From: Bacteroidia bacterium
GTDB lineage: Bacteria > Bacteroidota > Bacteroidia > J057
NCBI GenBank assembly: GCA_033391075.1
Contig: JAWPMV010000001.1
Span: 6,572,001-6,636,000, forward strand
Length of the DNA stretch: 64,000 nt
Direction: 5' to 3'
In this document: piece after piece, positions 1 through 64,000 of the stretch
Position numbering within the stretch: the first letter of the stretch is position 1
Layout of the letters: every line of letters starts with the position of its first letter
The notes under the pieces: generated by a model
Seen by the model: the letters and a program-made list of their open reading frames with translations, nothing else
Told to the model about the DNA's origin: nothing
Databases searched by the model: none
Translations under genes and position numbers: made by a program

Positions 1-252
1 TTCAAAGACATCGAAGTCCAAATTGGAGACTTCTACCAAATGAATATGGCCCTTATCTGACAGAAAAAAGATCGCGGGATATATAGGCCTAAGGGTATAA
101 ACAGCTGTTGGGTCAGCCGGTCCCTCATTTTCATAGTTTGCCTGGAGGCGACTCTGTACCTTTAATCCAATACCGGGACTTAGCCATAAAGCCTCCTGGG
201 CTTGAAGAAAAGAGAATGAAATCAGTAATAAGACGAAGAGAATCTTTTTCAT
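1..252 (-). CDS. Secreted outer-membrane-like protein, partial (paralogue 1 of 4)
   Basis: Only the N-terminal 84 residues lie in the window; the C-terminus runs off the left edge. The ATG is followed by MKK and a hydrophobic signal peptide ending near FLQAQ. The mature part contains PGIGLKVQSR and a YPAI...GHIHLVEVSNL block, which aligns with PAI-x7-HxHxxE-type blocks in the next three genes on the same strand. It is therefore the most downstream visible member of a tandem family. I do not recognise the family; the paralogues suggest a small outer-membrane beta barrel. Function unknown. Confidence 0.75.
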   Translation of the reverse strand, partial: MKKILFVLLLISFSFLQAQEALWLSPGIGLKVQSRLQANYENEGPADPTAVYTLRPIYPAIFFLSDKGHIHLVEVSNLDFDVFE

Positions 253-283
253 GGTTTTATAAAATATTGTGTTATGGATTAGC

Positions 284-925
284 CTAAATTCTTACGCCTA
301 TCCCAAATCGAAAAGCGTATTTTTTAAATCTATGCCCTCGATAGGAATAAACATTTCTTGTTTGCAGGCGAATAGCAATACTGGGATCTTCCGTTTTTGC
401 CCGGCTGAAGCCAAATTCACCGACATAGAACTGAGGTGATAGTTCCAAAAAACAGCTTTCAGCTATATATTTCCTAAAGACCATCACTCCATAAAGATCT
501 ACCAGAAAATCAGTTCCTGTCGCTCTGAATTCCTGCGAACTGTTTGGATGAATGATATAGGAGGAAACACCTATTGCTGTTCCTAATCCTGCCTCTAATT
601 CAACCTGAGGATTTGGGGTAAATGCCCTTGTTGGAATTGTATATTCATAAGCGACTCCCATCCGAAAATCTCCCCGATTGACGCCTTCGATTTCTTTATC
701 TCCATACTTTCCCTTTGCATCCAGGGAATAAATTTCGATATGATGAGAATGCAAACGTGCATTTTTAAAGACGATGGCAGGAATCAAGCCCTGCAGTTCC
801 AGTGTCGAAACTGTTTGAAATTCCCCAATAATTCGGGATTGAAGTTTTACCCCTATTCCAGGTTCATCAAACTGAGCATAAACAACTCCCGGCAAGAAGC
901 ATATGAGCAAAAGTAATCTAGCCAT
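284..925 (-). CDS. Secreted outer-membrane-like protein (paralogue 2 of 4)
   Basis: A 213-residue protein with a signal peptide (MARLLLLICFLPGVVYAQ). The mature region has PGIGVKLQSR, then LIPAI, then HSHHIEIYSL around residues 50-70, a YEYTIP segment near 95, and ends in alternating beta strands with the terminus FRFGIGVRI. A short protein with a signal peptide, beta-rich sequence and an alternating hydrophobic C-terminal strand resembles a small outer-membrane beta barrel. It lies 6 bp after the upstream paralogue and 31 bp before the next, so the genes are probably co-transcribed. No catalytic motif is visible. Function unknown. Confidence 0.8.
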   Translation of the reverse strand: MARLLLLICFLPGVVYAQFDEPGIGVKLQSRIIGEFQTVSTLELQGLIPAIVFKNARLHSHHIEIYSLDAKGKYGDKEIEGVNRGDFRMGVAYEYTIPTRAFTPNPQVELEAGLGTAIGVSSYIIHPNSSQEFRATGTDFLVDLYGVMVFRKYIAESCFLELSPQFYVGEFGFSRAKTEDPSIAIRLQTRNVYSYRGHRFKKYAFRFGIGVRI

Positions 926-931
926 CTCGCC

Positions 932-1588
932 CTACAAACGGAGTCCAATTCCAAAACGGAAATTCAGATGAGAAAAGCTTTCCCAACGACTGCTATTCGT
1001 GACGCTTATCTGATCATCAATCGGTATCCCCGGATTGCCATTGACTTCCCGATTTCTTTCCAGAGAAAACATGGCCCAGGGAAGGGCGAAATCAACAAAA
1101 AGCTGATCACTGATCAGATACTGTGCACTAGGAATAATGTATAGGCGACTCAGGTTTTCAGAATACCTCAGGGGAAATTCTGAACTAAGGGCAGGTGTAA
1201 AAATCCAGGAGTTATGAGAATGTAAAAGCCCTGCTCCCAAATAAGGCATCCAGGGACTTTCCTGATTTTTCAACAAAGGCAAAGCAAACTCATAGCGAAC
1301 TGCCAGCGCAAAACCATCGGTTTGAATGGGAGCAGTATTTACCTCCAGATTCCCGGATAGGTTAAGCAATTCCAATTGATGCAAATGTCCTTTGGGACTA
1401 CGGTATTGAATCGCAGGAATCAGAGGAGCCAGGTCGAATTTCCAGATACCATCAAACTCCCCTGAAATTTCAGTACTCAATTTTAAACGAATTTCTGCAC
1501 GCCCATTTTCGAATAAGGGAGCCTCCGTTTGGGCATGAGAAAAAAGGAATGCAAATATAAAGGGAAGGATCAAAAGTGTGTTCTTCAT
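932..1588 (-). CDS. Secreted outer-membrane-like protein (paralogue 3 of 4)
   Basis: A 218-residue protein with a cleavable signal peptide (MKNTLLILPFIFAFLFSHAQ). It shares with its neighbours the LIPAIQYRSPKGHLHQLELLNL block near residues 50-70, the YEFALP segment near 98, a GAGLL turn near 117 and the C-terminus FRFGIGLRL. Sequence outside these anchors has diverged widely, so the duplication is old. The probable location is the outer membrane. No enzyme motif is visible and function is unknown. Confidence 0.8.
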   Translation of the reverse strand: MKNTLLILPFIFAFLFSHAQTEAPLFENGRAEIRLKLSTEISGEFDGIWKFDLAPLIPAIQYRSPKGHLHQLELLNLSGNLEVNTAPIQTDGFALAVRYEFALPLLKNQESPWMPYLGAGLLHSHNSWIFTPALSSEFPLRYSENLSRLYIIPSAQYLISDQLFVDFALPWAMFSLERNREVNGNPGIPIDDQISVTNSSRWESFSHLNFRFGIGLRL

Positions 1589-1681
1589 GGTATGAATTAA
1601 ATGAGTGGATTTTCTAAATCAGATTCAAGATATAAGAATTCCTCTCATTTTTTTATCCCAAAATTTCTTCCCTCCTGACCC

Positions 1682-2323
1682 TTACAGATTTACCCCAAAG
1701 CCTATTCTAAGACTTAGGAATCTCCCAAAAAACAATTCAGCATTGCTCCATTCATTCCGCTGCAATTCCGGAGAAATGCTGGGATCTTCATTACGCGTTT
1801 TTACGATTTGCCATTGTCCCCAATAAATGGGCAGGGCAAATTCCAGAAAGAGTCGGTCATTAATATTTTTTTGAATCAGAGGCAGTAGATAAATTCGGTT
1901 GAAATAGGTAGTTTGGGCACGATTGTACAGATTGCTGAAGTCCGGATCAAAAGAATAGGAAAATATGGACACATCTGCCCCCATACCCAGATAGGCATGT
2001 AAATCCTCATTATTAGGGAAGATTGAGAGCGGCAAAAGATATTCATAAGCCAGGCCCAGGTTGAACCTGTTATTATCCCCTGAGCGATTCCAGCCTCTAC
2101 CTATTCCCAAATTAATGACAGTTGCCTGATGCAAATGATTATTAGGGGTGCGAAGCTGAATAGCCGCTTGAATGCCAAATAAATTTAACTCTGTTCCATA
2201 TTGGAAAGTGCTGGAGAGTCCTCCTTCCACCTTCAGCCTCAGCTTAGATTGATGTTGAGACTCTTGTGAAAAAAGGGAAGTGGAAATAAAAAAAATCAGT
2301 AGAGAAAAGAGTAGCTTTTTCAT
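1682..2323 (-). CDS. Secreted outer-membrane-like protein (paralogue 4 of 4)
   Basis: A 213-residue protein that is the first gene of the tandem set in transcription order. Its signal peptide (MKKLLFSLLIFFISTSLFSQ) is followed by the family block with HLHQATVINL near residue 65, YEYLLPL near 95 and the terminal strand LRIGFGVNL. An AT-rich leader of about 60 bp upstream probably holds the operon promoter. The gap of about 90 bp to the next paralogue is larger than the others but shows no terminator. Function unknown. Confidence 0.8.
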   Translation of the reverse strand: MKKLLFSLLIFFISTSLFSQESQHQSKLRLKVEGGLSSTFQYGTELNLFGIQAAIQLRTPNNHLHQATVINLGIGRGWNRSGDNNRFNLGLAYEYLLPLSIFPNNEDLHAYLGMGADVSIFSYSFDPDFSNLYNRAQTTYFNRIYLLPLIQKNINDRLFLEFALPIYWGQWQIVKTRNEDPSISPELQRNEWSNAELFFGRFLSLRIGFGVNL

Positions 2324-2412
2324 GGTAATTAGTGTTTTTGTTGGTTATGATATATAAATAAAGAAGCATATCCATGTCTGCGGGTTGCATGGATTTTATC
2401 TCTCCTTAAAGA

Positions 2413-3399
2413 CTAGGAATAATATTCCTTCAAGACTTCTTCTGCTGCTTTTCCCTGAGGAGTATAGAGGTATGCATACTGGCTATTCTCTTCCGCCTTA
2501 TTTCCCATATAGTCACCAGTCGAGGGATTGTCCCACCACCACCAATATACCCCATTCAGCCATTCGCGATCTGCGAAGGATTCGAAAAAAGCCCGATAAT
2601 AGTGCTCCTGCTCCTTTTCACTGATGGCAACATCATCCGGATAGGCATAAGGTGCTTTGGAGGAACCTTTATAACTACAAGTTCCCAACTCTGTAAAAAG
2701 CACAGGAAGGTCCAGTTTCTTCTTATTGAGCCAGGCTTCAATTTCCGCGATCTGAGGTTTCCAGCCCCCGACAATTTCTTCTACACTCGCTTCCATTGTT
2801 CTGGCGACAGGGAAATACGCATCGATCCCGATGTAATCCAGCATGCCCCAGAAGTCAACTTCTTTATAAGCGGTTTCTCCTTCAAAATTGGAAGAAAAAG
2901 TAAGGGGACCTTTGTAAAACATTTTCACCGTCGCGATCACATCCACCCAATACAATTGCCGCTTTTTATTTCCCAATACATTTTCGACCCCCACACTAAA
3001 AAGGGCTACATCCATCTCCTTTGCCATTCGTGCATAATGGCTGATAAATTTCTCATAGCTCTTAAACCATTTGAGGGTATTGCTCGGATCAAAATGTCCC
3101 CGCCATTCTTCATGGTTTTCAGAGTCCACAAAAGGCTTCAGGAGAACTTCCATCCCCAGTTCGTGGATATAGGCGATCAGGTCTTTAAGCTGACGGTCAT
3201 TTGGCGTTTTATGAGGATGAGGATAAATATCAGTTGCATACTTATCTTTTTGCCACCAGCCAGGAGCCAGGGCAACATAATTACAACCGGTCGCCGAGAG
3301 GCGGTCCAGGGCTGCTTTAAACTCGGGATGAGAGATATCCGACCAAAAGAGGGCATAGGTCATTCCCTTTTTGAAGGATTGGTTTTCATATATGGCCAT
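2413..3399 (-). CDS. GH113-like glycoside hydrolase (clan GH-A TIM barrel)
   Basis: A 328-residue single-domain protein of the length expected for GH113, a family of beta-mannanases and related enzymes. The N-terminal KGMTYALFWS and ALAPGWWQKD segments, the acid/base candidate Glu139 in VGVEN, and the nucleophile candidate Glu237 in LFTELGTCSY occupy the strand-4 and strand-7 positions expected of clan GH-A retaining enzymes. A Trp-rich YWWWWDNP segment near residue 295 should line the sugar subsite. No signal peptide is seen, so it is probably cytoplasmic, which would suit trimming of imported oligosaccharides. No transporter or other sugar genes adjoin it, so the substrate is uncertain. It is divergent from the acetyltransferase gene, with an 82-bp gap between starts. 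Confidence 0.75.
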   Translation of the reverse strand: MAIYENQSFKKGMTYALFWSDISHPEFKAALDRLSATGCNYVALAPGWWQKDKYATDIYPHPHKTPNDRQLKDLIAYIHELGMEVLLKPFVDSENHEEWRGHFDPSNTLKWFKSYEKFISHYARMAKEMDVALFSVGVENVLGNKKRQLYWVDVIATVKMFYKGPLTFSSNFEGETAYKEVDFWGMLDYIGIDAYFPVARTMEASVEEIVGGWKPQIAEIEAWLNKKKLDLPVLFTELGTCSYKGSSKAPYAYPDDVAISEKEQEHYYRAFFESFADREWLNGVYWWWWDNPSTGDYMGNKAEENSQYAYLYTPQGKAAEEVLKEYYS

Positions 3400-3452
3400 G
3401 ATTCAAATACGGAAATACTTTCGATTTCTTCAATTTTCTCAAAATGATCCTG

Positions 3453-3460
3453 TATTTTTG
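3453..3460 (+). promoter_or_regulatory. Putative -7 promoter box, TATTTTTG
   Basis: The octamer matches the Bacteroidota sigma-A -7 consensus TAnnTTTG exactly and lies 21 bp before the ATG of the acetyltransferase gene. No convincing -33 TTG was found at the usual spacing. The assignment rests on the consensus and position only. Confidence 0.45.
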
Positions 3461-3481
3461 CGGGGCGAAAGAATAACACCT

Positions 3482-4126
3482 ATGTCAGACAAAAAACTTC
3501 CCATCCTGATTCTTGGTACCGGTGCAGAGGCCCGTATCGCTTTGGACATTGCCAATGACCTCGACATCCTGGTCTATGGATTTATCACCTCTGAAGAATC
3601 CGAACTGCGAAAAGAGATGAACGATATCCTGGTTGTAGCCGAATTGGGAAGTGAGGACAGTGATACTTTGCTCAAAGATGAAAATATCAAAATGGTCCTG
3701 GCTGAGGCGGATCTGGAGCAGCGAGAACTTCTGAGCGAGCAATTGGCTACGCATTCATCAGAAGTCATCAACCTCATTCATCCTCTTGCCCGATTTTCGC
3801 CCTTTTCTCAAATGGGCAAAGGAAATATCCTCAATACAGCTGCTGTAGTCTTGGCAAATGCCGAGATCGGAGATTTCAACTGGATCGGCTGCCATGTATC
3901 TATCGGTGCTGATGCTGTAATCGGAGACTATTGCAATATTCTGGATGGAGTAAGAATTGGCGAAGGAGTTGTGATCGAAAGGCAAGCCTTTATTGGTGCA
4001 GGAGCTATCATTCAAAAAGGTATTAGGATAGGGGAGAAGGTAATGATTGCTCCGGGTGCAGTGGTAATGACTGACATTCCCGATGGAGCAACTGCCTTTG
4101 GGAATCCCGCTCAGGTGAGTAAATAG
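3482..4126 (+). CDS. NeuD-type sugar O-/N-acyltransferase (left-handed beta helix)
   Basis: A 214-residue protein. The N-terminal part (about 1-90) begins LPILILGTGAEARIALDIA, the Rossmann-like nucleotide-binding fold of the NeuD/PglD family. From about residue 95 the hexapeptide repeats of a left-handed beta helix follow (IGDFNWIG, IGADAVIGD, IGAGAIIQKG, IAPGAVVM), the acetyl-CoA-binding part. NeuD-family enzymes acetylate sialic acids or amino-sugars for surface glycans. I chose the ATG beginning MSDKK because it follows the -7 box; a longer in-frame start would run into the divergent glycosidase gene. No glycan cluster is adjacent, so the acceptor is unknown. Confidence 0.8.
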   Translation: MSDKKLPILILGTGAEARIALDIANDLDILVYGFITSEESELRKEMNDILVVAELGSEDSDTLLKDENIKMVLAEADLEQRELLSEQLATHSSEVINLIHPLARFSPFSQMGKGNILNTAAVVLANAEIGDFNWIGCHVSIGADAVIGDYCNILDGVRIGEGVVIERQAFIGAGAIIQKGIRIGEKVMIAPGAVVMTDIPDGATAFGNPAQVSK

Positions 4127-4127
4127 C

Positions 4128-4805
4128 TTATGGGATTTTGCGGAAGCTCTTGACGATCTTGTAAAAAGCCTTCTTCAATTTCTTAAAATCCTTATCTCCA
4201 TAAGTCGTTATGTTCATGCCGATAAGGTATTGCTCATCGTATTCGATGTAGGCATAGGCAATCCATTTGTCAGGGAAACTTTCTGAGATAGATGGAGAGA
4301 AGTATTCTTTACAAAAAGCATTTAGCTGCGATTTTGTATTTGTAGGAAATCGCTCTGTGCTAACTCTTCCGCCCTTCTTTTCCCCTAAAAAATGGCTATC
4401 CAACCAGGCATAAATCGCCTCTATGGAATCACAGTGTTCCATATCCCGGCTGATATATTGTACCCTTATATATGGCTCTCGTATGCTCTTATTTGCCCCT
4501 TTCTGTTGGTAGACAATGAAGTTTCCATTTTGATCTGTAAAACTTTCAGGATTGATCCAGGGGATTTCCTCATTTTTGACAGGATTGAAAGAGGAAGGAT
4601 GTTGTAGGCTAAAGTTCAATTCTTTAAACCGAAACAAGGACTTTCTTTCATTTTCAAAAATGACCTCAATAGTATCCTGCCTATTTATTTCCTGCTGTTC
4701 AATCCCTTCAAGATTACAAGAGATCAGTTCGCTTTCAGGGGAAAATACAGGACTTGAAGATATCCCCCATAATGCCATGAGCAAAAGGGAAAGAAAGCTT
4801 TTCAT
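4128..4805 (-). CDS. Secreted protein of unknown function (paralogue of next gene)
   Basis: A 225-residue protein with an N-terminal hydrophobic signal (MKSFLSLLLMALWGISSSPV). The order and spacing of motifs match the upstream neighbour: PWINPESF, then YIRVQYISRDMEHCDSI, then IYAWLDSHFLG, a single Cys in FCKEY, a YAYIEYD segment and a closing KKAFYKIVKSF. The pair is a tandem duplication. Unlike its neighbour it has no clear lipobox, although a Cys occurs at about residue 30. It may share a transcript with the neighbour (27-bp gap). Its 3' end abuts the convergent acetyltransferase gene with 1 bp between them. Function unknown. Confidence 0.75.
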   Translation of the reverse strand: MKSFLSLLLMALWGISSSPVFSPESELISCNLEGIEQQEINRQDTIEVIFENERKSLFRFKELNFSLQHPSSFNPVKNEEIPWINPESFTDQNGNFIVYQQKGANKSIREPYIRVQYISRDMEHCDSIEAIYAWLDSHFLGEKKGGRVSTERFPTNTKSQLNAFCKEYFSPSISESFPDKWIAYAYIEYDEQYLIGMNITTYGDKDFKKLKKAFYKIVKSFRKIP

Positions 4806-4832
4806 AGATCAAGAAATGGAGGTAAAAAATCT

Positions 4833-5555
4833 CTAGGGGACTATATTAAAACTCTTGACCAATTGCTGGAAGTCCGGTTTGGAGGCTTCAAAATCCCCTT
4901 CACTTAAACTGGTGAGGTTCATCCCTATGATGTAATCATCATTGTAGTCAAAATAGGCATACCCCATTCTTTTTGCGGCTCGTCCATCTGCTGTTTTGGG
5001 TGTGCGATATTCACGACAAATGGCCTCCTTCCCGGATTGGGTATCCAGATTGAAAAAATCATTTACTACTTCTCCCTTTACATCATCAGCCAGAAATCTC
5101 GAATCCAACCACATATAAACAGAATCTATAGTCCCACAAAAGGGCAAGCTCTTATTGATGTATTGAACCATGATATAGGGATTCTCCAACTTGGCTTCTC
5201 TTCCGCTCCTGATATAGGTTACAAATTGCCCGTTGAATTCTGAATAGGCTTCCGGATTGATCCAGGGCGTATCGGTATTGTTTAGGGGAATGAGAATGTT
5301 GGGATGTTCCAGGGTGAATTTCATCGTGTAGGCTTCAAATCGCAATTTGTTTACAGCATCTACATAGACGAAAGGAAACATACTATCATCTCCCAGCAAT
5401 CCCCCAATATTCTGGACAGTGGTTGCAGGTGTTTGCTCTTCAGTTGCCGCCGTGCTGGCAGGGGTTTGGGTTTGCTGTGTATTTTCTGAAGTAGTGGGAG
5501 TATTACACGCGATCAGACTGCCTATCGCAAAGAGGATCAGTAGTATATTTCTCAT
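4833..5555 (-). CDS. Lipoprotein of unknown function (paralogue of preceding gene)
   Basis: A 240-residue lipoprotein. The signal sequence MRNILLILFAIGSLIAC ends in a lipobox with Cys17, followed by a Thr/Gln-rich linker to about residue 48. The globular part carries the same landmarks as its downstream paralogue: PWINPEAYS, YIMVQYINKSLPFCGTI, VYMWLDSRFLA, ICREYRTP, YAYFDYNDDYIIGMNLT and a terminal LVKSFNIVP. The Cys in PFCGTI and in ICREY are conserved in both proteins and could form a disulfide. No known domain is recognised. It is probably anchored in the outer membrane. Confidence 0.8.
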   Translation of the reverse strand: MRNILLILFAIGSLIACNTPTTSENTQQTQTPASTAATEEQTPATTVQNIGGLLGDDSMFPFVYVDAVNKLRFEAYTMKFTLEHPNILIPLNNTDTPWINPEAYSEFNGQFVTYIRSGREAKLENPYIMVQYINKSLPFCGTIDSVYMWLDSRFLADDVKGEVVNDFFNLDTQSGKEAICREYRTPKTADGRAAKRMGYAYFDYNDDYIIGMNLTSLSEGDFEASKPDFQQLVKSFNIVP

Positions 5556-5649
5556 GGATGCAAGTTAAGGATAAATGGGGAAATGGGACGAGTGTTAGTG
5601 TATTTGGGTGTTAGGGATAATCTCGAAGAGACTCTCGCACCCAAACACC

Positions 5650-6519
5650 CTAAAACCCTAACACACGCTTCAATATCCGCTTCACCGATCCCACATAACT
5701 ACCGCCAAATAAATTTACATGAACCAATAGGGGATAGAGGTTATATACCTCAAAGCGATCTCCAAATCCTTCTTCCAAAGGATACACCTCATGATAAGCT
5801 TTGTAAAATCGCAGGGGCTGAGAGTCAAAGAGTGTCATGAAAGCCAATTCCATTTCTCGGTGGCCATAGTAAACAGCCGGATCAATGATGCAGACTTTGC
5901 CGCTTTCGTCAGTCAGTATATTTCCTCCCCACAAATCCCCATGCAATAGTGAAGGAGATTCCTGAGGGAAGATTTGGGGTAGTTTTTGGTAAAGGTTTTC
6001 GAAGTCTGATCTAATGCTTTCTACGAATGCTCCTTTCCTTATCGCTTCTTTCAGCATAGGTTCTATCCTTTCCTCTATGAAAAAATCTATCCAACTATCT
6101 TTCGGACGATTGGATTGAGGAAGGGCTCCAATAAAATTGTTGTGGTCCAGGCCGAATTTTTCCTGACTGTTTAGGTGAAGCAAAGCCAGCTTTTGCCCGA
6201 AATCCTCCCAATAATCTGCAGCCCTCGATTGGGACTGAATAAACTCCATCAGCAAATAAGCATGGCTTTCACTTTCTCCAGTACCCATCATAATCGGTGT
6301 ACGAATACTCCCCGCCTCAGCCAGAATTCCCATTCCTTTTTCCTCCGACTGAAAATTACTCAGGGCTCCGGGATGATTGTATTTGAGGAAATAACTGCCT
6401 CGATCTGTGAGGAGTTCCTGGGCATTGTGAATGCAACCTCCGCCTATTGGCCGAGAAGACTGAATCCGAAATCCCTGTGTTTTTTCCAGGCTCGATTGCA
6501 ATTCCTGAGGAATGGACAT
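5650..6519 (-). CDS. Fructosamine/ketosamine-3-kinase family protein
   Basis: A 289-residue protein with the aminoglycoside-phosphotransferase kinase fold. RPIGGGCIHNAQEL near residues 23-36 is the N-lobe nucleotide loop, FLKYN near 44-48 contains the ATP-contacting Lys, HGDLWGGN (193-200) is the catalytic loop with Asp195, and IDPAVYYGHREMELA (212-226) is the metal-binding segment typical of FN3K. FN3K relatives phosphorylate sugar-amine adducts on proteins and so promote deglycation; the bacterial substrate is usually unproven. Length and motifs are complete. It is transcribed alone, with about 90 bp before the lipoprotein gene. Confidence 0.9.
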   Translation of the reverse strand: MSIPQELQSSLEKTQGFRIQSSRPIGGGCIHNAQELLTDRGSYFLKYNHPGALSNFQSEEKGMGILAEAGSIRTPIMMGTGESESHAYLLMEFIQSQSRAADYWEDFGQKLALLHLNSQEKFGLDHNNFIGALPQSNRPKDSWIDFFIEERIEPMLKEAIRKGAFVESIRSDFENLYQKLPQIFPQESPSLLHGDLWGGNILTDESGKVCIIDPAVYYGHREMELAFMTLFDSQPLRFYKAYHEVYPLEEGFGDRFEVYNLYPLLVHVNLFGGSYVGSVKRILKRVLGF

Positions 6520-6655
6520 AGTGAATTTGATTGTTTAGCAAAATTAGTCTTTCCCAGCACTTACTCAATGCCTGCCTGCGAATTCTCGAAAGCCTAAATA
6601 AAGATGGACGCACTCCCGGATATTTGAGTCATCAATCATTCACATATCATCTACA

Positions 6656-7465
6656 ATGAAAACTTTAAGAACAAGCCTTAGCATCGCAATTCTGATCCTG
6701 ATCTTCGGACAAAGTTTCGCTCAACCCTATTTCAATCCAGGCAGCACATCATTGGTCAGTACAGAGGGCCTCAATGTTCGCGAAGCTCCTGAAATAGATG
6801 CTGAAGTGATCGATCAGTTGAGCTTTGGACAGGAAGTAATAATTACCGCTATGACAGATTCTTCCTTCAGCAGCAATGGGAGAAGCTATCCCTTTGTAGA
6901 GGTCTTGTATCAAATGGATGGTCAGGAAAGAAATGGCTTTATCTGGTCGGGATTATTGGCAGCTGCCTATAGTTATGAAGGAAACAGCCTTTACCTCCTT
7001 AAACATATCAAAGGAGGAGATATGGAAGATCCGAAAGCCCGCTTCGTTTTATACAAAAGAGAAGAAGGAAAGACCCAGGAGCTCTCCCGTTTTGAGTACG
7101 AGTATCTGGAGTTGGAGATGTTGGAATTCATTTCTTTATCGGTGAAAGAGATCGAAGGCTTTGAGAATGTCGAAAATCTAATTCGTATTGATATCAGTCA
7201 TTTGGCTTGCTGCAGTTCCAATGATGAATTGTATTTCCTGGAAAGCGATGCAAAATCTCTTAGTCAGTTGCCTAGTATCAGCAATGTTTTTTGCGACGGA
7301 GAATACCCTCGTCATGAATACCAATTTCCGATGGATGCACCGGGTCAAAGATCACGCATTATCCATACAGAAACAGAATATGACCTGGAAGGCAATATCC
7401 TTCGCAGAGAACAAGTGCAAAGCATCGCCTGGAATGGAGAGAAACTGAGTCCCTATAAAAATTAG
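6656..7465 (+). CDS. Secreted SH3-like (SH3b) domain protein
   Basis: A 269-residue protein with a signal peptide (MKTLRTSLSIAILILIFGQSFAQ). Residues 36-100 form a bacterial SH3 domain: the GLNVREAPEIDAEVIDQLSFGQEV pattern is the usual start and a GFIWSGLLA strand closes it. SH3b domains commonly bind cell-wall peptides or act as spacers. The remaining 160 residues have a CC pair near 185 and no recognised domain. It is probably periplasmic or surface-attached. It is divergent from the kinase gene and is followed by the DnaA-box-like cluster and ddl. Confidence 0.7.
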   Translation: MKTLRTSLSIAILILIFGQSFAQPYFNPGSTSLVSTEGLNVREAPEIDAEVIDQLSFGQEVIITAMTDSSFSSNGRSYPFVEVLYQMDGQERNGFIWSGLLAAAYSYEGNSLYLLKHIKGGDMEDPKARFVLYKREEGKTQELSRFEYEYLELEMLEFISLSVKEIEGFENVENLIRIDISHLACCSSNDELYFLESDAKSLSQLPSISNVFCDGEYPRHEYQFPMDAPGQRSRIIHTETEYDLEGNILRREQVQSIAWNGEKLSPYKN

Positions 7466-7476
7466 TTTCAAACAAG

Positions 7477-7508
7477 CTTTCCACGACTTTTCCACAAGTT
7501 TATCCACA
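7477..7508 (+). promoter_or_regulatory. Cluster of DnaA-box-like 9-mers
   Basis: Three related 9-mers occur in direct orientation 11-12 bp apart in the gap before ddl: CTTTCCACG at 7477, TTTTCCACA at 7488 and TTATCCACA at 7500. The last equals the E. coli DnaA box and the second also fits TTWTNCACA. Two further examples lie inside ddl (TTATCCACG at 7838, TTTTCCACA at 7858). An AT-rich stretch follows the cluster. It could be a DnaA-binding or titration site or part of a replication origin; no dnaA or dnaN gene is adjacent. Confidence 0.45.
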
Positions 7509-7579
7509 GAATAGGTCCAAATCCAAAAAACACCTTATCCTTATTCAGCTTTTATTAGTTTTACGGCAATTACAAAACT

Positions 7580-8683
7580 ATGTCCTCTACGAAAACTTCT
7601 CTTGCTCTGGTCTTCGGTGGTCAATCCCCCGAACACGAAGTATCTATACGCTCTGCACGCAATATTTTTGATGCTATTCCAACAGAAAAATACGATGTCG
7701 TATTGATTGGAGTAGATAAAGTGGGAGCCTGGAATCACATTGCAGAAGAAGAACTTCGAAAGGAAGATCTTGATTTAAAGAAAGCGGGCAAGCCTTTGGC
7801 AGTTGTTCCCGGAGCGAAGGAAAAGCAGATTATATACTTATCCACGGAAAATGGCACTTTTCCACAAATAGATGTAGTATTCCCGATTACCCATGGTCCT
7901 TATGGAGAAGATGGAACACTACAAGGTATATTTATGCATTTGGATCTGCCTTTTGTTGGACCTGGTGTACTCGGTTCTTCGGCAGCAATGGATAAGGATG
8001 TCTGCAAAAGACTTTTGAGAGATGCTGACCTGAAAGTAGCCGAATATGTTTGCTTTCAGTATTATGAAAAAGACGCCATTGACTACATCGGGGTGGTCAA
8101 TAAGCTTGGACTCCCGCTCTTCATTAAGCCCGCAAATATGGGGTCCTCTGTAGGTGTAAAAAAAGCTGAAAGTAAAGCTGAGTTTGATGCTGCTATTCAG
8201 GAAGCTTTCCGATATGACCATAAAGTGATTGTTGAAGAAGCGATAGTCGGGAGAGAGCTGGAGTGTGCAGTCATGGGAAATGCAGTAGTGGAAACTTCCC
8301 ATGTGGGAGAGGTTGCTGTTGATCCGGAAGCTGCAGGACTTTATGATTACGAGAGCAAATACATTTCAGCCACTGCGGCAGAAACCCTCATACCCGCACC
8401 CAATATCGATGATCAGACTCTGGCCAAGCTTCTCTTGGTTGCCAAGAATTCCTATCGAGTTGTAGGTTGCGAAGGGATGACCCGTGTCGATATGTTTCTG
8501 ACAGAAGAAGGCCATGTTTACGTAAATGAACTCAATACTCTTCCGGGTTTTACCAGCATCAGTATGTATCCTAAACTTTGGGAACATGCTGGAACTTCCT
8601 ATTCCGATCTGATCGATCACCTTATAGAATTGGCTTTGGAAAGAGGAGAACGAGATAAAAAGCTGGAGAAAAGTCTTTCTTAA
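7580..8683 (+). CDS. ddl: D-alanine--D-alanine ligase
   Basis: A 367-residue ATP-grasp ligase that joins two D-Ala molecules for the peptidoglycan stem peptide. The N-terminal FGGQSPEHEVSIRSA (residues 12-26) is the Ddl signature. HGPYGEDGTLQG near 110 and FVGPGVLGSSAAMDK near 127 are substrate-domain motifs. LPLFIKPANMGSSVGV near 180 is the ATP-grasp loop, and VNELNTLPGFTSISMYP near 318 holds the metal ligands and the C-terminal signature. The 367-residue length fits the longer (VanA-like length) Ddl branch. The ATG follows an AT-rich leader with DnaA-box-like repeats. IS110 copy 1 inserted 20-30 bp downstream of the stop codon, leaving the gene intact. Confidence 0.96.
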   Translation: MSSTKTSLALVFGGQSPEHEVSIRSARNIFDAIPTEKYDVVLIGVDKVGAWNHIAEEELRKEDLDLKKAGKPLAVVPGAKEKQIIYLSTENGTFPQIDVVFPITHGPYGEDGTLQGIFMHLDLPFVGPGVLGSSAAMDKDVCKRLLRDADLKVAEYVCFQYYEKDAIDYIGVVNKLGLPLFIKPANMGSSVGVKKAESKAEFDAAIQEAFRYDHKVIVEEAIVGRELECAVMGNAVVETSHVGEVAVDPEAAGLYDYESKYISATAAETLIPAPNIDDQTLAKLLLVAKNSYRVVGCEGMTRVDMFLTEEGHVYVNELNTLPGFTSISMYPKLWEHAGTSYSDLIDHLIELALERGERDKKLEKSLS

Positions 8684-8710
8684 TATTTTCTCTAAACAAA
8701 GCTGTCATCC

Positions 8711-8915
8711 TATACTTGCCTAAGAGCTAGGGAAGAAAAGAATTCTTAGTTTGTGGTATTTGAATAAGCAGCAAAAGGAGAGGGGATAAATCCGTTAAGT
8801 GTCATTGGTTTAAAAAACCGTCCGGGATGTTGGTTTCCCTCTCCCTCTGATCCAAAACTAGAACAGTACAGTAGGCTAAGAGCCAGAATGTAGGATTGAT
8901 AAGTTCGAATCAGAG
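8711..8915 (+). ncRNA. IS110 bridge RNA (target- and donor-binding loops)
   Basis: The region between the left end and the transposase folds into three parts. A 5' hairpin pairs CTAAGA (8720) with TCTTAG (8744). A target loop is closed by GGAGAGGG (8777) and CCCTCTCC (8837), with an inner GGTTT/AAACC hairpin. Its left guide UGUCAU (8800-8805) equals the target's left half, and its right guide CCGGGAUG (8822-8829) is complementary to CATCCCGG. A donor loop is closed by CTCTGAT (8845) and ATCAGAG (8909), with an inner GGCT/AGCC hairpin. Its guides are ACAGUACA (8863-8870), equal to the right end at 9908, and UGUAGGAU (8889-8896), pairing with ATCCTATA at 8707 with one G-T wobble. This is the two-loop plan known from IS621. 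The exact RNA ends are inferred. Confidence 0.85.
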
Positions 8916-8933
8916 CTGCTCAACTATAGGATT

Positions 8934-9899
8934 ATGGATAATAACGTATATGGAATCGACATTGCCAAAAAAAGCTTTGAAGTAGTCTGTCTTAATGATA
9001 GTGGGAAAAGCTGGGTAAAAAGCTATTCCAATACTGCTTCGGGCCATTGTAAATTTATCGAAGTCCTCTCTCAAGGAGATCTCTGTGTCATGGAAGCAAG
9101 TGGTCCCTATTATTTATCCCTGGCCTTTAGTTTACATCAGCATGGGATTAAACTAAGTGTAGTTAATCCCCTGGTCATTCGCCGCTACAGTCAGATGCAA
9201 TTAAGGCGAACCAAGACCGATCAGCAAGACGCGCGCTTAATTGCTCAATATGGACGGGATCACCGAAGCTTTATTAAGCTCTGGCAGCCTCCAGCGGCTA
9301 TTTTTCTCCGCTTACAGCAGTTTTTGACTAGCATTAACCTATTTCAAAAACAGCTCCAGATGCTTCGTAATCAGCTCGAGGCTATGGATCAAGTTCCTAT
9401 TGTGGATCCTTTGGTGAGAAGTCAGCAGCTTTATCTGATCGAACAGCTACAAGCTTCGATCAAGCGGCTGGAGCAACAGATGCTCAGCCTTAGTAAAGAG
9501 CATTGTTCACAAAGCTATCAGTCGCTTATGAGCATCCCAGGTATAGGACCTAAGACCGCTTGTTTGTTGATCTGTATTACCCATGACTTTAGCCGATTTG
9601 AGTCTGCCAAACAATTGGTCGCTTATTTGGGATTATGTCCTCGTATTTTCACATCGGGTAGCTCAGTAAAGGGAAAGGAGAGGATCGTAAAAATGGGGCA
9701 GGCCTTGGCAAGAAAGTATCTCTATATGGGAGCCTTTTCCGCGATGAAAGTAAATCCTCTTTGTCAATCTATGGTAGAAAACATGAAGCAAAAGGGTAAA
9801 CATCATAAAGTCATTAGAGTTGCGGTTGCTCATAAACTCTTAAGACAGGCTTTTGCTGTAGCTAAAAATAGAACTCAATTTAATCCCAATTTTATTTGA
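8934..9899 (+). CDS. IS110-family transposase (bridge-RNA-guided recombinase)
   Basis: A 321-residue recombinase. The N-terminal RuvC-like DEDD domain starts VYGIDIAKKSFEV (Asp9 as first acidic residue), has VMEASGPYY near residue 57 and RTKTDQQDARLIAQYG near 93-107 with the paired Asp residues. The C-terminal Tnp_20 domain carries LMSIPGIGPKTACLLI near 198 and LVAYLGLCPRIFTSGSSVKGKERI near 225, where the catalytic Ser is expected. It is complete and intact, so the element could be active. It differs from copy 2 at three residues (Leu/Pro in IKLWQ, Leu/Phe in QLEAMD, Ala/Thr in FSAMK). Confidence 0.95.
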   Translation: MDNNVYGIDIAKKSFEVVCLNDSGKSWVKSYSNTASGHCKFIEVLSQGDLCVMEASGPYYLSLAFSLHQHGIKLSVVNPLVIRRYSQMQLRRTKTDQQDARLIAQYGRDHRSFIKLWQPPAAIFLRLQQFLTSINLFQKQLQMLRNQLEAMDQVPIVDPLVRSQQLYLIEQLQASIKRLEQQMLSLSKEHCSQSYQSLMSIPGIGPKTACLLICITHDFSRFESAKQLVAYLGLCPRIFTSGSSVKGKERIVKMGQALARKYLYMGAFSAMKVNPLCQSMVENMKQKGKHHKVIRVAVAHKLLRQAFAVAKNRTQFNPNFI

Positions 9900-9914
9900 C
9901 TTTTACTACAGTAC

Positions 9915-10000
9915 ATCCCGGAATCTATGCAGATATCCGGGACCTCTAGCCAGTACCCATTTGCGAGAGATCCCGGCTCTTGTTTTAAGGCCGGGATGAC
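9915..10000. repeat. Dispersed host repeat, unit A (right part, split by IS110)
   Basis: If the IS is removed, TGTCATCC at 8703 joins CCGG at 9918, giving a repeat of about 93 bp that begins TGTCATCCCGG and ends CCGGGATGAC, an inverted pair of ends. Internal segments GATATCCGGGA, CTCTAGC and GAGATCCCGGCTCTT recur in unit B at 49581. It looks like a REP/MITE-type non-coding element. The right end still offers GTCATCCCGG on the minus strand. Confidence 0.8.
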
Positions 10001-10084
10001 TAGCTTTTAAGAGCTTCTTGTGATCATCTGCATTTAGTCCTCCATTTCGCCTCAGGAATCCCATATTTTTTGTAATTTCACCTT

Positions 10085-10702
10085 ATGGAATATCCTTCGA
10101 AAGCGATAGAAGAAGCTGTTAATGAATTGGCCAGCCTGCCGGGCGTAGGAAGGAAAACGGCATTGAGATTAGCCTTGCACATCCTCAAGCAAACGGAAAA
10201 CGATGCCGAACGCCTCGGAGGTTCAATTATCAACCTTCGCAAAAACATCAAATACTGCGAAAGTTGTCATAATATTTCGGACGATCCTCAATGCAAGATT
10301 TGCAAACATCCTCGTCGCAATAAGCAACTGCTTTGCGTGGTAGAAGATGCCAAGGACGTAATCGCTTTGGAGAGCACACACCAGTTTCAGGGAATTTATC
10401 ATGTCCTTGGAGGCCTGATAAATCCGCTGGCAGGTGTGGGGCCATCTATGTTGAACATAGATTCGCTGGTTTCCCGCATCAATGAAGGGGGAATTGCAGA
10501 AGTCATTCTGGCCTTCAGTGCAAATATTGAAGGAGATACCACCGCTTTTTATATCCAGAAGAAGCTGGCCAAAAGCGGAGTCAAAATTTCCAGTATCGCC
10601 AGAGGTATTCCAGTCGGGACAGATCTTGAATTTACAGACGAAGTTACCCTGGCACGATCTCTCATGAACAGAACCTTGCTCGCCGTACCTGGAGCTGAAT
10701 AG
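10085..10702 (+). CDS. recR: Recombination protein RecR
   Basis: A 205-residue protein of normal RecR length. RecR works with RecO and RecF to load RecA at gaps. The helix-hairpin-helix LASLPGVGRKTALRLALHIL (residues 16-35) binds DNA, the four-Cys zinc motif CESCHNISDDPQCKIC is at about 58-73, and the Toprim domain with LCVVEDAKDVIALE follows at about 83. The Walker-B-like region around FSANIEGDTTAFYI near 140 is typical. It is separated by 2 bp from the glycosyltransferase gene and is probably co-transcribed with it. Confidence 0.96.
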   Translation: MEYPSKAIEEAVNELASLPGVGRKTALRLALHILKQTENDAERLGGSIINLRKNIKYCESCHNISDDPQCKICKHPRRNKQLLCVVEDAKDVIALESTHQFQGIYHVLGGLINPLAGVGPSMLNIDSLVSRINEGGIAEVILAFSANIEGDTTAFYIQKKLAKSGVKISSIARGIPVGTDLEFTDEVTLARSLMNRTLLAVPGAE

Positions 10703-10704
10703 GT

Positions 10705-12681
10705 ATGTCCGATCTCTCTGTCATTATTGTCAATTACAATGTAAAGCACTTTCTCGAACAGTGCCTTCATTCTGTATTGAAAGCCAGTTCAAAGCTTTCA
10801 GTCGAAATTTTTGTCGTAGACAATAATTCAGTTGACGGCAGTCAGCAGATGCTTAAAGAGAAATTTGGCGAGCAGATTATCCTCATTGAGAATACCGATA
10901 ATCCCGGCTTTTCCAAAGCAAATAATCAGGCCATCAAGCAAGCGAAAGGAGAATACATACTTCTCCTCAATCCCGATACTATAGTCGAAGAAGAGACTTT
11001 CCTCAAATGCAAAGACTTCATGGACAGGCATCAGGAAGGGGGAGCATTGGGCGTAAAAATGATTGATGGTCAGGGTAAATTTTTGCCGGAATCAAAAAGA
11101 GCCCTTCCTACTCCCTGGGTTTCTTTCTACAAAATATTTGGCCTTTCCAGCTTTTTCCCCCGCCATAAAAAATTTGCTAAATACCACTTAGGTTATCTGG
11201 ATAAGGATGAAAACCACGAAATCGAAATACTTTCCGGAGCTTTTATGTGGATGCGTAAGTCTGCCCTGGATAAAACTGGTTATCTGGACGAGAGCTTTTT
11301 TATGTATGGAGAGGACATAGATCTTTCCTATCGCTTCATTCTCGAAGGCTATAAAAATTACTATTTCTCGGATACCCAGATCGTTCATTATAAAGGAGAG
11401 AGTACCAAAAAAGGAAGCCTCAATTATGTCAGGGTCTTTTATCAGGCCATGATCATTTTTGCCAAGAAACATTTTGGCGGGAATCAAAAGCGTTTATTCA
11501 TCAGTTCTATTAAAGTAGCGGTTTACCTGCGGGCTTTAATGGCTGTAGTGTACAGGCTTTACCAGCGACTGGCATTTCCCTTGCTTGAGGGGATCATGAT
11601 TTATGGAGCCATGTTTGGGGTTAAATCCTATTGGGAGCATTATGTAAAATTTCTGGAAGGGGGAAAGGATTATTATCCCGAGATTTTTTCCACGCTTTAC
11701 CTGCCGGTTTATACCCTGGTATTTGTGAGTTTCCTCTGGATAGCTGGCGCCTATAAAAAACCATTCAAGATAAAGCCGCTCATCATGGGCCCCTTGTGGG
11801 GATTCATTGCCATCGCTACCGCGACCTATATGTTTTCCGGCATCCTGAATTTTTCCCGGGCTATTGTTGGTCTATCCTCCATTTTTGCTATGCTCATCGC
11901 CATCGCCAATCGGGGCATCATCAATATGCGGGAGAAAGGGAGTTTCTTTTTCACGGAAGGCAAACAAAAACGAGTTTTGATTGCAGGGAAAAAAGGAGGA
12001 ATCGCCCGAGTTTCTTCTCTGATCAAAGGAGAATTGGATTATCCGGTAGAAATCGTGGGAGCAGTTGCGGAAAAATATCAGCCGGATTCAGAAACCGAAT
12101 TGCTCGGCAGCTTTCACCAATTGAAAGAGATCCTGCGATTCTACCAAATCGATGAAGTGATCTTTTGCAATGAAGATATGTCCACCCAACAAATTCTTGA
12201 TCTCATGGCGGAGATACAGGATGCAGATGTGGAGTATAAAATCGTACCACCGAAAGCTGATTATATCGTAGGCCCTCAAGTAATTCTGAACAGTCGTTAT
12301 AGCGAGCAGATTCATTATCGCCTTCAGGATCGGGAAGAGAAATTGAGAAAACGTGTATTTGATTTAGCGGCCAGTAGTCTCCTACTATTGAGCTTTCCGC
12401 TACTCTTCTGGTTATACGAACAGCCAGGCCGAGTCATCCGAAAACTCTGGGATGTCTTTGCGCATAAAAAGCACATCGTAGGATATATACATCCTGAAGA
12501 TTCTGACCTCCCCCGGATCAAACCCGGCCTACTAAATATGCTGGATAGGGTGAAGCCCATTTCTGATACAGGTCCGATGAATACCCATGGTCTGGATAAA
12601 TATTATGCCCAATCCTATAGTTGGGGAATGGACCTTGCTATCCTCTTAAAATCCTGGCGAAAAATAGGAACCTCCCTTTAG
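10705..12681 (+). CDS. GT2 glycosyltransferase fused to a degenerate sugar-phosphate transferase
   Basis: A 658-residue fusion. Residues 1-265 are a family 2 glycosyltransferase: SVIIVNYNVKHFLEQCL, VDNNSVDGS near 45, LLLNPDTIVEEE near 90 and GEDIDLSYR near 205. Three or four membrane segments follow (about 330-420). Residues 430-530 resemble the CoA_binding_3 part of polyprenyl-phosphate sugar transferases (KRVLIAGKKGGIARVSSLI, IDEVIFCNED). The last 100 residues look like a shortened bacterial sugar transferase domain (KRVFDLAASSLLLLSFPLLF, KLWDVFAHKKHIVGY, LPRIKPGLL, YSWGMDLAILLKSWRKIG), but the catalytic middle with its Asp-Glu pair is missing. It probably adds a sugar to a surface glycan at the inner membrane. 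Donor and acceptor unknown. Confidence 0.85.
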   Translation: MSDLSVIIVNYNVKHFLEQCLHSVLKASSKLSVEIFVVDNNSVDGSQQMLKEKFGEQIILIENTDNPGFSKANNQAIKQAKGEYILLLNPDTIVEEETFLKCKDFMDRHQEGGALGVKMIDGQGKFLPESKRALPTPWVSFYKIFGLSSFFPRHKKFAKYHLGYLDKDENHEIEILSGAFMWMRKSALDKTGYLDESFFMYGEDIDLSYRFILEGYKNYYFSDTQIVHYKGESTKKGSLNYVRVFYQAMIIFAKKHFGGNQKRLFISSIKVAVYLRALMAVVYRLYQRLAFPLLEGIMIYGAMFGVKSYWEHYVKFLEGGKDYYPEIFSTLYLPVYTLVFVSFLWIAGAYKKPFKIKPLIMGPLWGFIAIATATYMFSGILNFSRAIVGLSSIFAMLIAIANRGIINMREKGSFFFTEGKQKRVLIAGKKGGIARVSSLIKGELDYPVEIVGAVAEKYQPDSETELLGSFHQLKEILRFYQIDEVIFCNEDMSTQQILDLMAEIQDADVEYKIVPPKADYIVGPQVILNSRYSEQIHYRLQDREEKLRKRVFDLAASSLLLLSFPLLFWLYEQPGRVIRKLWDVFAHKKHIVGYIHPEDSDLPRIKPGLLNMLDRVKPISDTGPMNTHGLDKYYAQSYSWGMDLAILLKSWRKIGTSL

Positions 12682-12764
12682 AGAAGCTTTTTCTACTATA
12701 ATTCTGGCTTTTTACTCTGCAAGCGACATATTATCTTTCCGTATTCTCTTTATTTTTGCAGTCC

Positions 12765-13397
12765 ATGAGTAGATTTTTACCCCCATCCTTTCCATTTCTT
12801 TCGAAAATCCTGCCTCAGTCAATCTTGCTGTGCCTGATCATGCTATCCTTCTTTCCCTTGAGAAGTTTTTCACAGGAAGAGTGTCGCTTGAAAAAAGAAA
12901 GTATCAAGCCCTTGATCGAGCGATTCAATCCTTATTTCTCAAACCATACCTATAAAGCCAGTAAGTATACTGAATTGGCTAGAATGGGTAAATATCGTCT
13001 GCTAGTGGTCAAACAAAGTGGATGCAAGAGGCATCATATCAATTTTAATCTGTTGCTGGATTCAGATGTAGTAATGGATGAGCCTGATTTTTGGATTGCA
13101 GAAGCTAAATCAATGCTCCATAAGGTTTTTCATAAGGACCCGAATTACAAACGACTGGGACCAGAATTCGATCGCTTATTTGAGGAGAAATTTAAGATGT
13201 ATGGCCTGGGGCGGAAGTTCAATTTCCCTATCGGTACCCGAAATTTCATCTGCCAGATCATCAATGATCCGGAAAATGGTGGACAAATCGCCATTGAAAT
13301 GGTCAGTTATATCTTTAAGGAAAGGGTGGATGTAAAAAGAAAAGGCATTTCTCTGAAAGATGATGATGGCTGGAAAGCTGCCGACGGAAATCAATGA
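12765..13397 (+). CDS. Secreted protein of unknown function
   Basis: A 210-residue protein that I start at the ATG giving MSRFLPPSFPF; a TTG nine bases upstream would add three residues and overlaps a TATTTTTG box, so it is less likely. A signal peptide extends to about LRSFSQ. The mature protein begins EECRLKKESIKPLIERF, is rich in charged residues, contains a second Cys in KQSGCKRHH and a third in FICQI, and has no domain I recognise. The exact -7 consensus TATTTTTG sits only 7 bp before the ATG, which could mean a leaderless mRNA or a chance match. Function unknown. Confidence 0.6.
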   Translation: MSRFLPPSFPFLSKILPQSILLCLIMLSFFPLRSFSQEECRLKKESIKPLIERFNPYFSNHTYKASKYTELARMGKYRLLVVKQSGCKRHHINFNLLLDSDVVMDEPDFWIAEAKSMLHKVFHKDPNYKRLGPEFDRLFEEKFKMYGLGRKFNFPIGTRNFICQIINDPENGGQIAIEMVSYIFKERVDVKRKGISLKDDDGWKAADGNQ

Positions 13398-13497
13398 CGC
13401 ACTTGATAATTTATTTTACACAGTAGGTATTTATGGGTAAAGAAACACTAGGAATTGTGTTTTATTTACGAGGGCTTTTGACAATTGTGAGTAGCTT

Positions 13498-15927
13498 ATG
13501 TTAAAAAAGGTAATCCTAGGGGGTGTATTCCTGCTTCTACTGGTATCTGTCAGCCTGGCTCAGGATATATATCTGAGCTTGCAGGATCAGGTGGATTTAG
13601 GATACATAGAGAAAGCAACCGTAATTGGTCTGTCGGAGGGAGGCGAGGAATTATTTGAAAAAGAAAGCGATAAAAAAGGCCGTGTTTATCTTCAGACTTC
13701 CTGGATTGAACATAGCCACAAATTAAAAATCAGCCATCCGGGCTATAAGGATTTAGAGATTGATTTCGAGGAAGTTCAATCTCTCCAATTCCGTATTTAT
13801 CTGGAAAGCAAAACCTTCAATTTCAATGAGATTGTTTTTACGGCCAATAAATACCAGGAAAATAAAGAAGACATTCCCTATCAAATTGATGTAGTAAAAG
13901 CCCAGGATATTCAATTTAACAATCCTCAGACTTCTGCTGACCTTTTAATGCAGAAAGGAAGCGTTTTCGTACAAAAGACTCAAATGGGTGGTGGCAGTCC
14001 CAATCTCAGAGGTTTTGAGGCAAATAAGGTACTGCTGGTTATAGATGGCATTAGGATGAATAATGCGATTTATAGAAGTGGCCATTTGCAGAATGTAATC
14101 ACCATTGATCCCTCTATCATTGACCGGACGGAAATTATGTTTGGGCCTAGTTCGGTCATGTATGGCAGCGATGCCCTGGGAGGAGTCATGCATTTTTATA
14201 CCAAAAATCCAGAATTAAGTAGCGATGGAGAGCCCCTTTTAAAGGCCAATTTTGCCAGTCGCTATGCATCCGCCAATCAGGAAAAATACCTGCATGCCGA
14301 CCTCAGCTATGGTAGACAAAACTGGGGTTCACTCACCAGTATCTCTGCCGTTGATTATGGAGATTTGCGAGTTGGAAATAACAGAAGAGAGGAGTATCCC
14401 AATTTCGGCCAAAGAGATTGGTATGTGGAAAGGATAGGGGGAAGGGACTCTCTGATCAACAATGAAGACCCCAACCTCATGCGAAATACAGGCTTTAGTC
14501 AGCTGGATATTCTGCAAAAATTCTTTTTCCTTCCTTCTACCCGTATCTCTCATACCCTCAATTTCCAGTTTTCGACTTCAACAGATGTACCTCGCTTTGA
14601 TCGACTTATTCAATGGAGAGATGGAGTCCCCAGATTTGCCGAATGGCACTACGGCCCACAGAAAAGATTACTGGCTTCCTATCAGTTGAAGCACACGGCT
14701 AAAAACAAATACTATGATCAATTAAGTTTGATTGCCGGCTATCAGGGTATTGAGGAAAGCAGGATAAACCGAAACTTTCAAAGCGAACTTATAAATAATC
14801 GAATCGAGCAAGTGAAGGTATTCAGCCTGAATCTGGATGCCAATAAGATCGTTCGTCAGGATCATGAACTTGCCTATGGATTGGAGGCTGTGATCAATGA
14901 TGTTGCTTCCACCGCATTTCAGGAAAATATCCTAAGCGCTGAGACCTCTGCCCTGGATACTCGCTATCCGGACGGGGGAAGCATGATGAATACCTTTGCT
15001 GCCTATTTCACCCATCGCTGGGAGTTGAATGATGAACTGACCTTGACAGATGGGATCAGAGCGACAGCTGTTTCACTGAATTCACGATTTGAGGACAGAA
15101 GTTTTTTCCCATTTCCTTTCTCCGAAATAGACAAAAACAGCCAGGCATTGAGTGGCAATCTGGCAGTAGTTTTTCAGCCAGGAGATGGATGGAGAATTTC
15201 TGCTTTAGCCGCTACAGGCTTCAGAGCTCCCAATCTGGATGATGTCGCTAAAGTATTTGATTCACAACCTGGTAATGTAGTCGTTCCCAATCCCAACCTC
15301 AATCCCGAATACAGCTACAATGGAGAGTTAAGCCTCAGCAAAACCTTCGGCGATATACTCAGAATAGAGTTGACAGGCTTCTATACCTGGTACACAAATG
15401 CCATAGTAGTGAGGGATTTCAATTTAAATGGAGAACAATTTGTCCTTTATGAAGATTCACTTAGTCGGGTTCAAGCCAATGTAAATGCAAAAACTGCCTT
15501 CATTGCAGGATTGAATAACAACATCTACCTCGATCTGGGCGAATTTTCTTTCTCCAATAGTCTCACTTTTACTTACGGACAAGAGACCGAGACAGGAGTC
15601 CCTATGGATCATATTCCCCCTTTCTTTGGAAAGACAGAATTCAATTATAAAACCAAAAGATTTCAGGCCTCTTTCTATAGCTTGTATAATGGATGGAAGC
15701 GCCCGGATAGATATAGTCCCCGGGATGAGAATAATTCTGAGTTTGCTACGGAAGATGGTTGGCCTGCATGGATGACCTTAAATCTTAAAGCTTCTTATGC
15801 TTTGAATCCTAAACTGAAGCTTCAATTTGGAATTGAAAATCTTCTGGATACTCACTATCGCCCCTTTTCCTCTCGTATTTCGGCAGCAGGTCGAAATATC
15901 ATCTTGAGTTTAAGGGCAGGTTTATAA
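13498..15927 (+). CDS. TonB-dependent outer-membrane receptor
   Basis: An 809-residue receptor. After a signal peptide (to LVSVSLAQ) comes a carboxypeptidase-D-like beta-sandwich (about 25-105), which is common in Bacteroidota receptors. The plug (about 115-240) has SADLLMQKGSVFVQ, GGGSPNLRGFEANKVLLVID, NNAIYRSG and GPSSVMYGSDALGGVMHF. The rest is a 22-strand barrel with LAATGFRAPNLDDVAKVF and a final LSLRAGL strand. The plug resembles the haem/transferrin receptor class, but no SusD partner or iron gene adjoins it, so the ligand is open. An AATTGTG direct repeat, 30 bp apart, precedes the start. A strong terminator follows. Confidence 0.92.
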   Translation: MLKKVILGGVFLLLLVSVSLAQDIYLSLQDQVDLGYIEKATVIGLSEGGEELFEKESDKKGRVYLQTSWIEHSHKLKISHPGYKDLEIDFEEVQSLQFRIYLESKTFNFNEIVFTANKYQENKEDIPYQIDVVKAQDIQFNNPQTSADLLMQKGSVFVQKTQMGGGSPNLRGFEANKVLLVIDGIRMNNAIYRSGHLQNVITIDPSIIDRTEIMFGPSSVMYGSDALGGVMHFYTKNPELSSDGEPLLKANFASRYASANQEKYLHADLSYGRQNWGSLTSISAVDYGDLRVGNNRREEYPNFGQRDWYVERIGGRDSLINNEDPNLMRNTGFSQLDILQKFFFLPSTRISHTLNFQFSTSTDVPRFDRLIQWRDGVPRFAEWHYGPQKRLLASYQLKHTAKNKYYDQLSLIAGYQGIEESRINRNFQSELINNRIEQVKVFSLNLDANKIVRQDHELAYGLEAVINDVASTAFQENILSAETSALDTRYPDGGSMMNTFAAYFTHRWELNDELTLTDGIRATAVSLNSRFEDRSFFPFPFSEIDKNSQALSGNLAVVFQPGDGWRISALAATGFRAPNLDDVAKVFDSQPGNVVVPNPNLNPEYSYNGELSLSKTFGDILRIELTGFYTWYTNAIVVRDFNLNGEQFVLYEDSLSRVQANVNAKTAFIAGLNNNIYLDLGEFSFSNSLTFTYGQETETGVPMDHIPPFFGKTEFNYKTKRFQASFYSLYNGWKRPDRYSPRDENNSEFATEDGWPAWMTLNLKASYALNPKLKLQFGIENLLDTHYRPFSSRISAAGRNIILSLRAGL

Positions 15928-15930
15928 AAT

Positions 15931-15960
15931 AAAAAGCCGGGACTTGAGTCCCGGCTTTTT
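15931..15960. terminator. Bidirectional intrinsic terminator
   Basis: A perfect stem AAAAAGCCGGGAC / GTCCCGGCTTTTT with a TTGA loop, A-rich on one side and T-rich on the other. It lies between the convergent receptor and M36 protease genes and can end transcription from both. Confidence 0.92.
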
Positions 15961-15982
15961 TATTTAGTATCCATAAAGAAGA

Positions 15983-18900
15983 CTACTCGACGAGCAGCTT
16001 CTTGATAGTTCTCATATCTCCTTGTCTGATAGAAATATTATAGATGCCAGCCGGAAGATTGCTGATATCGATCTTGCTGGAGGACTGATTAGCAAAAGGC
16101 CTCATTTCAAAGCCCTTCACCATTTGTCCAATGGTATTTCTAAACTCTACCTGAAGCATCTCTGTACTTGTTCCAAAGTATTCCAGGCTCACTTGTTCCT
16201 GAGCAGGATTTGGATAAAGTCTGATTTCAACTTCATTGGGTAGTTCTCGGGTGGAATTGGCTATGTCAGTGATAATGATCGCAACCGGGCGAGCAATTTC
16301 AGCACGATAGACATCTCCTTCATCTGAGGTAACCGTTGCAGCATTTGTACTGATAAATTCATTTTGAACCAGGATATCATCAATGTACCAACCCTCTTCG
16401 AAGGTATTGTCATCTGATCCAAAACGGAAGGCTAGTGCCGCAGGTACACCCTCAAAATCTGTCAGGTCAATCTTTGTTTGAATCCAACCATTAGACTTAC
16501 CACTAAATGCCAGTCTCGCTCCCATTGGATTATTTGACTGTACCGTGCTATTGTATCCATTGGTCAACATCTTTTCTCCGAGATCGACCCACTGCCCACC
16601 GGACAGAATTTCAACAACCCCTCCATCCCAGGTAGCTTCTGTATCATAGTAATGCCAGAAAGAAAGAACCGGGCTCCCAGTTGGGGTAAAGATCGGCATA
16701 ATCAATGCCTGATCATTGGTTGTATCAACATTGGGTATAAACCAGGAAGTCAACGGAGAACTGGAACGATCAATAGAGGTTCTCCATTCATCAACACCCG
16801 CTCTTCCCTGATTTCTATAATCAGATACATCCCCTTCAATATCATCCTCAAAATCAGGCAGACTAAATGGCTGAGAAGAGTTTGCTGTTACCTGGAAGCT
16901 AAAAGTCGTGTCTTGCTCTGGAGCAAAGTTTCCAAGATTAAAACTCAGAATATTTCCACTCAAATTGAGATTGATGGTAGAGGAGTTGTTTACGTATTGG
17001 AAATCACTGGAAAGAGTATCTCTTACGATCAGGTTGTTAAGAGGAGTCGATTTTTGGTTCCTCACAAAGAAACTAAAGGTGATAGTATCTCCATTTTCTA
17101 CCGAGTTCTTATCAACTGTTTTCTCCATAAAGAGAATTTCTTTCACTTTATCCGGAAGGTCAAAAGCTTCTGTACCATCGCTTCTAGAGAAGGAAGAGCC
17201 TGCATCAGCGCTTGCTCCTAATCCTCTACGAGCAAATACTTCCCAAATAAGTCTTTGGTTAGCTCCACCATAGTTGATACTATCTGCTAATAGAATTGCA
17301 TCCCTTACCTGGGTAAATCCAGGGAAACAAGGTTGCAGTTTCATCCCATCCAGAACTAGTTGCATGGCCATATTATTTCCGCCAGTTCCATTATAAATAT
17401 CAGCATCAAATCCATGCTCGTCGGTCATTGCCCAATACAGATCCCACAACATAGAACACATAACGGAACCTACACCATGAGGAACTGAGAAAGTCTTAAT
17501 ATCATTATAGGTATAGGGACTTACTGTCATATCAGTACTATAAGGAAAGTTTCTAATACCTCCTCCAGTGGTTGCCTGTCCGGCTGCATAGGTCCCTATT
17601 CCTTTTGCTTCTGCTCCTGTATCACCGGGCTTTACTTGCATTACAAGGGCAAACCAGTCACTCCATCCCTCACCAGGCTGTTCTTCATTTCCTAAACATC
17701 CTGCTTCTGCGGGACCTCCTGTTAATCTATTAGAAATACCATGACCAAATTCGTGAGCTACAATTCCATTATCCAAATCTGAATCTCTATCTGTAGCTGC
17801 TAGAAGCGGCTTGGATAGAGTTATGTTTACGGTTCCACTTGCAAGCAGATTCTTTAAATTGGTTCCATCATTTTGGCTAATAAAGAAGGCAGGAATATTC
17901 ACACCCGCTCCGGAAGCTCCAGGAGCCATACTAATAAGTCCGCCTCCACGGCCATCATTTGCAACAATTACACCTATCGCTCCTGCATTCTGTGCATTCA
18001 GGGCTTTAACCCCAAACTCACAGGTCCCTCTATCAATCAAAACTATTTTACCAGAAACATCACCCGCATTTGAAAGTGCGTTACAACCTTCATTGTTTCC
18101 TGTACCATCTTCTACTAAAATCAAATCAGCTGTAACAGGATTTATTATGTCCGTATCACCAAAAGCAGCAAGTCTGGAAGTGACCGCTCCCTGATTACTA
18201 GCTGGAGAGTTGACTTCAACTCCTCCAATTCCAGGATCACCAGATGGCCATATAAACATACTCATCACTCCGCTACTTCCATCAGGAGGGGTACCAAAGG
18301 TCGCATTATTGGTCCCGCTACCATCCTGGGCATCTGCCCTTACTGCATCACCACCTGTTCCTCCTCTTCCGTAGTTATTCACCTGAAAATTACCAGAGAC
18401 TTCATCGAAGCCATAGTTGTACCAAACATCATGCATGATGTTGTTCATGTAAAACAAATTGGTAATAACTGCATCCTGATTTTGATCAGGGCCTACACTT
18501 GTGTCATAGGTAAAATCGAAATCCAGATTCGCACCTCCATCAGGACTATATCCCGGAACATTGTTGGCATCCCTATCCTCACTAGCCCAAACATTATTTC
18601 CTCTTGTAATGGTAAACTCTGCTCCGGCAACTCCATCTGTATCATGCCAGCCAAAAGGAGAGGCCGTAGCATCGGAAGGATCCTGGATCAATACATATGG
18701 TCCGTGATTGGGACTTTCTGTAGGAATTGCCAGAACACGATACTGTCCAGTCATCATATTGGCTTCTTCCAAAGAGTTTGCTCTTGGGGCATACATGAAA
18801 CTTTCTTCGAAGAAATTCATGTGAGCGTCTGCATCATGGGTATGATTTGCTTCGAAATTACATTCAACAACCCAGTCTTCTTCAAAAATCAATCCCCCAC

Positions 18901-19495
18901 TATTTGCATCAATGATAGCGTTGTAATAATGAGGTCCGTCTGTACTCTGAACCTGCATATTCCAGCCAAGCTTTACTCCCCCTTTCTGATCAGCGTAATA
19001 GACCAGTTTAAAAGGAATAGGCTCATGTGCTATCTGATTACTGCCAAGGGTTCCGCTTTGCTCCAGGCCCTTTGCAACACTCAATACTTCTATTTGGGAT
19101 GAAGTCTTCCAATCATGCGCTACACACAAGCTTTGCAAGGCAGCCTCCGGAGATAAAACAGGAGTACTTCCAAGGCTTTTCTGTCCCAAACCTTTGATAA
19201 GCTTTTGATGTCTTGCGACAACTTTTCCATTCCAAACGTGGATGGATGCATTACTATTTACAATGGAAATCCCATTATGGGCCTGTTGCAAATAGATGTG
19301 TCGTACTGAATTATGTTGCGTCACATAATCGTTCGTCACTTTCAGTTCCTGTAAGTCAGCTTGAGAAAATCCCTGGCTGACACCCCAGGTTTTGAAATCC
19401 TGTAAAACAGGACCGATGGGCTTGTTTTGCCCAAACACATTACTACCTAGTACAATGCAGAAAAGCACCACCAGGGAGAGTTTAACTTTCGTCAT
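15983..19495 (-). CDS. M36 (fungalysin) metalloprotease, T9SS-secreted
   Basis: A 1,170-residue multidomain protease. I start at MTKVKLSLVVLFCIVLGSNVFGQ, a clean signal peptide; an ORF extension upstream would spoil it. An FTP-like propeptide (about 50-220) precedes the catalytic domain with the zinc motif HEFGH near residue 580 and GEGWSDWFAL further on as the third-ligand region. A PA insert lies within the catalytic region before HEFGH (GKIVLIDRGTCEFGVKA). A DUF11-like domain follows (VKEILFMEKTVDKNSVENGD), then a jelly-roll-like region. The C-terminal sorting domain (RLYPNPAQEQVSLEYF ... LPAGIYNISI ... IKKLLVE) marks type IX secretion. It is likely an extracellular protein-degrading enzyme. 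Confidence 0.94.
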   Translation of the reverse strand: MTKVKLSLVVLFCIVLGSNVFGQNKPIGPVLQDFKTWGVSQGFSQADLQELKVTNDYVTQHNSVRHIYLQQAHNGISIVNSNASIHVWNGKVVARHQKLIKGLGQKSLGSTPVLSPEAALQSLCVAHDWKTSSQIEVLSVAKGLEQSGTLGSNQIAHEPIPFKLVYYADQKGGVKLGWNMQVQSTDGPHYYNAIIDANSGGLIFEEDWVVECNFEANHTHDADAHMNFFEESFMYAPRANSLEEANMMTGQYRVLAIPTESPNHGPYVLIQDPSDATASPFGWHDTDGVAGAEFTITRGNNVWASEDRDANNVPGYSPDGGANLDFDFTYDTSVGPDQNQDAVITNLFYMNNIMHDVWYNYGFDEVSGNFQVNNYGRGGTGGDAVRADAQDGSGTNNATFGTPPDGSSGVMSMFIWPSGDPGIGGVEVNSPASNQGAVTSRLAAFGDTDIINPVTADLILVEDGTGNNEGCNALSNAGDVSGKIVLIDRGTCEFGVKALNAQNAGAIGVIVANDGRGGGLISMAPGASGAGVNIPAFFISQNDGTNLKNLLASGTVNITLSKPLLAATDRDSDLDNGIVAHEFGHGISNRLTGGPAEAGCLGNEEQPGEGWSDWFALVMQVKPGDTGAEAKGIGTYAAGQATTGGGIRNFPYSTDMTVSPYTYNDIKTFSVPHGVGSVMCSMLWDLYWAMTDEHGFDADIYNGTGGNNMAMQLVLDGMKLQPCFPGFTQVRDAILLADSINYGGANQRLIWEVFARRGLGASADAGSSFSRSDGTEAFDLPDKVKEILFMEKTVDKNSVENGDTITFSFFVRNQKSTPLNNLIVRDTLSSDFQYVNNSSTINLNLSGNILSFNLGNFAPEQDTTFSFQVTANSSQPFSLPDFEDDIEGDVSDYRNQGRAGVDEWRTSIDRSSSPLTSWFIPNVDTTNDQALIMPIFTPTGSPVLSFWHYYDTEATWDGGVVEILSGGQWVDLGEKMLTNGYNSTVQSNNPMGARLAFSGKSNGWIQTKIDLTDFEGVPAALAFRFGSDDNTFEEGWYIDDILVQNEFISTNAATVTSDEGDVYRAEIARPVAIIITDIANSTRELPNEVEIRLYPNPAQEQVSLEYFGTSTEMLQVEFRNTIGQMVKGFEMRPFANQSSSKIDISNLPAGIYNISIRQGDMRTIKKLLVE

Positions 19496-19727
19496 GATCT
19501 TTAGGGTCTTGATAGTTAGTCGTACGGATAAATTCGAGTGTACCTGAATCCCCAAGAATTCAGATTATTTAGGATAAAAACAGATAGCAAAATACTATGC
19601 TAAATCCATTTTCTAAAATTGAAATAAGATAAATCCTACAAGCGTCATCTGATGGACATATATCTAATTAATGGCCAGCCAGATAGCTCGTTTGCAAATT
19701 GCGATGAGTGTAAATAAGGCGTCATAA

Positions 19728-19755
19728 TTTGTAATTATATTGATTCGTATCTTTG
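19728..19755 (+). promoter_or_regulatory. Putative sigma-A promoter (TTTG / TATCTTTG)
   Basis: TTTG at 19728 and TATCTTTG at 19748 are separated by 16 bp and match the Bacteroidota -33 and -7 elements, with spacing slightly shorter than usual. The -7 box lies 33 bp before the chosen ATG of the YyaL-like gene, which supports that start over the upstream in-frame TTG. Confidence 0.55.
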
Positions 19756-19788
19756 TATGAGGAATTTTCTTCCGACAATCTTTTATCT

Positions 19789-21903
19789 ATGAATTTGAAG
19801 ACTACAATTATAAGTCCCTGGATTCTTCTTTTGTTACTTTTTCATTTCGTTTCCTGCAATGGACAGACGGAAAAGGCTATGGAGAATTCGCATACATATA
19901 CTAATAGACTAATTAATAGCGCAAGTCCCTACCTCCTTCAACATGCGCATAATCCTGTAGATTGGCATCCCTGGGGAGAAGAAGCTTTGCAAAAGGCAAA
20001 AGAGGAAGATAAACTCCTGATCATTAGTGTTGGCTATGCCGCCTGCCATTGGTGCCATGTGATGGAACATGAATCCTTTGAGGATACGACGGTCGCCAAT
20101 CTGATGAATAAGCACTTTGTTTCAATCAAAGTGGATCGGGAAGAAAGGCCGGATATAGACCAGATTTATATGAATGCGGCCTACATGACAGTAGGGAAGG
20201 GAGGCTGGCCACTCAATGCAATTGCCCTCCCCGATGGAAGGCCTTTGTTTGCAGCCACCTATTTTCCCAAGAAAGACTGGCTACGGATGCTCAATTTCTT
20301 CATCAAGAAAAAGACAGAAGCTCCAGATGAACTCCTGGATGCAGCAAGTAAAATGACCGAGGGTATGCAACAGTTCGATTTAGCGAAACTGGAACTAAAT
20401 AAAAGTAGCTGGGAACCTGCTATCATGGATGCAGTTACTGATGAATTACTTTCAAAAATGGACTTGAGAAAAGGCGGCTTAAAAGAAGCTCCAAAATTTC
20501 CCATGCCTAGTATTCATCGATATTTGCTGAGAGACTTTTACCTAAACGAAAATGAAGAATCCCTGGAAGCCCTAAATGTGAGCCTGAAAGAAATGGCCTA
20601 TGGAGGAATTTATGACCACCTTCGAGGAGGCTTTGCCCGCTATTCAACGGATGCCATTTGGAAAGTGCCCCACTTTGAAAAAATGCTCTATGACAATAGT
20701 CAAATTGTCAGCCTTTATTCAGAAGCCTACCAATTGAGCAAAGATCCTCTCTACAAAAAAGTAGTGTATGAAAGCCTCGCTTTTGTCGAAGCAGAATTAC
20801 TAGATGAATCCGGAGGTTTCTATTCTTCTCTGGATGCAGATAGTGAAGGGGAAGAAGGCAAATTCTATGTCTGGACAGAAGAAGAAATCGATGAACTGCT
20901 GGGAGAAGATGCCGCTTACTTCAAAGCATTATATAATGTAAAAACAAAAGGAAATTGGGAGGGAGAGAATATTCTCTACATCACAAATCCTCTTTCAGAA
21001 GTTGCTGCAAGCTTTTCTATGAATGAATCGGATTTTGCGAAAAATATAGAGGCTTCGAAAAAGAAGCTTTTAGCAGAACGAAATAAAAGAGAACGGCCGG
21101 GATTGGATGATAAAGTTTTGTGTTCCTGGAATGCCCTTATGTTGATGGGATATTTGGATGCATATCGTGTTTTCGGGGATGAGAACTTTTTTGATAAAGC
21201 ATTGAAGAACGCCCATTTCCTCAAAGAGCATATGATCAGAAAAGACGGAGGAGTGGATCGTTCTTATAAAGATGGAAAATCTTCCATCAATGGTTTTGCT
21301 GATGATTATAGCTTTCTCATTGAAGCTTTCGTAGCTATGTATCAGGCAACTTTCGATGAAAACTGGTTGTTTGAAGCAGAAAAGCTTATGGAATATAGCC
21401 TTGAGCATTTCTATGACGAACAAACAGCTATGTTCTATTACACCTCCGATCTGGATGACAAACTAATTACCAGAACAAAAGAAATTGCAGATGGCTTCAT
21501 CCCGGGAGCAAATTCCTCTTTAGCCAAGGGTTTATTTTTTCTGGGAACTTATTTGTACAAAGAAGATTATCTGGAAAAATCTCGCCAAATGCTCAGTAAT
21601 ATGGAAGAGCAAATGAAACAAGAACCTGCCTTCCATTCCAATTGGGCACATCTCTTAACTTATTTCACGCATCCGCCTTATGAGGTTGCCATAGTAGGGG
21701 AGGACTGGAAAAAATTGCGAAGAGAAATGGATGCAAACTTCCTACCCAATGTTCTTTATCTGGGAGGCAATAGCGAAGGAAAGCTTGAACTACTCAAGTT
21801 CAAACTCGTTCCAGATGAGACCTTTATCTATGTCTGTCAGGACAAAAGCTGTAAGTTCCCAGTACAAGAATCAGGGGCTGCATTAAAGCTTATTGACAAA
21901 TAA
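19789..21903 (+). CDS. Thioredoxin-domain YyaL/DUF255 (SPATA20-like) lipoprotein
   Basis: A 704-residue protein. I use the ATG that gives [23 protein letters not shown], a lipoprotein signal with Cys23; a TTG 36 bp earlier overlaps the -7 box. The N-terminal thioredoxin-like domain has [17 protein letters not shown] (46-62) and the redox motif CHWCH (Cys86, Cys89) followed by MEHESFED. From about residue 200 the protein has the alpha/alpha toroid of glycosidase-like proteins ([43 protein letters not shown]), with the highly conserved CSWNALM and [12 protein letters not shown]. The family is widespread; its enzymatic role is not established. Membrane anchoring is inferred from the lipobox. Confidence 0.9.
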
Positions 21904-22021
21904 TTTGAAACACTTTTTGTTTTAGCATCGTATTTGCAGAAACAATTTGAAATATTTTCGAAGATTTCTTTGCATTTTTTCTGAAGGTTTTCTTCCTTTG
22001 TGAACTCTTTGAAAAATACAC

Positions 22022-22095
22022 TCCTCCTTAGCTCAGTTGGTTAGAGCGGTTGACTGTTAATCAATAGGTCCTTGGTTCGAGTCCAAGAGGGGGAG
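22022..22095 (+). tRNA. tRNA-Asn (GTT)
   Basis: A 74-nt cloverleaf. The acceptor TCCTCCT pairs with AGGGGGA with one G-T pair. The D arm is GCTCAGTTGGTTAGAGC, the anticodon stem GTTGA/TCAAT with loop CTGTTAA gives anticodon GTT (Asn), and the T arm is CTTGG/CCAAG with TTCGAGT. The discriminator is G and only CA follows, so the CCA end is added after transcription. Confidence 0.97.
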
Positions 22096-22097
22096 CA

Positions 22098-22131
22098 AAA
22101 AAGCCATACGTAATTAACGTGTGGCTTTTTT
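22098..22131 (+). terminator. Intrinsic terminator after tRNA-Asn
   Basis: The hairpin AAAAAGCCATACG / CGTGTGGCTTTTTT with a short AT-rich loop and T-run starts 3 bp after the tRNA discriminator base. It is well placed to end the tRNA transcript. Confidence 0.9.
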
Positions 22132-22136
22132 CGTTT

Positions 22137-22190
22137 TAGCTCCCTTGCTTAGAGTCCCGTTAAACGGGATTAATTAATAGGTCCTTGATT
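22137..22190 (+). pseudogene. Decayed tRNA-Asn copy
   Basis: Two blocks align with the intact tRNA-Asn just upstream. TAGCTCCCTTGCTTAGAG matches the D-arm region TAGCTCAGTTGGTTAGAG at 15 of 18 bases, and TAATTAATAGGTCCTTGATT matches TAATCAATAGGTCCTTGGTT at 18 of 20. Between them the anticodon arm is replaced by the palindrome CCCGTTAAACGGG, and the T arm and acceptor are missing. It is most simply an eroded tandem duplicate. An attachment-site remnant is possible, but no integrase is nearby. Confidence 0.6.
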
Positions 22191-22299
22191 TACCAGAGCT
22201 TTGGGGAAAGAAAGGGTACAAAAATCAACTAATAATAAGACTTTAATCATTTAAGCCTTCAATTCCTGGGGGTAAACTTGATTTTCAAAAAAGATCAAG

Positions 22300-22803
22300 A
22301 TGATTCGTTTAAGGCTTTCAGTTCTATTAGCAATCCTGCAATTTCTTTACCTTTTTGATACAGTACCTCTACATGGACAGCAAACTAAAAACGCATCCTA
22401 TCTTGAAATTGGTACCAACATTGGAGTTACTACAGGGTCTGTATCAATAGAGAGACACTTTTTTTCGAATAAAAAAGAAAAGCTGCATCTCTATGCTCGC
22501 TTAGGATTCGGTTATTTACATACTTTCTATTTTAGTCCTTCTGGTCCTGGGGCAAAGCTGGGGGTATCCCTATTAGCCGGAAAAAGGAAACACTATTTTG
22601 AAACAGAACTTGGACTAATGGGAGGGCGCCACATTCAATTAAACGAAGATCGAAATTATTTGGGTCCCATGTTTAGCCTGGGATACAGGTATCAACCACC
22701 TCAAAGCGGGTTTTTGTTTAAAGCATTTGCAGGCATTTTAGGAGTGGGAATAGGAGTTGGTTATACCTGGTCAAAAGTGAAAAAAGAAGTTAGGAATAAA
22801 TAG
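22300..22803 (+). CDS. Small outer-membrane-like protein
   Basis: A 167-residue protein with an N-terminal hydrophobic signal (MIRLRLSVLLAILQFLYLF, cleavage near HGQQ). The mature part alternates short amphipathic strands: YLEIGTNIGVTTGSVSIERHFF, HLYARLGFGYLHTF, GAKLGVSLLAGKRKHYFE, LGPMFSLGYRYQPPQSGFLFKAFAG and GVGIGVGYTW. The GYRYQPP-x-GF pattern with a following glycine-rich strand is common in uncharacterised Bacteroidota outer-membrane proteins. About 200 bp upstream holds the tRNA, its terminator and the tRNA remnant. Function unknown. Confidence 0.75.
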   Translation: MIRLRLSVLLAILQFLYLFDTVPLHGQQTKNASYLEIGTNIGVTTGSVSIERHFFSNKKEKLHLYARLGFGYLHTFYFSPSGPGAKLGVSLLAGKRKHYFETELGLMGGRHIQLNEDRNYLGPMFSLGYRYQPPQSGFLFKAFAGILGVGIGVGYTWSKVKKEVRNK

Positions 22804-22886
22804 CAAGTCTACATGCTACGAAAGCCCTATTTTAGATATGATAGAATTTAAAAACAATAGACTTCCATGCACTCGTCTTGAGTATC

Positions 22887-23426
22887 TCAATTAAACTCCA
22901 CATCAAAGGTCCCATTCATTACCACCTTAACGTCATCGGGATTTGCAGAATTTCTCATTTTGAATGAAAATCGTCCAGTAACTCGGGTTTCTGTCAAGCT
23001 TTCAATCGTAGCGCTTCCTGCTTCTTCCTTCATCCCGGCCGTGATGTAGATAAGCTTATCGCCTGTATCGGACTCATAGGCCGCCTGACTTGTTTTCCCT
23101 AGCGCATAGGTTCCCGGCCCAATACCATCCACATTATATACGGTTATATCCAAATAGGTCCCATTGGCAGCATAAGCCTTGAATTGGACAACTGTATTGT
23201 GATCAGTTATAGCATCTACATTCAGTCCATTGTGAGGATTCTGGCCATCATTTGTCCAGGCTACCCCGTCCAATAAAAATTTTACGGTCCCTTTATCTTC
23301 CTTGTTAGGGACCTCCTCTTCATAGCTTTTTTCATCATAGGAAGTATCCGTTTTCGTATCACCTCCACAAGATAGTGGAAGCAAGCAAATCGAAAACATA
23401 AGCAATAGGAATGCTGACTTTTTCAT
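22887..23426 (-). CDS. Lipoprotein of unknown function (paralogue of 31075-31593)
   Basis: A 179-residue lipoprotein. I start at MKKSAFLLLMFSICLLPLSC, where Cys20 completes the lipobox; a TTG two codons upstream adds nothing. After an acidic linker (YEEEVPNKEDKG) the beta-rich core has GTVKFLLDGVAWTNDGQNPHNGLNVDAITD, ITVYNVDGIGPGTYAL and a final TGRFSFKMRNSANPDDVKVVMNGTFDVEF. The paralogue at 31.1 kb shares all of these. The fold may be related to DUF6252-type lipoproteins, but that is only a resemblance. Probably outer-membrane anchored; function unknown. Confidence 0.78.
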   Translation of the reverse strand: MKKSAFLLLMFSICLLPLSCGGDTKTDTSYDEKSYEEEVPNKEDKGTVKFLLDGVAWTNDGQNPHNGLNVDAITDHNTVVQFKAYAANGTYLDITVYNVDGIGPGTYALGKTSQAAYESDTGDKLIYITAGMKEEAGSATIESLTETRVTGRFSFKMRNSANPDDVKVVMNGTFDVEFN

Positions 23427-23442
23427 AAGCAATTCATTAGAA

Positions 23443-23459
23443 GGTTGAAAAAGCGAGGC
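23443..23459 (-). promoter_or_regulatory. Conserved 17-bp leader element (copy 1)
   Basis: GCCTCGCTTTTTCAACC (minus strand) lies 16 bp upstream of this lipoprotein's ATG. The identical 17-mer occurs at exactly the same distance before the paralogue at 31.6 kb, although the sequences on either side differ. Conserved spacing suggests a leader or operator rather than leftover homology. Role unknown. Confidence 0.5.
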
Positions 23460-23608
23460 TATAATCAGGAGCTAACAAGGAAGCAGCTCCTTATTATAAT
23501 TTACCTAAATACAGGCAAAAATCATATGCCTGCATACAAGACTTAGGCTTATATGAAGAATAGATCCAGATAAATAGATTTGGATTTCAGCTATTATACT
23601 TATTTGCT

Positions 23609-24751
23609 CTACTTTTTAGCTGGGCAAACTTCAGGTGCTTTGTATGGGAGATTTAGTAAGCGAAAGTAGTTTTCTCCAAGCGCTATGTAACGAAAAGCTT
23701 CATCGTTCATATCCAGATTTAAGTAACTGGTCTTTTCCAGGGCTTGCTTATAATCTTTATAGGTTTTATTTGAAGAGGCGACAAAATCAGTTCCGGTCAG
23801 AAAACGAGTAGGATAGGCATTGATAAAGGAAATGTATTTAGCGCGAATTTCCTCCTTAAAAAACACAGAATCCCACAATACATCCCAGGAAAGATCAATC
23901 CAGAGTTTGGGATATTTGTCCAACAAATCAGCAAGAATCTTTATGTGTTTATCGGGATCTATACTGGTCAGTTCTCTGGATAAACCCATATGGGACCATA
24001 CGATCTTATTATCCGGATAGATCTCCAAAGTTTTTTCCATCAAATACAAAAAGGCAGTAGGATCATCATCATTTCCCAGATCGCAATGGATATTGATAGG
24101 AATGTCCCTCACACGCAAGGTATCCATAAACTCGGCCCATTGAGCGATATCCTTCAGATCGGCTTTTTCATGGCCATTGGGAAGCAATGCCTGTTTTACC
24201 AAATTCACTTCTCCCATCCAGCTAAACATCCCTGGATATTCCTTATCAAAGAGACGAATCTGATCGATTACAGGTTCAGGATTGGCCAGATCAGGGAAGG
24301 TCATAGAGAGAACGAAGTTGACAGTCTTCTCCTCTGATACATGCTCTTTGTAATAATCCAGGCTGTTTGCCGCATTGATAAAATCATTCGAAAGGCTTGG
24401 AGTAACATCTGTCCCCGGACAATCCAGATAATAAGTACAAGGACTATCAGGTGGTAATTTTTGTCCAATCCCAAAGACATTTACAAAAAGGACCCCTGAT
24501 CGCTCAAAGTACTTGACCAATTCCGGATAGGGAATGGCTTCTCCTCCAAAAGGTCGAAAGTGACAATGGGCATCTACTTTGAAGGTATAGCCTTCTTTCT
24601 TCCGATTATAACAATCGCAGTCATCTTTTGTGAACTCTGCGAAAGTTCGGTGGCTACGACAACTGATACTACTGATGAAAAGTATGGATAAGATTAAGCA
24701 AAACGTAACAAAGGAAGGTCTGTTACCTTTTTCTTTCTGTGTTGCTATCAT
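23609..24751 (-). CDS. Amidohydrolase-family lipoprotein
   Basis: A 380-residue protein. The signal MIATQKEKGNRPSFVTFCL ... ISSISC has a lipobox with Cys about 31. The metal-dependent hydrolase (amidohydrolase_2) barrel shows VDAHCHFRPFGGEAIPY (first His-x-His), INIHCDLGNDDD near 222, VWSHMGLSRE near 253 and FLTGTDFVASSN near 320 as the metal-ligand and catalytic-acid segments. Members of this group act as hydrolases or decarboxylases on ring or carboxylate substrates; nothing here fixes which. It is the last gene of a same-strand run with the serine hydrolase and ABC genes, with a gap of about 100 bp. Confidence 0.8.
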   Translation of the reverse strand: MIATQKEKGNRPSFVTFCLILSILFISSISCRSHRTFAEFTKDDCDCYNRKKEGYTFKVDAHCHFRPFGGEAIPYPELVKYFERSGVLFVNVFGIGQKLPPDSPCTYYLDCPGTDVTPSLSNDFINAANSLDYYKEHVSEEKTVNFVLSMTFPDLANPEPVIDQIRLFDKEYPGMFSWMGEVNLVKQALLPNGHEKADLKDIAQWAEFMDTLRVRDIPINIHCDLGNDDDPTAFLYLMEKTLEIYPDNKIVWSHMGLSRELTSIDPDKHIKILADLLDKYPKLWIDLSWDVLWDSVFFKEEIRAKYISFINAYPTRFLTGTDFVASSNKTYKDYKQALEKTSYLNLDMNDEAFRYIALGENYFRLLNLPYKAPEVCPAKK

Positions 24752-24852
24752 GTAGGTTTATATAGGCGTTTAAAACTTAGACATATAACGCAAGGATGCG
24801 TATAGGAAATATAATGCCGCCTTGAAATTTTCCCCAAACAATTTTGCCCTCT

Positions 24853-26739
24853 TTATTTCCTCGAGAAACTTGAGATAATCCCATAAAGATCGCTTGAGGC
24901 AAGTTGACTTAATTCTCCAATAGGCGTGCTCATCACAATCTGGAAATGCCTGCCCTTCAATTGGCTCCTCAGTAAGATCACTTGTCGTTTGGATCCTAGA
25001 AAAGCATGCTGTTCCCATCGAGTCGTCCCTATTTTTTGCTGTTGGATAATTCCTTGCCTTTCAAAAGCCTGGTCCGGAAAATAATTCGACAAGCGCGCTT
25101 CAGGAGAAAGATTATCAAATCCCAGGAGGATTTCACAAGTCTCTGCTTTCCTTAACAGATACATCTCGCCATTTTTCTCCATTTGATATGCCATAGGAAG
25201 CAGGCATTTCCACTCTTTTGTATTCAATTCCTGAAAGCGTTGAAAGTAGTTGCTATCTCTTCGAATAAATCTACTCCCAAAAACTTCTACGCCCTTTACC
25301 TGGCCTTTTCGATCCAGACTAAATCGAAGGGGATCAGCCTGTCCCTGAAATCTACGCATAGCCAAGGTTTTGTTCACAAAATCCAACTGAAACCTACTCA
25401 GCAATTGTGAACCTCGATAAGCTTCTCCAACGAGGCCGTATTTCTCTTCAGGCTTTATTTGTAAGCCCACACCATGATAAACAAAATTATCTCCTCCGCC
25501 TGCAAATTGGTAGCTACCGATGTAGTGCTCATAGTTTCCTCCATCCAAATCGTATTCATTCAAGCTAGGATCAGTAATTCTCGGTTGCCCATATTCATTA
25601 GGACTTTGCCCCAAAACAATTCGCAAAAGATTGTAAGCGATGTTAAACTCAGTCCTGTACCGATAGCGATCAATAAAAGTATAATCCAGATTGAGTAAAA
25701 CAACTACTCCAATTTCATGCAAGGGATCAAGGATCATGATGGAAGAAGCCGTTCCCGTACTGCCCCCATGAAAGACCAGATCTTTCCCCTCTATATTTCC
25801 CCGCATCCACCCCAGGCCATATCCAAATTCTTCGTCTTCTCCACCTTCTTCATAGGAAAAGCCAGCAAAGCAGGATTGAGCTTCCCACAATTTCTCTCGA
25901 CCAGCAATACTGATTATGCCAGATGTATTTGGATTTAAAAGGGCCAGCATATAGGCAGAGAGGTCCTTAGCAGAGGATCGCATCAAAGAACCAGCCGGAA
26001 TCATTGCCTCTGCTTCCTGATTTCTTTCAATGTGGGCAGGAATAGAGGAGTTAATTCCATAATAATGCCCATCTATAGATTCCAGTTGTTCAAAATCCGT
26101 AAATCGTGTGCTGGTGCTATTCATACCCAGCGGTTTGAAAATGTGTCGCTCCAGATAATCAGCATAAGCTTCCCCACTTATGGCATGAAGCAGATAACCA
26201 GCGAGAGAAAAAGCGGTATTGGAATAACGATAGAATAGTCCCGGCTCCTGTTCGAGATATGTCCCATCCAAAGATTTCATCAGTTGATATGTCGCAGAAT
26301 CTCCTTCCAAACTTCCATCCGAATAGCCTCCATACAAAGCACTTGAGTTATTGAGTAACATCCGGCAAGTGATCTTGCTGCTTTTTTCAGGCTTTGCAGT
26401 TTGAAATTCCGGCACATATTCGACGATGGGTTTATCCAAATCCAATTGTCCCTTTTCAACCAATTGCATCAAAGCCAAAGCCGTCATAGACTTGGTCAGA
26501 CTTCCGATAGGCAAGACACTTTCGACTCGCATAGGAGCTTTCTGCCCAAGTATCTCCTTCCCAAAAGCAGCCTGATAGCGAACCTCCCCTTTTTCGACTA
26601 TACTCACTGAAAAGCCGGGAGCTGCAGCCTCTTTGTAAATGCTTTGCAAATAGCGATCAAGCTGTAAATCCTGATTTTGAGCGAATGCAAATGAGGGAAA
26701 GACAAAAAATATGAGATTTAATATGAGTAAATGACGCAT
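24853..26739 (-). CDS. Serine hydrolase, beta-lactamase class C / PBP4* family
   Basis: A 628-residue secreted enzyme with a signal peptide (to FPSFAFAQ). The SxxK nucleophile motif is SLTK at residues 80-83, the YxN motif is YSN at 172-174 and the KTG-equivalent is HGGSTG near 320, so the catalytic set is complete. The last 220 residues form a lipocalin-like/beta C-terminal domain seen in many AmpC-like proteins. Members include esterases, D-amino-acid peptidases and beta-lactamases; resistance should not be assumed. It lies 25 bp downstream of the FtsX-type permease gene and is probably in its operon. Confidence 0.88.
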   Translation of the reverse strand: MRHLLILNLIFFVFPSFAFAQNQDLQLDRYLQSIYKEAAAPGFSVSIVEKGEVRYQAAFGKEILGQKAPMRVESVLPIGSLTKSMTALALMQLVEKGQLDLDKPIVEYVPEFQTAKPEKSSKITCRMLLNNSSALYGGYSDGSLEGDSATYQLMKSLDGTYLEQEPGLFYRYSNTAFSLAGYLLHAISGEAYADYLERHIFKPLGMNSTSTRFTDFEQLESIDGHYYGINSSIPAHIERNQEAEAMIPAGSLMRSSAKDLSAYMLALLNPNTSGIISIAGREKLWEAQSCFAGFSYEEGGEDEEFGYGLGWMRGNIEGKDLVFHGGSTGTASSIMILDPLHEIGVVVLLNLDYTFIDRYRYRTEFNIAYNLLRIVLGQSPNEYGQPRITDPSLNEYDLDGGNYEHYIGSYQFAGGGDNFVYHGVGLQIKPEEKYGLVGEAYRGSQLLSRFQLDFVNKTLAMRRFQGQADPLRFSLDRKGQVKGVEVFGSRFIRRDSNYFQRFQELNTKEWKCLLPMAYQMEKNGEMYLLRKAETCEILLGFDNLSPEARLSNYFPDQAFERQGIIQQQKIGTTRWEQHAFLGSKRQVILLRSQLKGRHFQIVMSTPIGELSQLASSDLYGIISSFSRK

Positions 26740-26764
26740 ATCTAAGACTAGTTAAGGGTGGGAA

Positions 26765-29095
26765 TCAAGTAAGTAGAGCGGCTAATCTTTTTGCCCTCCA
26801 AAATGTGAGCACAAATAGCAGGACGCCGAGACTCAGGCCCAGGAAAAAATTATGAGAGAAATTGATTTGGTAGGGGAAAGCAGGTAAACCCAGACCGGAA
26901 CTGATTTGGCTAATCAGGAGGGCTCCCAAAGAATTGCCCAAGAGCAATCCAAATAAAATGGCAGGAAAAAGAATCAGAGCTATACGAAAAAGCAAGACGT
27001 TTCTGATTTCCTTTCGCTCCTTCCCTAAGGATTGGAGCAAGATCAAATGCCCTTTTTCCTCCCGAAAAAGTAAGCCCAGATCAAAGGAATTCAAGAGGGC
27101 GATGATGAGAAAAAAGAATAGGCAAAGAAATTGAACAAGAGCCCAAATCGCAGAGACTATTCCCATATCCTGGATGATATCTCCTATGCTTCTTTCAAAC
27201 TCAAAGACTTCTCCATAGCGCTTCAAAATGCGACTTTTCAGTTTTTCTTTCTCTTGCTTATTCTTGACTTGAAGTCCGAATAAAGAAACTTCGAATAAAG
27301 GATTTAGCCCTCGAATAGCAGAGATATGCATGCGAAAGCCCTGGCCCATATTTCCGATGTCCTGGTAGATTCCACACACCAACATCTTTACCCGCTCACC
27401 CTCTAGCTCTACTTCTAAGCTATCTCCTGTTGAAATTCCATACTGCCGAGCACTTCCTATACATAGCGAAAGTTCATTCGCATTTTGCGGATGTCTTCCT
27501 GAAAGCATTGTCAGACCCGATTCCGCCAAATTTCCGACATACACCTTCCCCAAAAGCTCTCGTCCTGAATTCTTTTGTTGAGGCGGAATACTCATATTGA
27601 TCCAGTCATACGGAATGATTTTTTCCACTAAATCTTCTTTCTCAAGTAGTTCTATGATTTCTTTTTGTCGCCGGGAAATGAGGACCCGATCAGATTTTTT
27701 CAAAATGAGATCAACTTCTTCAAATCCCCAGGCAGCCGGATACTCTGTAAGACGGGAGAAAGAGTTTCCCAAACTCAGCAGGATACTCATCAATGCTATA
27801 CATAAAGCAAATGAAAAGACAAGCATGAGGTTACGAAAAACACGGCTTTGCAATAAGAAAGCACCGAAGTAGAAAATGGGCGAGCGAAGCTTTTGAAAAG
27901 AGAAAACATGAAATTGAATTTCCTTTGCTGGCCTTCCAATTCGGATGGCCTGAGCTGCAGGTACAGCCGCTGCTTTTCGACTACTTATCGCCGCAAGTAA
28001 AAGGATCAAACTTAGACTGAGGGAAGCACTTATGATAAATGGGTAGACAGAATAATGAATCTGGATGATCCCTAGATTGCTGAGGGATTGTTGGAGGATA
28101 AATGGAAGCAATATCTTTGCACTTAGCAGTCCCAGGAATATTCCCAGCAAAGCCAGAAGGAAGACTTGTATCAGATAGCTTAGCTGAATTTCGCCGGGAA
28201 GGAATCCCAAACTTTTCCATATCCCGATCTGTCGATAGTCTGCTTGTATATTAGCCCGCAGACTATTGCGAATAAGAAGTAAGGATAATAGGAAACTGAG
28301 TATGGCAACAAGCAATAGCATATTTCCAATCAATCCTAGCAAGCTCCCCGAGGCAGATCGGAAAAGTTGGTAATCCAGCTTGCTCCCATCATAACCTACT
28401 TCTCTGATAAATCTGTCCCAAAGCATGTGCATTTTATCAGCATCCTTCACCCTCACTCCCAGCATCACTTCTTGTAAATTCTCAAGAGGATACATGGTCG
28501 CCAAAGCCCCCGGAGCCAACCAGGCTTGTCCCGGATTTACCATTCCACTTGCATAATGTGGATCAGCTACCCAGGCACTTACTTCCAACCACATGACTTC
28601 TGGTCCAAGCGGAATCCCAAGTGAATCACCGATTTCAATTTCATGGGTTTTGGCAAAGGAAGAGTTAATCCAAATTTCCCCAAAACCTGGTTTTTCTTGC
28701 TTTATACCTGAAAGCAAATGCAAGGAATCAGGATGCCGATTCTTTCGATGATACTCCAGCAGGCGTAAACCCAATTCCAAATTATCCTCCTTCAAAAGGA
28801 AAGGACCATTTTGCATGTGCACAGTATTAGGCTGCCCAACAAACAAGACTTCTTCCTGAGCTTCAAACCAATCTCGAATTTGCTCCGGATCGTCCATGCG
28901 TTGGTCAAAGTATAAGAGGAAATGAGAGCCTTTTAGTTGTTCAAAGACTTGATCGAAGGGTTTATTGAGCACAACTAATAATCCGAGCGCGCTGCCGAGC
29001 AACATACTTCCTAAGGCGATGCTGGCAAAGAGGATAAAAGACTGGGCAGGCCTTCTATAAATTTGCTGAATACTCAGCTGAATTAAGTTTCTCAT
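26765..29095 (-). CDS. FtsX/MacB-type ABC transporter permease
   Basis: A 776-residue permease. I take the start at MRNLIQLSIQQIYRRPAQ because it sits 1 bp after the ATPase stop codon; a start 30 bp further upstream would overlap the ATPase. It has an N-terminal membrane helix, a large extracytoplasmic domain, then three helices (about 260-380), a second helix near residue 420, another periplasmic domain and three final helices, the duplicated FtsX layout. Such permeases work with LolD/MacB-type ATPases and usually extract lipoproteins or export small molecules or peptides. The partner serine hydrolase suggests a cell-envelope role. Confidence 0.87.
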   Translation of the reverse strand: MRNLIQLSIQQIYRRPAQSFILFASIALGSMLLGSALGLLVVLNKPFDQVFEQLKGSHFLLYFDQRMDDPEQIRDWFEAQEEVLFVGQPNTVHMQNGPFLLKEDNLELGLRLLEYHRKNRHPDSLHLLSGIKQEKPGFGEIWINSSFAKTHEIEIGDSLGIPLGPEVMWLEVSAWVADPHYASGMVNPGQAWLAPGALATMYPLENLQEVMLGVRVKDADKMHMLWDRFIREVGYDGSKLDYQLFRSASGSLLGLIGNMLLLVAILSFLLSLLLIRNSLRANIQADYRQIGIWKSLGFLPGEIQLSYLIQVFLLALLGIFLGLLSAKILLPFILQQSLSNLGIIQIHYSVYPFIISASLSLSLILLLAAISSRKAAAVPAAQAIRIGRPAKEIQFHVFSFQKLRSPIFYFGAFLLQSRVFRNLMLVFSFALCIALMSILLSLGNSFSRLTEYPAAWGFEEVDLILKKSDRVLISRRQKEIIELLEKEDLVEKIIPYDWINMSIPPQQKNSGRELLGKVYVGNLAESGLTMLSGRHPQNANELSLCIGSARQYGISTGDSLEVELEGERVKMLVCGIYQDIGNMGQGFRMHISAIRGLNPLFEVSLFGLQVKNKQEKEKLKSRILKRYGEVFEFERSIGDIIQDMGIVSAIWALVQFLCLFFFLIIALLNSFDLGLLFREEKGHLILLQSLGKERKEIRNVLLFRIALILFPAILFGLLLGNSLGALLISQISSGLGLPAFPYQINFSHNFFLGLSLGVLLFVLTFWRAKRLAALLT

Positions 29096-29096
29096 C

Positions 29097-29840
29097 TTAC
29101 CAGCCTTGTTGTTGAAGCCAATCATATAAGCGCCTTTCTTTCTCTGCGAACTCTATCCCAATTGCCGACCAGTGGCTGAGCGTATTCCCATCTCGGAGAA
29201 ACCATACTTCCGTACCAAAACAAGCGGCTTTCAGATCATGGGTAGCGAGTAAAATGCTTTGGCCCCTTTCATGAAGTCGCCGAAAGACTTCCATCACATC
29301 TTTCGCAGCAGCTTCGTTGAGGCTACCTGTGGGTTCGTCAGCAAAAAGGATAGCAGGCTGATTGATGAGTGCTCGGGCAATAGCAGCTCTTTGACGCTCT
29401 CCACCTGAAACAGAAGAAGGCAGTCGTCCTGCCAGATGATCAATTCCCAATTCTTTAAAGAGAGACTGAGCCCTGTTTTTTACCCCATCTATTTTATCGC
29501 TTCCCAGTCTTCCTGCCAACAAGCAATTTTCCATCAAGCTCAAATAGGGGATGAGGTTATGATCCTGAAAAATGATCCCAATTTTTGTTCGTCGGAATAG
29601 GGCCCAGGCTTTTTCGCTAGCTGATTGCATCGATCTGTACCCATACAATAACTCTCCCGATTGAAAACTTTCCAAGCCTGCCAGGATATTTAATAAAGTA
29701 GACTTACCCGCTCCCGAACGCCCCATAAGAACTGTGAAGCTGCCTTTCTCCATTCGCAAATCGAGATTCTCTAAAATCAGGCTTTTGCCATCATAAGACT
29801 TGCTCAGAGCTTTACTTTGTATTAGGGTCTCTTGCATCAT
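29097..29840 (-). CDS. ABC transporter ATP-binding protein, LolD/MacB type
   Basis: A 247-residue ATPase. Walker A is GRSGAGKST near residue 41, the Q-loop is IIFQDHNLIPYLS near 92, the ABC signature is SVSGGERQRAAIARAL near 144, Walker B is AILFADEPTGSLN near 164, and the H-loop His is in LLATHDLKAA near 200. ADEPTGSLN is characteristic of the LolD/MacB/FtsE group. It is the first gene of the run and is divergent from the membrane-bound AraC regulator, with 125 bp between starts, so that regulator is the natural candidate to control it. Confidence 0.93.
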   Translation of the reverse strand: MMQETLIQSKALSKSYDGKSLILENLDLRMEKGSFTVLMGRSGAGKSTLLNILAGLESFQSGELLYGYRSMQSASEKAWALFRRTKIGIIFQDHNLIPYLSLMENCLLAGRLGSDKIDGVKNRAQSLFKELGIDHLAGRLPSSVSGGERQRAAIARALINQPAILFADEPTGSLNEAAAKDVMEVFRRLHERGQSILLATHDLKAACFGTEVWFLRDGNTLSHWSAIGIEFAEKERRLYDWLQQQGW

Positions 29841-29965
29841 ATTTTTTGAGCAAATAAGGCCTCAATACTTGCGAAAGCGCTGCTCCCTGTAAGTTGAACC
29901 CTTTCCCTGCGAATTGAAACGCATTCCTGATCCGCTTTTACTAATTTGCTTCCAGATAAATTTCT

Positions 29966-31081
29966 ATGCCGGCCATTGCCTATCTACATATTGCCAGCTT
30001 ATTGTTTGCTGTCTTTTTTGCCTTCTTGTTGTTGAGTAAAAAAGGCAAGAGCCTGGGAGACCATCTTCTCCTCATATTCTTTGGGATGCTGGCCAGTAAT
30101 TATGGGACGATGTTGGTAGTAGCCCTAGAGCTTTCCGGCTATCAGTGGCTATTGGAAATAAGTGATGCCTCGGTTTTCCTCTATGGGCCTTTGCTTTGGT
30201 GTTATGTATTGAGTTTTACGGAGGTAAATTTTCAATTTACTCCTACTTATTGGGGACATGCTTTCCCTTTTGTTCTGGCACTATTTGTATTAGAAGTATT
30301 CTCGCTATCAGGTCTGGATGTTCCTGATGCTTTGAGAACAAGTTTTCTGGTCTTGAAAATGCTCAGTGTACTTTTCTATATCTTATTGATTTTTTCGAAA
30401 CTCCGCACATACCGGAATCAGTTAAAAGCCTTTTTCTCGGCGACCGATAAGATTCAATTGGACTGGATGTATTTTTTATGCTGGACCATCCTCCTTGTAT
30501 GGAGCATTGCAGTTTTGAGTCTTTCGCTTTTCTTTTTCTTTCAGATTGATATCCCTTTGCATGGTGGCCTTTACTCCAATATAGCCGTCAGTCTTTGTGT
30601 ATTCATACTGGGCTGGTATGGTTTCCGTCAAAGTCAGGTGTTTAGCCCTGCATATATGTATAAACCGCTTTTGCAAGAGCAGGAAATAGAAGTTCCTGAA
30701 ACCAAGTACAGGAATAGCGGACTACAGGAAGGAGATGCTCACTTACATCTTCAAAAACTCCTGACTTTCATGGAAGATAAGAGGCCCTATCTGGATCAGG
30801 ACTTGAGCTTATTTAAGTTGTCGGAGGAAATGAGCCTTTCTCCTAACCATCTTTCTCAGATCATCAATTCTTTACGCCAGCAAAACTTCTTTGACTTTAT
30901 CAATCAATATCGGGTAGAAGAGGTAAAAAAACTTATGCTCAGTCCACAAGCAGATCAGATGACCTTATTGGGACTGGGAATGGAAGCCGGCTTTAAAAGC
31001 AAAGCTTCTTTCAATCGGGCTTTTAAGAAATTTACCGGATGTACACCTAGCGTATTCAAGGAGCAATTAAATGATCAGTAA
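29966..31081 (+). CDS. Membrane-bound AraC-family regulator (7TM N-terminus)
   Basis: A 371-residue protein. Seven hydrophobic segments fill residues 1-220, starting with IAYLHIASLLFAVFFAFLLL. A linker leads to a C-terminal AraC DNA-binding domain (about 265-370) with LFKLSEEMSLSPNHLSQIIN as the first helix-turn-helix and MEAGFKSKASFNRAFKKFTG as the second; the second is the signature of the family. It therefore probably senses a membrane or envelope signal and binds DNA directly. Position opposite the ABC-transporter/serine-hydrolase run suggests those genes as targets. It overlaps the convergent lipoprotein gene by 7 bp. Confidence 0.88.
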   Translation: MPAIAYLHIASLLFAVFFAFLLLSKKGKSLGDHLLLIFFGMLASNYGTMLVVALELSGYQWLLEISDASVFLYGPLLWCYVLSFTEVNFQFTPTYWGHAFPFVLALFVLEVFSLSGLDVPDALRTSFLVLKMLSVLFYILLIFSKLRTYRNQLKAFFSATDKIQLDWMYFLCWTILLVWSIAVLSLSLFFFFQIDIPLHGGLYSNIAVSLCVFILGWYGFRQSQVFSPAYMYKPLLQEQEIEVPETKYRNSGLQEGDAHLHLQKLLTFMEDKRPYLDQDLSLFKLSEEMSLSPNHLSQIINSLRQQNFFDFINQYRVEEVKKLMLSPQADQMTLLGLGMEAGFKSKASFNRAFKKFTGCTPSVFKEQLNDQ

Positions 31082-31593
31082 CGCGTAAATGCTACCTCAA
31101 ATTCCCCTCCACTTACAATTTTGATATCTTCCGGATCCACCGAACTTCTCAGTTTAAATTCAAAGCTGCCTTTCACTTTCTCATCCGTCAGGCTTTCAAT
31201 GCTGATTGTACCCGGATTTGATTTCATCCCACTCGTGAGGTATTTGAGACCCTCCCGGTATTTCTCTCCATAAATCGCACTCATTCCGGCGGCTTCTATG
31301 GAATAGCTTCCGGGTCCTATACCTGCCGAATTATAAATTGTCAGGGCAAAGTAAGAGCTATCAGCTGCAAAAGCCTCTATACGAACCATGGTCCGATTGT
31401 CGGTAATTGCATCCGCATTTAACCCACTATCAGGATGCTCTCCATCGTTTTTCCAGGCTGCCCCATCCAGATTAAATTTGAGACTCCCTTTATCTTCCTG
31501 AGGATCGAGAGAATCACTGCTTCGACTTTCCCCTGCATGTGTACATAAAAGAGGAATAGAAAATAGTAAAGCGAGGAATAATAACTTTTTCAT
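31075..31593 (-). CDS. Secreted protein (paralogue of 22887-23426)
   Basis: A 172-residue protein starting MKKLLFLALLFSIPLLCTHAGES. The core aligns with the lipoprotein at 22.9 kb: GSLKFNLDGAAWKNDGEHPDSGLNADAITD, LTIYNSAGIGPGSYSI and a final KGSFEFKLRSSVDPEDIKIVSGGEFEVAF. The Cys at position 17 is followed by THAG; lipidation is less certain than in the paralogue. Both have the same 17-bp leader element at the same distance from the ATG. Function unknown. Confidence 0.75.
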   Translation of the reverse strand: MKKLLFLALLFSIPLLCTHAGESRSSDSLDPQEDKGSLKFNLDGAAWKNDGEHPDSGLNADAITDNRTMVRIEAFAADSSYFALTIYNSAGIGPGSYSIEAAGMSAIYGEKYREGLKYLTSGMKSNPGTISIESLTDEKVKGSFEFKLRSSVDPEDIKIVSGGEFEVAFTRY

Positions 31594-31609
31594 AGGTCCT
31601 TGATTTTAC

Positions 31610-31626
31610 GGTTGAAAAAGCGAGGC
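31610..31626 (-). promoter_or_regulatory. Conserved 17-bp leader element (copy 2)
   Basis: Identical to the 17-mer before the paralogous lipoprotein gene at 23.4 kb and again 16 bp upstream of the ATG. An AGCTCCTT string also recurs further upstream in both leaders at slightly different distances. Confidence 0.5.
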
Positions 31627-31791
31627 GAGTAAGCGCTGCTTGCACAGCTCCTTTCCATAAAATACGAAATAGGGGAGAGGATTCATATAAACAAGCTTCG
31701 CTCTCAATCCCTGATGTTACGTTTCGGATAAGCTGTGTAACTGAAGATTGAGAACTTTCTCACACATACTACCATTACAAATTGACAGCTT

Positions 31792-33063
31792 ATGAGAGTG
31801 TTATTACTTAGCTTATTGGTCCTTGCCTGCCAATTGGTATCTGCACAGGATTGCTTAGTTGGATGGGATTATTATAGAAGTGTATCGGTAAATAATCCTG
31901 GCAATACAAGCCTCACTGATATCCAGATCCCTATAGACATCGATGCGAAAACCTTACTCATGGACGGCAAGATCCAACTCAATGGAGAAGACCTGAGAGT
32001 TACTGATGAAAATTGCAATTCCCTTCCTTATTATCTCGGTATAAATGAAGCAGACAGCTCAGAAAAAGTCTGGGTAAAACTTGCTTCCCTTCCCGCCAAT
32101 GATACCGTCCGCCTACAGCTATACTATGGAAATTCTACTGCCTCCTCTGAAATGGATGGAGATGCCACTTTTATATTCTTCGATGACTTTTCTGCTGGCT
32201 CTGTAGATACAGAAAAATGGGAGACCATTGGAGGCTTTGCTAAATCTGAGGTGAATAATGGCATCTATGAATATGCCAGCGATGGAATGAATCCTGGCCC
32301 ACGTTTCAAATTTGTCCGTACGAAAGCAGTATTCAGTGAAGAAGTTGAATTTGACTTCCGGGCGAAAGTGAGCAATTCCAATGGATTTGGATTTAGCAGC
32401 GCAGATACTTTGCTGGATAGATTGATTTATCGTCAATCCGGTTTTGGCTTTGATACCCTCAATCAGGTCGCTTTCAACAAAGATACCACCAACAATGGCT
32501 TTTCCATTAGCCAAAGTTATCCCATCATTCGTTTTCCAAGAGGAGAATTCAGAGATGGAAATATCCGCGCAGGTGTTATGAATAATATCTTCACTACGAC
32601 GCGATTCAATAATCTGGATGACATGAGCATGAATGCCGACACCTTTGAGGTAACTCAGTCTCCTATGTCTGGTTTTCATTTCATCCTTTCTTCCTTCATC
32701 AATTTCTCTGTATATCTGGATTATATTCGGGTAAGGCAGATTCTCCCTGATGAGGTAAATGTAACGCTAGGAGAAGAACAGGAAGCCATTGCAAATTCTA
32801 TTGCATTTCCGGGTTCCACCCAATTGATTGATATTTATCCAAATCCAGCAAAACACCTAGTAAATCTGCGTGGACTGGAGAGTGGATCATATCAATTCCG
32901 TTTGATCAATTCCCAGGGGCAGGATATCTATCATCATAGACAACAGCTTTATTCCGGCGAAGAAGTTCAGTTACAACTCAATACACTCCCCGATGGAATG
33001 TACTGGTTGATCATCGTGAATCAGAAGTCTCAGCGTATTGCTAGTCCGCTTTTGATTCGATAA
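31792..33063 (+). CDS. DUF2341-domain protein with T9SS sorting domain
   Basis: A 423-residue secreted protein. After the signal peptide (to LVSAQ) residues 20-130 form a DUF2341 domain (LVGWDYYRSVSVNNPG, IQIPIDIDAK, LRVTDENCNSLPYYLG, VRLQLYYGN). A beta-sandwich of the concanavalin type probably follows (FIFFDDFSAGSVDTEKWE). The last 80 residues are a type IX sorting domain: IDIYPNPAKHLVNLRG, YQFRLINSQGQ, LPDGMYWLIIV and a basic end. DUF2341 is often found on surface or extracellular adhesin-like proteins. No partner genes adjoin it. Confidence 0.85.
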   Translation: MRVLLLSLLVLACQLVSAQDCLVGWDYYRSVSVNNPGNTSLTDIQIPIDIDAKTLLMDGKIQLNGEDLRVTDENCNSLPYYLGINEADSSEKVWVKLASLPANDTVRLQLYYGNSTASSEMDGDATFIFFDDFSAGSVDTEKWETIGGFAKSEVNNGIYEYASDGMNPGPRFKFVRTKAVFSEEVEFDFRAKVSNSNGFGFSSADTLLDRLIYRQSGFGFDTLNQVAFNKDTTNNGFSISQSYPIIRFPRGEFRDGNIRAGVMNNIFTTTRFNNLDDMSMNADTFEVTQSPMSGFHFILSSFINFSVYLDYIRVRQILPDEVNVTLGEEQEAIANSIAFPGSTQLIDIYPNPAKHLVNLRGLESGSYQFRLINSQGQDIYHHRQQLYSGEEVQLQLNTLPDGMYWLIIVNQKSQRIASPLLIR

Positions 33064-33081
33064 TAAACACAACTGATAAAA

Positions 33082-33155
33082 TTGTCATTCCGGAATCTCT
33101 CGCAAACTCATTTTTGCAAGTGATTCCGGATTTTGCCTTAAGGTCGGAATGACAA
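33082..33155. repeat. Dispersed REP-like repeat, diverged unit
   Basis: Perfect 10-bp inverted ends (TTGTCATTCC / GGAATGACAA) with internal GATTCCGGA and CTTAAGGTCGGAAT. It has the layout of the units hit by IS110 but CATTCCGG in place of CATCCCGG, so it would pair less well with the bridge-RNA guide. It is uninterrupted. The rest of the gap before the FkbH-like gene shows nothing else I can identify. Confidence 0.7.
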
Positions 33156-33325
33156 GGATATGAAGGCTAAAGGTCTTGGCTTCTCGATGTCGTGAGGCCT
33201 CATTCCTTACTTTGTGGCTGGCAAAAAATTGATAAGAAATATTAAGAGAAAATTCAGCCTTTCAAGGCTGGATTTTCGTATACAGAAATATCCTCGTCTG
33301 ATTACAGCAATTGCTATATTAAATC

Positions 33326-35056
33326 ATGGAAAAATCCATCACAGCAAAGGCTCTCAGACAAAAATCCCGAGAGATTCAAGCCGATCAAATCAAGCACAAC
33401 ATGCGCATAGCCATCCTTGGCTATCGTTCCACCCAATTCCTCTCCAAATTCCTCATACAAGCCGGAGCTATTCAGGGCCTTGATATTGAGATTTATGAGG
33501 CTGATTATATACAGGTGGAAATGGAAGTGATGAATCCTGCTTCCCGACTCTATACCTTCAAGCCTGACTTCATTTGGATTATCAATTCCACCTACTTTTT
33601 ACAAAAGCTTTTTTATAAAAGTGCAGTAAAAAAGGACTTTGGAAAGGCAATTTCCCAGAAATATCAAGGCCTGGCTGAGCAGGTAAGGGCGCATAGTTCT
33701 GCACAATTAATCTTCAATAACTTCTTCGAAATTCCCGACAGCATTTACGGCCACTTTTCCAATAAAACTTCAATCTCATTTCTCAATCAGCTTAGAAGAA
33801 TAAATGTCTCCTTCATGGACCTGGCAGAATCCATCCAAGAGCTTCACCTCTTCGACTTGAATTCAATGATTCATACCAAAGGCCTGGATAGGGTTTTGGA
33901 TTCAGGCCTTCATATAAATGCAGACATTCCCTTTAGTATGGATTTCGAAGCAGAAATCGCCTGGGACTTTGCTTCTCTGCTCACGGTATTCAAAGGAGAG
34001 ATTAAAAAATGCCTCATCCTCGATTTGGACAATACGCTTTGGGGAGGCGTAATAGGGGATGATGGCTTGGAGGGTATTCAGATCGGAAGTTTAGGTATAG
34101 GAAAGGCTTTTACCGAATTACAAGGCTGGGCGAAAGCCTTAAAAGAACGGGGCATTATTCTAGCCATCTGTAGCAAGAATACAGAGGAGATCGCCAAAGA
34201 AGTATTTGAAAAACATGAGGAAATGATTCTGAGATTGGACGACATTGCAGTATTTGTAGCCAATTGGTCCAATAAAGCAGACAACATCCGACACATCCAG
34301 CAAGTCCTGAATATCGGCTTTGACTCTATGGTTTTTCTCGATGATAATCCGGCAGAGAGAGCATTGGTACAAAAAGAATTGCCAGAGGTAAGCGTTCCGG
34401 ATCTACCTCAAGATCCTGCAGAATATCTCCCCTTTCTCCGAAAACTCAGGCTTTTTGAAACCCTCTCTCTTTCCAGCCTGGATAAGGATCGCACTCGCCA
34501 ATATCAGGAAGAGGCCCAAAGGCGTTCGATGCAGTCCTCCTTTAGCAATATGGAGGACTACTTAATCTCCCTGAATATGAAAGGAAAAATCCTGCCTTTT
34601 CAGGATCAACATATAGCCCGCATTTCACAACTGAGTCAACGCTCCAATCAATTCAATCTGCGCACCATTCGATACACAGAAAGTGAGATCAAGTCCCTCC
34701 AGGAAAATTCTTTATACCTAGACTTTCAAGTTAGCCTGGAAGATACCTATGGGACATATGGATTGATTTCTATTGTCCTGCTTAAAAAAGAAAATTCGGA
34801 CCGCTTATTCATTGAGAACTGGCTGATGAGTTGTCGGGTTCTTAAGCGAGGGTTAGAAAAATTTGTACTCAATCATCTGCTGGAAAAAGCCAGAGAAATA
34901 GGAATAAAAAAGATTGTCGGGGAATACTTGCCCACGGCCAAAAACAAAATCGTTGAACATCATTATAAGGAATTGGGTTTTGAATCCCTGGGAAATAATC
35001 AATGGGAATTGGAGGTAGAAAACTACGAGGCAAAAACTCATTTCATCAACATTTAA
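33326..35056 (+). CDS. FkbH-like HAD-IIIC protein (glyceryl transfer)
   Basis: A 576-residue protein. Residues 1-220 resemble the SGNH-like N-terminal part of FkbH proteins. The HAD domain has LILDLDNTLWGGVIGDDG, with nucleophile Asp233 and partner Asp235, followed by ICSKNT near 288 and DDNPAERALV near 341. The last 130 residues resemble a GNAT domain (LIENWLMSCRVLKRGLEKFVL-type segment). FkbH enzymes load a glyceryl group from 1,3-bisphosphoglycerate onto an acyl carrier domain for polyketides or related products. A carrier domain is encoded by the convergent operon 330 bp away, making a functional link plausible but unproven. Confidence 0.88.
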   Translation: MEKSITAKALRQKSREIQADQIKHNMRIAILGYRSTQFLSKFLIQAGAIQGLDIEIYEADYIQVEMEVMNPASRLYTFKPDFIWIINSTYFLQKLFYKSAVKKDFGKAISQKYQGLAEQVRAHSSAQLIFNNFFEIPDSIYGHFSNKTSISFLNQLRRINVSFMDLAESIQELHLFDLNSMIHTKGLDRVLDSGLHINADIPFSMDFEAEIAWDFASLLTVFKGEIKKCLILDLDNTLWGGVIGDDGLEGIQIGSLGIGKAFTELQGWAKALKERGIILAICSKNTEEIAKEVFEKHEEMILRLDDIAVFVANWSNKADNIRHIQQVLNIGFDSMVFLDDNPAERALVQKELPEVSVPDLPQDPAEYLPFLRKLRLFETLSLSSLDKDRTRQYQEEAQRRSMQSSFSNMEDYLISLNMKGKILPFQDQHIARISQLSQRSNQFNLRTIRYTESEIKSLQENSLYLDFQVSLEDTYGTYGLISIVLLKKENSDRLFIENWLMSCRVLKRGLEKFVLNHLLEKAREIGIKKIVGEYLPTAKNKIVEHHYKELGFESLGNNQWELEVENYEAKTHFINI

Positions 35057-35073
35057 CTTATTTGAATGAAATG

Positions 35074-35353
35074 AAAACAAGATTCCTCGGCACACAGCCC
35101 AGTCCTCTCCCAAGCCTCGGAATGACAAAAACGGACCGCTCATCTCGAAGCTTGGCTGCGCGATGGACTGCGGCTGAGAGATCATGTATTATCTGTACGA
35201 ACCAAAAACAAGATTCCTCGGCACACAGCCCAGTCCTCTCCCAAGCCTCGGAATGACAAAAACGGACCGCTCATCTCGAAGCTTGGCTGCGCGATGGACT
35301 GCGGGCTGAGAGATCATGTATTATCTGTACGAACCAAAAACAAAATTCCGAGG
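35074..35353. repeat. Tandem direct repeat, about 131-bp unit, 2+ copies
   Basis: Two nearly identical copies lie head to tail; GATTCCTCGG recurs at 35081 and 35212. The second copy differs by one inserted G (GCGGGCTGAG versus GCGGCTGAG), and a third partial copy begins CAAAATTCCGAGG. Each unit contains an imperfect palindrome ATTCCTCGG ... CCTCGGAAT and a TCTCGAAGCTTGGCTGCG segment, so it belongs to the REP-like families of this genome. The interval between the FkbH-like gene and the sulfotransferase gene contains nothing else. Confidence 0.9.
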
Positions 35354-35389
35354 AAGATAGAATCACCGCGAGAATGAAAAAGACCTTCT

Positions 35390-36481
35390 TTAAGTATTGA
35401 CCAAAACCTCCTCCCGTTCATAGCCAAATTCCTCAAAGACAAATCCCATACGCTCATTGATCTCTCTTTTGATTTCAGGACTTAAAGGATCATAGCTATT
35501 CTGCCGATATGAAGTAATGGAATCCAGGTACTTAGAGATCGCTGATTCATTCATTTCTTCACCCAAAAAGGAATATATCTTCTTCAAATTTTCTAAGGGA
35601 GCACTCTTCAGTTCATCAAATCCCAGTACCATCAAATTTCCTTCAGGAATCAACTCCTTATCTCGCACCCAGGCACGATGCACTTCCTCATACATGTCCA
35701 GGACCAATTGATCCCTGCTACGTTTTAGTTCTTCTAAAGACTGAAAATTGACCATTTGAAACCAGGAGTCATATAAATGCATGCTGGATCGTATGGTTTC
35801 GTAAGGGTTTCGATGAATATGAATAAAACGAGCATCCGGATAGAGTTCCAGAAGCATGGGAATCCGAGCCGTATGGGCCGGAGATTTTAGCACCAAGGAC
35901 CGATGATCTCCTCTCAGTTTTTGAAATTTCTGCAGGAACCAACTATAATTTTTCTTCCACTTCTGCTTATCTCTTTCAGATGCTTTCTGAAAAGACACAT
36001 AGCTCCTGTATTGCTCTGCATCCCTGGGAAAATGAATCGCCAGATAAGAAGAAGGAGCCCCTAAAGAAGCCAGGGCAATTTCTTCCTCCTGCACACTCGC
36101 CATCACCATTTTCATTTGATCCATCAGACGTACGCCCGGCCCCATTTGATCAAGTATCGGAGCCAGCCATTTTTCCGCCATAAAGTTGTGAGGAAAAGCT
36201 GCCTGAAAAGTATTGGGTGAAAGAAAGCTGCCGTCTATATTCAGAAGATTGTGTAAGTGTGTAGTTCCACTCCTCCAATGTCCCAATATGTAAATGGGCT
36301 TTTTTATCTCTCCTTTATAGCTTCGAAATCTTTCAGGCAATCCTATCAGGGTATTTAAACAGGCCATGAAAAAATGCAGATAAATGTCAAGAATAGAAGC
36401 CAGTCTAAGCCTGAAACCTTGCTTTCTGAATAGGCGAAAGAAGGTGCTGAAATCCGCTCCATATAAAAAAGAAATTTTCAT
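35390..36481 (-). CDS. Sulfotransferase (PAPS-dependent)
   Basis: A 363-residue protein. The 5'-phosphosulfate-binding loop is GHWRSGTTHLHNLL (67-80), and the 3'-phosphate-binding segment is FIHIHRNPYETIRSSMHLY (about 219-237). LVLKSPAHTARIPMLLELYP near 197-216 is the conserved linker between them. The length and motifs fit the Sulfotransfer_3 group, which puts sulfate on hydroxyls of lipids, glycans or small molecules. It is the last gene of a five-gene operon, 5 bp after the condensation-carrier gene, so the acceptor is likely the product of that pathway. No PAPS synthesis gene is present in the window. Confidence 0.87.
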   Translation of the reverse strand: MKISFLYGADFSTFFRLFRKQGFRLRLASILDIYLHFFMACLNTLIGLPERFRSYKGEIKKPIYILGHWRSGTTHLHNLLNIDGSFLSPNTFQAAFPHNFMAEKWLAPILDQMGPGVRLMDQMKMVMASVQEEEIALASLGAPSSYLAIHFPRDAEQYRSYVSFQKASERDKQKWKKNYSWFLQKFQKLRGDHRSLVLKSPAHTARIPMLLELYPDARFIHIHRNPYETIRSSMHLYDSWFQMVNFQSLEELKRSRDQLVLDMYEEVHRAWVRDKELIPEGNLMVLGFDELKSAPLENLKKIYSFLGEEMNESAISKYLDSITSYRQNSYDPLSPEIKREINERMGFVFEEFGYEREEVLVNT

Positions 36482-36486
36482 GTGTC

Positions 36487-37920
36487 TTATTTTGATGAGC
36501 GAAAGGGCTCCATTATTTGGATCAGTTCACGAATATTCAAATCACCCCCCGTATTGAGTGCCTGACTTACAAAAGAGCTTTGAGGTTCCAATTGAAAATC
36601 ATCAGCCAATTCAGAGAGCATAGAAAGTAATTTGAGAGAATCTCCCCCCAGATTATGAAACTTTTCATCTGCATGAATGATCTCAGGCGGGCATGCTAAA
36701 ATATCAATCCAGAGTTTTTTCAGTTCTTCGAAATCTCCGCCATTTAATTCTCCATAAGTCTCTTCTCTTTTTTCCTCTTTCAAATCAAATGTCAAATGTT
36801 CCCGTATTTCTTCCTTAATTTTTTCTCCATCCAGATGTGCAGGAAAACTACAGCAGATCAGACTTCTCTCCTTTTGCAAAATGACATTGGTACAAAATGG
36901 AGCCAGGGGAATGAATACCGGAAGAGAAATAAGATGGGAAGCCTGGAAATTGGCGGTCTGATAGTCGGACAAGTCTATACTTCCATTATCTGAAAGGATC
37001 GCGCTCATGGGAAAGGATTTTAGTTTCCGTGCCTTGCGAATTCCCATTTTCATCAAGCTTTTCAGCAGGAATCCAGGGCTTGCGCTTGCCAGCTTTTCCC
37101 ATCGATCTATTCTCAATTCTTGCTTCTCATGCAAGGCTTGCAAAAGCATCGCCTGAACCTCCTGCCAACTCTGTTGAGGTTCAACCTGCAAATATATGGG
37201 CAAACTCAGGTTGGATGCAGCTTGTTTCGCTTCTTCATGCCTCCGTAAATCAACCGGAATCATGATGCGACTACCATCTCCAAACTTTTGCGCATACCAG
37301 ACTGCTACTTTCGCCAGAGGTGCTTCAATCTTTAGGGGAATATCTATCAATTGCGTTTGATAGTCAATCGGATTATCGGAAAGGAAGAAGCCTGGCCATT
37401 GGAATAAGTAGGAAGCTCGGGCTATTTCTCCATCTGCATCTAATTGCTCTCTTAAGGCTTCATCTGAATCAAATCCAGTATATATCTCAAGCGCTTCTTT
37501 TCTGAGCAGGGCAAAAAGAGCTTGAAGGATAATTTGAGCCCCTTTAGCATCGACTACACTATGATGAATTCGAAATAGAAGTTCTCTTTCGTCAAAAAGC
37601 TGAAACTCCATCAAGCTCCCCTTTAGATTCGGAAGTGTCTTCCTATAAATCTCATGATTCAAATCTTCTGGTGCCAGTTCATTATGTACAATTAGCTCGG
37701 GCAGTTCTCCCTCAAAAGACCAGTACTTGCCCCTCGATTGTATCCTCAACTGAGGGAGTATGTTTGCCAGCCTGGAAATTGCCTGCTCCAATTCCTTAGC
37801 TTCAATCTTTCCTTTTCCTTTAACCAAAAACTGTAAACAAAAAGAAGGAGCAACCTCCTGGCCAAGGGAATAGATATATTCATTGAAGGTCTTTTTCCGA
37901 CCTAAAGGCTTATTAGGCAT
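36487..37920 (-). CDS. Condensation/PapA-superfamily acyltransferase with C-terminal carrier domain
   Basis: A 477-residue two-domain protein. Residues 20-380 fit the chloramphenicol-acetyltransferase-like condensation superfamily: the active-site HHSVVDAKG (His119, His120, Asp124, Gly127) follows the HHxxxDxxG form, and IMIPVDLRRH near 218 and the LSLPVFIPLAP segment near 330 are typical structural motifs. Residues 400-470 are a peptidyl/acyl carrier domain with LGGDSLKLL, where Ser428 is the phosphopantetheine site. No adenylation or ketosynthase domain is present. Such proteins transfer acyl groups from or to carrier thioesters. It overlaps the alpha/beta-fold gene upstream by 8 bp, so translation is coupled. 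Confidence 0.83.
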   Translation of the reverse strand: MPNKPLGRKKTFNEYIYSLGQEVAPSFCLQFLVKGKGKIEAKELEQAISRLANILPQLRIQSRGKYWSFEGELPELIVHNELAPEDLNHEIYRKTLPNLKGSLMEFQLFDERELLFRIHHSVVDAKGAQIILQALFALLRKEALEIYTGFDSDEALREQLDADGEIARASYLFQWPGFFLSDNPIDYQTQLIDIPLKIEAPLAKVAVWYAQKFGDGSRIMIPVDLRRHEEAKQAASNLSLPIYLQVEPQQSWQEVQAMLLQALHEKQELRIDRWEKLASASPGFLLKSLMKMGIRKARKLKSFPMSAILSDNGSIDLSDYQTANFQASHLISLPVFIPLAPFCTNVILQKERSLICCSFPAHLDGEKIKEEIREHLTFDLKEEKREETYGELNGGDFEELKKLWIDILACPPEIIHADEKFHNLGGDSLKLLSMLSELADDFQLEPQSSFVSQALNTGGDLNIRELIQIMEPFRSSK

Positions 37921-38755
37921 AGATAAATTCGCTTACTTCCTGGTTAAAACGCTGGGGTTCCTCAGCCATCAGAAGATGGCCTGCTGCCGGATAAAAATAA
38001 CTGAGCTCTGGCCCTAGTTTGTCAATCAGACGTTTGCCTCTTTTCAATGGCAAGACCTGATTTTTCTCTCCCCAACAAACCATTGTCCGGGGAAGTTCTG
38101 CTTCCTTATCTTCAAAGTGGTCAAATTTATTAAAGCTATAGAGGCCTTTGATCAACATGATGCGAGACTGGGCCTGCATAGGATGTGTAATACCTGCCAA
38201 TATTCGCTGAAAAATCTCATTTCTGCTTTCCGGTTTTCTTCCATAGAGTCTGCTGACCACCTTTTTTCGGACGAAAGCAAATTTGGAAACGAGAAACATC
38301 AAAGCATACAACTGCTCATCAAAGGTATTCCCATTGGGAGTAAACATATAGGGATGAAAGTATTGCATCATCGAAGCTCCTCCGCAAATGTTGCAGAGAA
38401 TCTGGGCTTCTACTTTCTCCGGTTGTTGTAAACTATATTCCAGACAAATAGCGGCTCCTATGCAATTGCCCATGAGAATAGGATTTTCGAGCCCCTGATC
38501 ATCAATAAATCGAGCCAAAGCATCCACATATAAATCAAGGGTAAATGGGATTCGAGGTCTGGAAGAATCTCCAAAACCTATCAGGTCAAAGGCGATTACC
38601 TGATGATTCTTCGAAAATTTTTCGATCTGGTTTTTCCAGATTATATGGCTGCAACCACCATTGTGAAGCATGATCATTGCTTGCCCCTCGCCTGACTCAT
38701 GATAAGCCATTTCCATTCCCTCATATTCATATGTTCGATTGGTATGTATCAACAT
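37913..38755 (-). CDS. Alpha/beta-hydrolase-fold protein with Cys nucleophile
   Basis: A 280-residue alpha/beta-fold protein. The oxyanion-hole region is IMLHNGGCSHIIW (28-40), and FDLIGFGDSSRP (56-67) is typical of the fold. The nucleophile elbow is MGNCIG, with Cys98 where Ser is usual. The acid loop reads WGEKNQVLP with Asn232 in place of the common Asp, while the catalytic His260 (AAGHLL) is present. A Cys elbow occurs in dienelactone hydrolases and PHA synthases, where it carries an acyl thioester, so an acyltransferase role is as likely as hydrolysis. It is 17 bp downstream of the desaturase gene within the operon. Confidence 0.85.
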   Translation of the reverse strand: MLIHTNRTYEYEGMEMAYHESGEGQAMIMLHNGGCSHIIWKNQIEKFSKNHQVIAFDLIGFGDSSRPRIPFTLDLYVDALARFIDDQGLENPILMGNCIGAAICLEYSLQQPEKVEAQILCNICGGASMMQYFHPYMFTPNGNTFDEQLYALMFLVSKFAFVRKKVVSRLYGRKPESRNEIFQRILAGITHPMQAQSRIMLIKGLYSFNKFDHFEDKEAELPRTMVCWGEKNQVLPLKRGKRLIDKLGPELSYFYPAAGHLLMAEEPQRFNQEVSEFIYA

Positions 38756-38772
38756 ATTTATTCTTTCTTATG

Positions 38773-39897
38773 CTAGGCAAACTTTATTGTTTTGGGCTCA
38801 TGTTCTGGCCTTTTTCCCATTTTTCTAAGATGCTCGTAATGGGCGGAAATAGCTTTGCCAAAACTCTCATATTCAAAATAGGGAATCCCAAATTCCTCGG
38901 CGGTTTGCTTTACGATGGGAGCAAGTTGGGGATAATGTACATGGCTGATTCCTGGAAATAGGTGATGTTCAATCTGATGGTTCAAACCGCCCGTCAACCA
39001 ATGGGCAATGGTAGATCCCGGAGCCCAATTCGCGGTTGTATACAGTTGATGAACGAACCAGTTGTTTTCGATATTCCCATCTTCATCAGGTAGCGGCATT
39101 TCTGATACCTCAGTCAAATGCGCCAACTGAAATACCAAAGTTAGCGCAATTCCCGCAACCAAATGCAGAAAGGCAAAGCCAAAAAGGATTTTCCAAAGCG
39201 GCAAATCAAGAAGCAGAATAGGAATTCCCAGCCAGAAAAACCAAACCCCTATTTTGATCAAAGCCATCTTGATCCAGTTTTTTTCCGGTTTATCTGCATT
39301 TTTTCTAATCAGATTGAGTTTACTGAACTTATACAGTTTCATAAAATCAGTCAGGAACATCCAGGTAAGGGTAAGTAGGCTATATAGTAAAAATGCATAA
39401 TACTGCTGAAAACGATGCTTGGGCTTCCACTCCATCTCCTCAGAAAATCGTAACAAACCGGCGCCTGATTCCAGGTCTATATCATGCTCTGGAATATTGG
39501 TATAGGCATGATGCAGTTCATTGTGGCCTACAAGCCAGATAAGTTTATCTCCCCCTAGCAGATACATACTATTTGCAGCCCATTTATTCATCCAGGGTTT
39601 AGAAGAAAACGTGCCGTGGCAGCCTTCATGCATGATGGAGCTTCCTGCAAGGAAAAACCCAAATCCTATCACTCCACAAAGAACTAGCATCATCCCCTCA
39701 CTCATTTCTACAGTAAGAATCAGGAAATAGGGGAGAAGCCAAATGAGAAGAATCGGAATTGATTTCCGCATCAAGGGAGTATCTCCTTTTCGGGAGAGAT
39801 TGTTCTCCTTGAAATATGCATGGATACGCGACTTCAAGGTCTGCGTAAAATCCTGGTTTGCACTTCGGGTATAATTGATATTAGGATTCTTTTTCAT
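38773..39897 (-). CDS. Membrane fatty-acid desaturase (three His-box type)
   Basis: A 374-residue integral membrane di-iron enzyme. The three histidine boxes are HEGCH (90-94), HNELHH (125-130) and QIEHH (308-312 in LNHQIEHHLFPGISHVHY). A Gln in the last box is characteristic of front-end (delta-5/delta-6-like) desaturases and related acyl-lipid enzymes. Four to six membrane segments are visible. It introduces a double bond into an acyl chain, here probably that of the operon's product. Its start overlaps the end of the MMPL gene by 17 bp. The regioselectivity cannot be told from sequence. Confidence 0.93.
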   Translation of the reverse strand: MKKNPNINYTRSANQDFTQTLKSRIHAYFKENNLSRKGDTPLMRKSIPILLIWLLPYFLILTVEMSEGMMLVLCGVIGFGFFLAGSSIMHEGCHGTFSSKPWMNKWAANSMYLLGGDKLIWLVGHNELHHAYTNIPEHDIDLESGAGLLRFSEEMEWKPKHRFQQYYAFLLYSLLTLTWMFLTDFMKLYKFSKLNLIRKNADKPEKNWIKMALIKIGVWFFWLGIPILLLDLPLWKILFGFAFLHLVAGIALTLVFQLAHLTEVSEMPLPDEDGNIENNWFVHQLYTTANWAPGSTIAHWLTGGLNHQIEHHLFPGISHVHYPQLAPIVKQTAEEFGIPYFEYESFGKAISAHYEHLRKMGKRPEHEPKTIKFA

Positions 39898-41923
39898 GTA
39901 AATTCAAAGACTTTTTCCGGATCATAGCTAACAAGGCCGGAAGGATGAATATGTCAGAAAGGAAGGCAAAAAAACAGCCGATCACCATAGAGAGGCCCAA
40001 TACACTCACCGCTTCCAAACCGGAGAAAATGAGCACAGAGAAACTCAAGCCAAAGACCAGGCTAGTCATCAGAATCGGTTTTGCCGCATCTCTGATAACA
40101 GGATCAAAAGAAGAAGACGAAGATTTATGTTTCTGATAGCTAGCGAGGATATGCATAGTATCATCGATAGCTATCCCAAAGGCAATGGTAAATACGATAC
40201 TGGTTCCGGCCCTCAACTCAATTCCCATTAATCCATAAACCGAAGCAAGGATCAATAGCGGGATGGTATTCACCAGAATAGAGATAGCAGCTTCAGGCAG
40301 AGCTTTAAAATATATCGCCAGTAAAATGAAGGTTATGGATAAAGCCGTGCACAACCCCAGGGCAATCGATCGGGTGATATCATCGGTGTTTTTATCCATC
40401 ATTCGAGCCTGGCCCGTTTGTCGGATATGAAGTTTATCAAACAAAGGATTGCTACTAAGTATCTGCTTCAATTTATCATAGCGTTCTACCGCTTCTTTAC
40501 TCCCTATATCCCTCATCAGGCCATAAAAGCGAAAATATTTTCCATCTTCAGACATGAGTTTAAGGTAAGCATCTTCCCCCCTTTTAGGACCTACCAAAAA
40601 TCTTGTGCCCATATAACTTTTGATAAGGCTATCGAGCTTTTGCAATACCATCGGAGCGGGCAATTCTTCTGAGCCTGTGTTCTCAATCAGAATAGAGAGA
40701 GGGCGTATACCTGCAAAATTCTGGTCAAAGTGTAAAGCTTCCTGGCGGATTGAGGAGTCTATAGAAACCCCCTGTATCATATAGGAATTCTTCCTCAGCT
40801 TGCTTATTCCGCTTATCGTAATCAGAATAAAGCAGGAAATTATGCCCCAAAGTATCCACTTGTTTTGGTAATTCTCTTGAATCCAGCTATGCATCTTCTC
40901 CAGAAGTCTATCAACAGCCTTCCTGCTTTTATACTTCTCAGGGGAAATGCCGGAAAATAAAAGTAGGCTAAAGCAAAAGGTGTACATGACTCCCACTGCC
41001 ACAAATCCTCCAAATTCCATAATGGAGGAAATCTCCGTAGTAATCAAACTTCCAAAACCAATCGCTGTGGTAATACTTGTTAGTAACAAGGCAGGAAAAT
41101 GGTATTTCACCCTTCCCAGACTATCCCAGGGTCCGGCTCCTTTCACAATATGAATGATATCCGAAACCGATATAATCAGAATTAGGGTTGGAATCAGGGT
41201 GGTGAACAGGTTTATATGAAAGCCTAATCTTCCCATCAATCCCATTGTAAACAGGATGGAAAAAAAGGGAACGGACAAACTGAGTAACAGAATTCTTATC
41301 GAACCCAGGATCGCATACAAGATGAGAAGAATGAGGAGAAAGCATAGGAGAAAAAGGAAACCAGAATTCTCCTTCATAAATTCTTCCAGGGAACGGGTCA
41401 AATAAACCTTACCTGCCAGACGAATCTGTTCTGGTGGAAAGGACTTCAATTGCTCCTTGATTTCCCCTAAAAAGTCATCCATCGCTTCTTTCTCGATAAA
41501 CTCCTTATGCAGAATAAGGAAAGAAGCCAATCGATGGTCTTCACTTACAAATAGGTTACGGCCTTCTATCTTTTCGACAAATCTCTTCCTGACGCGAAGA
41601 CCTGCCGGAGTCCAGTCATCAATCCAAAATACTTCTTCTACTTCCTCCAGCATACGTAGTCCCTCTTTGACTTCTTTCAATTTGTCAAGAAAGTTCTTGT
41701 CATAAATGCTGGAATCTGATCGAAAGGAAACGAGAAGAAATTGATCATCATGGCCAAAGATTTCCCGATACTTCAGATAAATGCTTAGCTCATCTCCACT
41801 TGCTGAAAAGTAATCATCCATATTGTGGGAAATGCGAAGCTCTGCCAATCCGGGAGCTAGTAGTGCACTCGCCAGAACCATCAAAAACAGGATCACTTTT
41901 CTATATGCAAGAAGGTACTTCAT
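39881..41923 (-). CDS. MMPL/RND-family lipid transporter
   Basis: A 680-residue transporter. It has an N-terminal helix, a periplasmic domain (about 30-190), five or six helices with ILIISVSDIIHI near 250, a second helix-loop half from about 350, and a final helix set with FTIAFGIAIDDTMHILASY near 595. The IAIDDTMHI motif with paired Asp is the proton-relay signature of MMPL/RND proteins. MMPL proteins export lipids such as mycobacterial glycolipids. First gene of the operon; its ATG follows an intergenic region of about 280 bp shared with the divergent oxidoreductase, where the promoter must lie. Confidence 0.9.
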   Translation of the reverse strand: MKYLLAYRKVILFLMVLASALLAPGLAELRISHNMDDYFSASGDELSIYLKYREIFGHDDQFLLVSFRSDSSIYDKNFLDKLKEVKEGLRMLEEVEEVFWIDDWTPAGLRVRKRFVEKIEGRNLFVSEDHRLASFLILHKEFIEKEAMDDFLGEIKEQLKSFPPEQIRLAGKVYLTRSLEEFMKENSGFLFLLCFLLILLILYAILGSIRILLLSLSVPFFSILFTMGLMGRLGFHINLFTTLIPTLILIISVSDIIHIVKGAGPWDSLGRVKYHFPALLLTSITTAIGFGSLITTEISSIMEFGGFVAVGVMYTFCFSLLLFSGISPEKYKSRKAVDRLLEKMHSWIQENYQNKWILWGIISCFILITISGISKLRKNSYMIQGVSIDSSIRQEALHFDQNFAGIRPLSILIENTGSEELPAPMVLQKLDSLIKSYMGTRFLVGPKRGEDAYLKLMSEDGKYFRFYGLMRDIGSKEAVERYDKLKQILSSNPLFDKLHIRQTGQARMMDKNTDDITRSIALGLCTALSITFILLAIYFKALPEAAISILVNTIPLLILASVYGLMGIELRAGTSIVFTIAFGIAIDDTMHILASYQKHKSSSSSFDPVIRDAAKPILMTSLVFGLSFSVLIFSGLEAVSVLGLSMVIGCFFAFLSDIFILPALLAMIRKKSLNLHEKES

Positions 41924-42207
41924 TTGACTGCTTGGGCTTAATCCGGAAATCTGGAAAATGTCTATGAGGGTAAAACTAGGAGTAGAAAGTTAAAGGGCGA
42001 AAAGGATTTTTGCTCTGAAAAGTTGATTTTTTGCAGAAAACCCAAATTCATACGTCCAGGCTTCACATTTTAGGATAATTACGTAAAAATTCATCTTCGG
42101 AGAATGCAACTAGCCACTAAACGATAAAAGCGATCGATTCCTCGAATTTATCCGATCCTTTATTTGCTTTTTTGTATGTTGAAAATCATCATCCAAATTT
42201 CCACGCA

Positions 42208-43311
42208 ATGAGCAATTCTCACGAAAAAAGAAGGTCCTTCCTCAAAAAACTGGGCATCGGAACAGCCGGGATATTGACGGCTTCGGCAGCTTTCTCTCAT
42301 ATCATCATACCCAAAAGAAAAGAAAAGCTGGGAGTAGCACTCGTAGGTCTGGGATATTACAGTCGCGATTTACTAGCACCAGCTCTACAACTTACCCAAG
42401 ATTGCGAATTGAAAGGCATCGTCACGGGAAGCCCTGAAAAGGTGCCCCAATGGCAAAAACGCTATGGAATCGAAGACAAGAATGTTTACAATTACGAGAA
42501 TATGGATCGCATAGCTGATAATCCAGATATAGATGTGATTTATATTGTCCTCCCTACAGGTTTACACGCAAAATACGCAGTCAAAGCCGCCGATACCGGT
42601 AAACATGTCTGGTGTGAAAAACCCATGGCCCGTACTGCCAAAGAATGTCAGCAGATCATTGACGCCTGCAAAAAGAATAAAGTCAAACTCAGCATAGGCT
42701 ACCGGATGCAACATGAACCCAATACACAGACTATTATTCGATTTGGGAAAGAGAAAACCTATGGAAATATAAAAAGCATTCGAGCTGAAGCCGGTTATTA
42801 TGATGGCCGTACTACACATTGGAAGCAAAACAAAGCACTCGGAGGAGGCGCAATGTACGACATGGGGGTTTATTCATTAAATGCGATCCGTTATGCAAGC
42901 GGAGAAGAACCTATAGCAGTTGTCAAAGCATCACACGAAAGCACTCGTCCGAAGGTATATACGGAAGTGGATGAAACCACTCTTTTTACCCTTGAATTTC
43001 CCAGTGGAATCATCGCAAATGGAAAGACAAGTTTTGGAATGAATATGAATGAACTTCGGGTAGATTGTGAGAAAGGATGGTATGAATTAAGTCCTTTTCA
43101 GGCTTATAGTGGAATCCGAGGAAGAAGTAGTGATGGGAAAGAACTCAATCAGCGCATCCCAAATCAACAAGCCAAACAAATGGATGAAGATGCGCGGGCA
43201 ATTAAAGAAAATACAGAGGTGATGGTTCCGGGAGAAGAGGGGATGAGAGATATCCGAATCGTAGAAGCTATTTATCAATCGGCCAAAACTGGAAAAAGAA
43301 TTGTCTTATAG
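42208..43311 (+). CDS. Gfo/Idh/MocA-family oxidoreductase with export signal
   Basis: A 367-residue protein. The chosen ATG gives MSNSHEKRRSFLKKLGIG, a twin-arginine-like signal followed by a hydrophobic stretch; an upstream TTG would lengthen the N-terminus. The Rossmann fold begins LGVALVGLGYYSRDLLAPAL near residue 45, and VWCEKPMARTAKEC near 130 carries the conserved EKP motif with the catalytic Lys. Gly-rich GGGAMYDMGVYSLNAIRY near 208 and the His-poor C-terminal sheet complete the Gfo/Idh/MocA fold. Tat-exported members act on sugars in the periplasm, usually with tightly bound NADP. The substrate is unknown. An intrinsic terminator follows. Confidence 0.88.
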   Translation: MSNSHEKRRSFLKKLGIGTAGILTASAAFSHIIIPKRKEKLGVALVGLGYYSRDLLAPALQLTQDCELKGIVTGSPEKVPQWQKRYGIEDKNVYNYENMDRIADNPDIDVIYIVLPTGLHAKYAVKAADTGKHVWCEKPMARTAKECQQIIDACKKNKVKLSIGYRMQHEPNTQTIIRFGKEKTYGNIKSIRAEAGYYDGRTTHWKQNKALGGGAMYDMGVYSLNAIRYASGEEPIAVVKASHESTRPKVYTEVDETTLFTLEFPSGIIANGKTSFGMNMNELRVDCEKGWYELSPFQAYSGIRGRSSDGKELNQRIPNQQAKQMDEDARAIKENTEVMVPGEEGMRDIRIVEAIYQSAKTGKRIVL

Positions 43312-43315
43312 AAGC

Positions 43316-43339
43316 AAAGCCTCCCAGTTGGGAGGCTTT
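43316..43339. terminator. Hairpin terminator between convergent genes
   Basis: AAAGCCTCCC / GGGAGGCTTT with an AGTT loop starts 4 bp after the oxidoreductase stop codon. The T-run is short (CTTTGGC), so it is weaker than the other hairpins, but it is placed to serve both convergent genes. Confidence 0.75.
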
Positions 43340-43363
43340 GGCATATGTATAATAGAAATTAAC

Positions 43364-43789
43364 TTAAGCTTTTGCTTTGGCCCTTTCTTTGGCTTCTCTT
43401 TCAATGATCATTTTATGCTCTTTATTTCCATAATATGCATAAGCGACTCCAAATGCCATTGAGATCACTACACCGATCCAGTTCATGTCATTGATGGCTC
43501 CATCGGTGATTGCCATAATCTGCAAAATGGATGCAATGATATTTCCTACAGCAAGCGAAAATAATCCCGCCCTTCTACCGTGAGAAACATGAGCATCTCG
43601 CATAAACCAGGTGAGTACAGCAAGGGATAAGAAGGTAGCTCCCATCATTCTGACAGTAAGCACCAATTGAGGACTTGCCTGAACCCCTTCTGCAAACATG
43701 GAAAGGGCATTTTTTGTCAGGAAAAGGTCCATAACCCCATATATCAACAGGATTACTGCATGTACCGTGAAGATGTTCTTGAGATTCAT
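43364..43789 (-). CDS. Small membrane protein of unknown function (4 TM)
   Basis: A 141-residue protein with four membrane segments: IFTVHAVILLIYGVMDLFL (about 6-24), VLTVRMMGATFLSLAVLTWF (about 43-62), AGLFSLAVGNIIASILQIMA (about 74-93) and WIGVVISMAFGVAYAYY (about 103-119). A charged tail (EHKMIIEREAKERAKAKA) would lie in the cytoplasm. No functional motif is recognised. The 260 bp upstream to the PfkB gene are AT-rich and show no other feature. Confidence 0.75.
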   Translation of the reverse strand: MNLKNIFTVHAVILLIYGVMDLFLTKNALSMFAEGVQASPQLVLTVRMMGATFLSLAVLTWFMRDAHVSHGRRAGLFSLAVGNIIASILQIMAITDGAINDMNWIGVVISMAFGVAYAYYGNKEHKMIIEREAKERAKAKA

Positions 43790-44049
43790 TAGTGAGTTAT
43801 TTAGTGAGTGTTAAAATAGATCAATTTATAGGCGAGTATATTTAATAAAATGAAAATATTCTGTCAAATCAAGTATTTAGCCCAAAAAAGCAGAGCTATC
43901 TAGCTGATTTACTTTGACTTAAGGGTCCTTAAAAGAGCATATTTAGCCTAAAGTTTAGCTAATCAAACATGCATTTTCAATAACTGATCGAGAATGAAGA
44001 ATTATTAGGAAGAATCTTCTAACTTGCGGGGAAATTTAACAAGCAATAT

Positions 44050-45000
44050 ATGAGTCTAGTAGTAGTCGGTTCTATGGCTTTTGACGCAATAGAAACCCCT
44101 TTTGGTAAAGTCGATAAGATCCTGGGGGGAGCCGGTATGTACATTGCCCTCTCTGCCTCTTATTTTTCTAAACCCGTCAATGCCATCTCCGTTGTAGGCT
44201 ATGATTTTCTGGAAGAAGACATGCAAATGATGCGCGATCATGGGATCAATCTCGATGGCGTTCAGATCAAGCAAGATGAAAAATCATTCTTCTGGTCCGG
44301 TAAATATCACAATGATATGAATTCACGGGATACCCTGGTTACAGAACTCAATGTACTGGGTAGTTTTGATCCTGCCGTTCCTGAATCCTACCATGATTGC
44401 AAATTCCTGATGCTAGGCAATCTTTCTCCAGATGTACAGAGACAGGTAATTGAAAGACTCCCTAACCGACCAGAACTAATTGTCATGGATACCATGAATT
44501 TCTGGATGGATATTGCCCTGGATAGTTTGAAAGAAACCCTGAAATTGATTGACGTGCTAGTCATCAATGATGAAGAAGCTCGTCAACTCTCAGGAGAATA
44601 CTCTCTCTTGAAAGCTTCACAGGTTATAATGAATATGGGTCCCAAATACCTGGTGATCAAAAAAGGAGAACATGGAGCCTTATTGTTCCATGGAACTTCC
44701 GTTTTTTCTGCACCTGGCTTACCGCTGGAAGAGGTATTCGACCCCACAGGAGCCGGAGATACCTTTGCAGGTGGATTTATCGGTCATTTGGTGAAATCAG
44801 ATAGTGCCTCCTTTGACAATATGAAGCAGGCTGTAATTTATGGAAGTGCCATGGCCAGTTTCTGTGTTGAAAAGTTTGGGCCGGAAAGACTGCTTAATCT
44901 CTCTCAGGAAGCCATCGATGCGCGTGTTCAGAAATTTGTAAATCTGGCTCATTTCAGCCTTCCTACCGAGATCAGCGATATTCTGGATCAAAGCGCATGA
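44050..45000 (+). CDS. PfkB-family carbohydrate/nucleoside kinase
   Basis: A 316-residue kinase. The N-terminal VVVGSMAFDAIETPFG and ILGGAGMYIALSASYF (about 24-40) are the PfkB signature-1 region, with the GG pair that recognises the substrate. PTGAGDTFAGGFIGHL (about 237-252) is signature 2, with catalytic Asp in GAGD. VIKKGEHGALLF near 203 is the ATP-binding strand. The subgroup (ribokinase, adenosine kinase, inosine kinase) cannot be fixed. Its stop codon overlaps the ispF start (ATGA), so the two are translationally coupled. The sequence TAACTTGC upstream is a weak -7 candidate. Confidence 0.9.
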   Translation: MSLVVVGSMAFDAIETPFGKVDKILGGAGMYIALSASYFSKPVNAISVVGYDFLEEDMQMMRDHGINLDGVQIKQDEKSFFWSGKYHNDMNSRDTLVTELNVLGSFDPAVPESYHDCKFLMLGNLSPDVQRQVIERLPNRPELIVMDTMNFWMDIALDSLKETLKLIDVLVINDEEARQLSGEYSLLKASQVIMNMGPKYLVIKKGEHGALLFHGTSVFSAPGLPLEEVFDPTGAGDTFAGGFIGHLVKSDSASFDNMKQAVIYGSAMASFCVEKFGPERLLNLSQEAIDARVQKFVNLAHFSLPTEISDILDQSA

Positions 45001-45494
45001 GTGCCTTACCCTTTCGCATAGGTTTCGGCTACGATACACACCAACTCGTTCCCGATAGAAAACTTATCCTGGGTGGAGTGGAAATACCACACCACCTGGG
45101 ACTTTTAGGACACTCAGATGCAGATGTCTTGCTTCATGCTATTTGTGATGCCATGCTCGGTGCCCTTAACCTTAGAGACATCGGTTTTCACTTTCCCGAT
45201 ACAGATCCTCGTTATAAAAATGCAGATAGTCGTATCTTCCTGGAAGATGCGAACAAATTGATAAGAGAAAAAGGATATGAGTTGGGGAATATTGACTGTA
45301 CCATTATAGCCGAAAAACCCAAGATCAATCCCCACATCCCTGCAATGCAAATGGTCATTGCGGATATACTCGGAGTAGATACAGACCGAATCTCCATCAA
45401 AGCAACTACCCACGAAAAGACAGATGCCACAGGCCGAGAAGAAAGCATGGTTGCCCATGCTGTGGCACTTTTGATGAAGCATAATACGATATAA
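44997..45494 (+). CDS. ispF: 2-C-methyl-D-erythritol 2,4-cyclodiphosphate synthase
   Basis: A 165-residue MEP-pathway enzyme, normal length. It cyclises CDP-methylerythritol phosphate to the 2,4-cyclodiphosphate. FGYDTHQL (residues 10-17) carries the zinc ligands Asp13 and His15, and HSDADVLLHAICDAMLGA (39-56) contains His47, the third zinc ligand. DIGFHFPDTDPRYKNADS near 62 is the substrate loop. The C-terminal KATTHEKTDATGREESMVAHAVALL contains the CDP-binding Thr-rich segment. dxs for the same pathway is encoded 13 kb away. Confidence 0.96.
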   Translation: MSALPFRIGFGYDTHQLVPDRKLILGGVEIPHHLGLLGHSDADVLLHAICDAMLGALNLRDIGFHFPDTDPRYKNADSRIFLEDANKLIREKGYELGNIDCTIIAEKPKINPHIPAMQMVIADILGVDTDRISIKATTHEKTDATGREESMVAHAVALLMKHNTI

Positions 45495-45582
45495 GTGGTT
45501 TTTCTGCTTCCCATGTCCTATTTTTAACAACCTTTCCCCTGGGCTTGTCGTCCTTAGGAAAGATTCATGAAAAGAGTCCTGA

Positions 45583-46203
45583 ATGTTTTCAAAATCGTAC
45601 ACCTGTCCTTCCTGCGGAGCACCTATCGAGCAAAAAAAGCCCGGGTCAAGGATGTTGGGGTGCACCTATTGCGGACAAACCAGCTTCGTCGAAGCAGATA
45701 GCCTGGATGCAGTTGGAGAGAAAGCTCCCCTGATTGACTACGGCTCTTCCTTTGAAATCGGAAAGATGGGAAAGTGGCAGGACAAAGAATTTATGGTTCT
45801 CGGCCGCCTGAGATTTAGCTATGAAGATGGCTTTTGGGATGAATGGTACCTCAATTGCTTTGATGACGGATCAGAACTTTGGGTACAGGAAGATGACGGT
45901 TCCTTTGTTATGTTTTACTACGAAGAGGAACTAAGCTATAGAATGGATTATGATGCGGTCCGCGTTGGCAGTAATGTCAAGTTCAATGAGAAGATCCATT
46001 CTGTATTTGTCACCTCCAAAAGCAAAGCTTCTCTACAAGGAGGTGAAGGCGAACTGCCTTTCCGGGTCGTTCCTGGGAGTCAGGCAGATTTCATCGATGG
46101 AGTTATGGAAGGTAAAGTGGTAAGTGCCGAATTTTTGCCTTCAGACAATATTGTTTATGTAGGACAGCCTGTGGATCTGGATGAATTAAAATTACGCAAC
46201 TAA
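45583..46203 (+). CDS. DUF4178 zinc-ribbon protein 1
   Basis: A 206-residue protein. An N-terminal zinc ribbon YTCPSCGAPIEQ ... LGCTYCGQTSF (two CxxC knuckles, about residues 7-35) is followed by a DUF4178 beta domain (about 55-150) with WYLNCFDDGSELWVQEDDGSFVMFYY. DUF4178 proteins have no established activity; in Bacteroidota they often sit beside membrane proteins and polyamine genes, but no polyamine gene is present here. The next gene starts 1 bp after its stop and encodes a related protein. Confidence 0.8.
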   Translation: MFSKSYTCPSCGAPIEQKKPGSRMLGCTYCGQTSFVEADSLDAVGEKAPLIDYGSSFEIGKMGKWQDKEFMVLGRLRFSYEDGFWDEWYLNCFDDGSELWVQEDDGSFVMFYYEEELSYRMDYDAVRVGSNVKFNEKIHSVFVTSKSKASLQGGEGELPFRVVPGSQADFIDGVMEGKVVSAEFLPSDNIVYVGQPVDLDELKLRN

Positions 46204-46204
46204 T

Positions 46205-47491
46205 ATGATCAAAACACAGAGTGAACTCGCTTCAGTCAAGCAGTTTGACTGTCAGAATTGCGGAAACGGCTTGCACGTTCACAATTCTCGTGCGCAATAT
46301 ATTTCCTGTCAATATTGTGGCTCTGTGTTAGATGCAGCATCTGAAACGCATCAGATCCTCCAAAAGCTGGATAAGCCGACCAAGCATAAACCTATGTCTT
46401 TCATCGAATTGGGGCAAATCGCCAATTTCTATGGAAGAAATTATCAGGTAATAGCTCGGAGCAGGTGGAGAAGCAAATACAATGAATACTGGTCAGAAGA
46501 AGGAGAGTCTGGATATAGTCGAGAGGTTTGGATTTACGATGAGTGGTTGCTGATAGATGAAAGAAAGACCTACTTTTATCTGATTGAAGATAAAGAAGGA
46601 TACTATATCTCTGAGGAGATCATTCCCCAGCATCCAACTTTACTACCCAATAATCTCCGCATGAAATTTTTTGACGATCAGCCCAACAGCATCGTCAGAG
46701 AATATGGAGATTCTGAGTTGATATACTTTGAAGGGGAAAGTAATTACCGGATCGCAAAAAACGAACAGAAGCGTTTTGCGATGTTTAAGCACCGTGGGAT
46801 CAATTTTGAGTCCGAATGGCGCATGCATCCTGAACATAAAGAGCAAATCAAGGAGATAGAATTTTTTAAAGAAACCCCTATCTCTCGTAGGAAATTGCTG
46901 GAATCTTTCCAACAAAACCAGGCCATTGAAGATCTTTACAAAAGAGAGGGACAATGGCGGTTTGTGGCGATCATGGGAAGTATCGTGAGTTTTCTCGCAC
47001 TCTTCTTTATGTTTGTCTCTATCGGAGAAGATGGAGATCAGATTTTCTACCAAAGTCTGGATACTCAACAGCTTGCGGAGGATACGGGATTTGAAAGTCA
47101 ACCCATTGAAATATCAGAAGCCGGGATTTTCAAGCTGGAATTAAATGCTTCGCAGATCACCCCTCAATCTGAATTTTTCATCTTTGCCTACATCCTCGAT
47201 AAGGATAGGCAAGCCATAAACCAAATACAGGAAACCTTTTATTACTATTCCGGCACAGATTCTGATGGATCATGGACGGAGTCCCGAACCAATACGGACA
47301 AAATCTTTAAACTCAAGGAACCAGGTACCTATTATCTTCAATTGTATAAAAATCGCGAGTCGGTTTTTTCTAATACGCTAGAAGTAAAAATGAACAAGGG
47401 TATCATATTGACACGTTATTTTGTACTTTTATTTATCGCCTTCCTGATATTTACCATCTATGCATTTGGTAAATCCAGAGGAGGATTCTGA
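46205..47491 (+). CDS. DUF4178 zinc-ribbon membrane protein 2
   Basis: A 428-residue protein with an N-terminal zinc ribbon (FDCQNCGNGLHVH ... ISCQYCGSVLD). A DUF4178 domain follows (about 60-190, with WIYDEWLLIDERKTYFYLIED). From about 255 there is a membrane helix (WRFVAIMGSIVSFLALFFMFVSI), then an extracytoplasmic beta domain (FKLELNASQITPQSEFFIFAYI) and a second helix near 405-420 (YFVLLFIAFLIFTIYAF). The zinc-ribbon part would face the cytoplasm and the beta domain the periplasm. It is probably translated with its neighbours. Function unknown. Confidence 0.8.
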   Translation: MIKTQSELASVKQFDCQNCGNGLHVHNSRAQYISCQYCGSVLDAASETHQILQKLDKPTKHKPMSFIELGQIANFYGRNYQVIARSRWRSKYNEYWSEEGESGYSREVWIYDEWLLIDERKTYFYLIEDKEGYYISEEIIPQHPTLLPNNLRMKFFDDQPNSIVREYGDSELIYFEGESNYRIAKNEQKRFAMFKHRGINFESEWRMHPEHKEQIKEIEFFKETPISRRKLLESFQQNQAIEDLYKREGQWRFVAIMGSIVSFLALFFMFVSIGEDGDQIFYQSLDTQQLAEDTGFESQPIEISEAGIFKLELNASQITPQSEFFIFAYILDKDRQAINQIQETFYYYSGTDSDGSWTESRTNTDKIFKLKEPGTYYLQLYKNRESVFSNTLEVKMNKGIILTRYFVLLFIAFLIFTIYAFGKSRGGF

Positions 47492-47503
47492 TCAGATCTC
47501 AAT

Positions 47504-47749
47504 ATGCGAACCATTTGGAGGCTTATTTTTGCTGTAATTTTTCTAGGCTTACTGGTCTATACCTACCGTGCGTCTGCTCAGGGCTGGGGCATGAAACTCG
47601 GCATGCAAGACTCTAATACCATGAGCGAGATTGAGAAGAACTGTCCCGATTACTATGTCAATCGAGATGGAGAATGTCTTCGGAGAACTTTTAGAAGTTA
47701 CTACCTCATCCGAGGCGTTCAGGGAGGAGGCCCCGGATCGGGAAAATAA
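47504..47749 (+). CDS. Small membrane/secreted protein (81 aa)
   Basis: An 81-residue protein that starts 12 bp after the DUF4178 gene. One hydrophobic segment (RLIFAVIFLGLLVYTYRASA) could be a signal peptide or an anchor. Two Cys (NCPDYY, GECLRR) 14 residues apart are likely a disulfide in the envelope, and the end is GPGSGK. No homologue is recognised. Its operon position suggests a role with the DUF4178 pair. Confidence 0.6.
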   Translation: MRTIWRLIFAVIFLGLLVYTYRASAQGWGMKLGMQDSNTMSEIEKNCPDYYVNRDGECLRRTFRSYYLIRGVQGGGPGSGK

Positions 47750-47777
47750 TAACGACCCAAAGTAAACCATCATTTTC

Positions 47778-48443
47778 ATGAGCAAGTGGATAGTTTCCTT
47801 TTGCCTTGTACTTATTAGTCTTTCTTCCTTTGCACAAACTCCCGGCTATGCGGGTAAGCATCATATTCTCCAAATTGACGGCTATCTCTTTCCTACAGCC
47901 AGTCGATTTATCCTTCAGGAAAAAAGCCTCGAATTGAATGTTCGCTCCGGTATCGGCAGTGAGCATGTACTGAATCGAAGACTTTCAGTCAAAATCCTCG
48001 GGGACCGTTTTTTCACCAATCAGGAATACGATTATAACAATCAGACAGGACGCTTCCGTATCCAGGGGTGGAAAGCAGGTATCGGCTTACGGGCTTATAC
48101 TTTTTTCAGGCGGGGGAATATTGCTCCTTTGGGCATATACATCCAACCGGCTTTGCATTATGTTCGCTTTCAAATGCAGGACCTGGACCGTCGTTTCTTT
48201 CCAAATGGTAGACGCTTTCTCGCTAATTATGCTGCGGCAGCCATATCTCTTGCATTGGGAAGCCAACGCATGATCGGCAATCGATTCTCCTATCATTTCG
48301 GCGTTCAAAGTGCCCTTCCTTTTTTCCTGTTTCCAGATAGATCTGTGCCTGAGTTTACCTATATCAAAGAGAGAGGCATTCGCAGACTTAGAGGATTTTT
48401 CGGTATAAATCTCCATGCAGGCCTGGGAATTTTGGTATTCTAA
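47778..48443 (+). CDS. Outer-membrane-like protein of unknown function
   Basis: A 221-residue protein with a signal peptide (MSKWIVSFCLVLISLSSFAQ). The mature protein is made of short alternating strands (LELNVRSGIGSEHVLNRRLSVKIL, AGIGLRAYTFFRR, IYIQPALHYVRFQM) and ends INLHAGLGILVF with a C-terminal Phe, the usual signal for assembly of outer-membrane beta barrels. It is 28 bp downstream of the small protein gene, so probably the last gene of the same operon. Function unknown. Confidence 0.75.
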   Translation: MSKWIVSFCLVLISLSSFAQTPGYAGKHHILQIDGYLFPTASRFILQEKSLELNVRSGIGSEHVLNRRLSVKILGDRFFTNQEYDYNNQTGRFRIQGWKAGIGLRAYTFFRRGNIAPLGIYIQPALHYVRFQMQDLDRRFFPNGRRFLANYAAAAISLALGSQRMIGNRFSYHFGVQSALPFFLFPDRSVPEFTYIKERGIRRLRGFFGINLHAGLGILVF

Positions 48444-48511
48444 ATGATAAACCCGTTTAATCGAAAATAGCTGATTGACTCTTATCTTGGGATAAGACCA
48501 ATTCTTTTCCT

Positions 48512-49360
48512 ATGAACCTTTCTCTTACCCACACGGACGGAGCCAAAAATGAGATCAGCCTATTCCCCGCGGAAAAGAAACAAGCTCCTTTAATCATTAT
48601 TTCTCCAGCCATGGGAGTGAGGGCTTCTTACTATGAAGTGCTTGCACAAGATTTCGCAAGTCAGGGCTTCAATGCTTGTACCGTCGATTATAGAGGCACC
48701 GGAAAATCCAGCCTTCGAGCCTCCCGAAAGGTGAATTTTGGCTATGAAGATCTGGTCAATGACCTCAAGGAGCTAGTCTCAAAACTAAGAGAAGAATTCC
48801 CCAATAATAAAATGGTTTTGCTGGGCCATAGTTTGGGTGGTCAAATTGGCGGTATTGCTTTAAGTCGATATCCGGATATGCTTGACGGTCTGGTGCTTAT
48901 TGCCTCTTGTATGGTGTATTGGAAAGGATGGGAAGAACAAGGAACCACACAAGTAAAGATGGCAGTCAACTTTTTTCCTTTGCTAGCAAAAATGATCGGT
49001 TATTTCCCGGGTAAACAAGTGGGCTTTGGAGGGAGAGAGGCACGAACTGTCATGAGGGATTGGGGAATAAATGGCACAAAAGGAATTTACCAGCCAAAGG
49101 GAAGCACCTTCGATTATGAGGAGGCCCTCAAAGCCTTTTCGACTCCTGTCTTAGCCATGTCTTTAGAGGGAGATAGCTTTGCTCCTCAAAATGCCGTAGG
49201 TCGGCTTGTGGCCAAATTGGGAGCTGAATCGCAAAACAAGAATCACCGACATATCAGTGCTCAGGAAGCCGGAATGAAAAAAATCACCCATTTCAATTGG
49301 GTGAAAGAGCCAGGCTTCTTTGTGAAGACAGTAGGGGAGTGGGTGGAAGATTTGGATTGA
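48512..49360 (+). CDS. Alpha/beta hydrolase (serine hydrolase)
   Basis: A 282-residue enzyme with an intact alpha/beta-hydrolase set: the oxyanion region IIISPAMGVRASYY (about 29-42), VDYRGTGKSS near 58-67, the nucleophile elbow GHSLGG near 108-113, a candidate acid in LEGDSFAP near 222 and His in ITHFNWVKEPG near 265. It is probably cytoplasmic because no signal peptide is present. The Ser elbow contrasts with the Cys elbow of the related-fold protein in the sulfotransferase operon. Its substrate is unknown. Confidence 0.85.
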   Translation: MNLSLTHTDGAKNEISLFPAEKKQAPLIIISPAMGVRASYYEVLAQDFASQGFNACTVDYRGTGKSSLRASRKVNFGYEDLVNDLKELVSKLREEFPNNKMVLLGHSLGGQIGGIALSRYPDMLDGLVLIASCMVYWKGWEEQGTTQVKMAVNFFPLLAKMIGYFPGKQVGFGGREARTVMRDWGINGTKGIYQPKGSTFDYEEALKAFSTPVLAMSLEGDSFAPQNAVGRLVAKLGAESQNKNHRHISAQEAGMKKITHFNWVKEPGFFVKTVGEWVEDLD

Positions 49361-49368
49361 AGCACAGC

Positions 49369-49481
49369 TGACACCCCGAGCTTGTCGAGGGGCCTGAAAC
49401 CCTTTTCCTGGCCATCGCCAAAATTCCGATTGATTATTGTTGGCTAGTAATTTAGGTCCCTCCGCTGCGGTCGGGATGACA
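49369..49481. repeat. Diverged dispersed repeat with internal hairpin
   Basis: It begins TGACACCCCGAGCTTGTCGA, where CCCCGA can pair with TCGAGGGG across a GCTTG loop, and ends CGGTCGGGATGACA, related to the ends of the IS110 target repeats. The left end reads ACACCCCG rather than CATCCCGG. It lies in the roughly 300-bp gap before IS110 copy 2. A shorter variant (GACACACTGAGCTTGCG) follows near 49506. No gene is present in this gap. Confidence 0.65.
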
Positions 49482-49580
49482 GGGCTGTTTGAGCAGAACC
49501 AAAGGGACACACTGAGCTTGCGAAGTGCCTAAGCCCTATCAAATTCCTTTTCCAAATCCAGATAAAAAACAGAAAACTTC

Positions 49581-49668
49581 TGTCATCCCTGAATCTACAA
49601 GATATCCGGGATCTCTAGCTAAAACAGAGTGGGCAAGAGATCCTGGCTCTTACATTAAGGCCGGGATG
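49581..49668. repeat. Dispersed host repeat, unit B (left part, split by IS110)
   Basis: It starts TGTCATCCCTGAATCTAC and runs to CCGGGATG, where IS110 copy 2 begins; the last bases (ACA) lie beyond the element at 50877. Internal segments GATATCCGGGA, CTCTAGC and GAGATCCTGGCTCTT match unit A. The left end has CATCCCTG, a mismatch to the bridge-RNA guide, whereas the right end, read on the minus strand, was a perfect TGTCATCCCGG and received the element. Confidence 0.8.
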
Positions 49669-49682
49669 TACTGTAGTAAAAG

Positions 49683-50648
49683 TCAAATAAAATTGGGATT
49701 AAATTGAGTTCTATTTTTAGCTACAGCAAAAGCCTGCCTTAAGAGTTTATGAGCAACGGCGACTCTAATGACTTTATGATGTTTACCCTTTTGTTTCATA
49801 TTTTCTACCATAGATTGACAAAGAGGATTTACTTTCATCGTGGAAAAGGCTCCCATATAGAGATACTTTCTTGCCAAGGCCTGCCCCATTTTTACGATCC
49901 TCTCTTTTCCCTTTACAGAGCTTCCCGATGTGAAAATACGAGGACATAATCCCAAATAAGCGACCAATTGTTTGGCAGACTCAAATCGGCTAAAGTCATG
50001 GGTAATACAGATCAACAAACAAGCGGTCTTAGGTCCTATACCTGGGATGCTCATAAGCGACTGATAGCTTTGTGAACAATGCTCTTTACTAAGGCTGAGC
50101 ATCTGTTGCTCCAGCCGCTTGATCGAAGCTTGTAGTTGTTCAATCAGATAAAGCTGCTGACTTCTTACCAAAGGATCCACTATGGGAACTTGATCCATAG
50201 CCTCGAACTGATTACGAAGCATCTGGAGCTGTTTTTGAAATAGGTTAATGCTAGTCAAAAACTGCTGTAAGCGGAGAAAAATAGCCGCTGGAGGCTGCCA
50301 GGGCTTAATAAAGCTTCGGTGATCCCGTCCATATTGAGCAATTAAGCGCGCGTCTTGCTGATCGGTCTTGGTTCGCCTTAATTGCATCTGACTGTAGCGG
50401 CGAATGACCAGGGGATTAACTACACTTAGTTTAATCCCATGCTGATGTAAACTAAAGGCCAGGGATAAATAATAGGGACCACTTGCTTCCATGACACAGA
50501 GATCTCCTTGAGAGAGGACTTCGATAAATTTACAATGGCCCGAAGCAGTATTGGAATAGCTTTTTACCCAGCTTTTCCCACTATCATTAAGACAGACTAC
50601 TTCAAAGCTTTTTTTGGCAATGTCGATTCCATATACGTTATTATCCAT
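49683..50648 (-). CDS. IS110-family transposase, copy 2
   Basis: A 321-residue recombinase with the same DEDD (VYGIDIAKKSFEV, RTKTDQQDARLIAQYG) and Tnp_20 (LMSIPGIGPKTACLLI, GLCPRIFTSGSSVKGKERI) domains as copy 1. It differs at three residues: Pro for Leu in IKPWQ, Phe for Leu in QFEAMD and Thr for Ala in FSTMK. At least three synonymous changes near the 3' end also separate the copies. None touches a recognised catalytic residue, so both copies may be functional. Confidence 0.95.
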   Translation of the reverse strand: MDNNVYGIDIAKKSFEVVCLNDSGKSWVKSYSNTASGHCKFIEVLSQGDLCVMEASGPYYLSLAFSLHQHGIKLSVVNPLVIRRYSQMQLRRTKTDQQDARLIAQYGRDHRSFIKPWQPPAAIFLRLQQFLTSINLFQKQLQMLRNQFEAMDQVPIVDPLVRSQQLYLIEQLQASIKRLEQQMLSLSKEHCSQSYQSLMSIPGIGPKTACLLICITHDFSRFESAKQLVAYLGLCPRIFTSGSSVKGKERIVKMGQALARKYLYMGAFSTMKVNPLCQSMVENMKQKGKHHKVIRVAVAHKLLRQAFAVAKNRTQFNPNFI

Positions 50649-50666
50649 AATCCTATATTTGAGCAG

Positions 50667-50871
50667 CTCTGATTCGAACTTATCAATCCTACATTCTGGC
50701 TCTTAGCCTACTGTACTGTTCTAGTTTTGAATCAGAGGGAGAGGGAAACCAACATCCCGGACGGTTTTTTAAACCAATGACACTTAACGGATTTATCTCC
50801 TCTCCTTTTGCTGCTTATTCAAATACCACAAACTAAGAATTCTTTTCTTCCCTAGCTCTTAGGCAAGTATA
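50667..50871 (-). ncRNA. IS110 bridge RNA, copy 2
   Basis: All four guides are identical to copy 1: UGUCAU (50777-50782), CCGGGAUG (50753-50760), ACAGUACA and UGUAGGAU. One stem base differs: GGAGAGGG becomes GGAGAGGA, shortening the target-loop stem to 7 bp. A second change, CTCTGATCC to CTCTGATTC, lengthens the donor-loop stem to 9 bp (CTCTGATTC / GAATCAGAG). The structure is otherwise the same. Confidence 0.83.
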
Positions 50872-50898
50872 GGATGACAAATTCTTTGTATATACAAA

Positions 50899-50922
50899 AA
50901 GCGTCGTGTGCACACGACGCTT
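50899..50922 (-). terminator. Intrinsic terminator for the VWA gene
   Basis: A perfect palindrome AAGCGTCGTGTG / CACACGACGCTT followed on the minus strand by TTTG, 40 bp after the VWA stop codon. It lies between that gene and IS110 copy 2. Confidence 0.85.
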
Positions 50923-50961
50923 AGTTGATTGATGATTGATCTAATCAAGATTCAGCTATCC

Positions 50962-52224
50962 TTAATTTTTGAACTTATAATTCTTGGATTTTGCCTGATC
51001 ACGGATGGCTTTGCTCATGGCCGCATCCAGGGTCTGATCCTCAGATTTGTTTTTCTTTTGCTCAGCCACATAGGACTTTCTCTTTTTATCCAACTCTACA
51101 ATCTTCTTCTGAATATCATTTCTTTTCGTAGAGAGTTCCTCGATCTTTTGCTTTAACTGGTCTCCATCAAGACTTTGAAATTCAGGAGCCAATTCTTCCT
51201 TCTTCAAATCTTCTACTTTTACCTTCTTCTCCTTTACAGCATCCACCAAATCCCAGCTGCTATTTTTATACGCCCCTTTACTTTTCGAAATCGCCCGCTT
51301 CGCCATATTCGCACTTCCATATCCAGCAGCATTATTATCCTGGGTAATCTGTCTTTCCTTCATCACTGCTCCACTGCGGCTATAGGAATAATAGGTATCA
51401 TTGAGTTCAGCATTGAGGGTAGAGATCTCAGAATCATAAGGAGTCGCGATATGGACAGACTGTACATTGTGATCGATGTTCATATAAGCTCCATTCGTCA
51501 GGTCCGCTCCATGCTTCCAGAAGGTATTTATGCCCTCCATGTAGTTTCCACAGAAAATGGTATTGACGAGGATGTCTTTCTGCTTGGCTACTTTACAAAC
51601 TTGTTGATACTGTACATTGCCCTGATTGAAGGGTTCGTTCCCGGCAATGAAAATCATACGCAAATCATCTTTCTTCTCACTCCAGTCCAATTCAAACTGA
51701 GCACTTTCGATTACCTTTCCACAATATTCTTCTCCACCATTGGTTTTAAGGGCGAAGAGCTTTTCAGAAATGAGGTCGAGGTCTGTACTCAATGGAGCCA
51801 ATTGCCTGACGTAGCCCTTTTCAGCACCTAAATGATCTCCTCCATAGGCATAGAGGGCAATTTCCAAATTTGCGTTTGAGCCTGCTTTATGGGCATCACT
51901 CAAATCATTGACGACCTGCCAGAGCTTAGACTTGGCCTGATCAATCAATCCATCCATACTGCCACTGATGTCCAGTAACAAAGCAACCTGTATATGGGAA
52001 AGTTCATTGCTTAGCCGATGGGTAGGAGCAGTATTTACAGGCTCGACGGGTGTAGGGTTTTCTGGCTGTTGAATCGCAATTACTTCTGTCGGAGCAGGAG
52101 ACTCTAGGACATAAAGATGATGGGTATCATTGCTCTCAAATAATTTTCCTCCATATACTTTGGCGGCCCAAAGAACGGCAAGTACAAATGGTAAGTAGGC
52201 GAGATAGCTTAGGATTCTTTTCAT
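50962..52224 (-). CDS. Membrane-anchored VWA-domain protein
   Basis: A 420-residue protein. An N-terminal hydrophobic segment (ILSYLAYLPFVLAVLWAAKVYG) anchors it, and a Pro/Thr-rich linker follows. The von Willebrand factor A domain (about 78-275) has an intact MIDAS, DISGSMD near residue 85, with Thr in KTNGGEEYCGKVI and Asp in FIAGNEPFN regions, plus an invariant-like GGEEYCG that is typical of a bacterial VWA subgroup. Residues 330-415 are a Lys/Glu-rich coiled coil (DQLKQKIEELSTKRNDIQKKIVELDKKRK). It probably binds a metal-dependent partner at the envelope. No chaperone ATPase is adjacent. Confidence 0.85.
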   Translation of the reverse strand: MKRILSYLAYLPFVLAVLWAAKVYGGKLFESNDTHHLYVLESPAPTEVIAIQQPENPTPVEPVNTAPTHRLSNELSHIQVALLLDISGSMDGLIDQAKSKLWQVVNDLSDAHKAGSNANLEIALYAYGGDHLGAEKGYVRQLAPLSTDLDLISEKLFALKTNGGEEYCGKVIESAQFELDWSEKKDDLRMIFIAGNEPFNQGNVQYQQVCKVAKQKDILVNTIFCGNYMEGINTFWKHGADLTNGAYMNIDHNVQSVHIATPYDSEISTLNAELNDTYYSYSRSGAVMKERQITQDNNAAGYGSANMAKRAISKSKGAYKNSSWDLVDAVKEKKVKVEDLKKEELAPEFQSLDGDQLKQKIEELSTKRNDIQKKIVELDKKRKSYVAEQKKNKSEDQTLDAAMSKAIRDQAKSKNYKFKN

Positions 52225-52484
52225 GATTACGGTTTTAATTAGGATAAGTGGATCGTAGCTTTTTTGTGATCTTCATTTCACAAAGACATGCTCAAGCTAT
52301 CCCGATCTTTTTTGAAAAAATATCTATACTATTTCTGCATACTGCCTCACTTGGTGAATAGACCTTTTGACTGGATAAAGTGGAAAGGCAGACAGGAAGA
52401 TTAGTCATGTTTAGCTTCTTCGCCTCAATCCTCGTTTTACTTTTTCGCTTTGCCTACGTATGTTAGAAGAAGAATCGCCATCCT

Positions 52485-54443
52485 ATGCGAATAAAAGTCA
52501 CATGTCTAATCCTTTGCTTATTGCTGCCGCTTGTGCTTCCCGCACAAAAGGAGTCTAAAAAGGATATGAAAATTCCTGCCTCGAAAAGGAAGCTGGAGAC
52601 AACTAGAATGGATGACTTGATTTTTCGCAAGATCAACGAAGCCAATAAACTGGCAAAAAATGATCCTCAAGCCGCCCTGGGTAAAGTTGAGGAAGCTCTG
52701 ACAATGAGTTATAAGATGAATAGTCCTCGGGCAGAAGCTTATGCCTACAATACATTGGGGGCTATCAATTATGAGTTGAGTCGTTATGAAATTGCTACGC
52801 AGAATTACGAGAAAGCAGTTGGTATTTTTGATAAAATAGGAGATCAACAAGGCCGCTATAACTCCCTGAAATACCTGGGCATGTCTCAGGATGGAATGGG
52901 AGATTCAGAAAAGGCTTTGAAGACTTATTCACTCTTCCAGACTGAAGCGGAGAAGGAAAATCGCATTGAAGATATGATTGAAGCCTCCAATCGCATTTCA
53001 AGAATTCAGTTTAACAATCAAAATTTCGAGCAAGCACTCGAGGGCTTTCATAAAACCCTGGTCCTACAAGAGAGTAGCAGAGATAGTAGCGGCATCGTCC
53101 AATCTTATCTTCACCTGGGTCGGGTAAATCAACAAATCGGGAATTCTGATAAAGCCATTGAGTACTTCGAAAATGCGGATTCCCTCGCAACAAATTTGGG
53201 AGATTCCCTCACGGCTTCAAATTCTCTTGACTACCTGAGTGGATTATATAGAAACCAACAAGACCTCGACAATGAGTTGCAGGTACAGCAAAGAGCCCTG
53301 AGTAGCAATCGCAGTTTTGGATATAGTTCAAGAGAGGGAAAAGTAAGTAAACGGATTGGAGATATCTATGTAGAGCAAAATCAGATTGCTGAGGCAATTC
53401 CTTATTTTAAGAATAGCATCAATCTGGCTGCTGAACTGGGGGAGCTGAGGTCTCAGCAAGAAGCTTATGAAGCGCTGGCAGGAGCTTATGAGAAAGCGGG
53501 CAACATTGACGAGGCGATTGTAAACTACCGAGGAGCCATGGAACTTTCGGATCAGATTCAAGCCAAAGAACTCGAAGCAATCGCAGACAGTTTTTCTCTC
53601 GAAAAACAATTGGCGCAAAAAGATCTCAAAATTGCCATGCTCAGAAAGGATCAGGAATTGAATGAAGAGAAATTTCGATCCATGCAGGAATTGCAGAATG
53701 AGAAAATTGCTCGTCAAAACACGATTATGTATGCCCTCGTGGCTGGGTTGATTCTGGTCCTGATTTCTGGCTTCTTCATTTTGCGGAGCTATAGAGCAAG
53801 AAGAAAAGCCAATCAGCTATTGATGTTGAAATCTTTAAGGAGTCAGATGAATCCTCATTTCATTTTCAACTCTCTCAACTCCATCAATAGCTTCATCGCC
53901 AAACAAGACGAAAGATCAGCCAACAAATATTTGTCTTCTTTCTCCCGACTGATGAGAACTGTACTGGAAAATTCACAGCAGGATTTCGTGCCCCTCTCTA
54001 CAGAGATTGAAGTACTGGAAAGATATCTGAGCCTGGAGCACTTCCGCTTTATGGACAAATTTGAATATGAGTTTTTGGTAGATGAGTCGGTGAATAAAGA
54101 TCAGATTGATATTCCTCCCATGCTGATTCAGCCGTATGTAGAAAATGCGGTTTGGCATGGATTGAGATATAAAGAAGAAAAAGGATTTCTGAAACTGAAA
54201 TTGAGTCAGGAATCAGCACATCTCCTGATCGAAATTGAAGACAATGGTATCGGTCGTGAGCGTTCACAAGAATTGAAGACCAAACACCAGAAAGCCCAAA
54301 AATCTACCGGACTCAAGAATACGGAGGAGCGCCTGAAAATCATCAATGAACTCTACAAAAAAGAAGTGAAGGTCTCCATCGGCAATCTCGATCCGTCAGC
54401 TGAGGATGTAGGTACCCGGGTAGAAATAAAATTACCGATATAA
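52485..54443 (+). CDS. TPR-containing sensor histidine kinase, LytS type
   Basis: A 652-residue kinase. After a signal (to LVLPAQ), residues 45-390 form TPR-like repeats (AYAYNTLGAINYELSRYEIATQNYEKA, YLHLGRVNQQIGNSDKAIEYFENA). A coiled coil follows, then one membrane helix (IMYALVAGLILVLISGFFIL, about 408-427). The His_kinase domain has SQMNPHFIFNSLNSINSF with the phosphorylated His458, and the C-terminal ATPase has PPMLIQPYVENAVWHGL near 545 and IEDNGIGRERS near 585. Sensing by periplasmic TPRs is inferred. The next gene is its LytTR partner. Confidence 0.93.
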   Translation: MRIKVTCLILCLLLPLVLPAQKESKKDMKIPASKRKLETTRMDDLIFRKINEANKLAKNDPQAALGKVEEALTMSYKMNSPRAEAYAYNTLGAINYELSRYEIATQNYEKAVGIFDKIGDQQGRYNSLKYLGMSQDGMGDSEKALKTYSLFQTEAEKENRIEDMIEASNRISRIQFNNQNFEQALEGFHKTLVLQESSRDSSGIVQSYLHLGRVNQQIGNSDKAIEYFENADSLATNLGDSLTASNSLDYLSGLYRNQQDLDNELQVQQRALSSNRSFGYSSREGKVSKRIGDIYVEQNQIAEAIPYFKNSINLAAELGELRSQQEAYEALAGAYEKAGNIDEAIVNYRGAMELSDQIQAKELEAIADSFSLEKQLAQKDLKIAMLRKDQELNEEKFRSMQELQNEKIARQNTIMYALVAGLILVLISGFFILRSYRARRKANQLLMLKSLRSQMNPHFIFNSLNSINSFIAKQDERSANKYLSSFSRLMRTVLENSQQDFVPLSTEIEVLERYLSLEHFRFMDKFEYEFLVDESVNKDQIDIPPMLIQPYVENAVWHGLRYKEEKGFLKLKLSQESAHLLIEIEDNGIGRERSQELKTKHQKAQKSTGLKNTEERLKIINELYKKEVKVSIGNLDPSAEDVGTRVEIKLPI

Positions 54444-54456
54444 AGTATATAAGGCA

Positions 54457-55200
54457 TTGGCACTAACAGCAATCATAGTAGAAGACGAACGCGCCAGTCG
54501 CGAAACCTTGCATAGTTATCTGGAAAAATACTGCGCAGATGTTGAGGTAGTAGAAATGGCTGATAGCGTAAAAAGCGGAGTGATCGCAATACGCGAACAT
54601 AAGCCCGATCTCGTCTTTCTGGACGTTGAGATGCCTTATGGAAATGCTTTTGATTTGCTGGAGGCGATTGGAGAAATCAATTTCCAGACCATTTTTGTGA
54701 CAGCCTATAGCCACTATGCCATTAAAGCATTGAATTATTCCGCTTCCTATTATTTGCTGAAACCCATAGATATAGAGGAATTGATCGCAGCAGTAGATAA
54801 GGTCAAACAAAATATCGAATCCGGTGAGCATCAGCTTCACACCCGTATTCTGATCGATAACCTCCGTACCCTCAATCGCCAAAACAAAAAAGTCGTCCTC
54901 CCCATTTTGGATGGTTTTGAAGTAGTAGAAGTTCACGAAATCATCCGATGCCAGGCCAATGGAAACTTCACCGACTTTCTCCTGAAAGACGGAAGCAAAA
55001 AAATGATCTGTCGTACCCTGAAATTTTATGATGAATTGCTCTCCGAGTTGGGTTTTATCAGAATTCATAAATCACATCTGGTAAACATGGAGTATATTGT
55101 AGGGTATAAAAAAGGAAAAGGAGGACAAGTCTCTATGAAGAATGGCGACATGGTAGATGTCGCCCCTTCGAGGAAAAAAGATCTCCTCAAACACTTTTGA
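54457..55200 (+). CDS. LytTR-family response regulator (TTG start)
   Basis: A 247-residue regulator. The receiver domain (1-120) has acidic pocket ED near residue 9-10, the phosphorylated Asp56 in LVFLDVEMP, Thr in FVTAYSHYA near 88 and Lys in LLKPIDIEEL near 106. The LytTR DNA-binding domain (about 145-247) has FEVVEVHEIIRCQANGNFTDFLL and IHKSHLVNMEYIVGY. The start is TTG: no ATG exists between the kinase stop and the receiver's first strand, so weak initiation is likely and may tune the regulator-to-kinase ratio. It lies 13 bp downstream of the kinase gene. Confidence 0.92.
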   Translation: MALTAIIVEDERASRETLHSYLEKYCADVEVVEMADSVKSGVIAIREHKPDLVFLDVEMPYGNAFDLLEAIGEINFQTIFVTAYSHYAIKALNYSASYYLLKPIDIEELIAAVDKVKQNIESGEHQLHTRILIDNLRTLNRQNKKVVLPILDGFEVVEVHEIIRCQANGNFTDFLLKDGSKKMICRTLKFYDELLSELGFIRIHKSHLVNMEYIVGYKKGKGGQVSMKNGDMVDVAPSRKKDLLKHF

Positions 55201-55206
55201 TTTGCC

Positions 55207-55665
55207 ATGATGTTTGACAGCCGGAAATTCTATCCGCAGAGCTTGGTATTTTACCTGGCCTGCCTGAGCGGTATGCTTATTTTCGCCCTCGTTACCTATT
55301 TTCTCAATCTTCAAAATGGTGCGCTGGGGGATCCTCCATTTGGCATCTGGATCTGGATATCAGCAGCTTTTGGATTGATGGGTATACTGAGCAGTGACTT
55401 TTCTTTTTCCTGGTTGAGTAGAAGACTGGATCCCCATTCCAGCTGGGAGTTTCGATCGAGAAATCTTCGCATTGCATTAATCATCCGATACCTATTACTC
55501 CAGCTAAGCGCAACAGTAGCGGGAGTCGCCTTCATCATCAGTGGCAATATGTACACCTTCCTCATCATGTTAGGGATCATCGGATTTTCTCTATTTCGTT
55601 GGCCCAGACGTGAACAATTGATTCAACAATTACATGCTTCTCAGGATGAGTCCGAGTTGATATAG
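55207..55665 (+). CDS. Small membrane protein of unknown function
   Basis: A 152-residue protein with four predicted membrane segments: SLVFYLACLSGMLIFALVTYFL (about 12-33), FGIWIWISAAFGLMGIL (about 44-60), LRIALIIRYLLLQLSATVAGVAFI (about 87-110) and MYTFLIMLGIIGFSLF (about 115-130). Downstream is an acidic tail (ASQDESELI). It starts 6 bp after the response-regulator stop, so it is likely expressed with the two-component system. Function unknown. Confidence 0.75.
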   Translation: MMFDSRKFYPQSLVFYLACLSGMLIFALVTYFLNLQNGALGDPPFGIWIWISAAFGLMGILSSDFSFSWLSRRLDPHSSWEFRSRNLRIALIIRYLLLQLSATVAGVAFIISGNMYTFLIMLGIIGFSLFRWPRREQLIQQLHASQDESELI

Positions 55666-55746
55666 CTAGTCAGTTATCGTCTTTTGTAAGAGAGATTGTG
55701 CCTTCCTGTATTTAATCGGTATCTTCTATTTGGTATATCTAGGCAC

Positions 55747-57981
55747 ATGAAAACTCGCTTACTACTCTTTACTTTATGTTTGCCCATCCTCCTCATTGGG
55801 CAAAACGGTGAATGGGAGCGTTTCCTCCCCATGACCGAAATAAATGAAATCATTTCTGATCAGGATTACCTTTGGATCGCTACCAATGCAGGACTCATCC
55901 GTATGGATGCTGAGCTGTATGACAAAACCTATTTCGATTCGGAAAATGGATTGGCAGGTGATGAGATTCACGACATTCTTTTCGACACAGAGGGGAAATT
56001 ATGGGCCGCAACTGATGCTGGCTTGAGTGTTTGGGAAAACAATCAATGGAGAAATCTGGCAGTCCCGGAGAAATACGGTAGTTCCACCATATATTCCATG
56101 ACGCTAGACTGGAATGGTAGGATATGGGCAGGCATGATTGATCAGCTCATACTCATAGAAAATGATCAGCTCGAGTTGTATGAAAATGAAAGGCTTGATG
56201 GTAGGGTAGACAAATTGTTTGCCCATGATGGAGTGCTGTGGATGAGTCTTGAAGGGAATCTATGGAAATTGAAGGATGGCCTGATGCAGAAAGAGATTCC
56301 TTTCCGCGAGAACCAGCTTAATGACATAAGTATTGATAAAAATGGCAGACTATTGGTAGCCAGCTATCCCTATGAAGATGCTAGTGCCTCTAGTCTGATG
56401 CGTTTGAATGGAAATGAATGGGAAGCTGTTCTCTTTTCAGCAATCAGTTCAGATGAAGTGATGCAAAGCCTGGAAAACAGCTGTCGCGAAAATCTCTGGG
56501 TCGGTTCTTTTTCTGGAAATATTTATGAGATAGCCCCCGAAGGGCGAAGAAGTGTAAGTATTGCGGGTTTGGATTCCGCCCATTATCCCACAGTAATCCA
56601 TCACGACCGATTCAGAAATAAAATGTGGATAGCTTCTACTGCTGTTCGGCCCTGGGGAGGTCCTGATTTTTATCCCTTGGGATTGTATGAAATCGAAAAC
56701 CAAACGGCTACTTACCACAGCATTGCTCGCAATGGGCTTCCTGATATTAATACCATCATAGATCTTTTTCCTGATCCAGATGGCAGCATGTGGGTAATAA
56801 TGCATAAACACATCATGCATTACGACAAAGGAAGCTGGCAAAGATGGGACCTTGAAAAAAGCATTTCTGCAAGTACACGAGATCAGCAAGGTAGAATATG
56901 GATGGGAATGCAAGGGACTCCTTATTTACAGATATTTGATCAGGGCAAAATTAAGGAAGCTAAAGTTGAAGTAAATGGAGAGCTCCAAAACATTCCTCCA
57001 ACTACGATTAGAAAGATTAGCTTTTCCAATGATAGCAGTTTTTATTTCAGTACTTCTCGCTCTATGATCATTTTTGCTCAATTGGAGGAAATTCAGGAAG
57101 AAAGCCTCATCATTTCGCTGGATACGATCAATTCTTTTCCGATTCCCTTAGAAAGGGATAATTTGATTCGGAATCTATATGTATCCAGCGATGATAATCT
57201 CTGGATTGTATATGGAGACAATCAGGTGTATCGCTACGGCGGAACTCAATGGACGGGTCCTGCCAATATCAGCCTGGGAGCCATTTATGATATTTCTGAT
57301 TCGGAGGGAAAGATTTGGTTTAGCGGTGGGGAAAGGGGACTCTTTCCCGGTGGTATAGGATTTACTGATGATGCAAACTGGCCGAATATTGTCCCGTTTG
57401 ATTTGGGGGATTGCCAATATGAGCAAAGTTTTGCCTGGAATATCGTCGAAAATAGTGGCAACTATTATGTCGCGCATCGCTATGGAATTACCATCCGTGA
57501 TGAACAGGGAAATTGTACCTATGTACCCAAACCTTCTCAAACTGAATTTCCCGTACTGAGCAAATTGCAATTGGATGCCTACGGAAATGTTTGGACCGCC
57601 GCTTTCCGCGAACTTTATGTCTACAATCCCGATCAACTCATTGAGGTGATTCAGGAGCCCGTCGCTGCTCCTCCTATGAATTTCAATTTTGGCGAATATA
57701 GCTGTGTAGATCCTTTAGACCTGGAAACCTGGCAAATCTACCCGCTTCCTGTTAGCTATGGGCTTTGGATCGAAAGAAATTTTGCAGTAGACACAGAGGT
57801 AGATGTTTACCTCCTGGATTATATGGGCAGAAGAGTAGGGCAGTGGGAAAATCTTGACCCGGGAGCAGGTGACTATAAAAAGTTTCTAGAGCTGGGCAAT
57901 ATTCCAGCCGGCAATTACCTTCTGCAAATTGTGGTGAATGGAGCGACGGAGGTGCGAAAAATCAGTTTACAAACTTTTTAG
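55747..57981 (+). CDS. Two-component-regulator-propeller-like protein with T9SS sorting domain
   Basis: A 744-residue secreted protein. I use the ATG giving MKTRLLLFTLCLPILLIGQ; an earlier in-frame start lacks a clean signal. The body is a series of WD-like blades of about 45 residues with recurrent motifs such as SDQDYLWIATNAGLIRMD, TEGKLWAATDAGLSVWENN and DEIHDILFD, the reg_prop blade consensus. The C-terminus has IYPLPVSYGLWIERN, VDVYLLDYMGRRVGQWENLDPG and IPAGNYLLQIV, a type IX sorting domain. It would be exported to the surface. It follows a LytS/LytTR operon, suggesting linked control. No kinase domain is attached. Confidence 0.85.
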   Translation: MKTRLLLFTLCLPILLIGQNGEWERFLPMTEINEIISDQDYLWIATNAGLIRMDAELYDKTYFDSENGLAGDEIHDILFDTEGKLWAATDAGLSVWENNQWRNLAVPEKYGSSTIYSMTLDWNGRIWAGMIDQLILIENDQLELYENERLDGRVDKLFAHDGVLWMSLEGNLWKLKDGLMQKEIPFRENQLNDISIDKNGRLLVASYPYEDASASSLMRLNGNEWEAVLFSAISSDEVMQSLENSCRENLWVGSFSGNIYEIAPEGRRSVSIAGLDSAHYPTVIHHDRFRNKMWIASTAVRPWGGPDFYPLGLYEIENQTATYHSIARNGLPDINTIIDLFPDPDGSMWVIMHKHIMHYDKGSWQRWDLEKSISASTRDQQGRIWMGMQGTPYLQIFDQGKIKEAKVEVNGELQNIPPTTIRKISFSNDSSFYFSTSRSMIIFAQLEEIQEESLIISLDTINSFPIPLERDNLIRNLYVSSDDNLWIVYGDNQVYRYGGTQWTGPANISLGAIYDISDSEGKIWFSGGERGLFPGGIGFTDDANWPNIVPFDLGDCQYEQSFAWNIVENSGNYYVAHRYGITIRDEQGNCTYVPKPSQTEFPVLSKLQLDAYGNVWTAAFRELYVYNPDQLIEVIQEPVAAPPMNFNFGEYSCVDPLDLETWQIYPLPVSYGLWIERNFAVDTEVDVYLLDYMGRRVGQWENLDPGAGDYKKFLELGNIPAGNYLLQIVVNGATEVRKISLQTF

Positions 57982-58406
57982 AGCTTCTGTATTTTCTCAA
58001 GCATTTCCGCTGACATCGGAACTTTTTTCTTTTGGGCGTAATCGTAAACTACGATGCGAGATTCATTTTTGGCGGAAACCCGCAAATGCTTTTCACTCAC
58101 TAATAAGGTCTCCAGGATAAAATCCGTATTCGTCATTTCTTTTATTCGAGAGCCCATCCAGGCGGTATCCGGATAGCTCATGGGGTAGATGTATTTACAT
58201 TCGGTTTCAGCCAAAATAGGACCGGCCACCTTTCCACTGAAATCAAAGAAGTCAATCTTTTGGAAAAAGTCGAGACGAGAAACCTCAATATATTTGAGGT
58301 AAATTACATTATTGACATGCTGGTTTTGATCCATGTCCGCCCATTGGACAGGAACATGGCTGATGACAGGGTAGGGGGAAAGTAATTCCGCTATTTTGGG
58401 ATTCAT
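57978..58406 (-). CDS. Acyl-CoA thioesterase, hotdog (YbgC-like)
   Basis: A 142-residue hotdog-fold protein. VQWADMDQNQHVNNVIYLKYIEVSRLDFF (residues 20-48) contains the conserved Asp and HVNN of 4-hydroxybenzoyl-CoA thioesterase-like proteins. It hydrolyses an acyl-CoA or acyl-ACP thioester. The neighbouring MaoC protein ends 3 bp upstream, so the two belong to one transcript. Its 3' end overlaps the convergent propeller-protein gene by 4 bp. Confidence 0.87.
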   Translation of the reverse strand: MNPKIAELLSPYPVISHVPVQWADMDQNQHVNNVIYLKYIEVSRLDFFQKIDFFDFSGKVAGPILAETECKYIYPMSYPDTAWMGSRIKEMTNTDFILETLLVSEKHLRVSAKNESRIVVYDYAQKKKVPMSAEMLEKIQKL

Positions 58407-58409
58407 CCC

Positions 58410-58865
58410 TTATTCGAAGGTCAGTGCCACAAATTGGGCGATGCAAACGGGTTTTTCAGAGCCCTCCATTTCGGTTATTCCATCTATAACCATCTTCACT
58501 CCATTTTCTCCATAGGGATCCACCTGAACGAGGCTTGCCTTCATTCTCAATTTTGCACCGGAAGGCACATGGGAAGTAAAGCGAACTTTATTGAGTCCAT
58601 AGTTTACTCCCATTTTTGCAGATTCTACGTGAATCAATTCCCCTACAAAATGAGAGATCAGAGAAAGCGAAAGGAAACCATGAGCAATAGGACCTCCAAA
58701 TGGAGAATGAGCCTTTGCTTTTTCAATGTCTGTATGAATCCACTGATCATCCAGGGTAGCAACAGCAAAACTGTTGATCATTTCCTGGGTAACGGTAACC
58801 CATTTAGAAGGGCCTATTTCTTTTCCTATTGCTGAAGATAAATCGGATAGCTGCTTGAAGGTCAT
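58410..58865 (-). CDS. MaoC-family dehydratase (hotdog fold)
   Basis: A 151-residue enzyme. The hydratase 2 motif WIHTDIEKAKAHSPFGGPIAHGFLSLSLISHF (about 43-74) has the catalytic Asp/His pair (Asp45, His51) and GGPIAHG. Members hydrate or dehydrate acyl-CoA or acyl-ACP. Its ATG overlaps the dxs stop codon (ATGA), so translation is coupled to dxs, although no direct link to isoprenoid synthesis is known. Substrate unknown. Confidence 0.88.
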   Translation of the reverse strand: MTFKQLSDLSSAIGKEIGPSKWVTVTQEMINSFAVATLDDQWIHTDIEKAKAHSPFGGPIAHGFLSLSLISHFVGELIHVESAKMGVNYGLNKVRFTSHVPSGAKLRMKASLVQVDPYGENGVKMVIDGITEMEGSEKPVCIAQFVALTFE

Positions 58866-60772
58866 ATGGAGATCTTTTCAAATGATTTGGCTGCTTCAAT
58901 GATAGCAGCTGCATCAAATTTACAAAGATTCCATAACTCCTGCTGCGTACCATGGTCGATGAATTTATCAGGCACTCCCAAACGCTTGATTTGGGCAGAA
59001 TATCCCTGATCGGCCATGAATTCTACCACTGCAGAACCAAAGCCTCCTTTGATGGCACCATCTTCTACGGTGATCACTTTGCTGTATTTCGTAAATACCT
59101 CATGAAGCATTTCTTCATCTATGGGTTTTACAAAACGCATATCATAGTGAGCCGGATAAATGCCTTCTTTATTCAATTCAGCAAGGGCAGCTTGAGCAAA
59201 GTTGCCGGGATGACCGATGGTAAGGATAGCGATATCTTCTCCTTCTGTCAGCTGGCGACCTTTTCCTACTTCCAGGAGTTCCAAAGGAGTTCTCCACTCA
59301 GGCATAACGCCTTGTCCACGAGGATAGCGGATAGAGAATGGACCTTCTTCCCATTTGGTAGAAGTGTACATGAGGTTTCTTAGCTCTGACTCATTCATCG
59401 GAGCCGAGATCACCATATTCGGGATACAACGGAAGTAAGCCAAATCAAATACCCCATGATGTGTAGCGCCATCCGCACCTGCCAATCCTCCTCGATCGAG
59501 GCAGAAGACAACGGGCAATTTTTGGAGGGCAACATCATGAACAACCTGATCATAGGCTCTTTGCATGAAGGTCGAGTAGATATTACAGAATACTTTCATG
59601 CCCTGAGTCGCAAGACCGGCAGAGAAAGTAACTGCATGTTGCTCAGCAATGCCGACATCGAAAGAACGATCCGGCATTTCTTTAAGCATATATTTCAAAC
59701 TACAACCACTCGGCATCGCAGGAGTTACTCCCATGATGCGCTCATCCTCTTTCGCCAATTCAATAATGGTATGTCCAAATACATCCTGGTACTTGGGAGG
59801 CTGTGGAGCGTCGAAGGTCTTTTTTACAATTTCACCTGTGCCTTTATCGAACAGACCCGGCGCATGCCATTTGGTTTGGTCTTTCTCTGCGAGGTCAAAT
59901 CCTTTTCCTTTTACGGTAACACAGTGAAGTAATTTCGGACCGGGGATATCTTTGAGATCACTCATCACACGAACCAGATGATTGATGTCATGTCCATCGA
60001 TAGGACCGAAATAACGGAAACCCAATGCTTCGAATAGCATACCTGGCTTGGTTGCTGCTGTCAGCATTTGTTCCAGCTTACGGGCAGCACCTCTGGCTTT
60101 AGGTCCAAACTTTTCCAATTTGCCCAACAGCTTCCACAGCTCATCACGAATCTTGTTATAGGTATGAGAAGTGGTAATATCTGTGAGGTATTCTTTGAGT
60201 GCACCTACATTGGGGTCAATGGACATGCAATTGTCATTAAGGATCACCAGTAAATCAGCATCTTCCCATCCTCCGTGGTTTAATCCCTCAAAAGCAATCC
60301 CTCCTGTCATCGCACCATCCCCAATCACAGCTATCACTTTTTTATCCTGCTCTCCTTTATAGGCCTTGGCAACCGCCATTCCGACTGCAGCGGATACAGA
60401 AGTAGAAGAGTGTCCTACCCCAAAAGTATCGTATTCAGATTCCGATCTTTTAGGGAAACCGGAGATACCGCCAAACTTTCTGTTTGTATGAAAGCGATCT
60501 CTACGACCCGTAATCAGTTTATGGCCATAAGCCTGGTGTCCTACATCCCAAACCACCTGATCATAAGGAGTATTGAAAACGTAATGAATGGCAGCAGTTA
60601 TTTCTACTACTCCGAGACTTGCACCAAAGTGTCCACCATTTACAGAAACAGTAGAAATGATGTAGTCTCTCAAATCCTTACAGAAATCATAAAGCTCTTC
60701 CGGCTTCAGTTTTCTCAGGTCCTCAGGGATATTAACTTTCTGTAGGAGCTTACCAGCTTCAATTGCACTCAT
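58862..60772 (-). CDS. dxs: 1-deoxy-D-xylulose-5-phosphate synthase
   Basis: A 636-residue thiamine-diphosphate enzyme that joins pyruvate and glyceraldehyde-3-phosphate, the first step of the MEP isoprenoid pathway. The N-terminal VNGGHFGASLGVVEITAAIHYVF and WDVGHQAYGHKLITGRRD (about 70-87) are diagnostic. The ThDP/Mg motif is GDGAMTGGIAFEGLNHGG near 150-167, followed by ILNDNCMSI. The pyrimidine domain has VGIAEQHAVTFSAGLA near 368, and DRGGLAGADGATHHGVFD is the Dxs signature. It heads the dxs-maoC-thioesterase run. Confidence 0.97.
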   Translation of the reverse strand: MSAIEAGKLLQKVNIPEDLRKLKPEELYDFCKDLRDYIISTVSVNGGHFGASLGVVEITAAIHYVFNTPYDQVVWDVGHQAYGHKLITGRRDRFHTNRKFGGISGFPKRSESEYDTFGVGHSSTSVSAAVGMAVAKAYKGEQDKKVIAVIGDGAMTGGIAFEGLNHGGWEDADLLVILNDNCMSIDPNVGALKEYLTDITTSHTYNKIRDELWKLLGKLEKFGPKARGAARKLEQMLTAATKPGMLFEALGFRYFGPIDGHDINHLVRVMSDLKDIPGPKLLHCVTVKGKGFDLAEKDQTKWHAPGLFDKGTGEIVKKTFDAPQPPKYQDVFGHTIIELAKEDERIMGVTPAMPSGCSLKYMLKEMPDRSFDVGIAEQHAVTFSAGLATQGMKVFCNIYSTFMQRAYDQVVHDVALQKLPVVFCLDRGGLAGADGATHHGVFDLAYFRCIPNMVISAPMNESELRNLMYTSTKWEEGPFSIRYPRGQGVMPEWRTPLELLEVGKGRQLTEGEDIAILTIGHPGNFAQAALAELNKEGIYPAHYDMRFVKPIDEEMLHEVFTKYSKVITVEDGAIKGGFGSAVVEFMADQGYSAQIKRLGVPDKFIDHGTQQELWNLCKFDAAAIIEAAKSFEKISI

Positions 60773-60799
60773 GTGTTCGTGTTATTTGAGTTTTCTTAT

Positions 60800-60863
60800 G
60801 AGAGCATAACCTAGACTCCATATGAATTGTTATACATATATGGATATTCGACTATGTTCTCTC
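60800..60863. other. Imperfect inverted repeat between sucA and dxs
   Basis: GAGAGCATA near 60800 pairs with the TATGTTCTCTC near 60853, and inside them CCATAT pairs with ATATGG. No T-run follows, so it is not a standard terminator. It may slow or end transcription leaving sucA, or fold in the dxs leader. Support is the sequence symmetry only. Confidence 0.4.
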
Positions 60864-60876
60864 AGCTTGCCTTTGC

Positions 60877-63618
60877 CTAGAGTGATTTGGCAAAAGATGC
60901 GTCTATTATCGCTTTTTCCTGTATAGCATGTTGTTTATAAAATCCCGTCGCAGGACTTGGACTTGGCTTTCTTCCGATATAATGAATTTTCACATCTGTC
61001 ATTACTCTCAGAATAAAGTTCCAGGGGCCCATATTCCTGGGTTCTTCTTGCACCCAGACATATTCAACACCATTATATTTCTTGATGATTTCTCTCAACT
61101 GAACTACAGGTAGGGGATAAAGCTGTTCTATCCTAACGATAGCAACATCTTTACGCTTTTCTTCCTGTTGTCTATTGAGCAAATCATAGTAGATCTTTCC
61201 ACTACAGAATAATACGCGTTTTACCTTTTTTGGATCTGCATAAGTATCATCAATTACTTCCTGGAAACGAGTTCCTTTGGCAAAGTCTTCAACTTTACTA
61301 ACACAAAGCGGATATCGTAGCAGTTTTTTCGGCGTAAATACAACCAGTGGAAGCCTGAAATCGCGTTTCAGCTGCCTACGCATTACATGGAAGAAGTTTG
61401 CAGGAGTGGTACAGTTGACAATCTGCATATTTTTCCTCGCACAGAGCTCAAGGTAGCGCTCAATTCTGGCTGAAGAGTGCTCAGGCCCTTGTCCTTCAAA
61501 TCCATGTGGCAATAACTGGATCAGCCCACTCATTCTTTGCCATTTGGTTTCGGCACTTGAGATGTATTGATCCATGATGATCTGGGCTCCATTGGCAAAA
61601 TCACCAAATTGTGCTTCCCAAATCACCATATTATTAGGGTTGGTGATCGAATATCCATATTCAAATCCCAAAACTCCATATTCGGAGAGGAGGGAATTGT
61701 ATGCGATAAACTCTGATTGCCCTTCTTTCAAATTGTTGAGGGGAATATAATCCTGCTCCGCATCTTCACTCACAATCACTGCATGCCTGTGAGAAAAGGT
61801 TCCTCTTCTACAATCCTGTCCACTCAAGCGGATCGGATGCCCTTCCAGCAATAAAGAGGCATAAGCCAGCAATTCGCCCAAAGCCCAATCCAATCTATCT
61901 TCTTTCAACATCCGCAGGCGATCCCCAAAGAGTTTTACAATCTTTTTGTGGGCTTTGAAGTCCGCAGGGATATCATGTAGCTTCTCTATAAGTTCCGATA
62001 CCAGTTTTTTAGTCAAACCTGTATCTGGAGAAAGTTTTTCAAAGTCTTCTTTTTTCGGTCTGCGTATGCCGTCCCAGGTTCCTTTGAGGAAAGGTGCATG
62101 CTCCAGTTTTTCTGTCGCACGAGATTCCTCCAGTTCTTCCTGTAGCATTTTCTTAAACTCCCGCTCCAGCTGTTTAGCCATTTCTCCTTCAAGAGCACCC
62201 GCTTCTACCAGTTTATTCACATAGATCTGACGAGGATCCGGATGCTTTTTAATGGTTTTATATAGGAGTGGTTGGGTGAAACTGGGTTCATCGGCTTCAT
62301 TATGACCATGACGACGGTAACACAGCAAATCTATAAATACATCTCTATGGAAAGTCTGACGAAATTCCATTGCTAATTCAATCGCAAATACCAGGGCCTC
62401 CACATCATCTCCATTTACATGGAAAACCGGAGAGCCTGTGATTTTGGCAATATCCGTACAATAGGTACTGGATCTCGCGTCTGTATAATTGGTCGTGAAT
62501 CCGATTTGGTTGTTGATCACCATGTGGATGGTTCCTCCTGTCTGGTAACCTTCGAGGCGAGACATTTGAATCACCTCATAGACAATCCCCTGAGCCGCGA
62601 CTGCAGCATCCCCATGTATGAGAATCGGTGCCAGCTTCTCATGATCTCCTCCATATTTGTGATCAATCTTTGCACGGGAAACTCCTTCAACCACTGGATT
62701 TACCGTTTCCAGGTGAGAAGGATTGGGCATAAGGCTCAAATGCACCTCATTTCCAACAGAAGTTTTGATGTCTGCAGAAAAGCCCATGTGATACTTTACA
62801 TCTCCCTGAAAGAGGCTGTCTTCATATTCTTTGCCTTCAAATTCAGAAAAGACTTCATCATATTCTTTGCGAAGGATGTTGGTCAGCACATTCAATCTTC
62901 CTCTATGAGCCATACCGATGATGAACTCTTTTATTCCCAACTCCGCACCTTTCTCTATAATGGAATCCAAAGCTGGAATCAAAGCCTCCGCTCCTTCAAG
63001 AGAAAAGCGCTTCTGTCCCACAAATTTGGTTCCCAGGAATTTTTCAAAGAAAACTGCCTTATTCAGCATTCCCAGCAAATGCTTCTTCTTATCCATTGAG
63101 AAATTAGGGGTATTTCTACTTCCCTCCATTCTCTCCTGCATCCATTCGATTCTTTCCGGATGACGAATGTATCGATATTCGGCTCCTATGGATTGGCAAT
63201 AGGTTTGCTCAAGCAGAGTAATAATATCTTTCAATTTTGTCGGGCCAGAAAATCCAACGTCTTTCCCCGCTTGAAACATATCGTTCAAATCCCCCTCATC
63301 AAGACCAAAGTTTTTCAACTCCAGGGTAGGGGAGTATTTTCTTCTATCTCTAACTGGATTGGTTTTGGTAAATAAGTGTCCTCTGGTTCTGTAGGCATTG
63401 ATGAGATTCAATACCGCGAGTTCTTTACTTCCTAACACATCACTCGTCTCCTGTCCATTCGAACTTCCATTGGAATAGTTTTGCTGAGCAAATTCAAAAC
63501 CATCAAAAAATCTTTTCCAGGAAGGGTCAACGGAAGCTGGATCTGCCTGATAATCTTTGTAGAGGTTTTCTACAAATTCTGGGTTGCTGTTGCTTAAAAA
63601 TGACAAATTGTCCGACAT
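60877..63618 (-). CDS. sucA: 2-oxoglutarate dehydrogenase E1 component
   Basis: A 913-residue ThDP enzyme of the TCA cycle, normal E1 length. The N-terminal LSNSNPEFVENLYKDYQADP segment anchors the protein to E2. GMAHRGRLNVLTNIL near 236 and MNNQIGFTT-like VINNQIGFTTNYTDARSS near 362 are signatures. GDD in VNGDDVEALVF near 390-400 binds ThDP/Mg. The HRHGHNEADEPSFTQP segment and later GQDCRRGTFSHRHAV near 604 are typical. The E2 gene (sucB) is not adjacent. The minus-strand upstream region contains TACCTTAG, a near match to the -7 consensus. Confidence 0.96.
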   Translation of the reverse strand: MSDNLSFLSNSNPEFVENLYKDYQADPASVDPSWKRFFDGFEFAQQNYSNGSSNGQETSDVLGSKELAVLNLINAYRTRGHLFTKTNPVRDRRKYSPTLELKNFGLDEGDLNDMFQAGKDVGFSGPTKLKDIITLLEQTYCQSIGAEYRYIRHPERIEWMQERMEGSRNTPNFSMDKKKHLLGMLNKAVFFEKFLGTKFVGQKRFSLEGAEALIPALDSIIEKGAELGIKEFIIGMAHRGRLNVLTNILRKEYDEVFSEFEGKEYEDSLFQGDVKYHMGFSADIKTSVGNEVHLSLMPNPSHLETVNPVVEGVSRAKIDHKYGGDHEKLAPILIHGDAAVAAQGIVYEVIQMSRLEGYQTGGTIHMVINNQIGFTTNYTDARSSTYCTDIAKITGSPVFHVNGDDVEALVFAIELAMEFRQTFHRDVFIDLLCYRRHGHNEADEPSFTQPLLYKTIKKHPDPRQIYVNKLVEAGALEGEMAKQLEREFKKMLQEELEESRATEKLEHAPFLKGTWDGIRRPKKEDFEKLSPDTGLTKKLVSELIEKLHDIPADFKAHKKIVKLFGDRLRMLKEDRLDWALGELLAYASLLLEGHPIRLSGQDCRRGTFSHRHAVIVSEDAEQDYIPLNNLKEGQSEFIAYNSLLSEYGVLGFEYGYSITNPNNMVIWEAQFGDFANGAQIIMDQYISSAETKWQRMSGLIQLLPHGFEGQGPEHSSARIERYLELCARKNMQIVNCTTPANFFHVMRRQLKRDFRLPLVVFTPKKLLRYPLCVSKVEDFAKGTRFQEVIDDTYADPKKVKRVLFCSGKIYYDLLNRQQEEKRKDVAIVRIEQLYPLPVVQLREIIKKYNGVEYVWVQEEPRNMGPWNFILRVMTDVKIHYIGRKPSPSPATGFYKQHAIQEKAIIDASFAKSL

Positions 63619-63827
63619 TACTTCTTCTTTTTTCCTTTGCTAATAGGTTGACGGAAATAATCCTGCTAAGGTACGGAATTATCTATTTCTATATATGCTA
63701 AAACTGTGCGAAAGCTTTTTGTTTAGACAATTAAAAAACGATAGAGTATCAGAAATCTTTAGTTTATTGGAAAAAACTATTTAATTGTGTCTCCATGTAG
63801 CTAAATCACGAGGAAATCTTTCTTAGC

Positions 63828-64000
63828 ATGAGAAAATCTTATACTGAAATAACTGTCAGAAGCTGGACCCTTGACCTATATGGTCAGGTCAGCAATTCCA
63901 AATTTTTAGAGTTTTTGGAAGAAGCTCGTTGGAATCATTTCCAGGGATTCTTTGAATCTGGTATGTTTATGGATCTGGGGCTGGCTTTCGTTTTGGTGAA
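63828..64000 (+). CDS. Acyl-CoA thioesterase-like protein, partial (cut by window end)
   Basis: The first 57 residues are visible. DLYGQVSNSKFLEFLEEARW has the Asp and the xVxNSxFLEFLEEARW pattern of 4HBT/YbgC-like hotdog thioesterases, so this is a second family member near the one at 58.0-58.4 kb. A purine-rich GAGGAA lies about 15 bp before the ATG. It is divergent from sucA. The rest is outside the window. Confidence 0.72.
   Translation, partial: MRKSYTEITVRSWTLDLYGQVSNSKFLEFLEEARWNHFQGFFESGMFMDLGLAFVLV

Follow-up and report, generated by a model that had tools for sequence, protein, structure and literature searches.

Lipstatin-type (lst) clusters of Streptomyces and Rhodococcus, whose genes we take to be lstA-F, encode KAS III, an OleD-like reductase, an adenylating ligase and an NRPS with an N-terminal acyltransferase domain and a carrier, joined in two Rhodococcus records by an MMPL exporter. 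The Rhodococcus genes follow the order KAS-KAS-OleC-type ligase-OleD-NRPS-formyltransferase-MMPL. The lipstatin NRPS puts leucine on a lipid hydroxyl, LstE and LstF adding and formylating it. LstA/LstB and the link of these clusters to OleA/C/D are described in the literature. The OleABCD hydrocarbon pathway comprises a KAS III-fold condensing enzyme, an OleD-like SDR, an F390 synthetase-related ligase and an alpha/beta-hydrolase. The mycobacterial sulfolipid-1 locus is described as containing acyltransferases, Chp1 and the MmpL8 exporter and as yielding a sulfated lipid (PMC6463170). In tetronate and methoxymalonate pathways, the formation of glyceryl-ACP is assigned to FkbH and an ACP (PMC7489565). 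Finally, CurM/OLS termination teams a sulfotransferase with a hydrolase that releases a carrier-bound chain.

The locus analysed here lies in a window of 64,000 nucleotides (the whole stretch of DNA studied) from a genome termed G000, and by its sequence it looks more like the lipstatin pathway than the tuberculosis sulfolipid pathway. Counted together with a gene block elsewhere in G000 (see below), it shares the lipstatin-type components listed above, its protein CPCP being homologous to the acyltransferase and carrier domains of the NRPS. In contrast to those clusters, it has FkbH instead of an adenylation domain, a sulfotransferase where no formyltransferase was found, a TIGR02304 rather than an OleC-type ligase, one KAS rather than two, an additional Cys-hydrolase and desaturase, and an MMPL protein without significant similarity to that of Rhodococcus. 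The OleABCD components have counterparts of like kind, among them an SDR whose OleD match stays below the cut-off and a hydrolase distantly resembling haloalkane dehalogenases, but the ligase is of another subfamily (TIGR02304), the hydrolase is of a Cys-His-Asn type and tailoring enzymes are added. An MMPL exporter in the cluster (PF03176), an acyltransferase and a sulfotransferase are shared with sulfolipid-1; the sulfotransferase family differs, the donor would be carrier-bound, FkbH is present, and neither a PKS nor trehalose chemistry was seen among the proteins scanned. FkbH, a carrier (PP-binding in CPCP) and a FabH-like KAS are common to the glycerate-utilisation operons of tetronate antibiotics; here, however, the carrier is fused to an acyltransferase, a sulfotransferase replaces the acetyltransferase, and a lipid exporter and desaturase are present. 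Compared with CurM/OLS, the enzymes are free-standing. Judging by titles and abstract openings, none of the papers listed in literature searches describes such a system.

Layout of the locus

Five minus-strand open reading frames, their coordinates read from the ORF calls, occupy positions 35390-41923 (Table 1), neighbouring genes either overlapping, by 17 and 8 bp, or lying 17 and 5 bp apart. Gene positions and spacing are as given in the original prediction, whose assignments of an MMPL protein, a desaturase and a sulfotransferase agree with the Pfam matches. The single transcript that it proposed fits the spacing, but the co-directional order does not extend beyond the window: the hydrolase gene runs the other way in G009 and G004, the two relatives carrying the cluster, and a single transcript is therefore a local arrangement. 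The Bacteroidota-type promoter pattern TTG-N17-24-TAnnTTTG was absent just upstream of the MMPL gene, so that transcription of the five genes as one unit is a prediction from their spacing.

Table 1. Features of the locus and their positions in the window.
Feature	Position	Strand	Basis
FkbH-type glyceryl-loading enzyme (predicted), 576 aa, convergent with the operon	33326..35056	+	FkbH_N 3.2e-34
333-bp intergenic stretch between FkbH and sulfotransferase genes, holding a direct repeat with 131 bp between its copies	35057..35389	.	sequence
Predicted PAPS-dependent sulfotransferase, Sulfotransfer_3, 363 aa	35390..36481	-	PF13469 3.3e-31
CPCP, LstE-type acyltransferase domain and phosphopantetheine carrier, 477 aa	36487..37920	-	PP-binding 5.1e-9
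Alpha/beta-hydrolase, predicted triad Cys98-His260-Asn232, 280 aa	37913..38755	-	Abhydrolase_1 1.2e-19
Membrane fatty-acid desaturase, 374 aa	38773..39897	-	PF00487 (FA_desaturase) 1.5e-37
MMPL/RND-type exporter, first gene of the operon, 680 aa	39881..41923	-	PF03176 1.4e-24

The MMPL protein also matches TIGR00921 (HAE3) at 3.6e-29, yet far below the model cut-off. The boxes HxxxH, HxxHH and QIEHH could be read from the desaturase sequence.

The FkbH protein passes TIGR01686 above its cut-off (4.2e-93). Each of the three genomes with the cluster yielded a strong match to it, whereas the 19 other relatives searched yielded no strong match and a single weak one (9.2e-4); the gene adjoins that of the sulfotransferase in G009 and lies on a separate contig in G004. 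This co-occurrence makes FkbH the sixth member of the set. The adjoining Gfo/Idh/MocA gene was rejected as a member because no such gene was noted next to those of G009; FkbH of G004 likewise adjoins such a gene, judged by eye. An Rfam scan returned one tRNA and nothing else.

Carrier protein, hydrolase and sulfotransferase

CPCP consists of a condensation-like domain at about residues 8-372 and a carrier (Pfam match) at 399-449; the Pfam scan revealed no adenylation (AMP-binding) domain. The protein is 29% identical to a Rhodococcus NRPS over 377 aa (8e-37), and its carrier is 35% identical to the same protein over 43 aa. This lipstatin-like NRPS, rather than LstE itself, served as the reference for the LstE-type homology. 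Judged from these alignments, CPCP is related to the NRPS from lipstatin-type (OleA/C/D) clusters but is shorter, lacking the adenylation domain. The motifs HxxxDxxG and PVDLRR are invariant in seven aligned sequences of the LstE-type domain family.

The carrier in the originally predicted condensation-carrier protein matches PP-binding at 5.1e-9; the condensation part reaches only 0.0017 against Pfam Condensation, below the curated cut-off. Among the seven family members, Pfam gave single weak matches (Condensation 0.0009, WS_DGAT 0.0046), with PF00668 at 0.0009-0.0017 only and from one of the seven. A PDB profile search with the family reached PvdL at 0.04 only, and when CPCP profiles were compared with the EntF condensation domain in hhalign, the HxxxD motifs lined up but the match was not significant (an unrelated sulfotransferase control profile, A3, gave 0.42). 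Because these scores are weak, the condensation label derives from the NRPS homology and the motif. The first domain may be a wax-ester-synthase-like member of the condensation superfamily. AlphaFold models of CPCP and of the hydrolase were too poor to use (mean pLDDT 37.6 and 49.9, respectively).

The Cys alpha/beta protein of the original prediction was confirmed: the nucleophile motif GNCIG, and the triad Cys, His and Asn, are kept in all six aligned sequences (that of the window and five relatives). The triad aligns with positions of 1j1i and 1iun where Ser, His and Asp are usual; in the displayed 1iun alignment the nucleophile position is Ala, and this entry may be a mutant structure. Among solved structures, the hydrolase is nearest to meta-cleavage-product hydrolases.

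The PDB entries nearest to the sulfotransferase are 2z6v (6.6e-10) and 2zq5. Its patterns GHWRxGTTH and HRxPYxxIRS, which we take to be PAPS-binding motifs, occur in all three orthologs. Stf0, the sulfotransferase of the sulfolipid-1 locus, has a Pfam family of its own, and the protein did not match it: at E<=0.01 only PF13469, PF00685 and PF17784 were returned.

Recurrence in relatives and the scaffold block

Searches of Bacteroidota genomes covered samples of 395 each. In two other genera, CPCP, the sulfotransferase and the Cys-hydrolase are again found together, and all five genes recur in one relative, G009, across three contigs, which indicates a grouping beyond chance. All five were found in two of 13 family genomes, and hydrolase, CPCP, sulfotransferase and FkbH in three of the 13; the co-occurrence by which the original prediction was to be judged is thus rare, yet the genes are together when present. 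Membership of the set is fairly well supported. In G009 the MMPL counterpart is 41-42% identical, its gene divided between two contigs, and the desaturase is 49% identical and in the equivalent position, compared with 33-41% for the best matches in the other 11 family genomes. Since desaturase relatives are present in all 13, this gene alone is weak evidence. MMPL and desaturase orthologs were not found in G004 (best identities 31% and 40%), an assembly of 1670 contigs. A single-sequence scan of genome contigs with CPCP was empty, yet contig L045 encodes a 46% identical relative, so that an empty scan is not proof of absence. CPCP matches were present in 23 plasmid records, six of which were opened.

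The original five-gene set was incomplete, having overlooked both FkbH and a four-gene block that encodes an OleD-like reductase (SDR), a lactonase-like hydrolase (MBL), a TIGR02304 ligase and KAS III. We know of no product assigned to this widespread block. In G000 it lies 3.9 Mb from the window (G000:C1:2710056-2714192). In G009, by contrast, the last gene of the block runs into the MMPL gene, the KAS stop and MMPL start sharing 4 bp. The resulting ten-gene order, SDR-MBL-ligase-KAS-MMPL-DES-(ABH)-CPCP-ST-(FkbH), where DES is the desaturase, ABH the hydrolase and ST the sulfotransferase, spans three contigs that break inside genes, its contiguity being inferred. The block is present in all three genomes with the set and in two of the ten other family genomes (hypergeometric 0.035).

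The best NCBIfam model for the G000 SDR is OleD (2.6e-64), scoring 217.7 bits where the cut-off is 580; for the Rhodococcus SDR the score is 209 bits. The ligase passes TIGR02304 with 434 bits, above its cut-off, and no OleC model was listed. The KAS shares only 24% identity with the Rhodococcus KAS (8e-8), and for that of G557 the nearest PDB entries are MxnB/CorB (4v2p, 4yuc). One KAS was tagged per block in the 12 blocks read. Searched by tblastn (E<=1), neither the window nor the loci of G000, G009 and G004 gave a match to an OleC-type ligase, a formyltransferase or a second KAS. Ligase matches of about 169 bits were seen in G067 and G034.

Counts of sulfotransferase context cover 13 loci (8 + 5) outside G000, G004 and G009, with matches of about 130 bits or more; weaker matches were left out, except that of G007, and at L138 the ORF picker dropped the sulfotransferase itself. 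PF13469 or an annotated sulfotransferase was present in 4 of 12 Bacteroidia loci with the block and in 3 of 10 plasmid loci opened, and absent from the other 8 and 7. The plasmid loci were taken from 81 records matching the ligase and have incomplete gene tables (only MBL and ligase are annotated on the Pseudomonas sp. Leaf58 plasmid), and in G004 and G012 the block sits on short contigs (5.5 and 9.8 kb), so that neighbours may be missed. Some of these loci, then, connect sulfation with the wider pathway. The G687 cluster adjoins an APS kinase gene together with genes interpreted as CysD and CysN; APS kinase, which would provide for PAPS, occurs in all 13 family genomes and does not discriminate. 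Identity to the sulfotransferase of the window is only 22-27% for those of G007, G557 and G687, and the three plasmid ones did not match it at 1e-3, which suggests that sulfotransferases were probably recruited to such loci more than once.

Proposed pathway and competing readings

We propose that the window carries the tailoring-and-export module of a lipid pathway, with the scaffold module elsewhere in the genome, and that the product is a fused, reduced, glycerate-esterified, sulfated and exported lipid; we assign this reading a probability of roughly 45%. The desaturase would supply an unsaturated acyl chain, KAS III would fuse acyl chains, and the OleD-like reductase, by family membership, would yield a 2-alkyl-3-hydroxy acid, whose carboxylate the TIGR02304 ligase would activate, perhaps to a lactone. 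FkbH would take glycerate from 1,3-bisphosphoglycerate and attach it to the carrier of CPCP, and the LstE-type domain would transfer the glyceryl group to a lipid hydroxyl, as the lipstatin NRPS does with leucine. The sulfotransferase would add sulfate where lipstatin has its formyl cap, the Cys-His-Asn hydrolase may be an acyltransferase, an editing thioesterase or a lactone-opening enzyme, and MMPL would export the product. Gene families, motifs, co-occurrence, the G009 order across contig breaks and the LstE-type homology are observed directly, whereas the reactions, the glyceryl load of the carrier and the sulfated glycerate-ester product are predictions. Against this reading stand the distance to the block in G000, the MMPL and desaturase orthologs not found in G004, the block loci without a sulfotransferase, the low similarity among sulfotransferases, the OleD score below its cut-off and the low KAS identity; a second FkbH of G000, moreover, sits with a free ACP and a methyltransferase, which indicates that FkbH can serve other pathways.

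A more specific proposal, which we hold only tentatively and consider rather unlikely, is that the exported lipids form a class new to Bacteroidota, built from fatty acids fused head to head (2-alkyl-3-hydroxy acids or their beta-lactones) and bearing a sulfate-capped, FkbH-derived glycerate ester, made by a lipstatin-like machine in which an NRPS without an adenylation domain is rewired to a glycolytic intermediate. If true, FkbH would feed an NRPS-type esterification step with glycerate in place of an amino acid, and the KAS III/OleD-like/MBL/TIGR02304 block would be linked to lipid head-group chemistry, including sulfation.

Sulfate may alternatively act as a leaving group, an unlikely reading in which the sulfotransferase sulfates a hydroxyl at the beta position or on the glyceryl unit and this sulfate is lost when the Cys-hydrolase frees the chain, as for CurM/OLS terminal alkenes or, by analogy, tetronate acetylation-elimination, so that the exported lipid would be unsaturated and non-sulfated. 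The two enzymes indeed recur together in two cluster layouts, that of the window and that of G007 and G557, where the block adjoins a Cys-hydrolase and a PF13469 sulfotransferase. CurM/OLS is described as pairing a sulfotransferase with a thioesterase for sulfation, hydrolysis and decarboxylation (PMC3903477), and glycerate-utilisation operons as pairing FkbH, ACP, a FabH-like enzyme, an acyltransferase and a dehydratase (PMC7489565). However, the sulfotransferase of the window is far closer to 2z6v than to 4gox (E=0.16), the CurM sulfotransferase domain, which speaks against a domain of CurM type. Moreover, the G687 KAS/OleD locus has a sulfotransferase and no Cys-hydrolase in the stretch read (tblastn), as do Ketogulonicigenium and two Paracoccus loci according to incomplete gene tables.

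More doubtful still is the original view of a self-contained operon for a sulfolipid-1-like sulfated, unsaturated acyl lipid, with FkbH and the KAS/OleD block there by chance. MMPL, acyltransferase, hydrolase and sulfotransferase do parallel sulfolipid-1 functionally (PMC6463170), and the block is unlinked in G000; the G009 gene order (inferred across three contigs), the FkbH distribution, the LstE-type homology of the acyltransferase (measured against the Rhodococcus NRPS) and a carrier that needs a loading enzyme, which none of the five genes resembles, all speak against it. A coherent, rare lipid-type set with a PAPS-motif sulfotransferase, an RND/MMPL exporter and a desaturase was correctly recognised, but membership in the sulfolipid-1 kind is not supported: the sulfotransferase belongs to PF13469 and not Stf0, the acyltransferase is LstE-type, the hydrolase is near meta-cleavage-product hydrolases, and no PKS was found among the eight window proteins scanned or in the scaffold block. 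The sulfolipid-1 parallel is functional at best.

Least probable is that KAS III takes up the FkbH-derived glycerate and the product is a lipid tetronate or butenolide instead of a glycerate ester, with the carrier of CPCP only presenting the glyceryl group: the two modules together supply FkbH, a carrier, a FabH-like KAS III and an alpha/beta-fold enzyme, and FabH-like enzymes use glyceryl-ACP in tetronate formation (PMC7489565), but the same block occurs in G007 and G012, both without an FkbH match, and the conserved HxxxDxxG domain of LstE type would be left idle.

Gene content, order and distribution of the cluster

The ORF check bore out the coordinates, overlaps and gaps originally predicted for all five operon genes. 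Pfam searches likewise recovered the MMPL, FA_desaturase, Abhydrolase_1, PP-binding and Sulfotransfer_3 families, while Condensation reached only E=0.0017, below the cut-off. A sixth gene, FkbH, lies convergent just downstream of the operon (FkbH_N, 3.2e-34 in Pfam; TIGR01686, 4.2e-93, above the cut-off), and its single solved-structure match was 3slr (BF1531). Since the six genes have GC contents of 41.4-42.3% and the whole window 42.3%, they are not marked as foreign by composition. Between FkbH and the sulfotransferase gene lies a direct repeat whose copies are spaced 131 bp apart.

Features of the cluster, its relatives and the associated loci
Feature	Location	Arrangement
MMPL	window 39881-41923	minus
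DES (desaturase)	window 38773-39897	minus
ABH (Cys-His-Asn hydrolase)	window 37913-38755	minus
CPCP (LstE-type acyltransferase and carrier domains)	window 36487-37920	minus
ST (sulfotransferase)	window 35390-36481	minus
FkbH	window 33326-35056	plus
Direct repeat	window 35060-35340	
Relative G009	C67	SDR-MBL-ligase-KAS-MMPL (5' part)
Relative G009	C902	MMPL (3' part)-DES, ABH on other strand, CPCP first part, off contig end
Relative G009	C722	CPCP second part-ST; FkbH convergent, 34 bp overlap with ST
Relative G004	C1196	ABH (opposite strand), CPCP, ST, unrelated permease-like gene
Scaffold block, window genome (G000)	C1:2710056-2714192	3.9 Mb from window
Second FkbH locus, G000	L057 (C1:4745000-4764000), 8016-11103	
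Sulfate-gene locus, G687	L165, 6226-15471	
Streptomyces angustmyceticus plasmid p1	L183, 6914-11370	

FkbH was searched for in 22 genomes, 13 from the family and 9 from the order. Strong matches were confined to the genomes carrying the CPCP, ST and ABH genes (G000, G004 and G009); G014 gave one weak match (9.2e-4). This split (3/3 versus 0/19 genomes) has a chance of 0.00065 with relatedness ignored. The order MMPL-DES-ABH-CPCP-ST-FkbH is common to the window and G009, in the latter across contig breaks. As these breaks fall inside MMPL and CPCP, we infer the adjacency of the three G009 contigs from complementary gene fragments. Overlaps of 4 bp join the KAS stop to the MMPL start and the CPCP stop to the ST start in G009. 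ABH is inverted in both relatives with respect to the window, and the G004 FkbH lies on a contig other than C1196.

CPCP matches were found in 4/100 relatives (E<=0.001), a count that includes G000 itself and a weak 53-residue match in G003, and in 1/395 genomes of the phylum sample, again G000. The Cys-ABH profile matched 5/13 family genomes at 1e-30 (scores exceeded 500 bits in three and were near 170 in G007 and G005), 4/395 genomes of the class sample at 1e-40 (G000, G004, G007 and G557) and two loci in an 84,980-genome collection, on contigs equal in length to those of G004 and G009. All 13/13 family genomes have DES relatives; G009 is the one genome besides G000 in which identity reaches 49%. 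In the five genomes searched with MMPL, the G009 counterpart reached 41-42% and every other match, G000 paralogues included, was at or below 35%.

Carrier loading and relation to lipstatin-type clusters

FkbH would load the carrier domain of CPCP, because a carrier needs a loading enzyme and no other candidate was recognised at the locus. This argument, the core of the whole, builds on FkbH with an ACP being the assigned route to glyceryl-ACP, as an excerpt of PMC7489565 describes. While gene families, motifs, co-occurrence and gene order are supported directly, we infer all reactions and the pathway product. The second FkbH of G000 (52% identical) adjoins a methyltransferase and, by eye, a free carrier protein, with a gene resembling a glycosyltransferase downstream, again by eye; this locus possibly serves methylglyceryl decoration of a surface polysaccharide.

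Plasmid tblastn with CPCP returned 23 records, all from Rhodococcus or Streptomyces. Among the 10 matches listed, seven were annotated as NRPS or adenylation protein and three had no annotation. The cluster of Rhodococcus sp. H-CA8f runs KAS, KAS-like, OleC-type ligase, small ORF, OleD-like SDR, NRPS, formyltransferase and MMPL. The gene tables of R. qingshengii and of Streptomyces sp. NBC_01343 are similar, with no MMPL in the Streptomyces stretch. We take these actinobacterial clusters to be lipstatin-type, where the naming of the lst genes and the functions of LstE and LstF are general background. OleA/C/D neighbours were present at 3/6 opened records and at none of the other three. LstA/LstB and the link to OleA/C/D are covered in PMC7064751.

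CPCP matched the N-terminal domain of the Rhodococcus NRPS (29% over 377 aa, 8e-37) as well as its carrier, and the PVDLRR motif was invariant in 7/7 aligned sequences, as were the H, D and G residues within HxxxDxxG; EntF gave no BLAST match at 1e-3. Unlike the NRPS, however, CPCP has no adenylation domain between the acyltransferase domain and the carrier. Two further results count against a likeness to lipstatin. At E<=1, neither the formyltransferase of Rhodococcus nor its OleC-type ligase or second KAS had a match in the window or at the loci of G000, G009 and G004, and the two MMPL proteins share no significant similarity. We file the cluster under the Ole/lipstatin kind of lipid assembly as a new variant and do not count it among the lipstatin, Ole or sulfolipid-1 systems.

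In the open-licence literature, none of the papers listed describes this system, judged by titles and the start of abstracts. There, FkbH with sulfotransferase and lipid led only to a Streptomyces foxicin study, a different system; Bacteroidota sulfated-lipid biosynthesis, Bacteroid FkbH clusters and F390 synthetase/OleD (the last among the matches listed) gave no match to the system.

On S. angustmyceticus plasmid p1, an annotated sulfotransferase lies ~650 bp from an NRPS with an LstE-type domain.

Sulfotransferase and hydrolase

The structures nearest to ST are 2z6v and 2zq5, presumably mycobacterial Rv3529c and Rv2267c. Stf3 sulfates menaquinone, according to an excerpt of PMC7404182. At 13 other Bacteroidia loci with ST relatives, a DUF5686 gene adjoins in eight (L079, L080, L081, L084, L085, L137, L138 and L140), and an HHxxxD-type acyltransferase lies within ~3 kb in five. 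In hhalign, the latter matched the LstE-type family across 320 columns (E 4.1e-5, probability 70%) and a CPCP-only alignment more weakly (0.003, probability 10%), so the pairing of a sulfotransferase with a related acyltransferase may be wider than the window operon. Some DUF5686-adjacent PF13469 loci in other Bacteroidia families also encode an HHxxxD acyltransferase and flavoenzymes resembling CrtI or halogenases. This PF13469 sulfotransferase-DUF5686 neighbourhood is conserved, and we know of no account of it in the literature.

In ABH, Cys98, Asn232 and His260 are conserved in 6/6 sequences; the Asn232 position is Asp in both solved structures aligned.

The scaffold block and its neighbours

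The scaffold block comprises a KAS III, an OleD-like SDR, a lactonase-like MBL and a ligase, grouped at all six loci found by the ligase search (6/14 genomes: G000, G004, G007, G009, G012 and G557). By NCBIfam, the ligase is TIGR02304, above the cut-off; the SDR is nearest OleD (2.6e-64, below the cut-off), the MBL is nearest acyl-homoserine lactonases, and the KAS falls among FabH-like enzymes. The ligase was found in 12/395 genomes of the class sample, ten of them above 500 bits, and these ten with G009 and G012 gave 12 Bacteroidia loci for context. A sulfotransferase lies within four (G007, G009, G557 and G687), Cys-ABH within three (G007, G009 and G557), and an FA_hydroxylase-type gene adjoins four (G000, G687, G637 and G682). 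In G687, whose block has its own sulfotransferase, PAPS_reduct, GTP_EFTU and APS_kinase domain genes adjoin the block, which we read from their domains as putative CysD, CysN and CysC.

The ligase matched 81 plasmid records. Ten were opened, and in three of them (one from Ketogulonicigenium vulgare, two from Paracoccus) a TetR gene separates the block from a neighbouring gene annotated as a sulfotransferase; one of the two Paracoccus plasmids also has sulfate ABC transporter genes nearby. None of the three sulfotransferases matched the window ST at 1e-3. On other opened plasmids, ATP-grasp, GNAT or Rieske genes accompany the block. Because the neighbours vary in this way, the block appears to be a scaffold whose tailoring can be exchanged, sulfation being one form. 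Four blocks without a sulfotransferase (L163, L173, L176 and L177) have ATP-grasp (4/4), GNAT (3/4) and Rieske (2/4) genes, which suggests alternative head-group chemistry.
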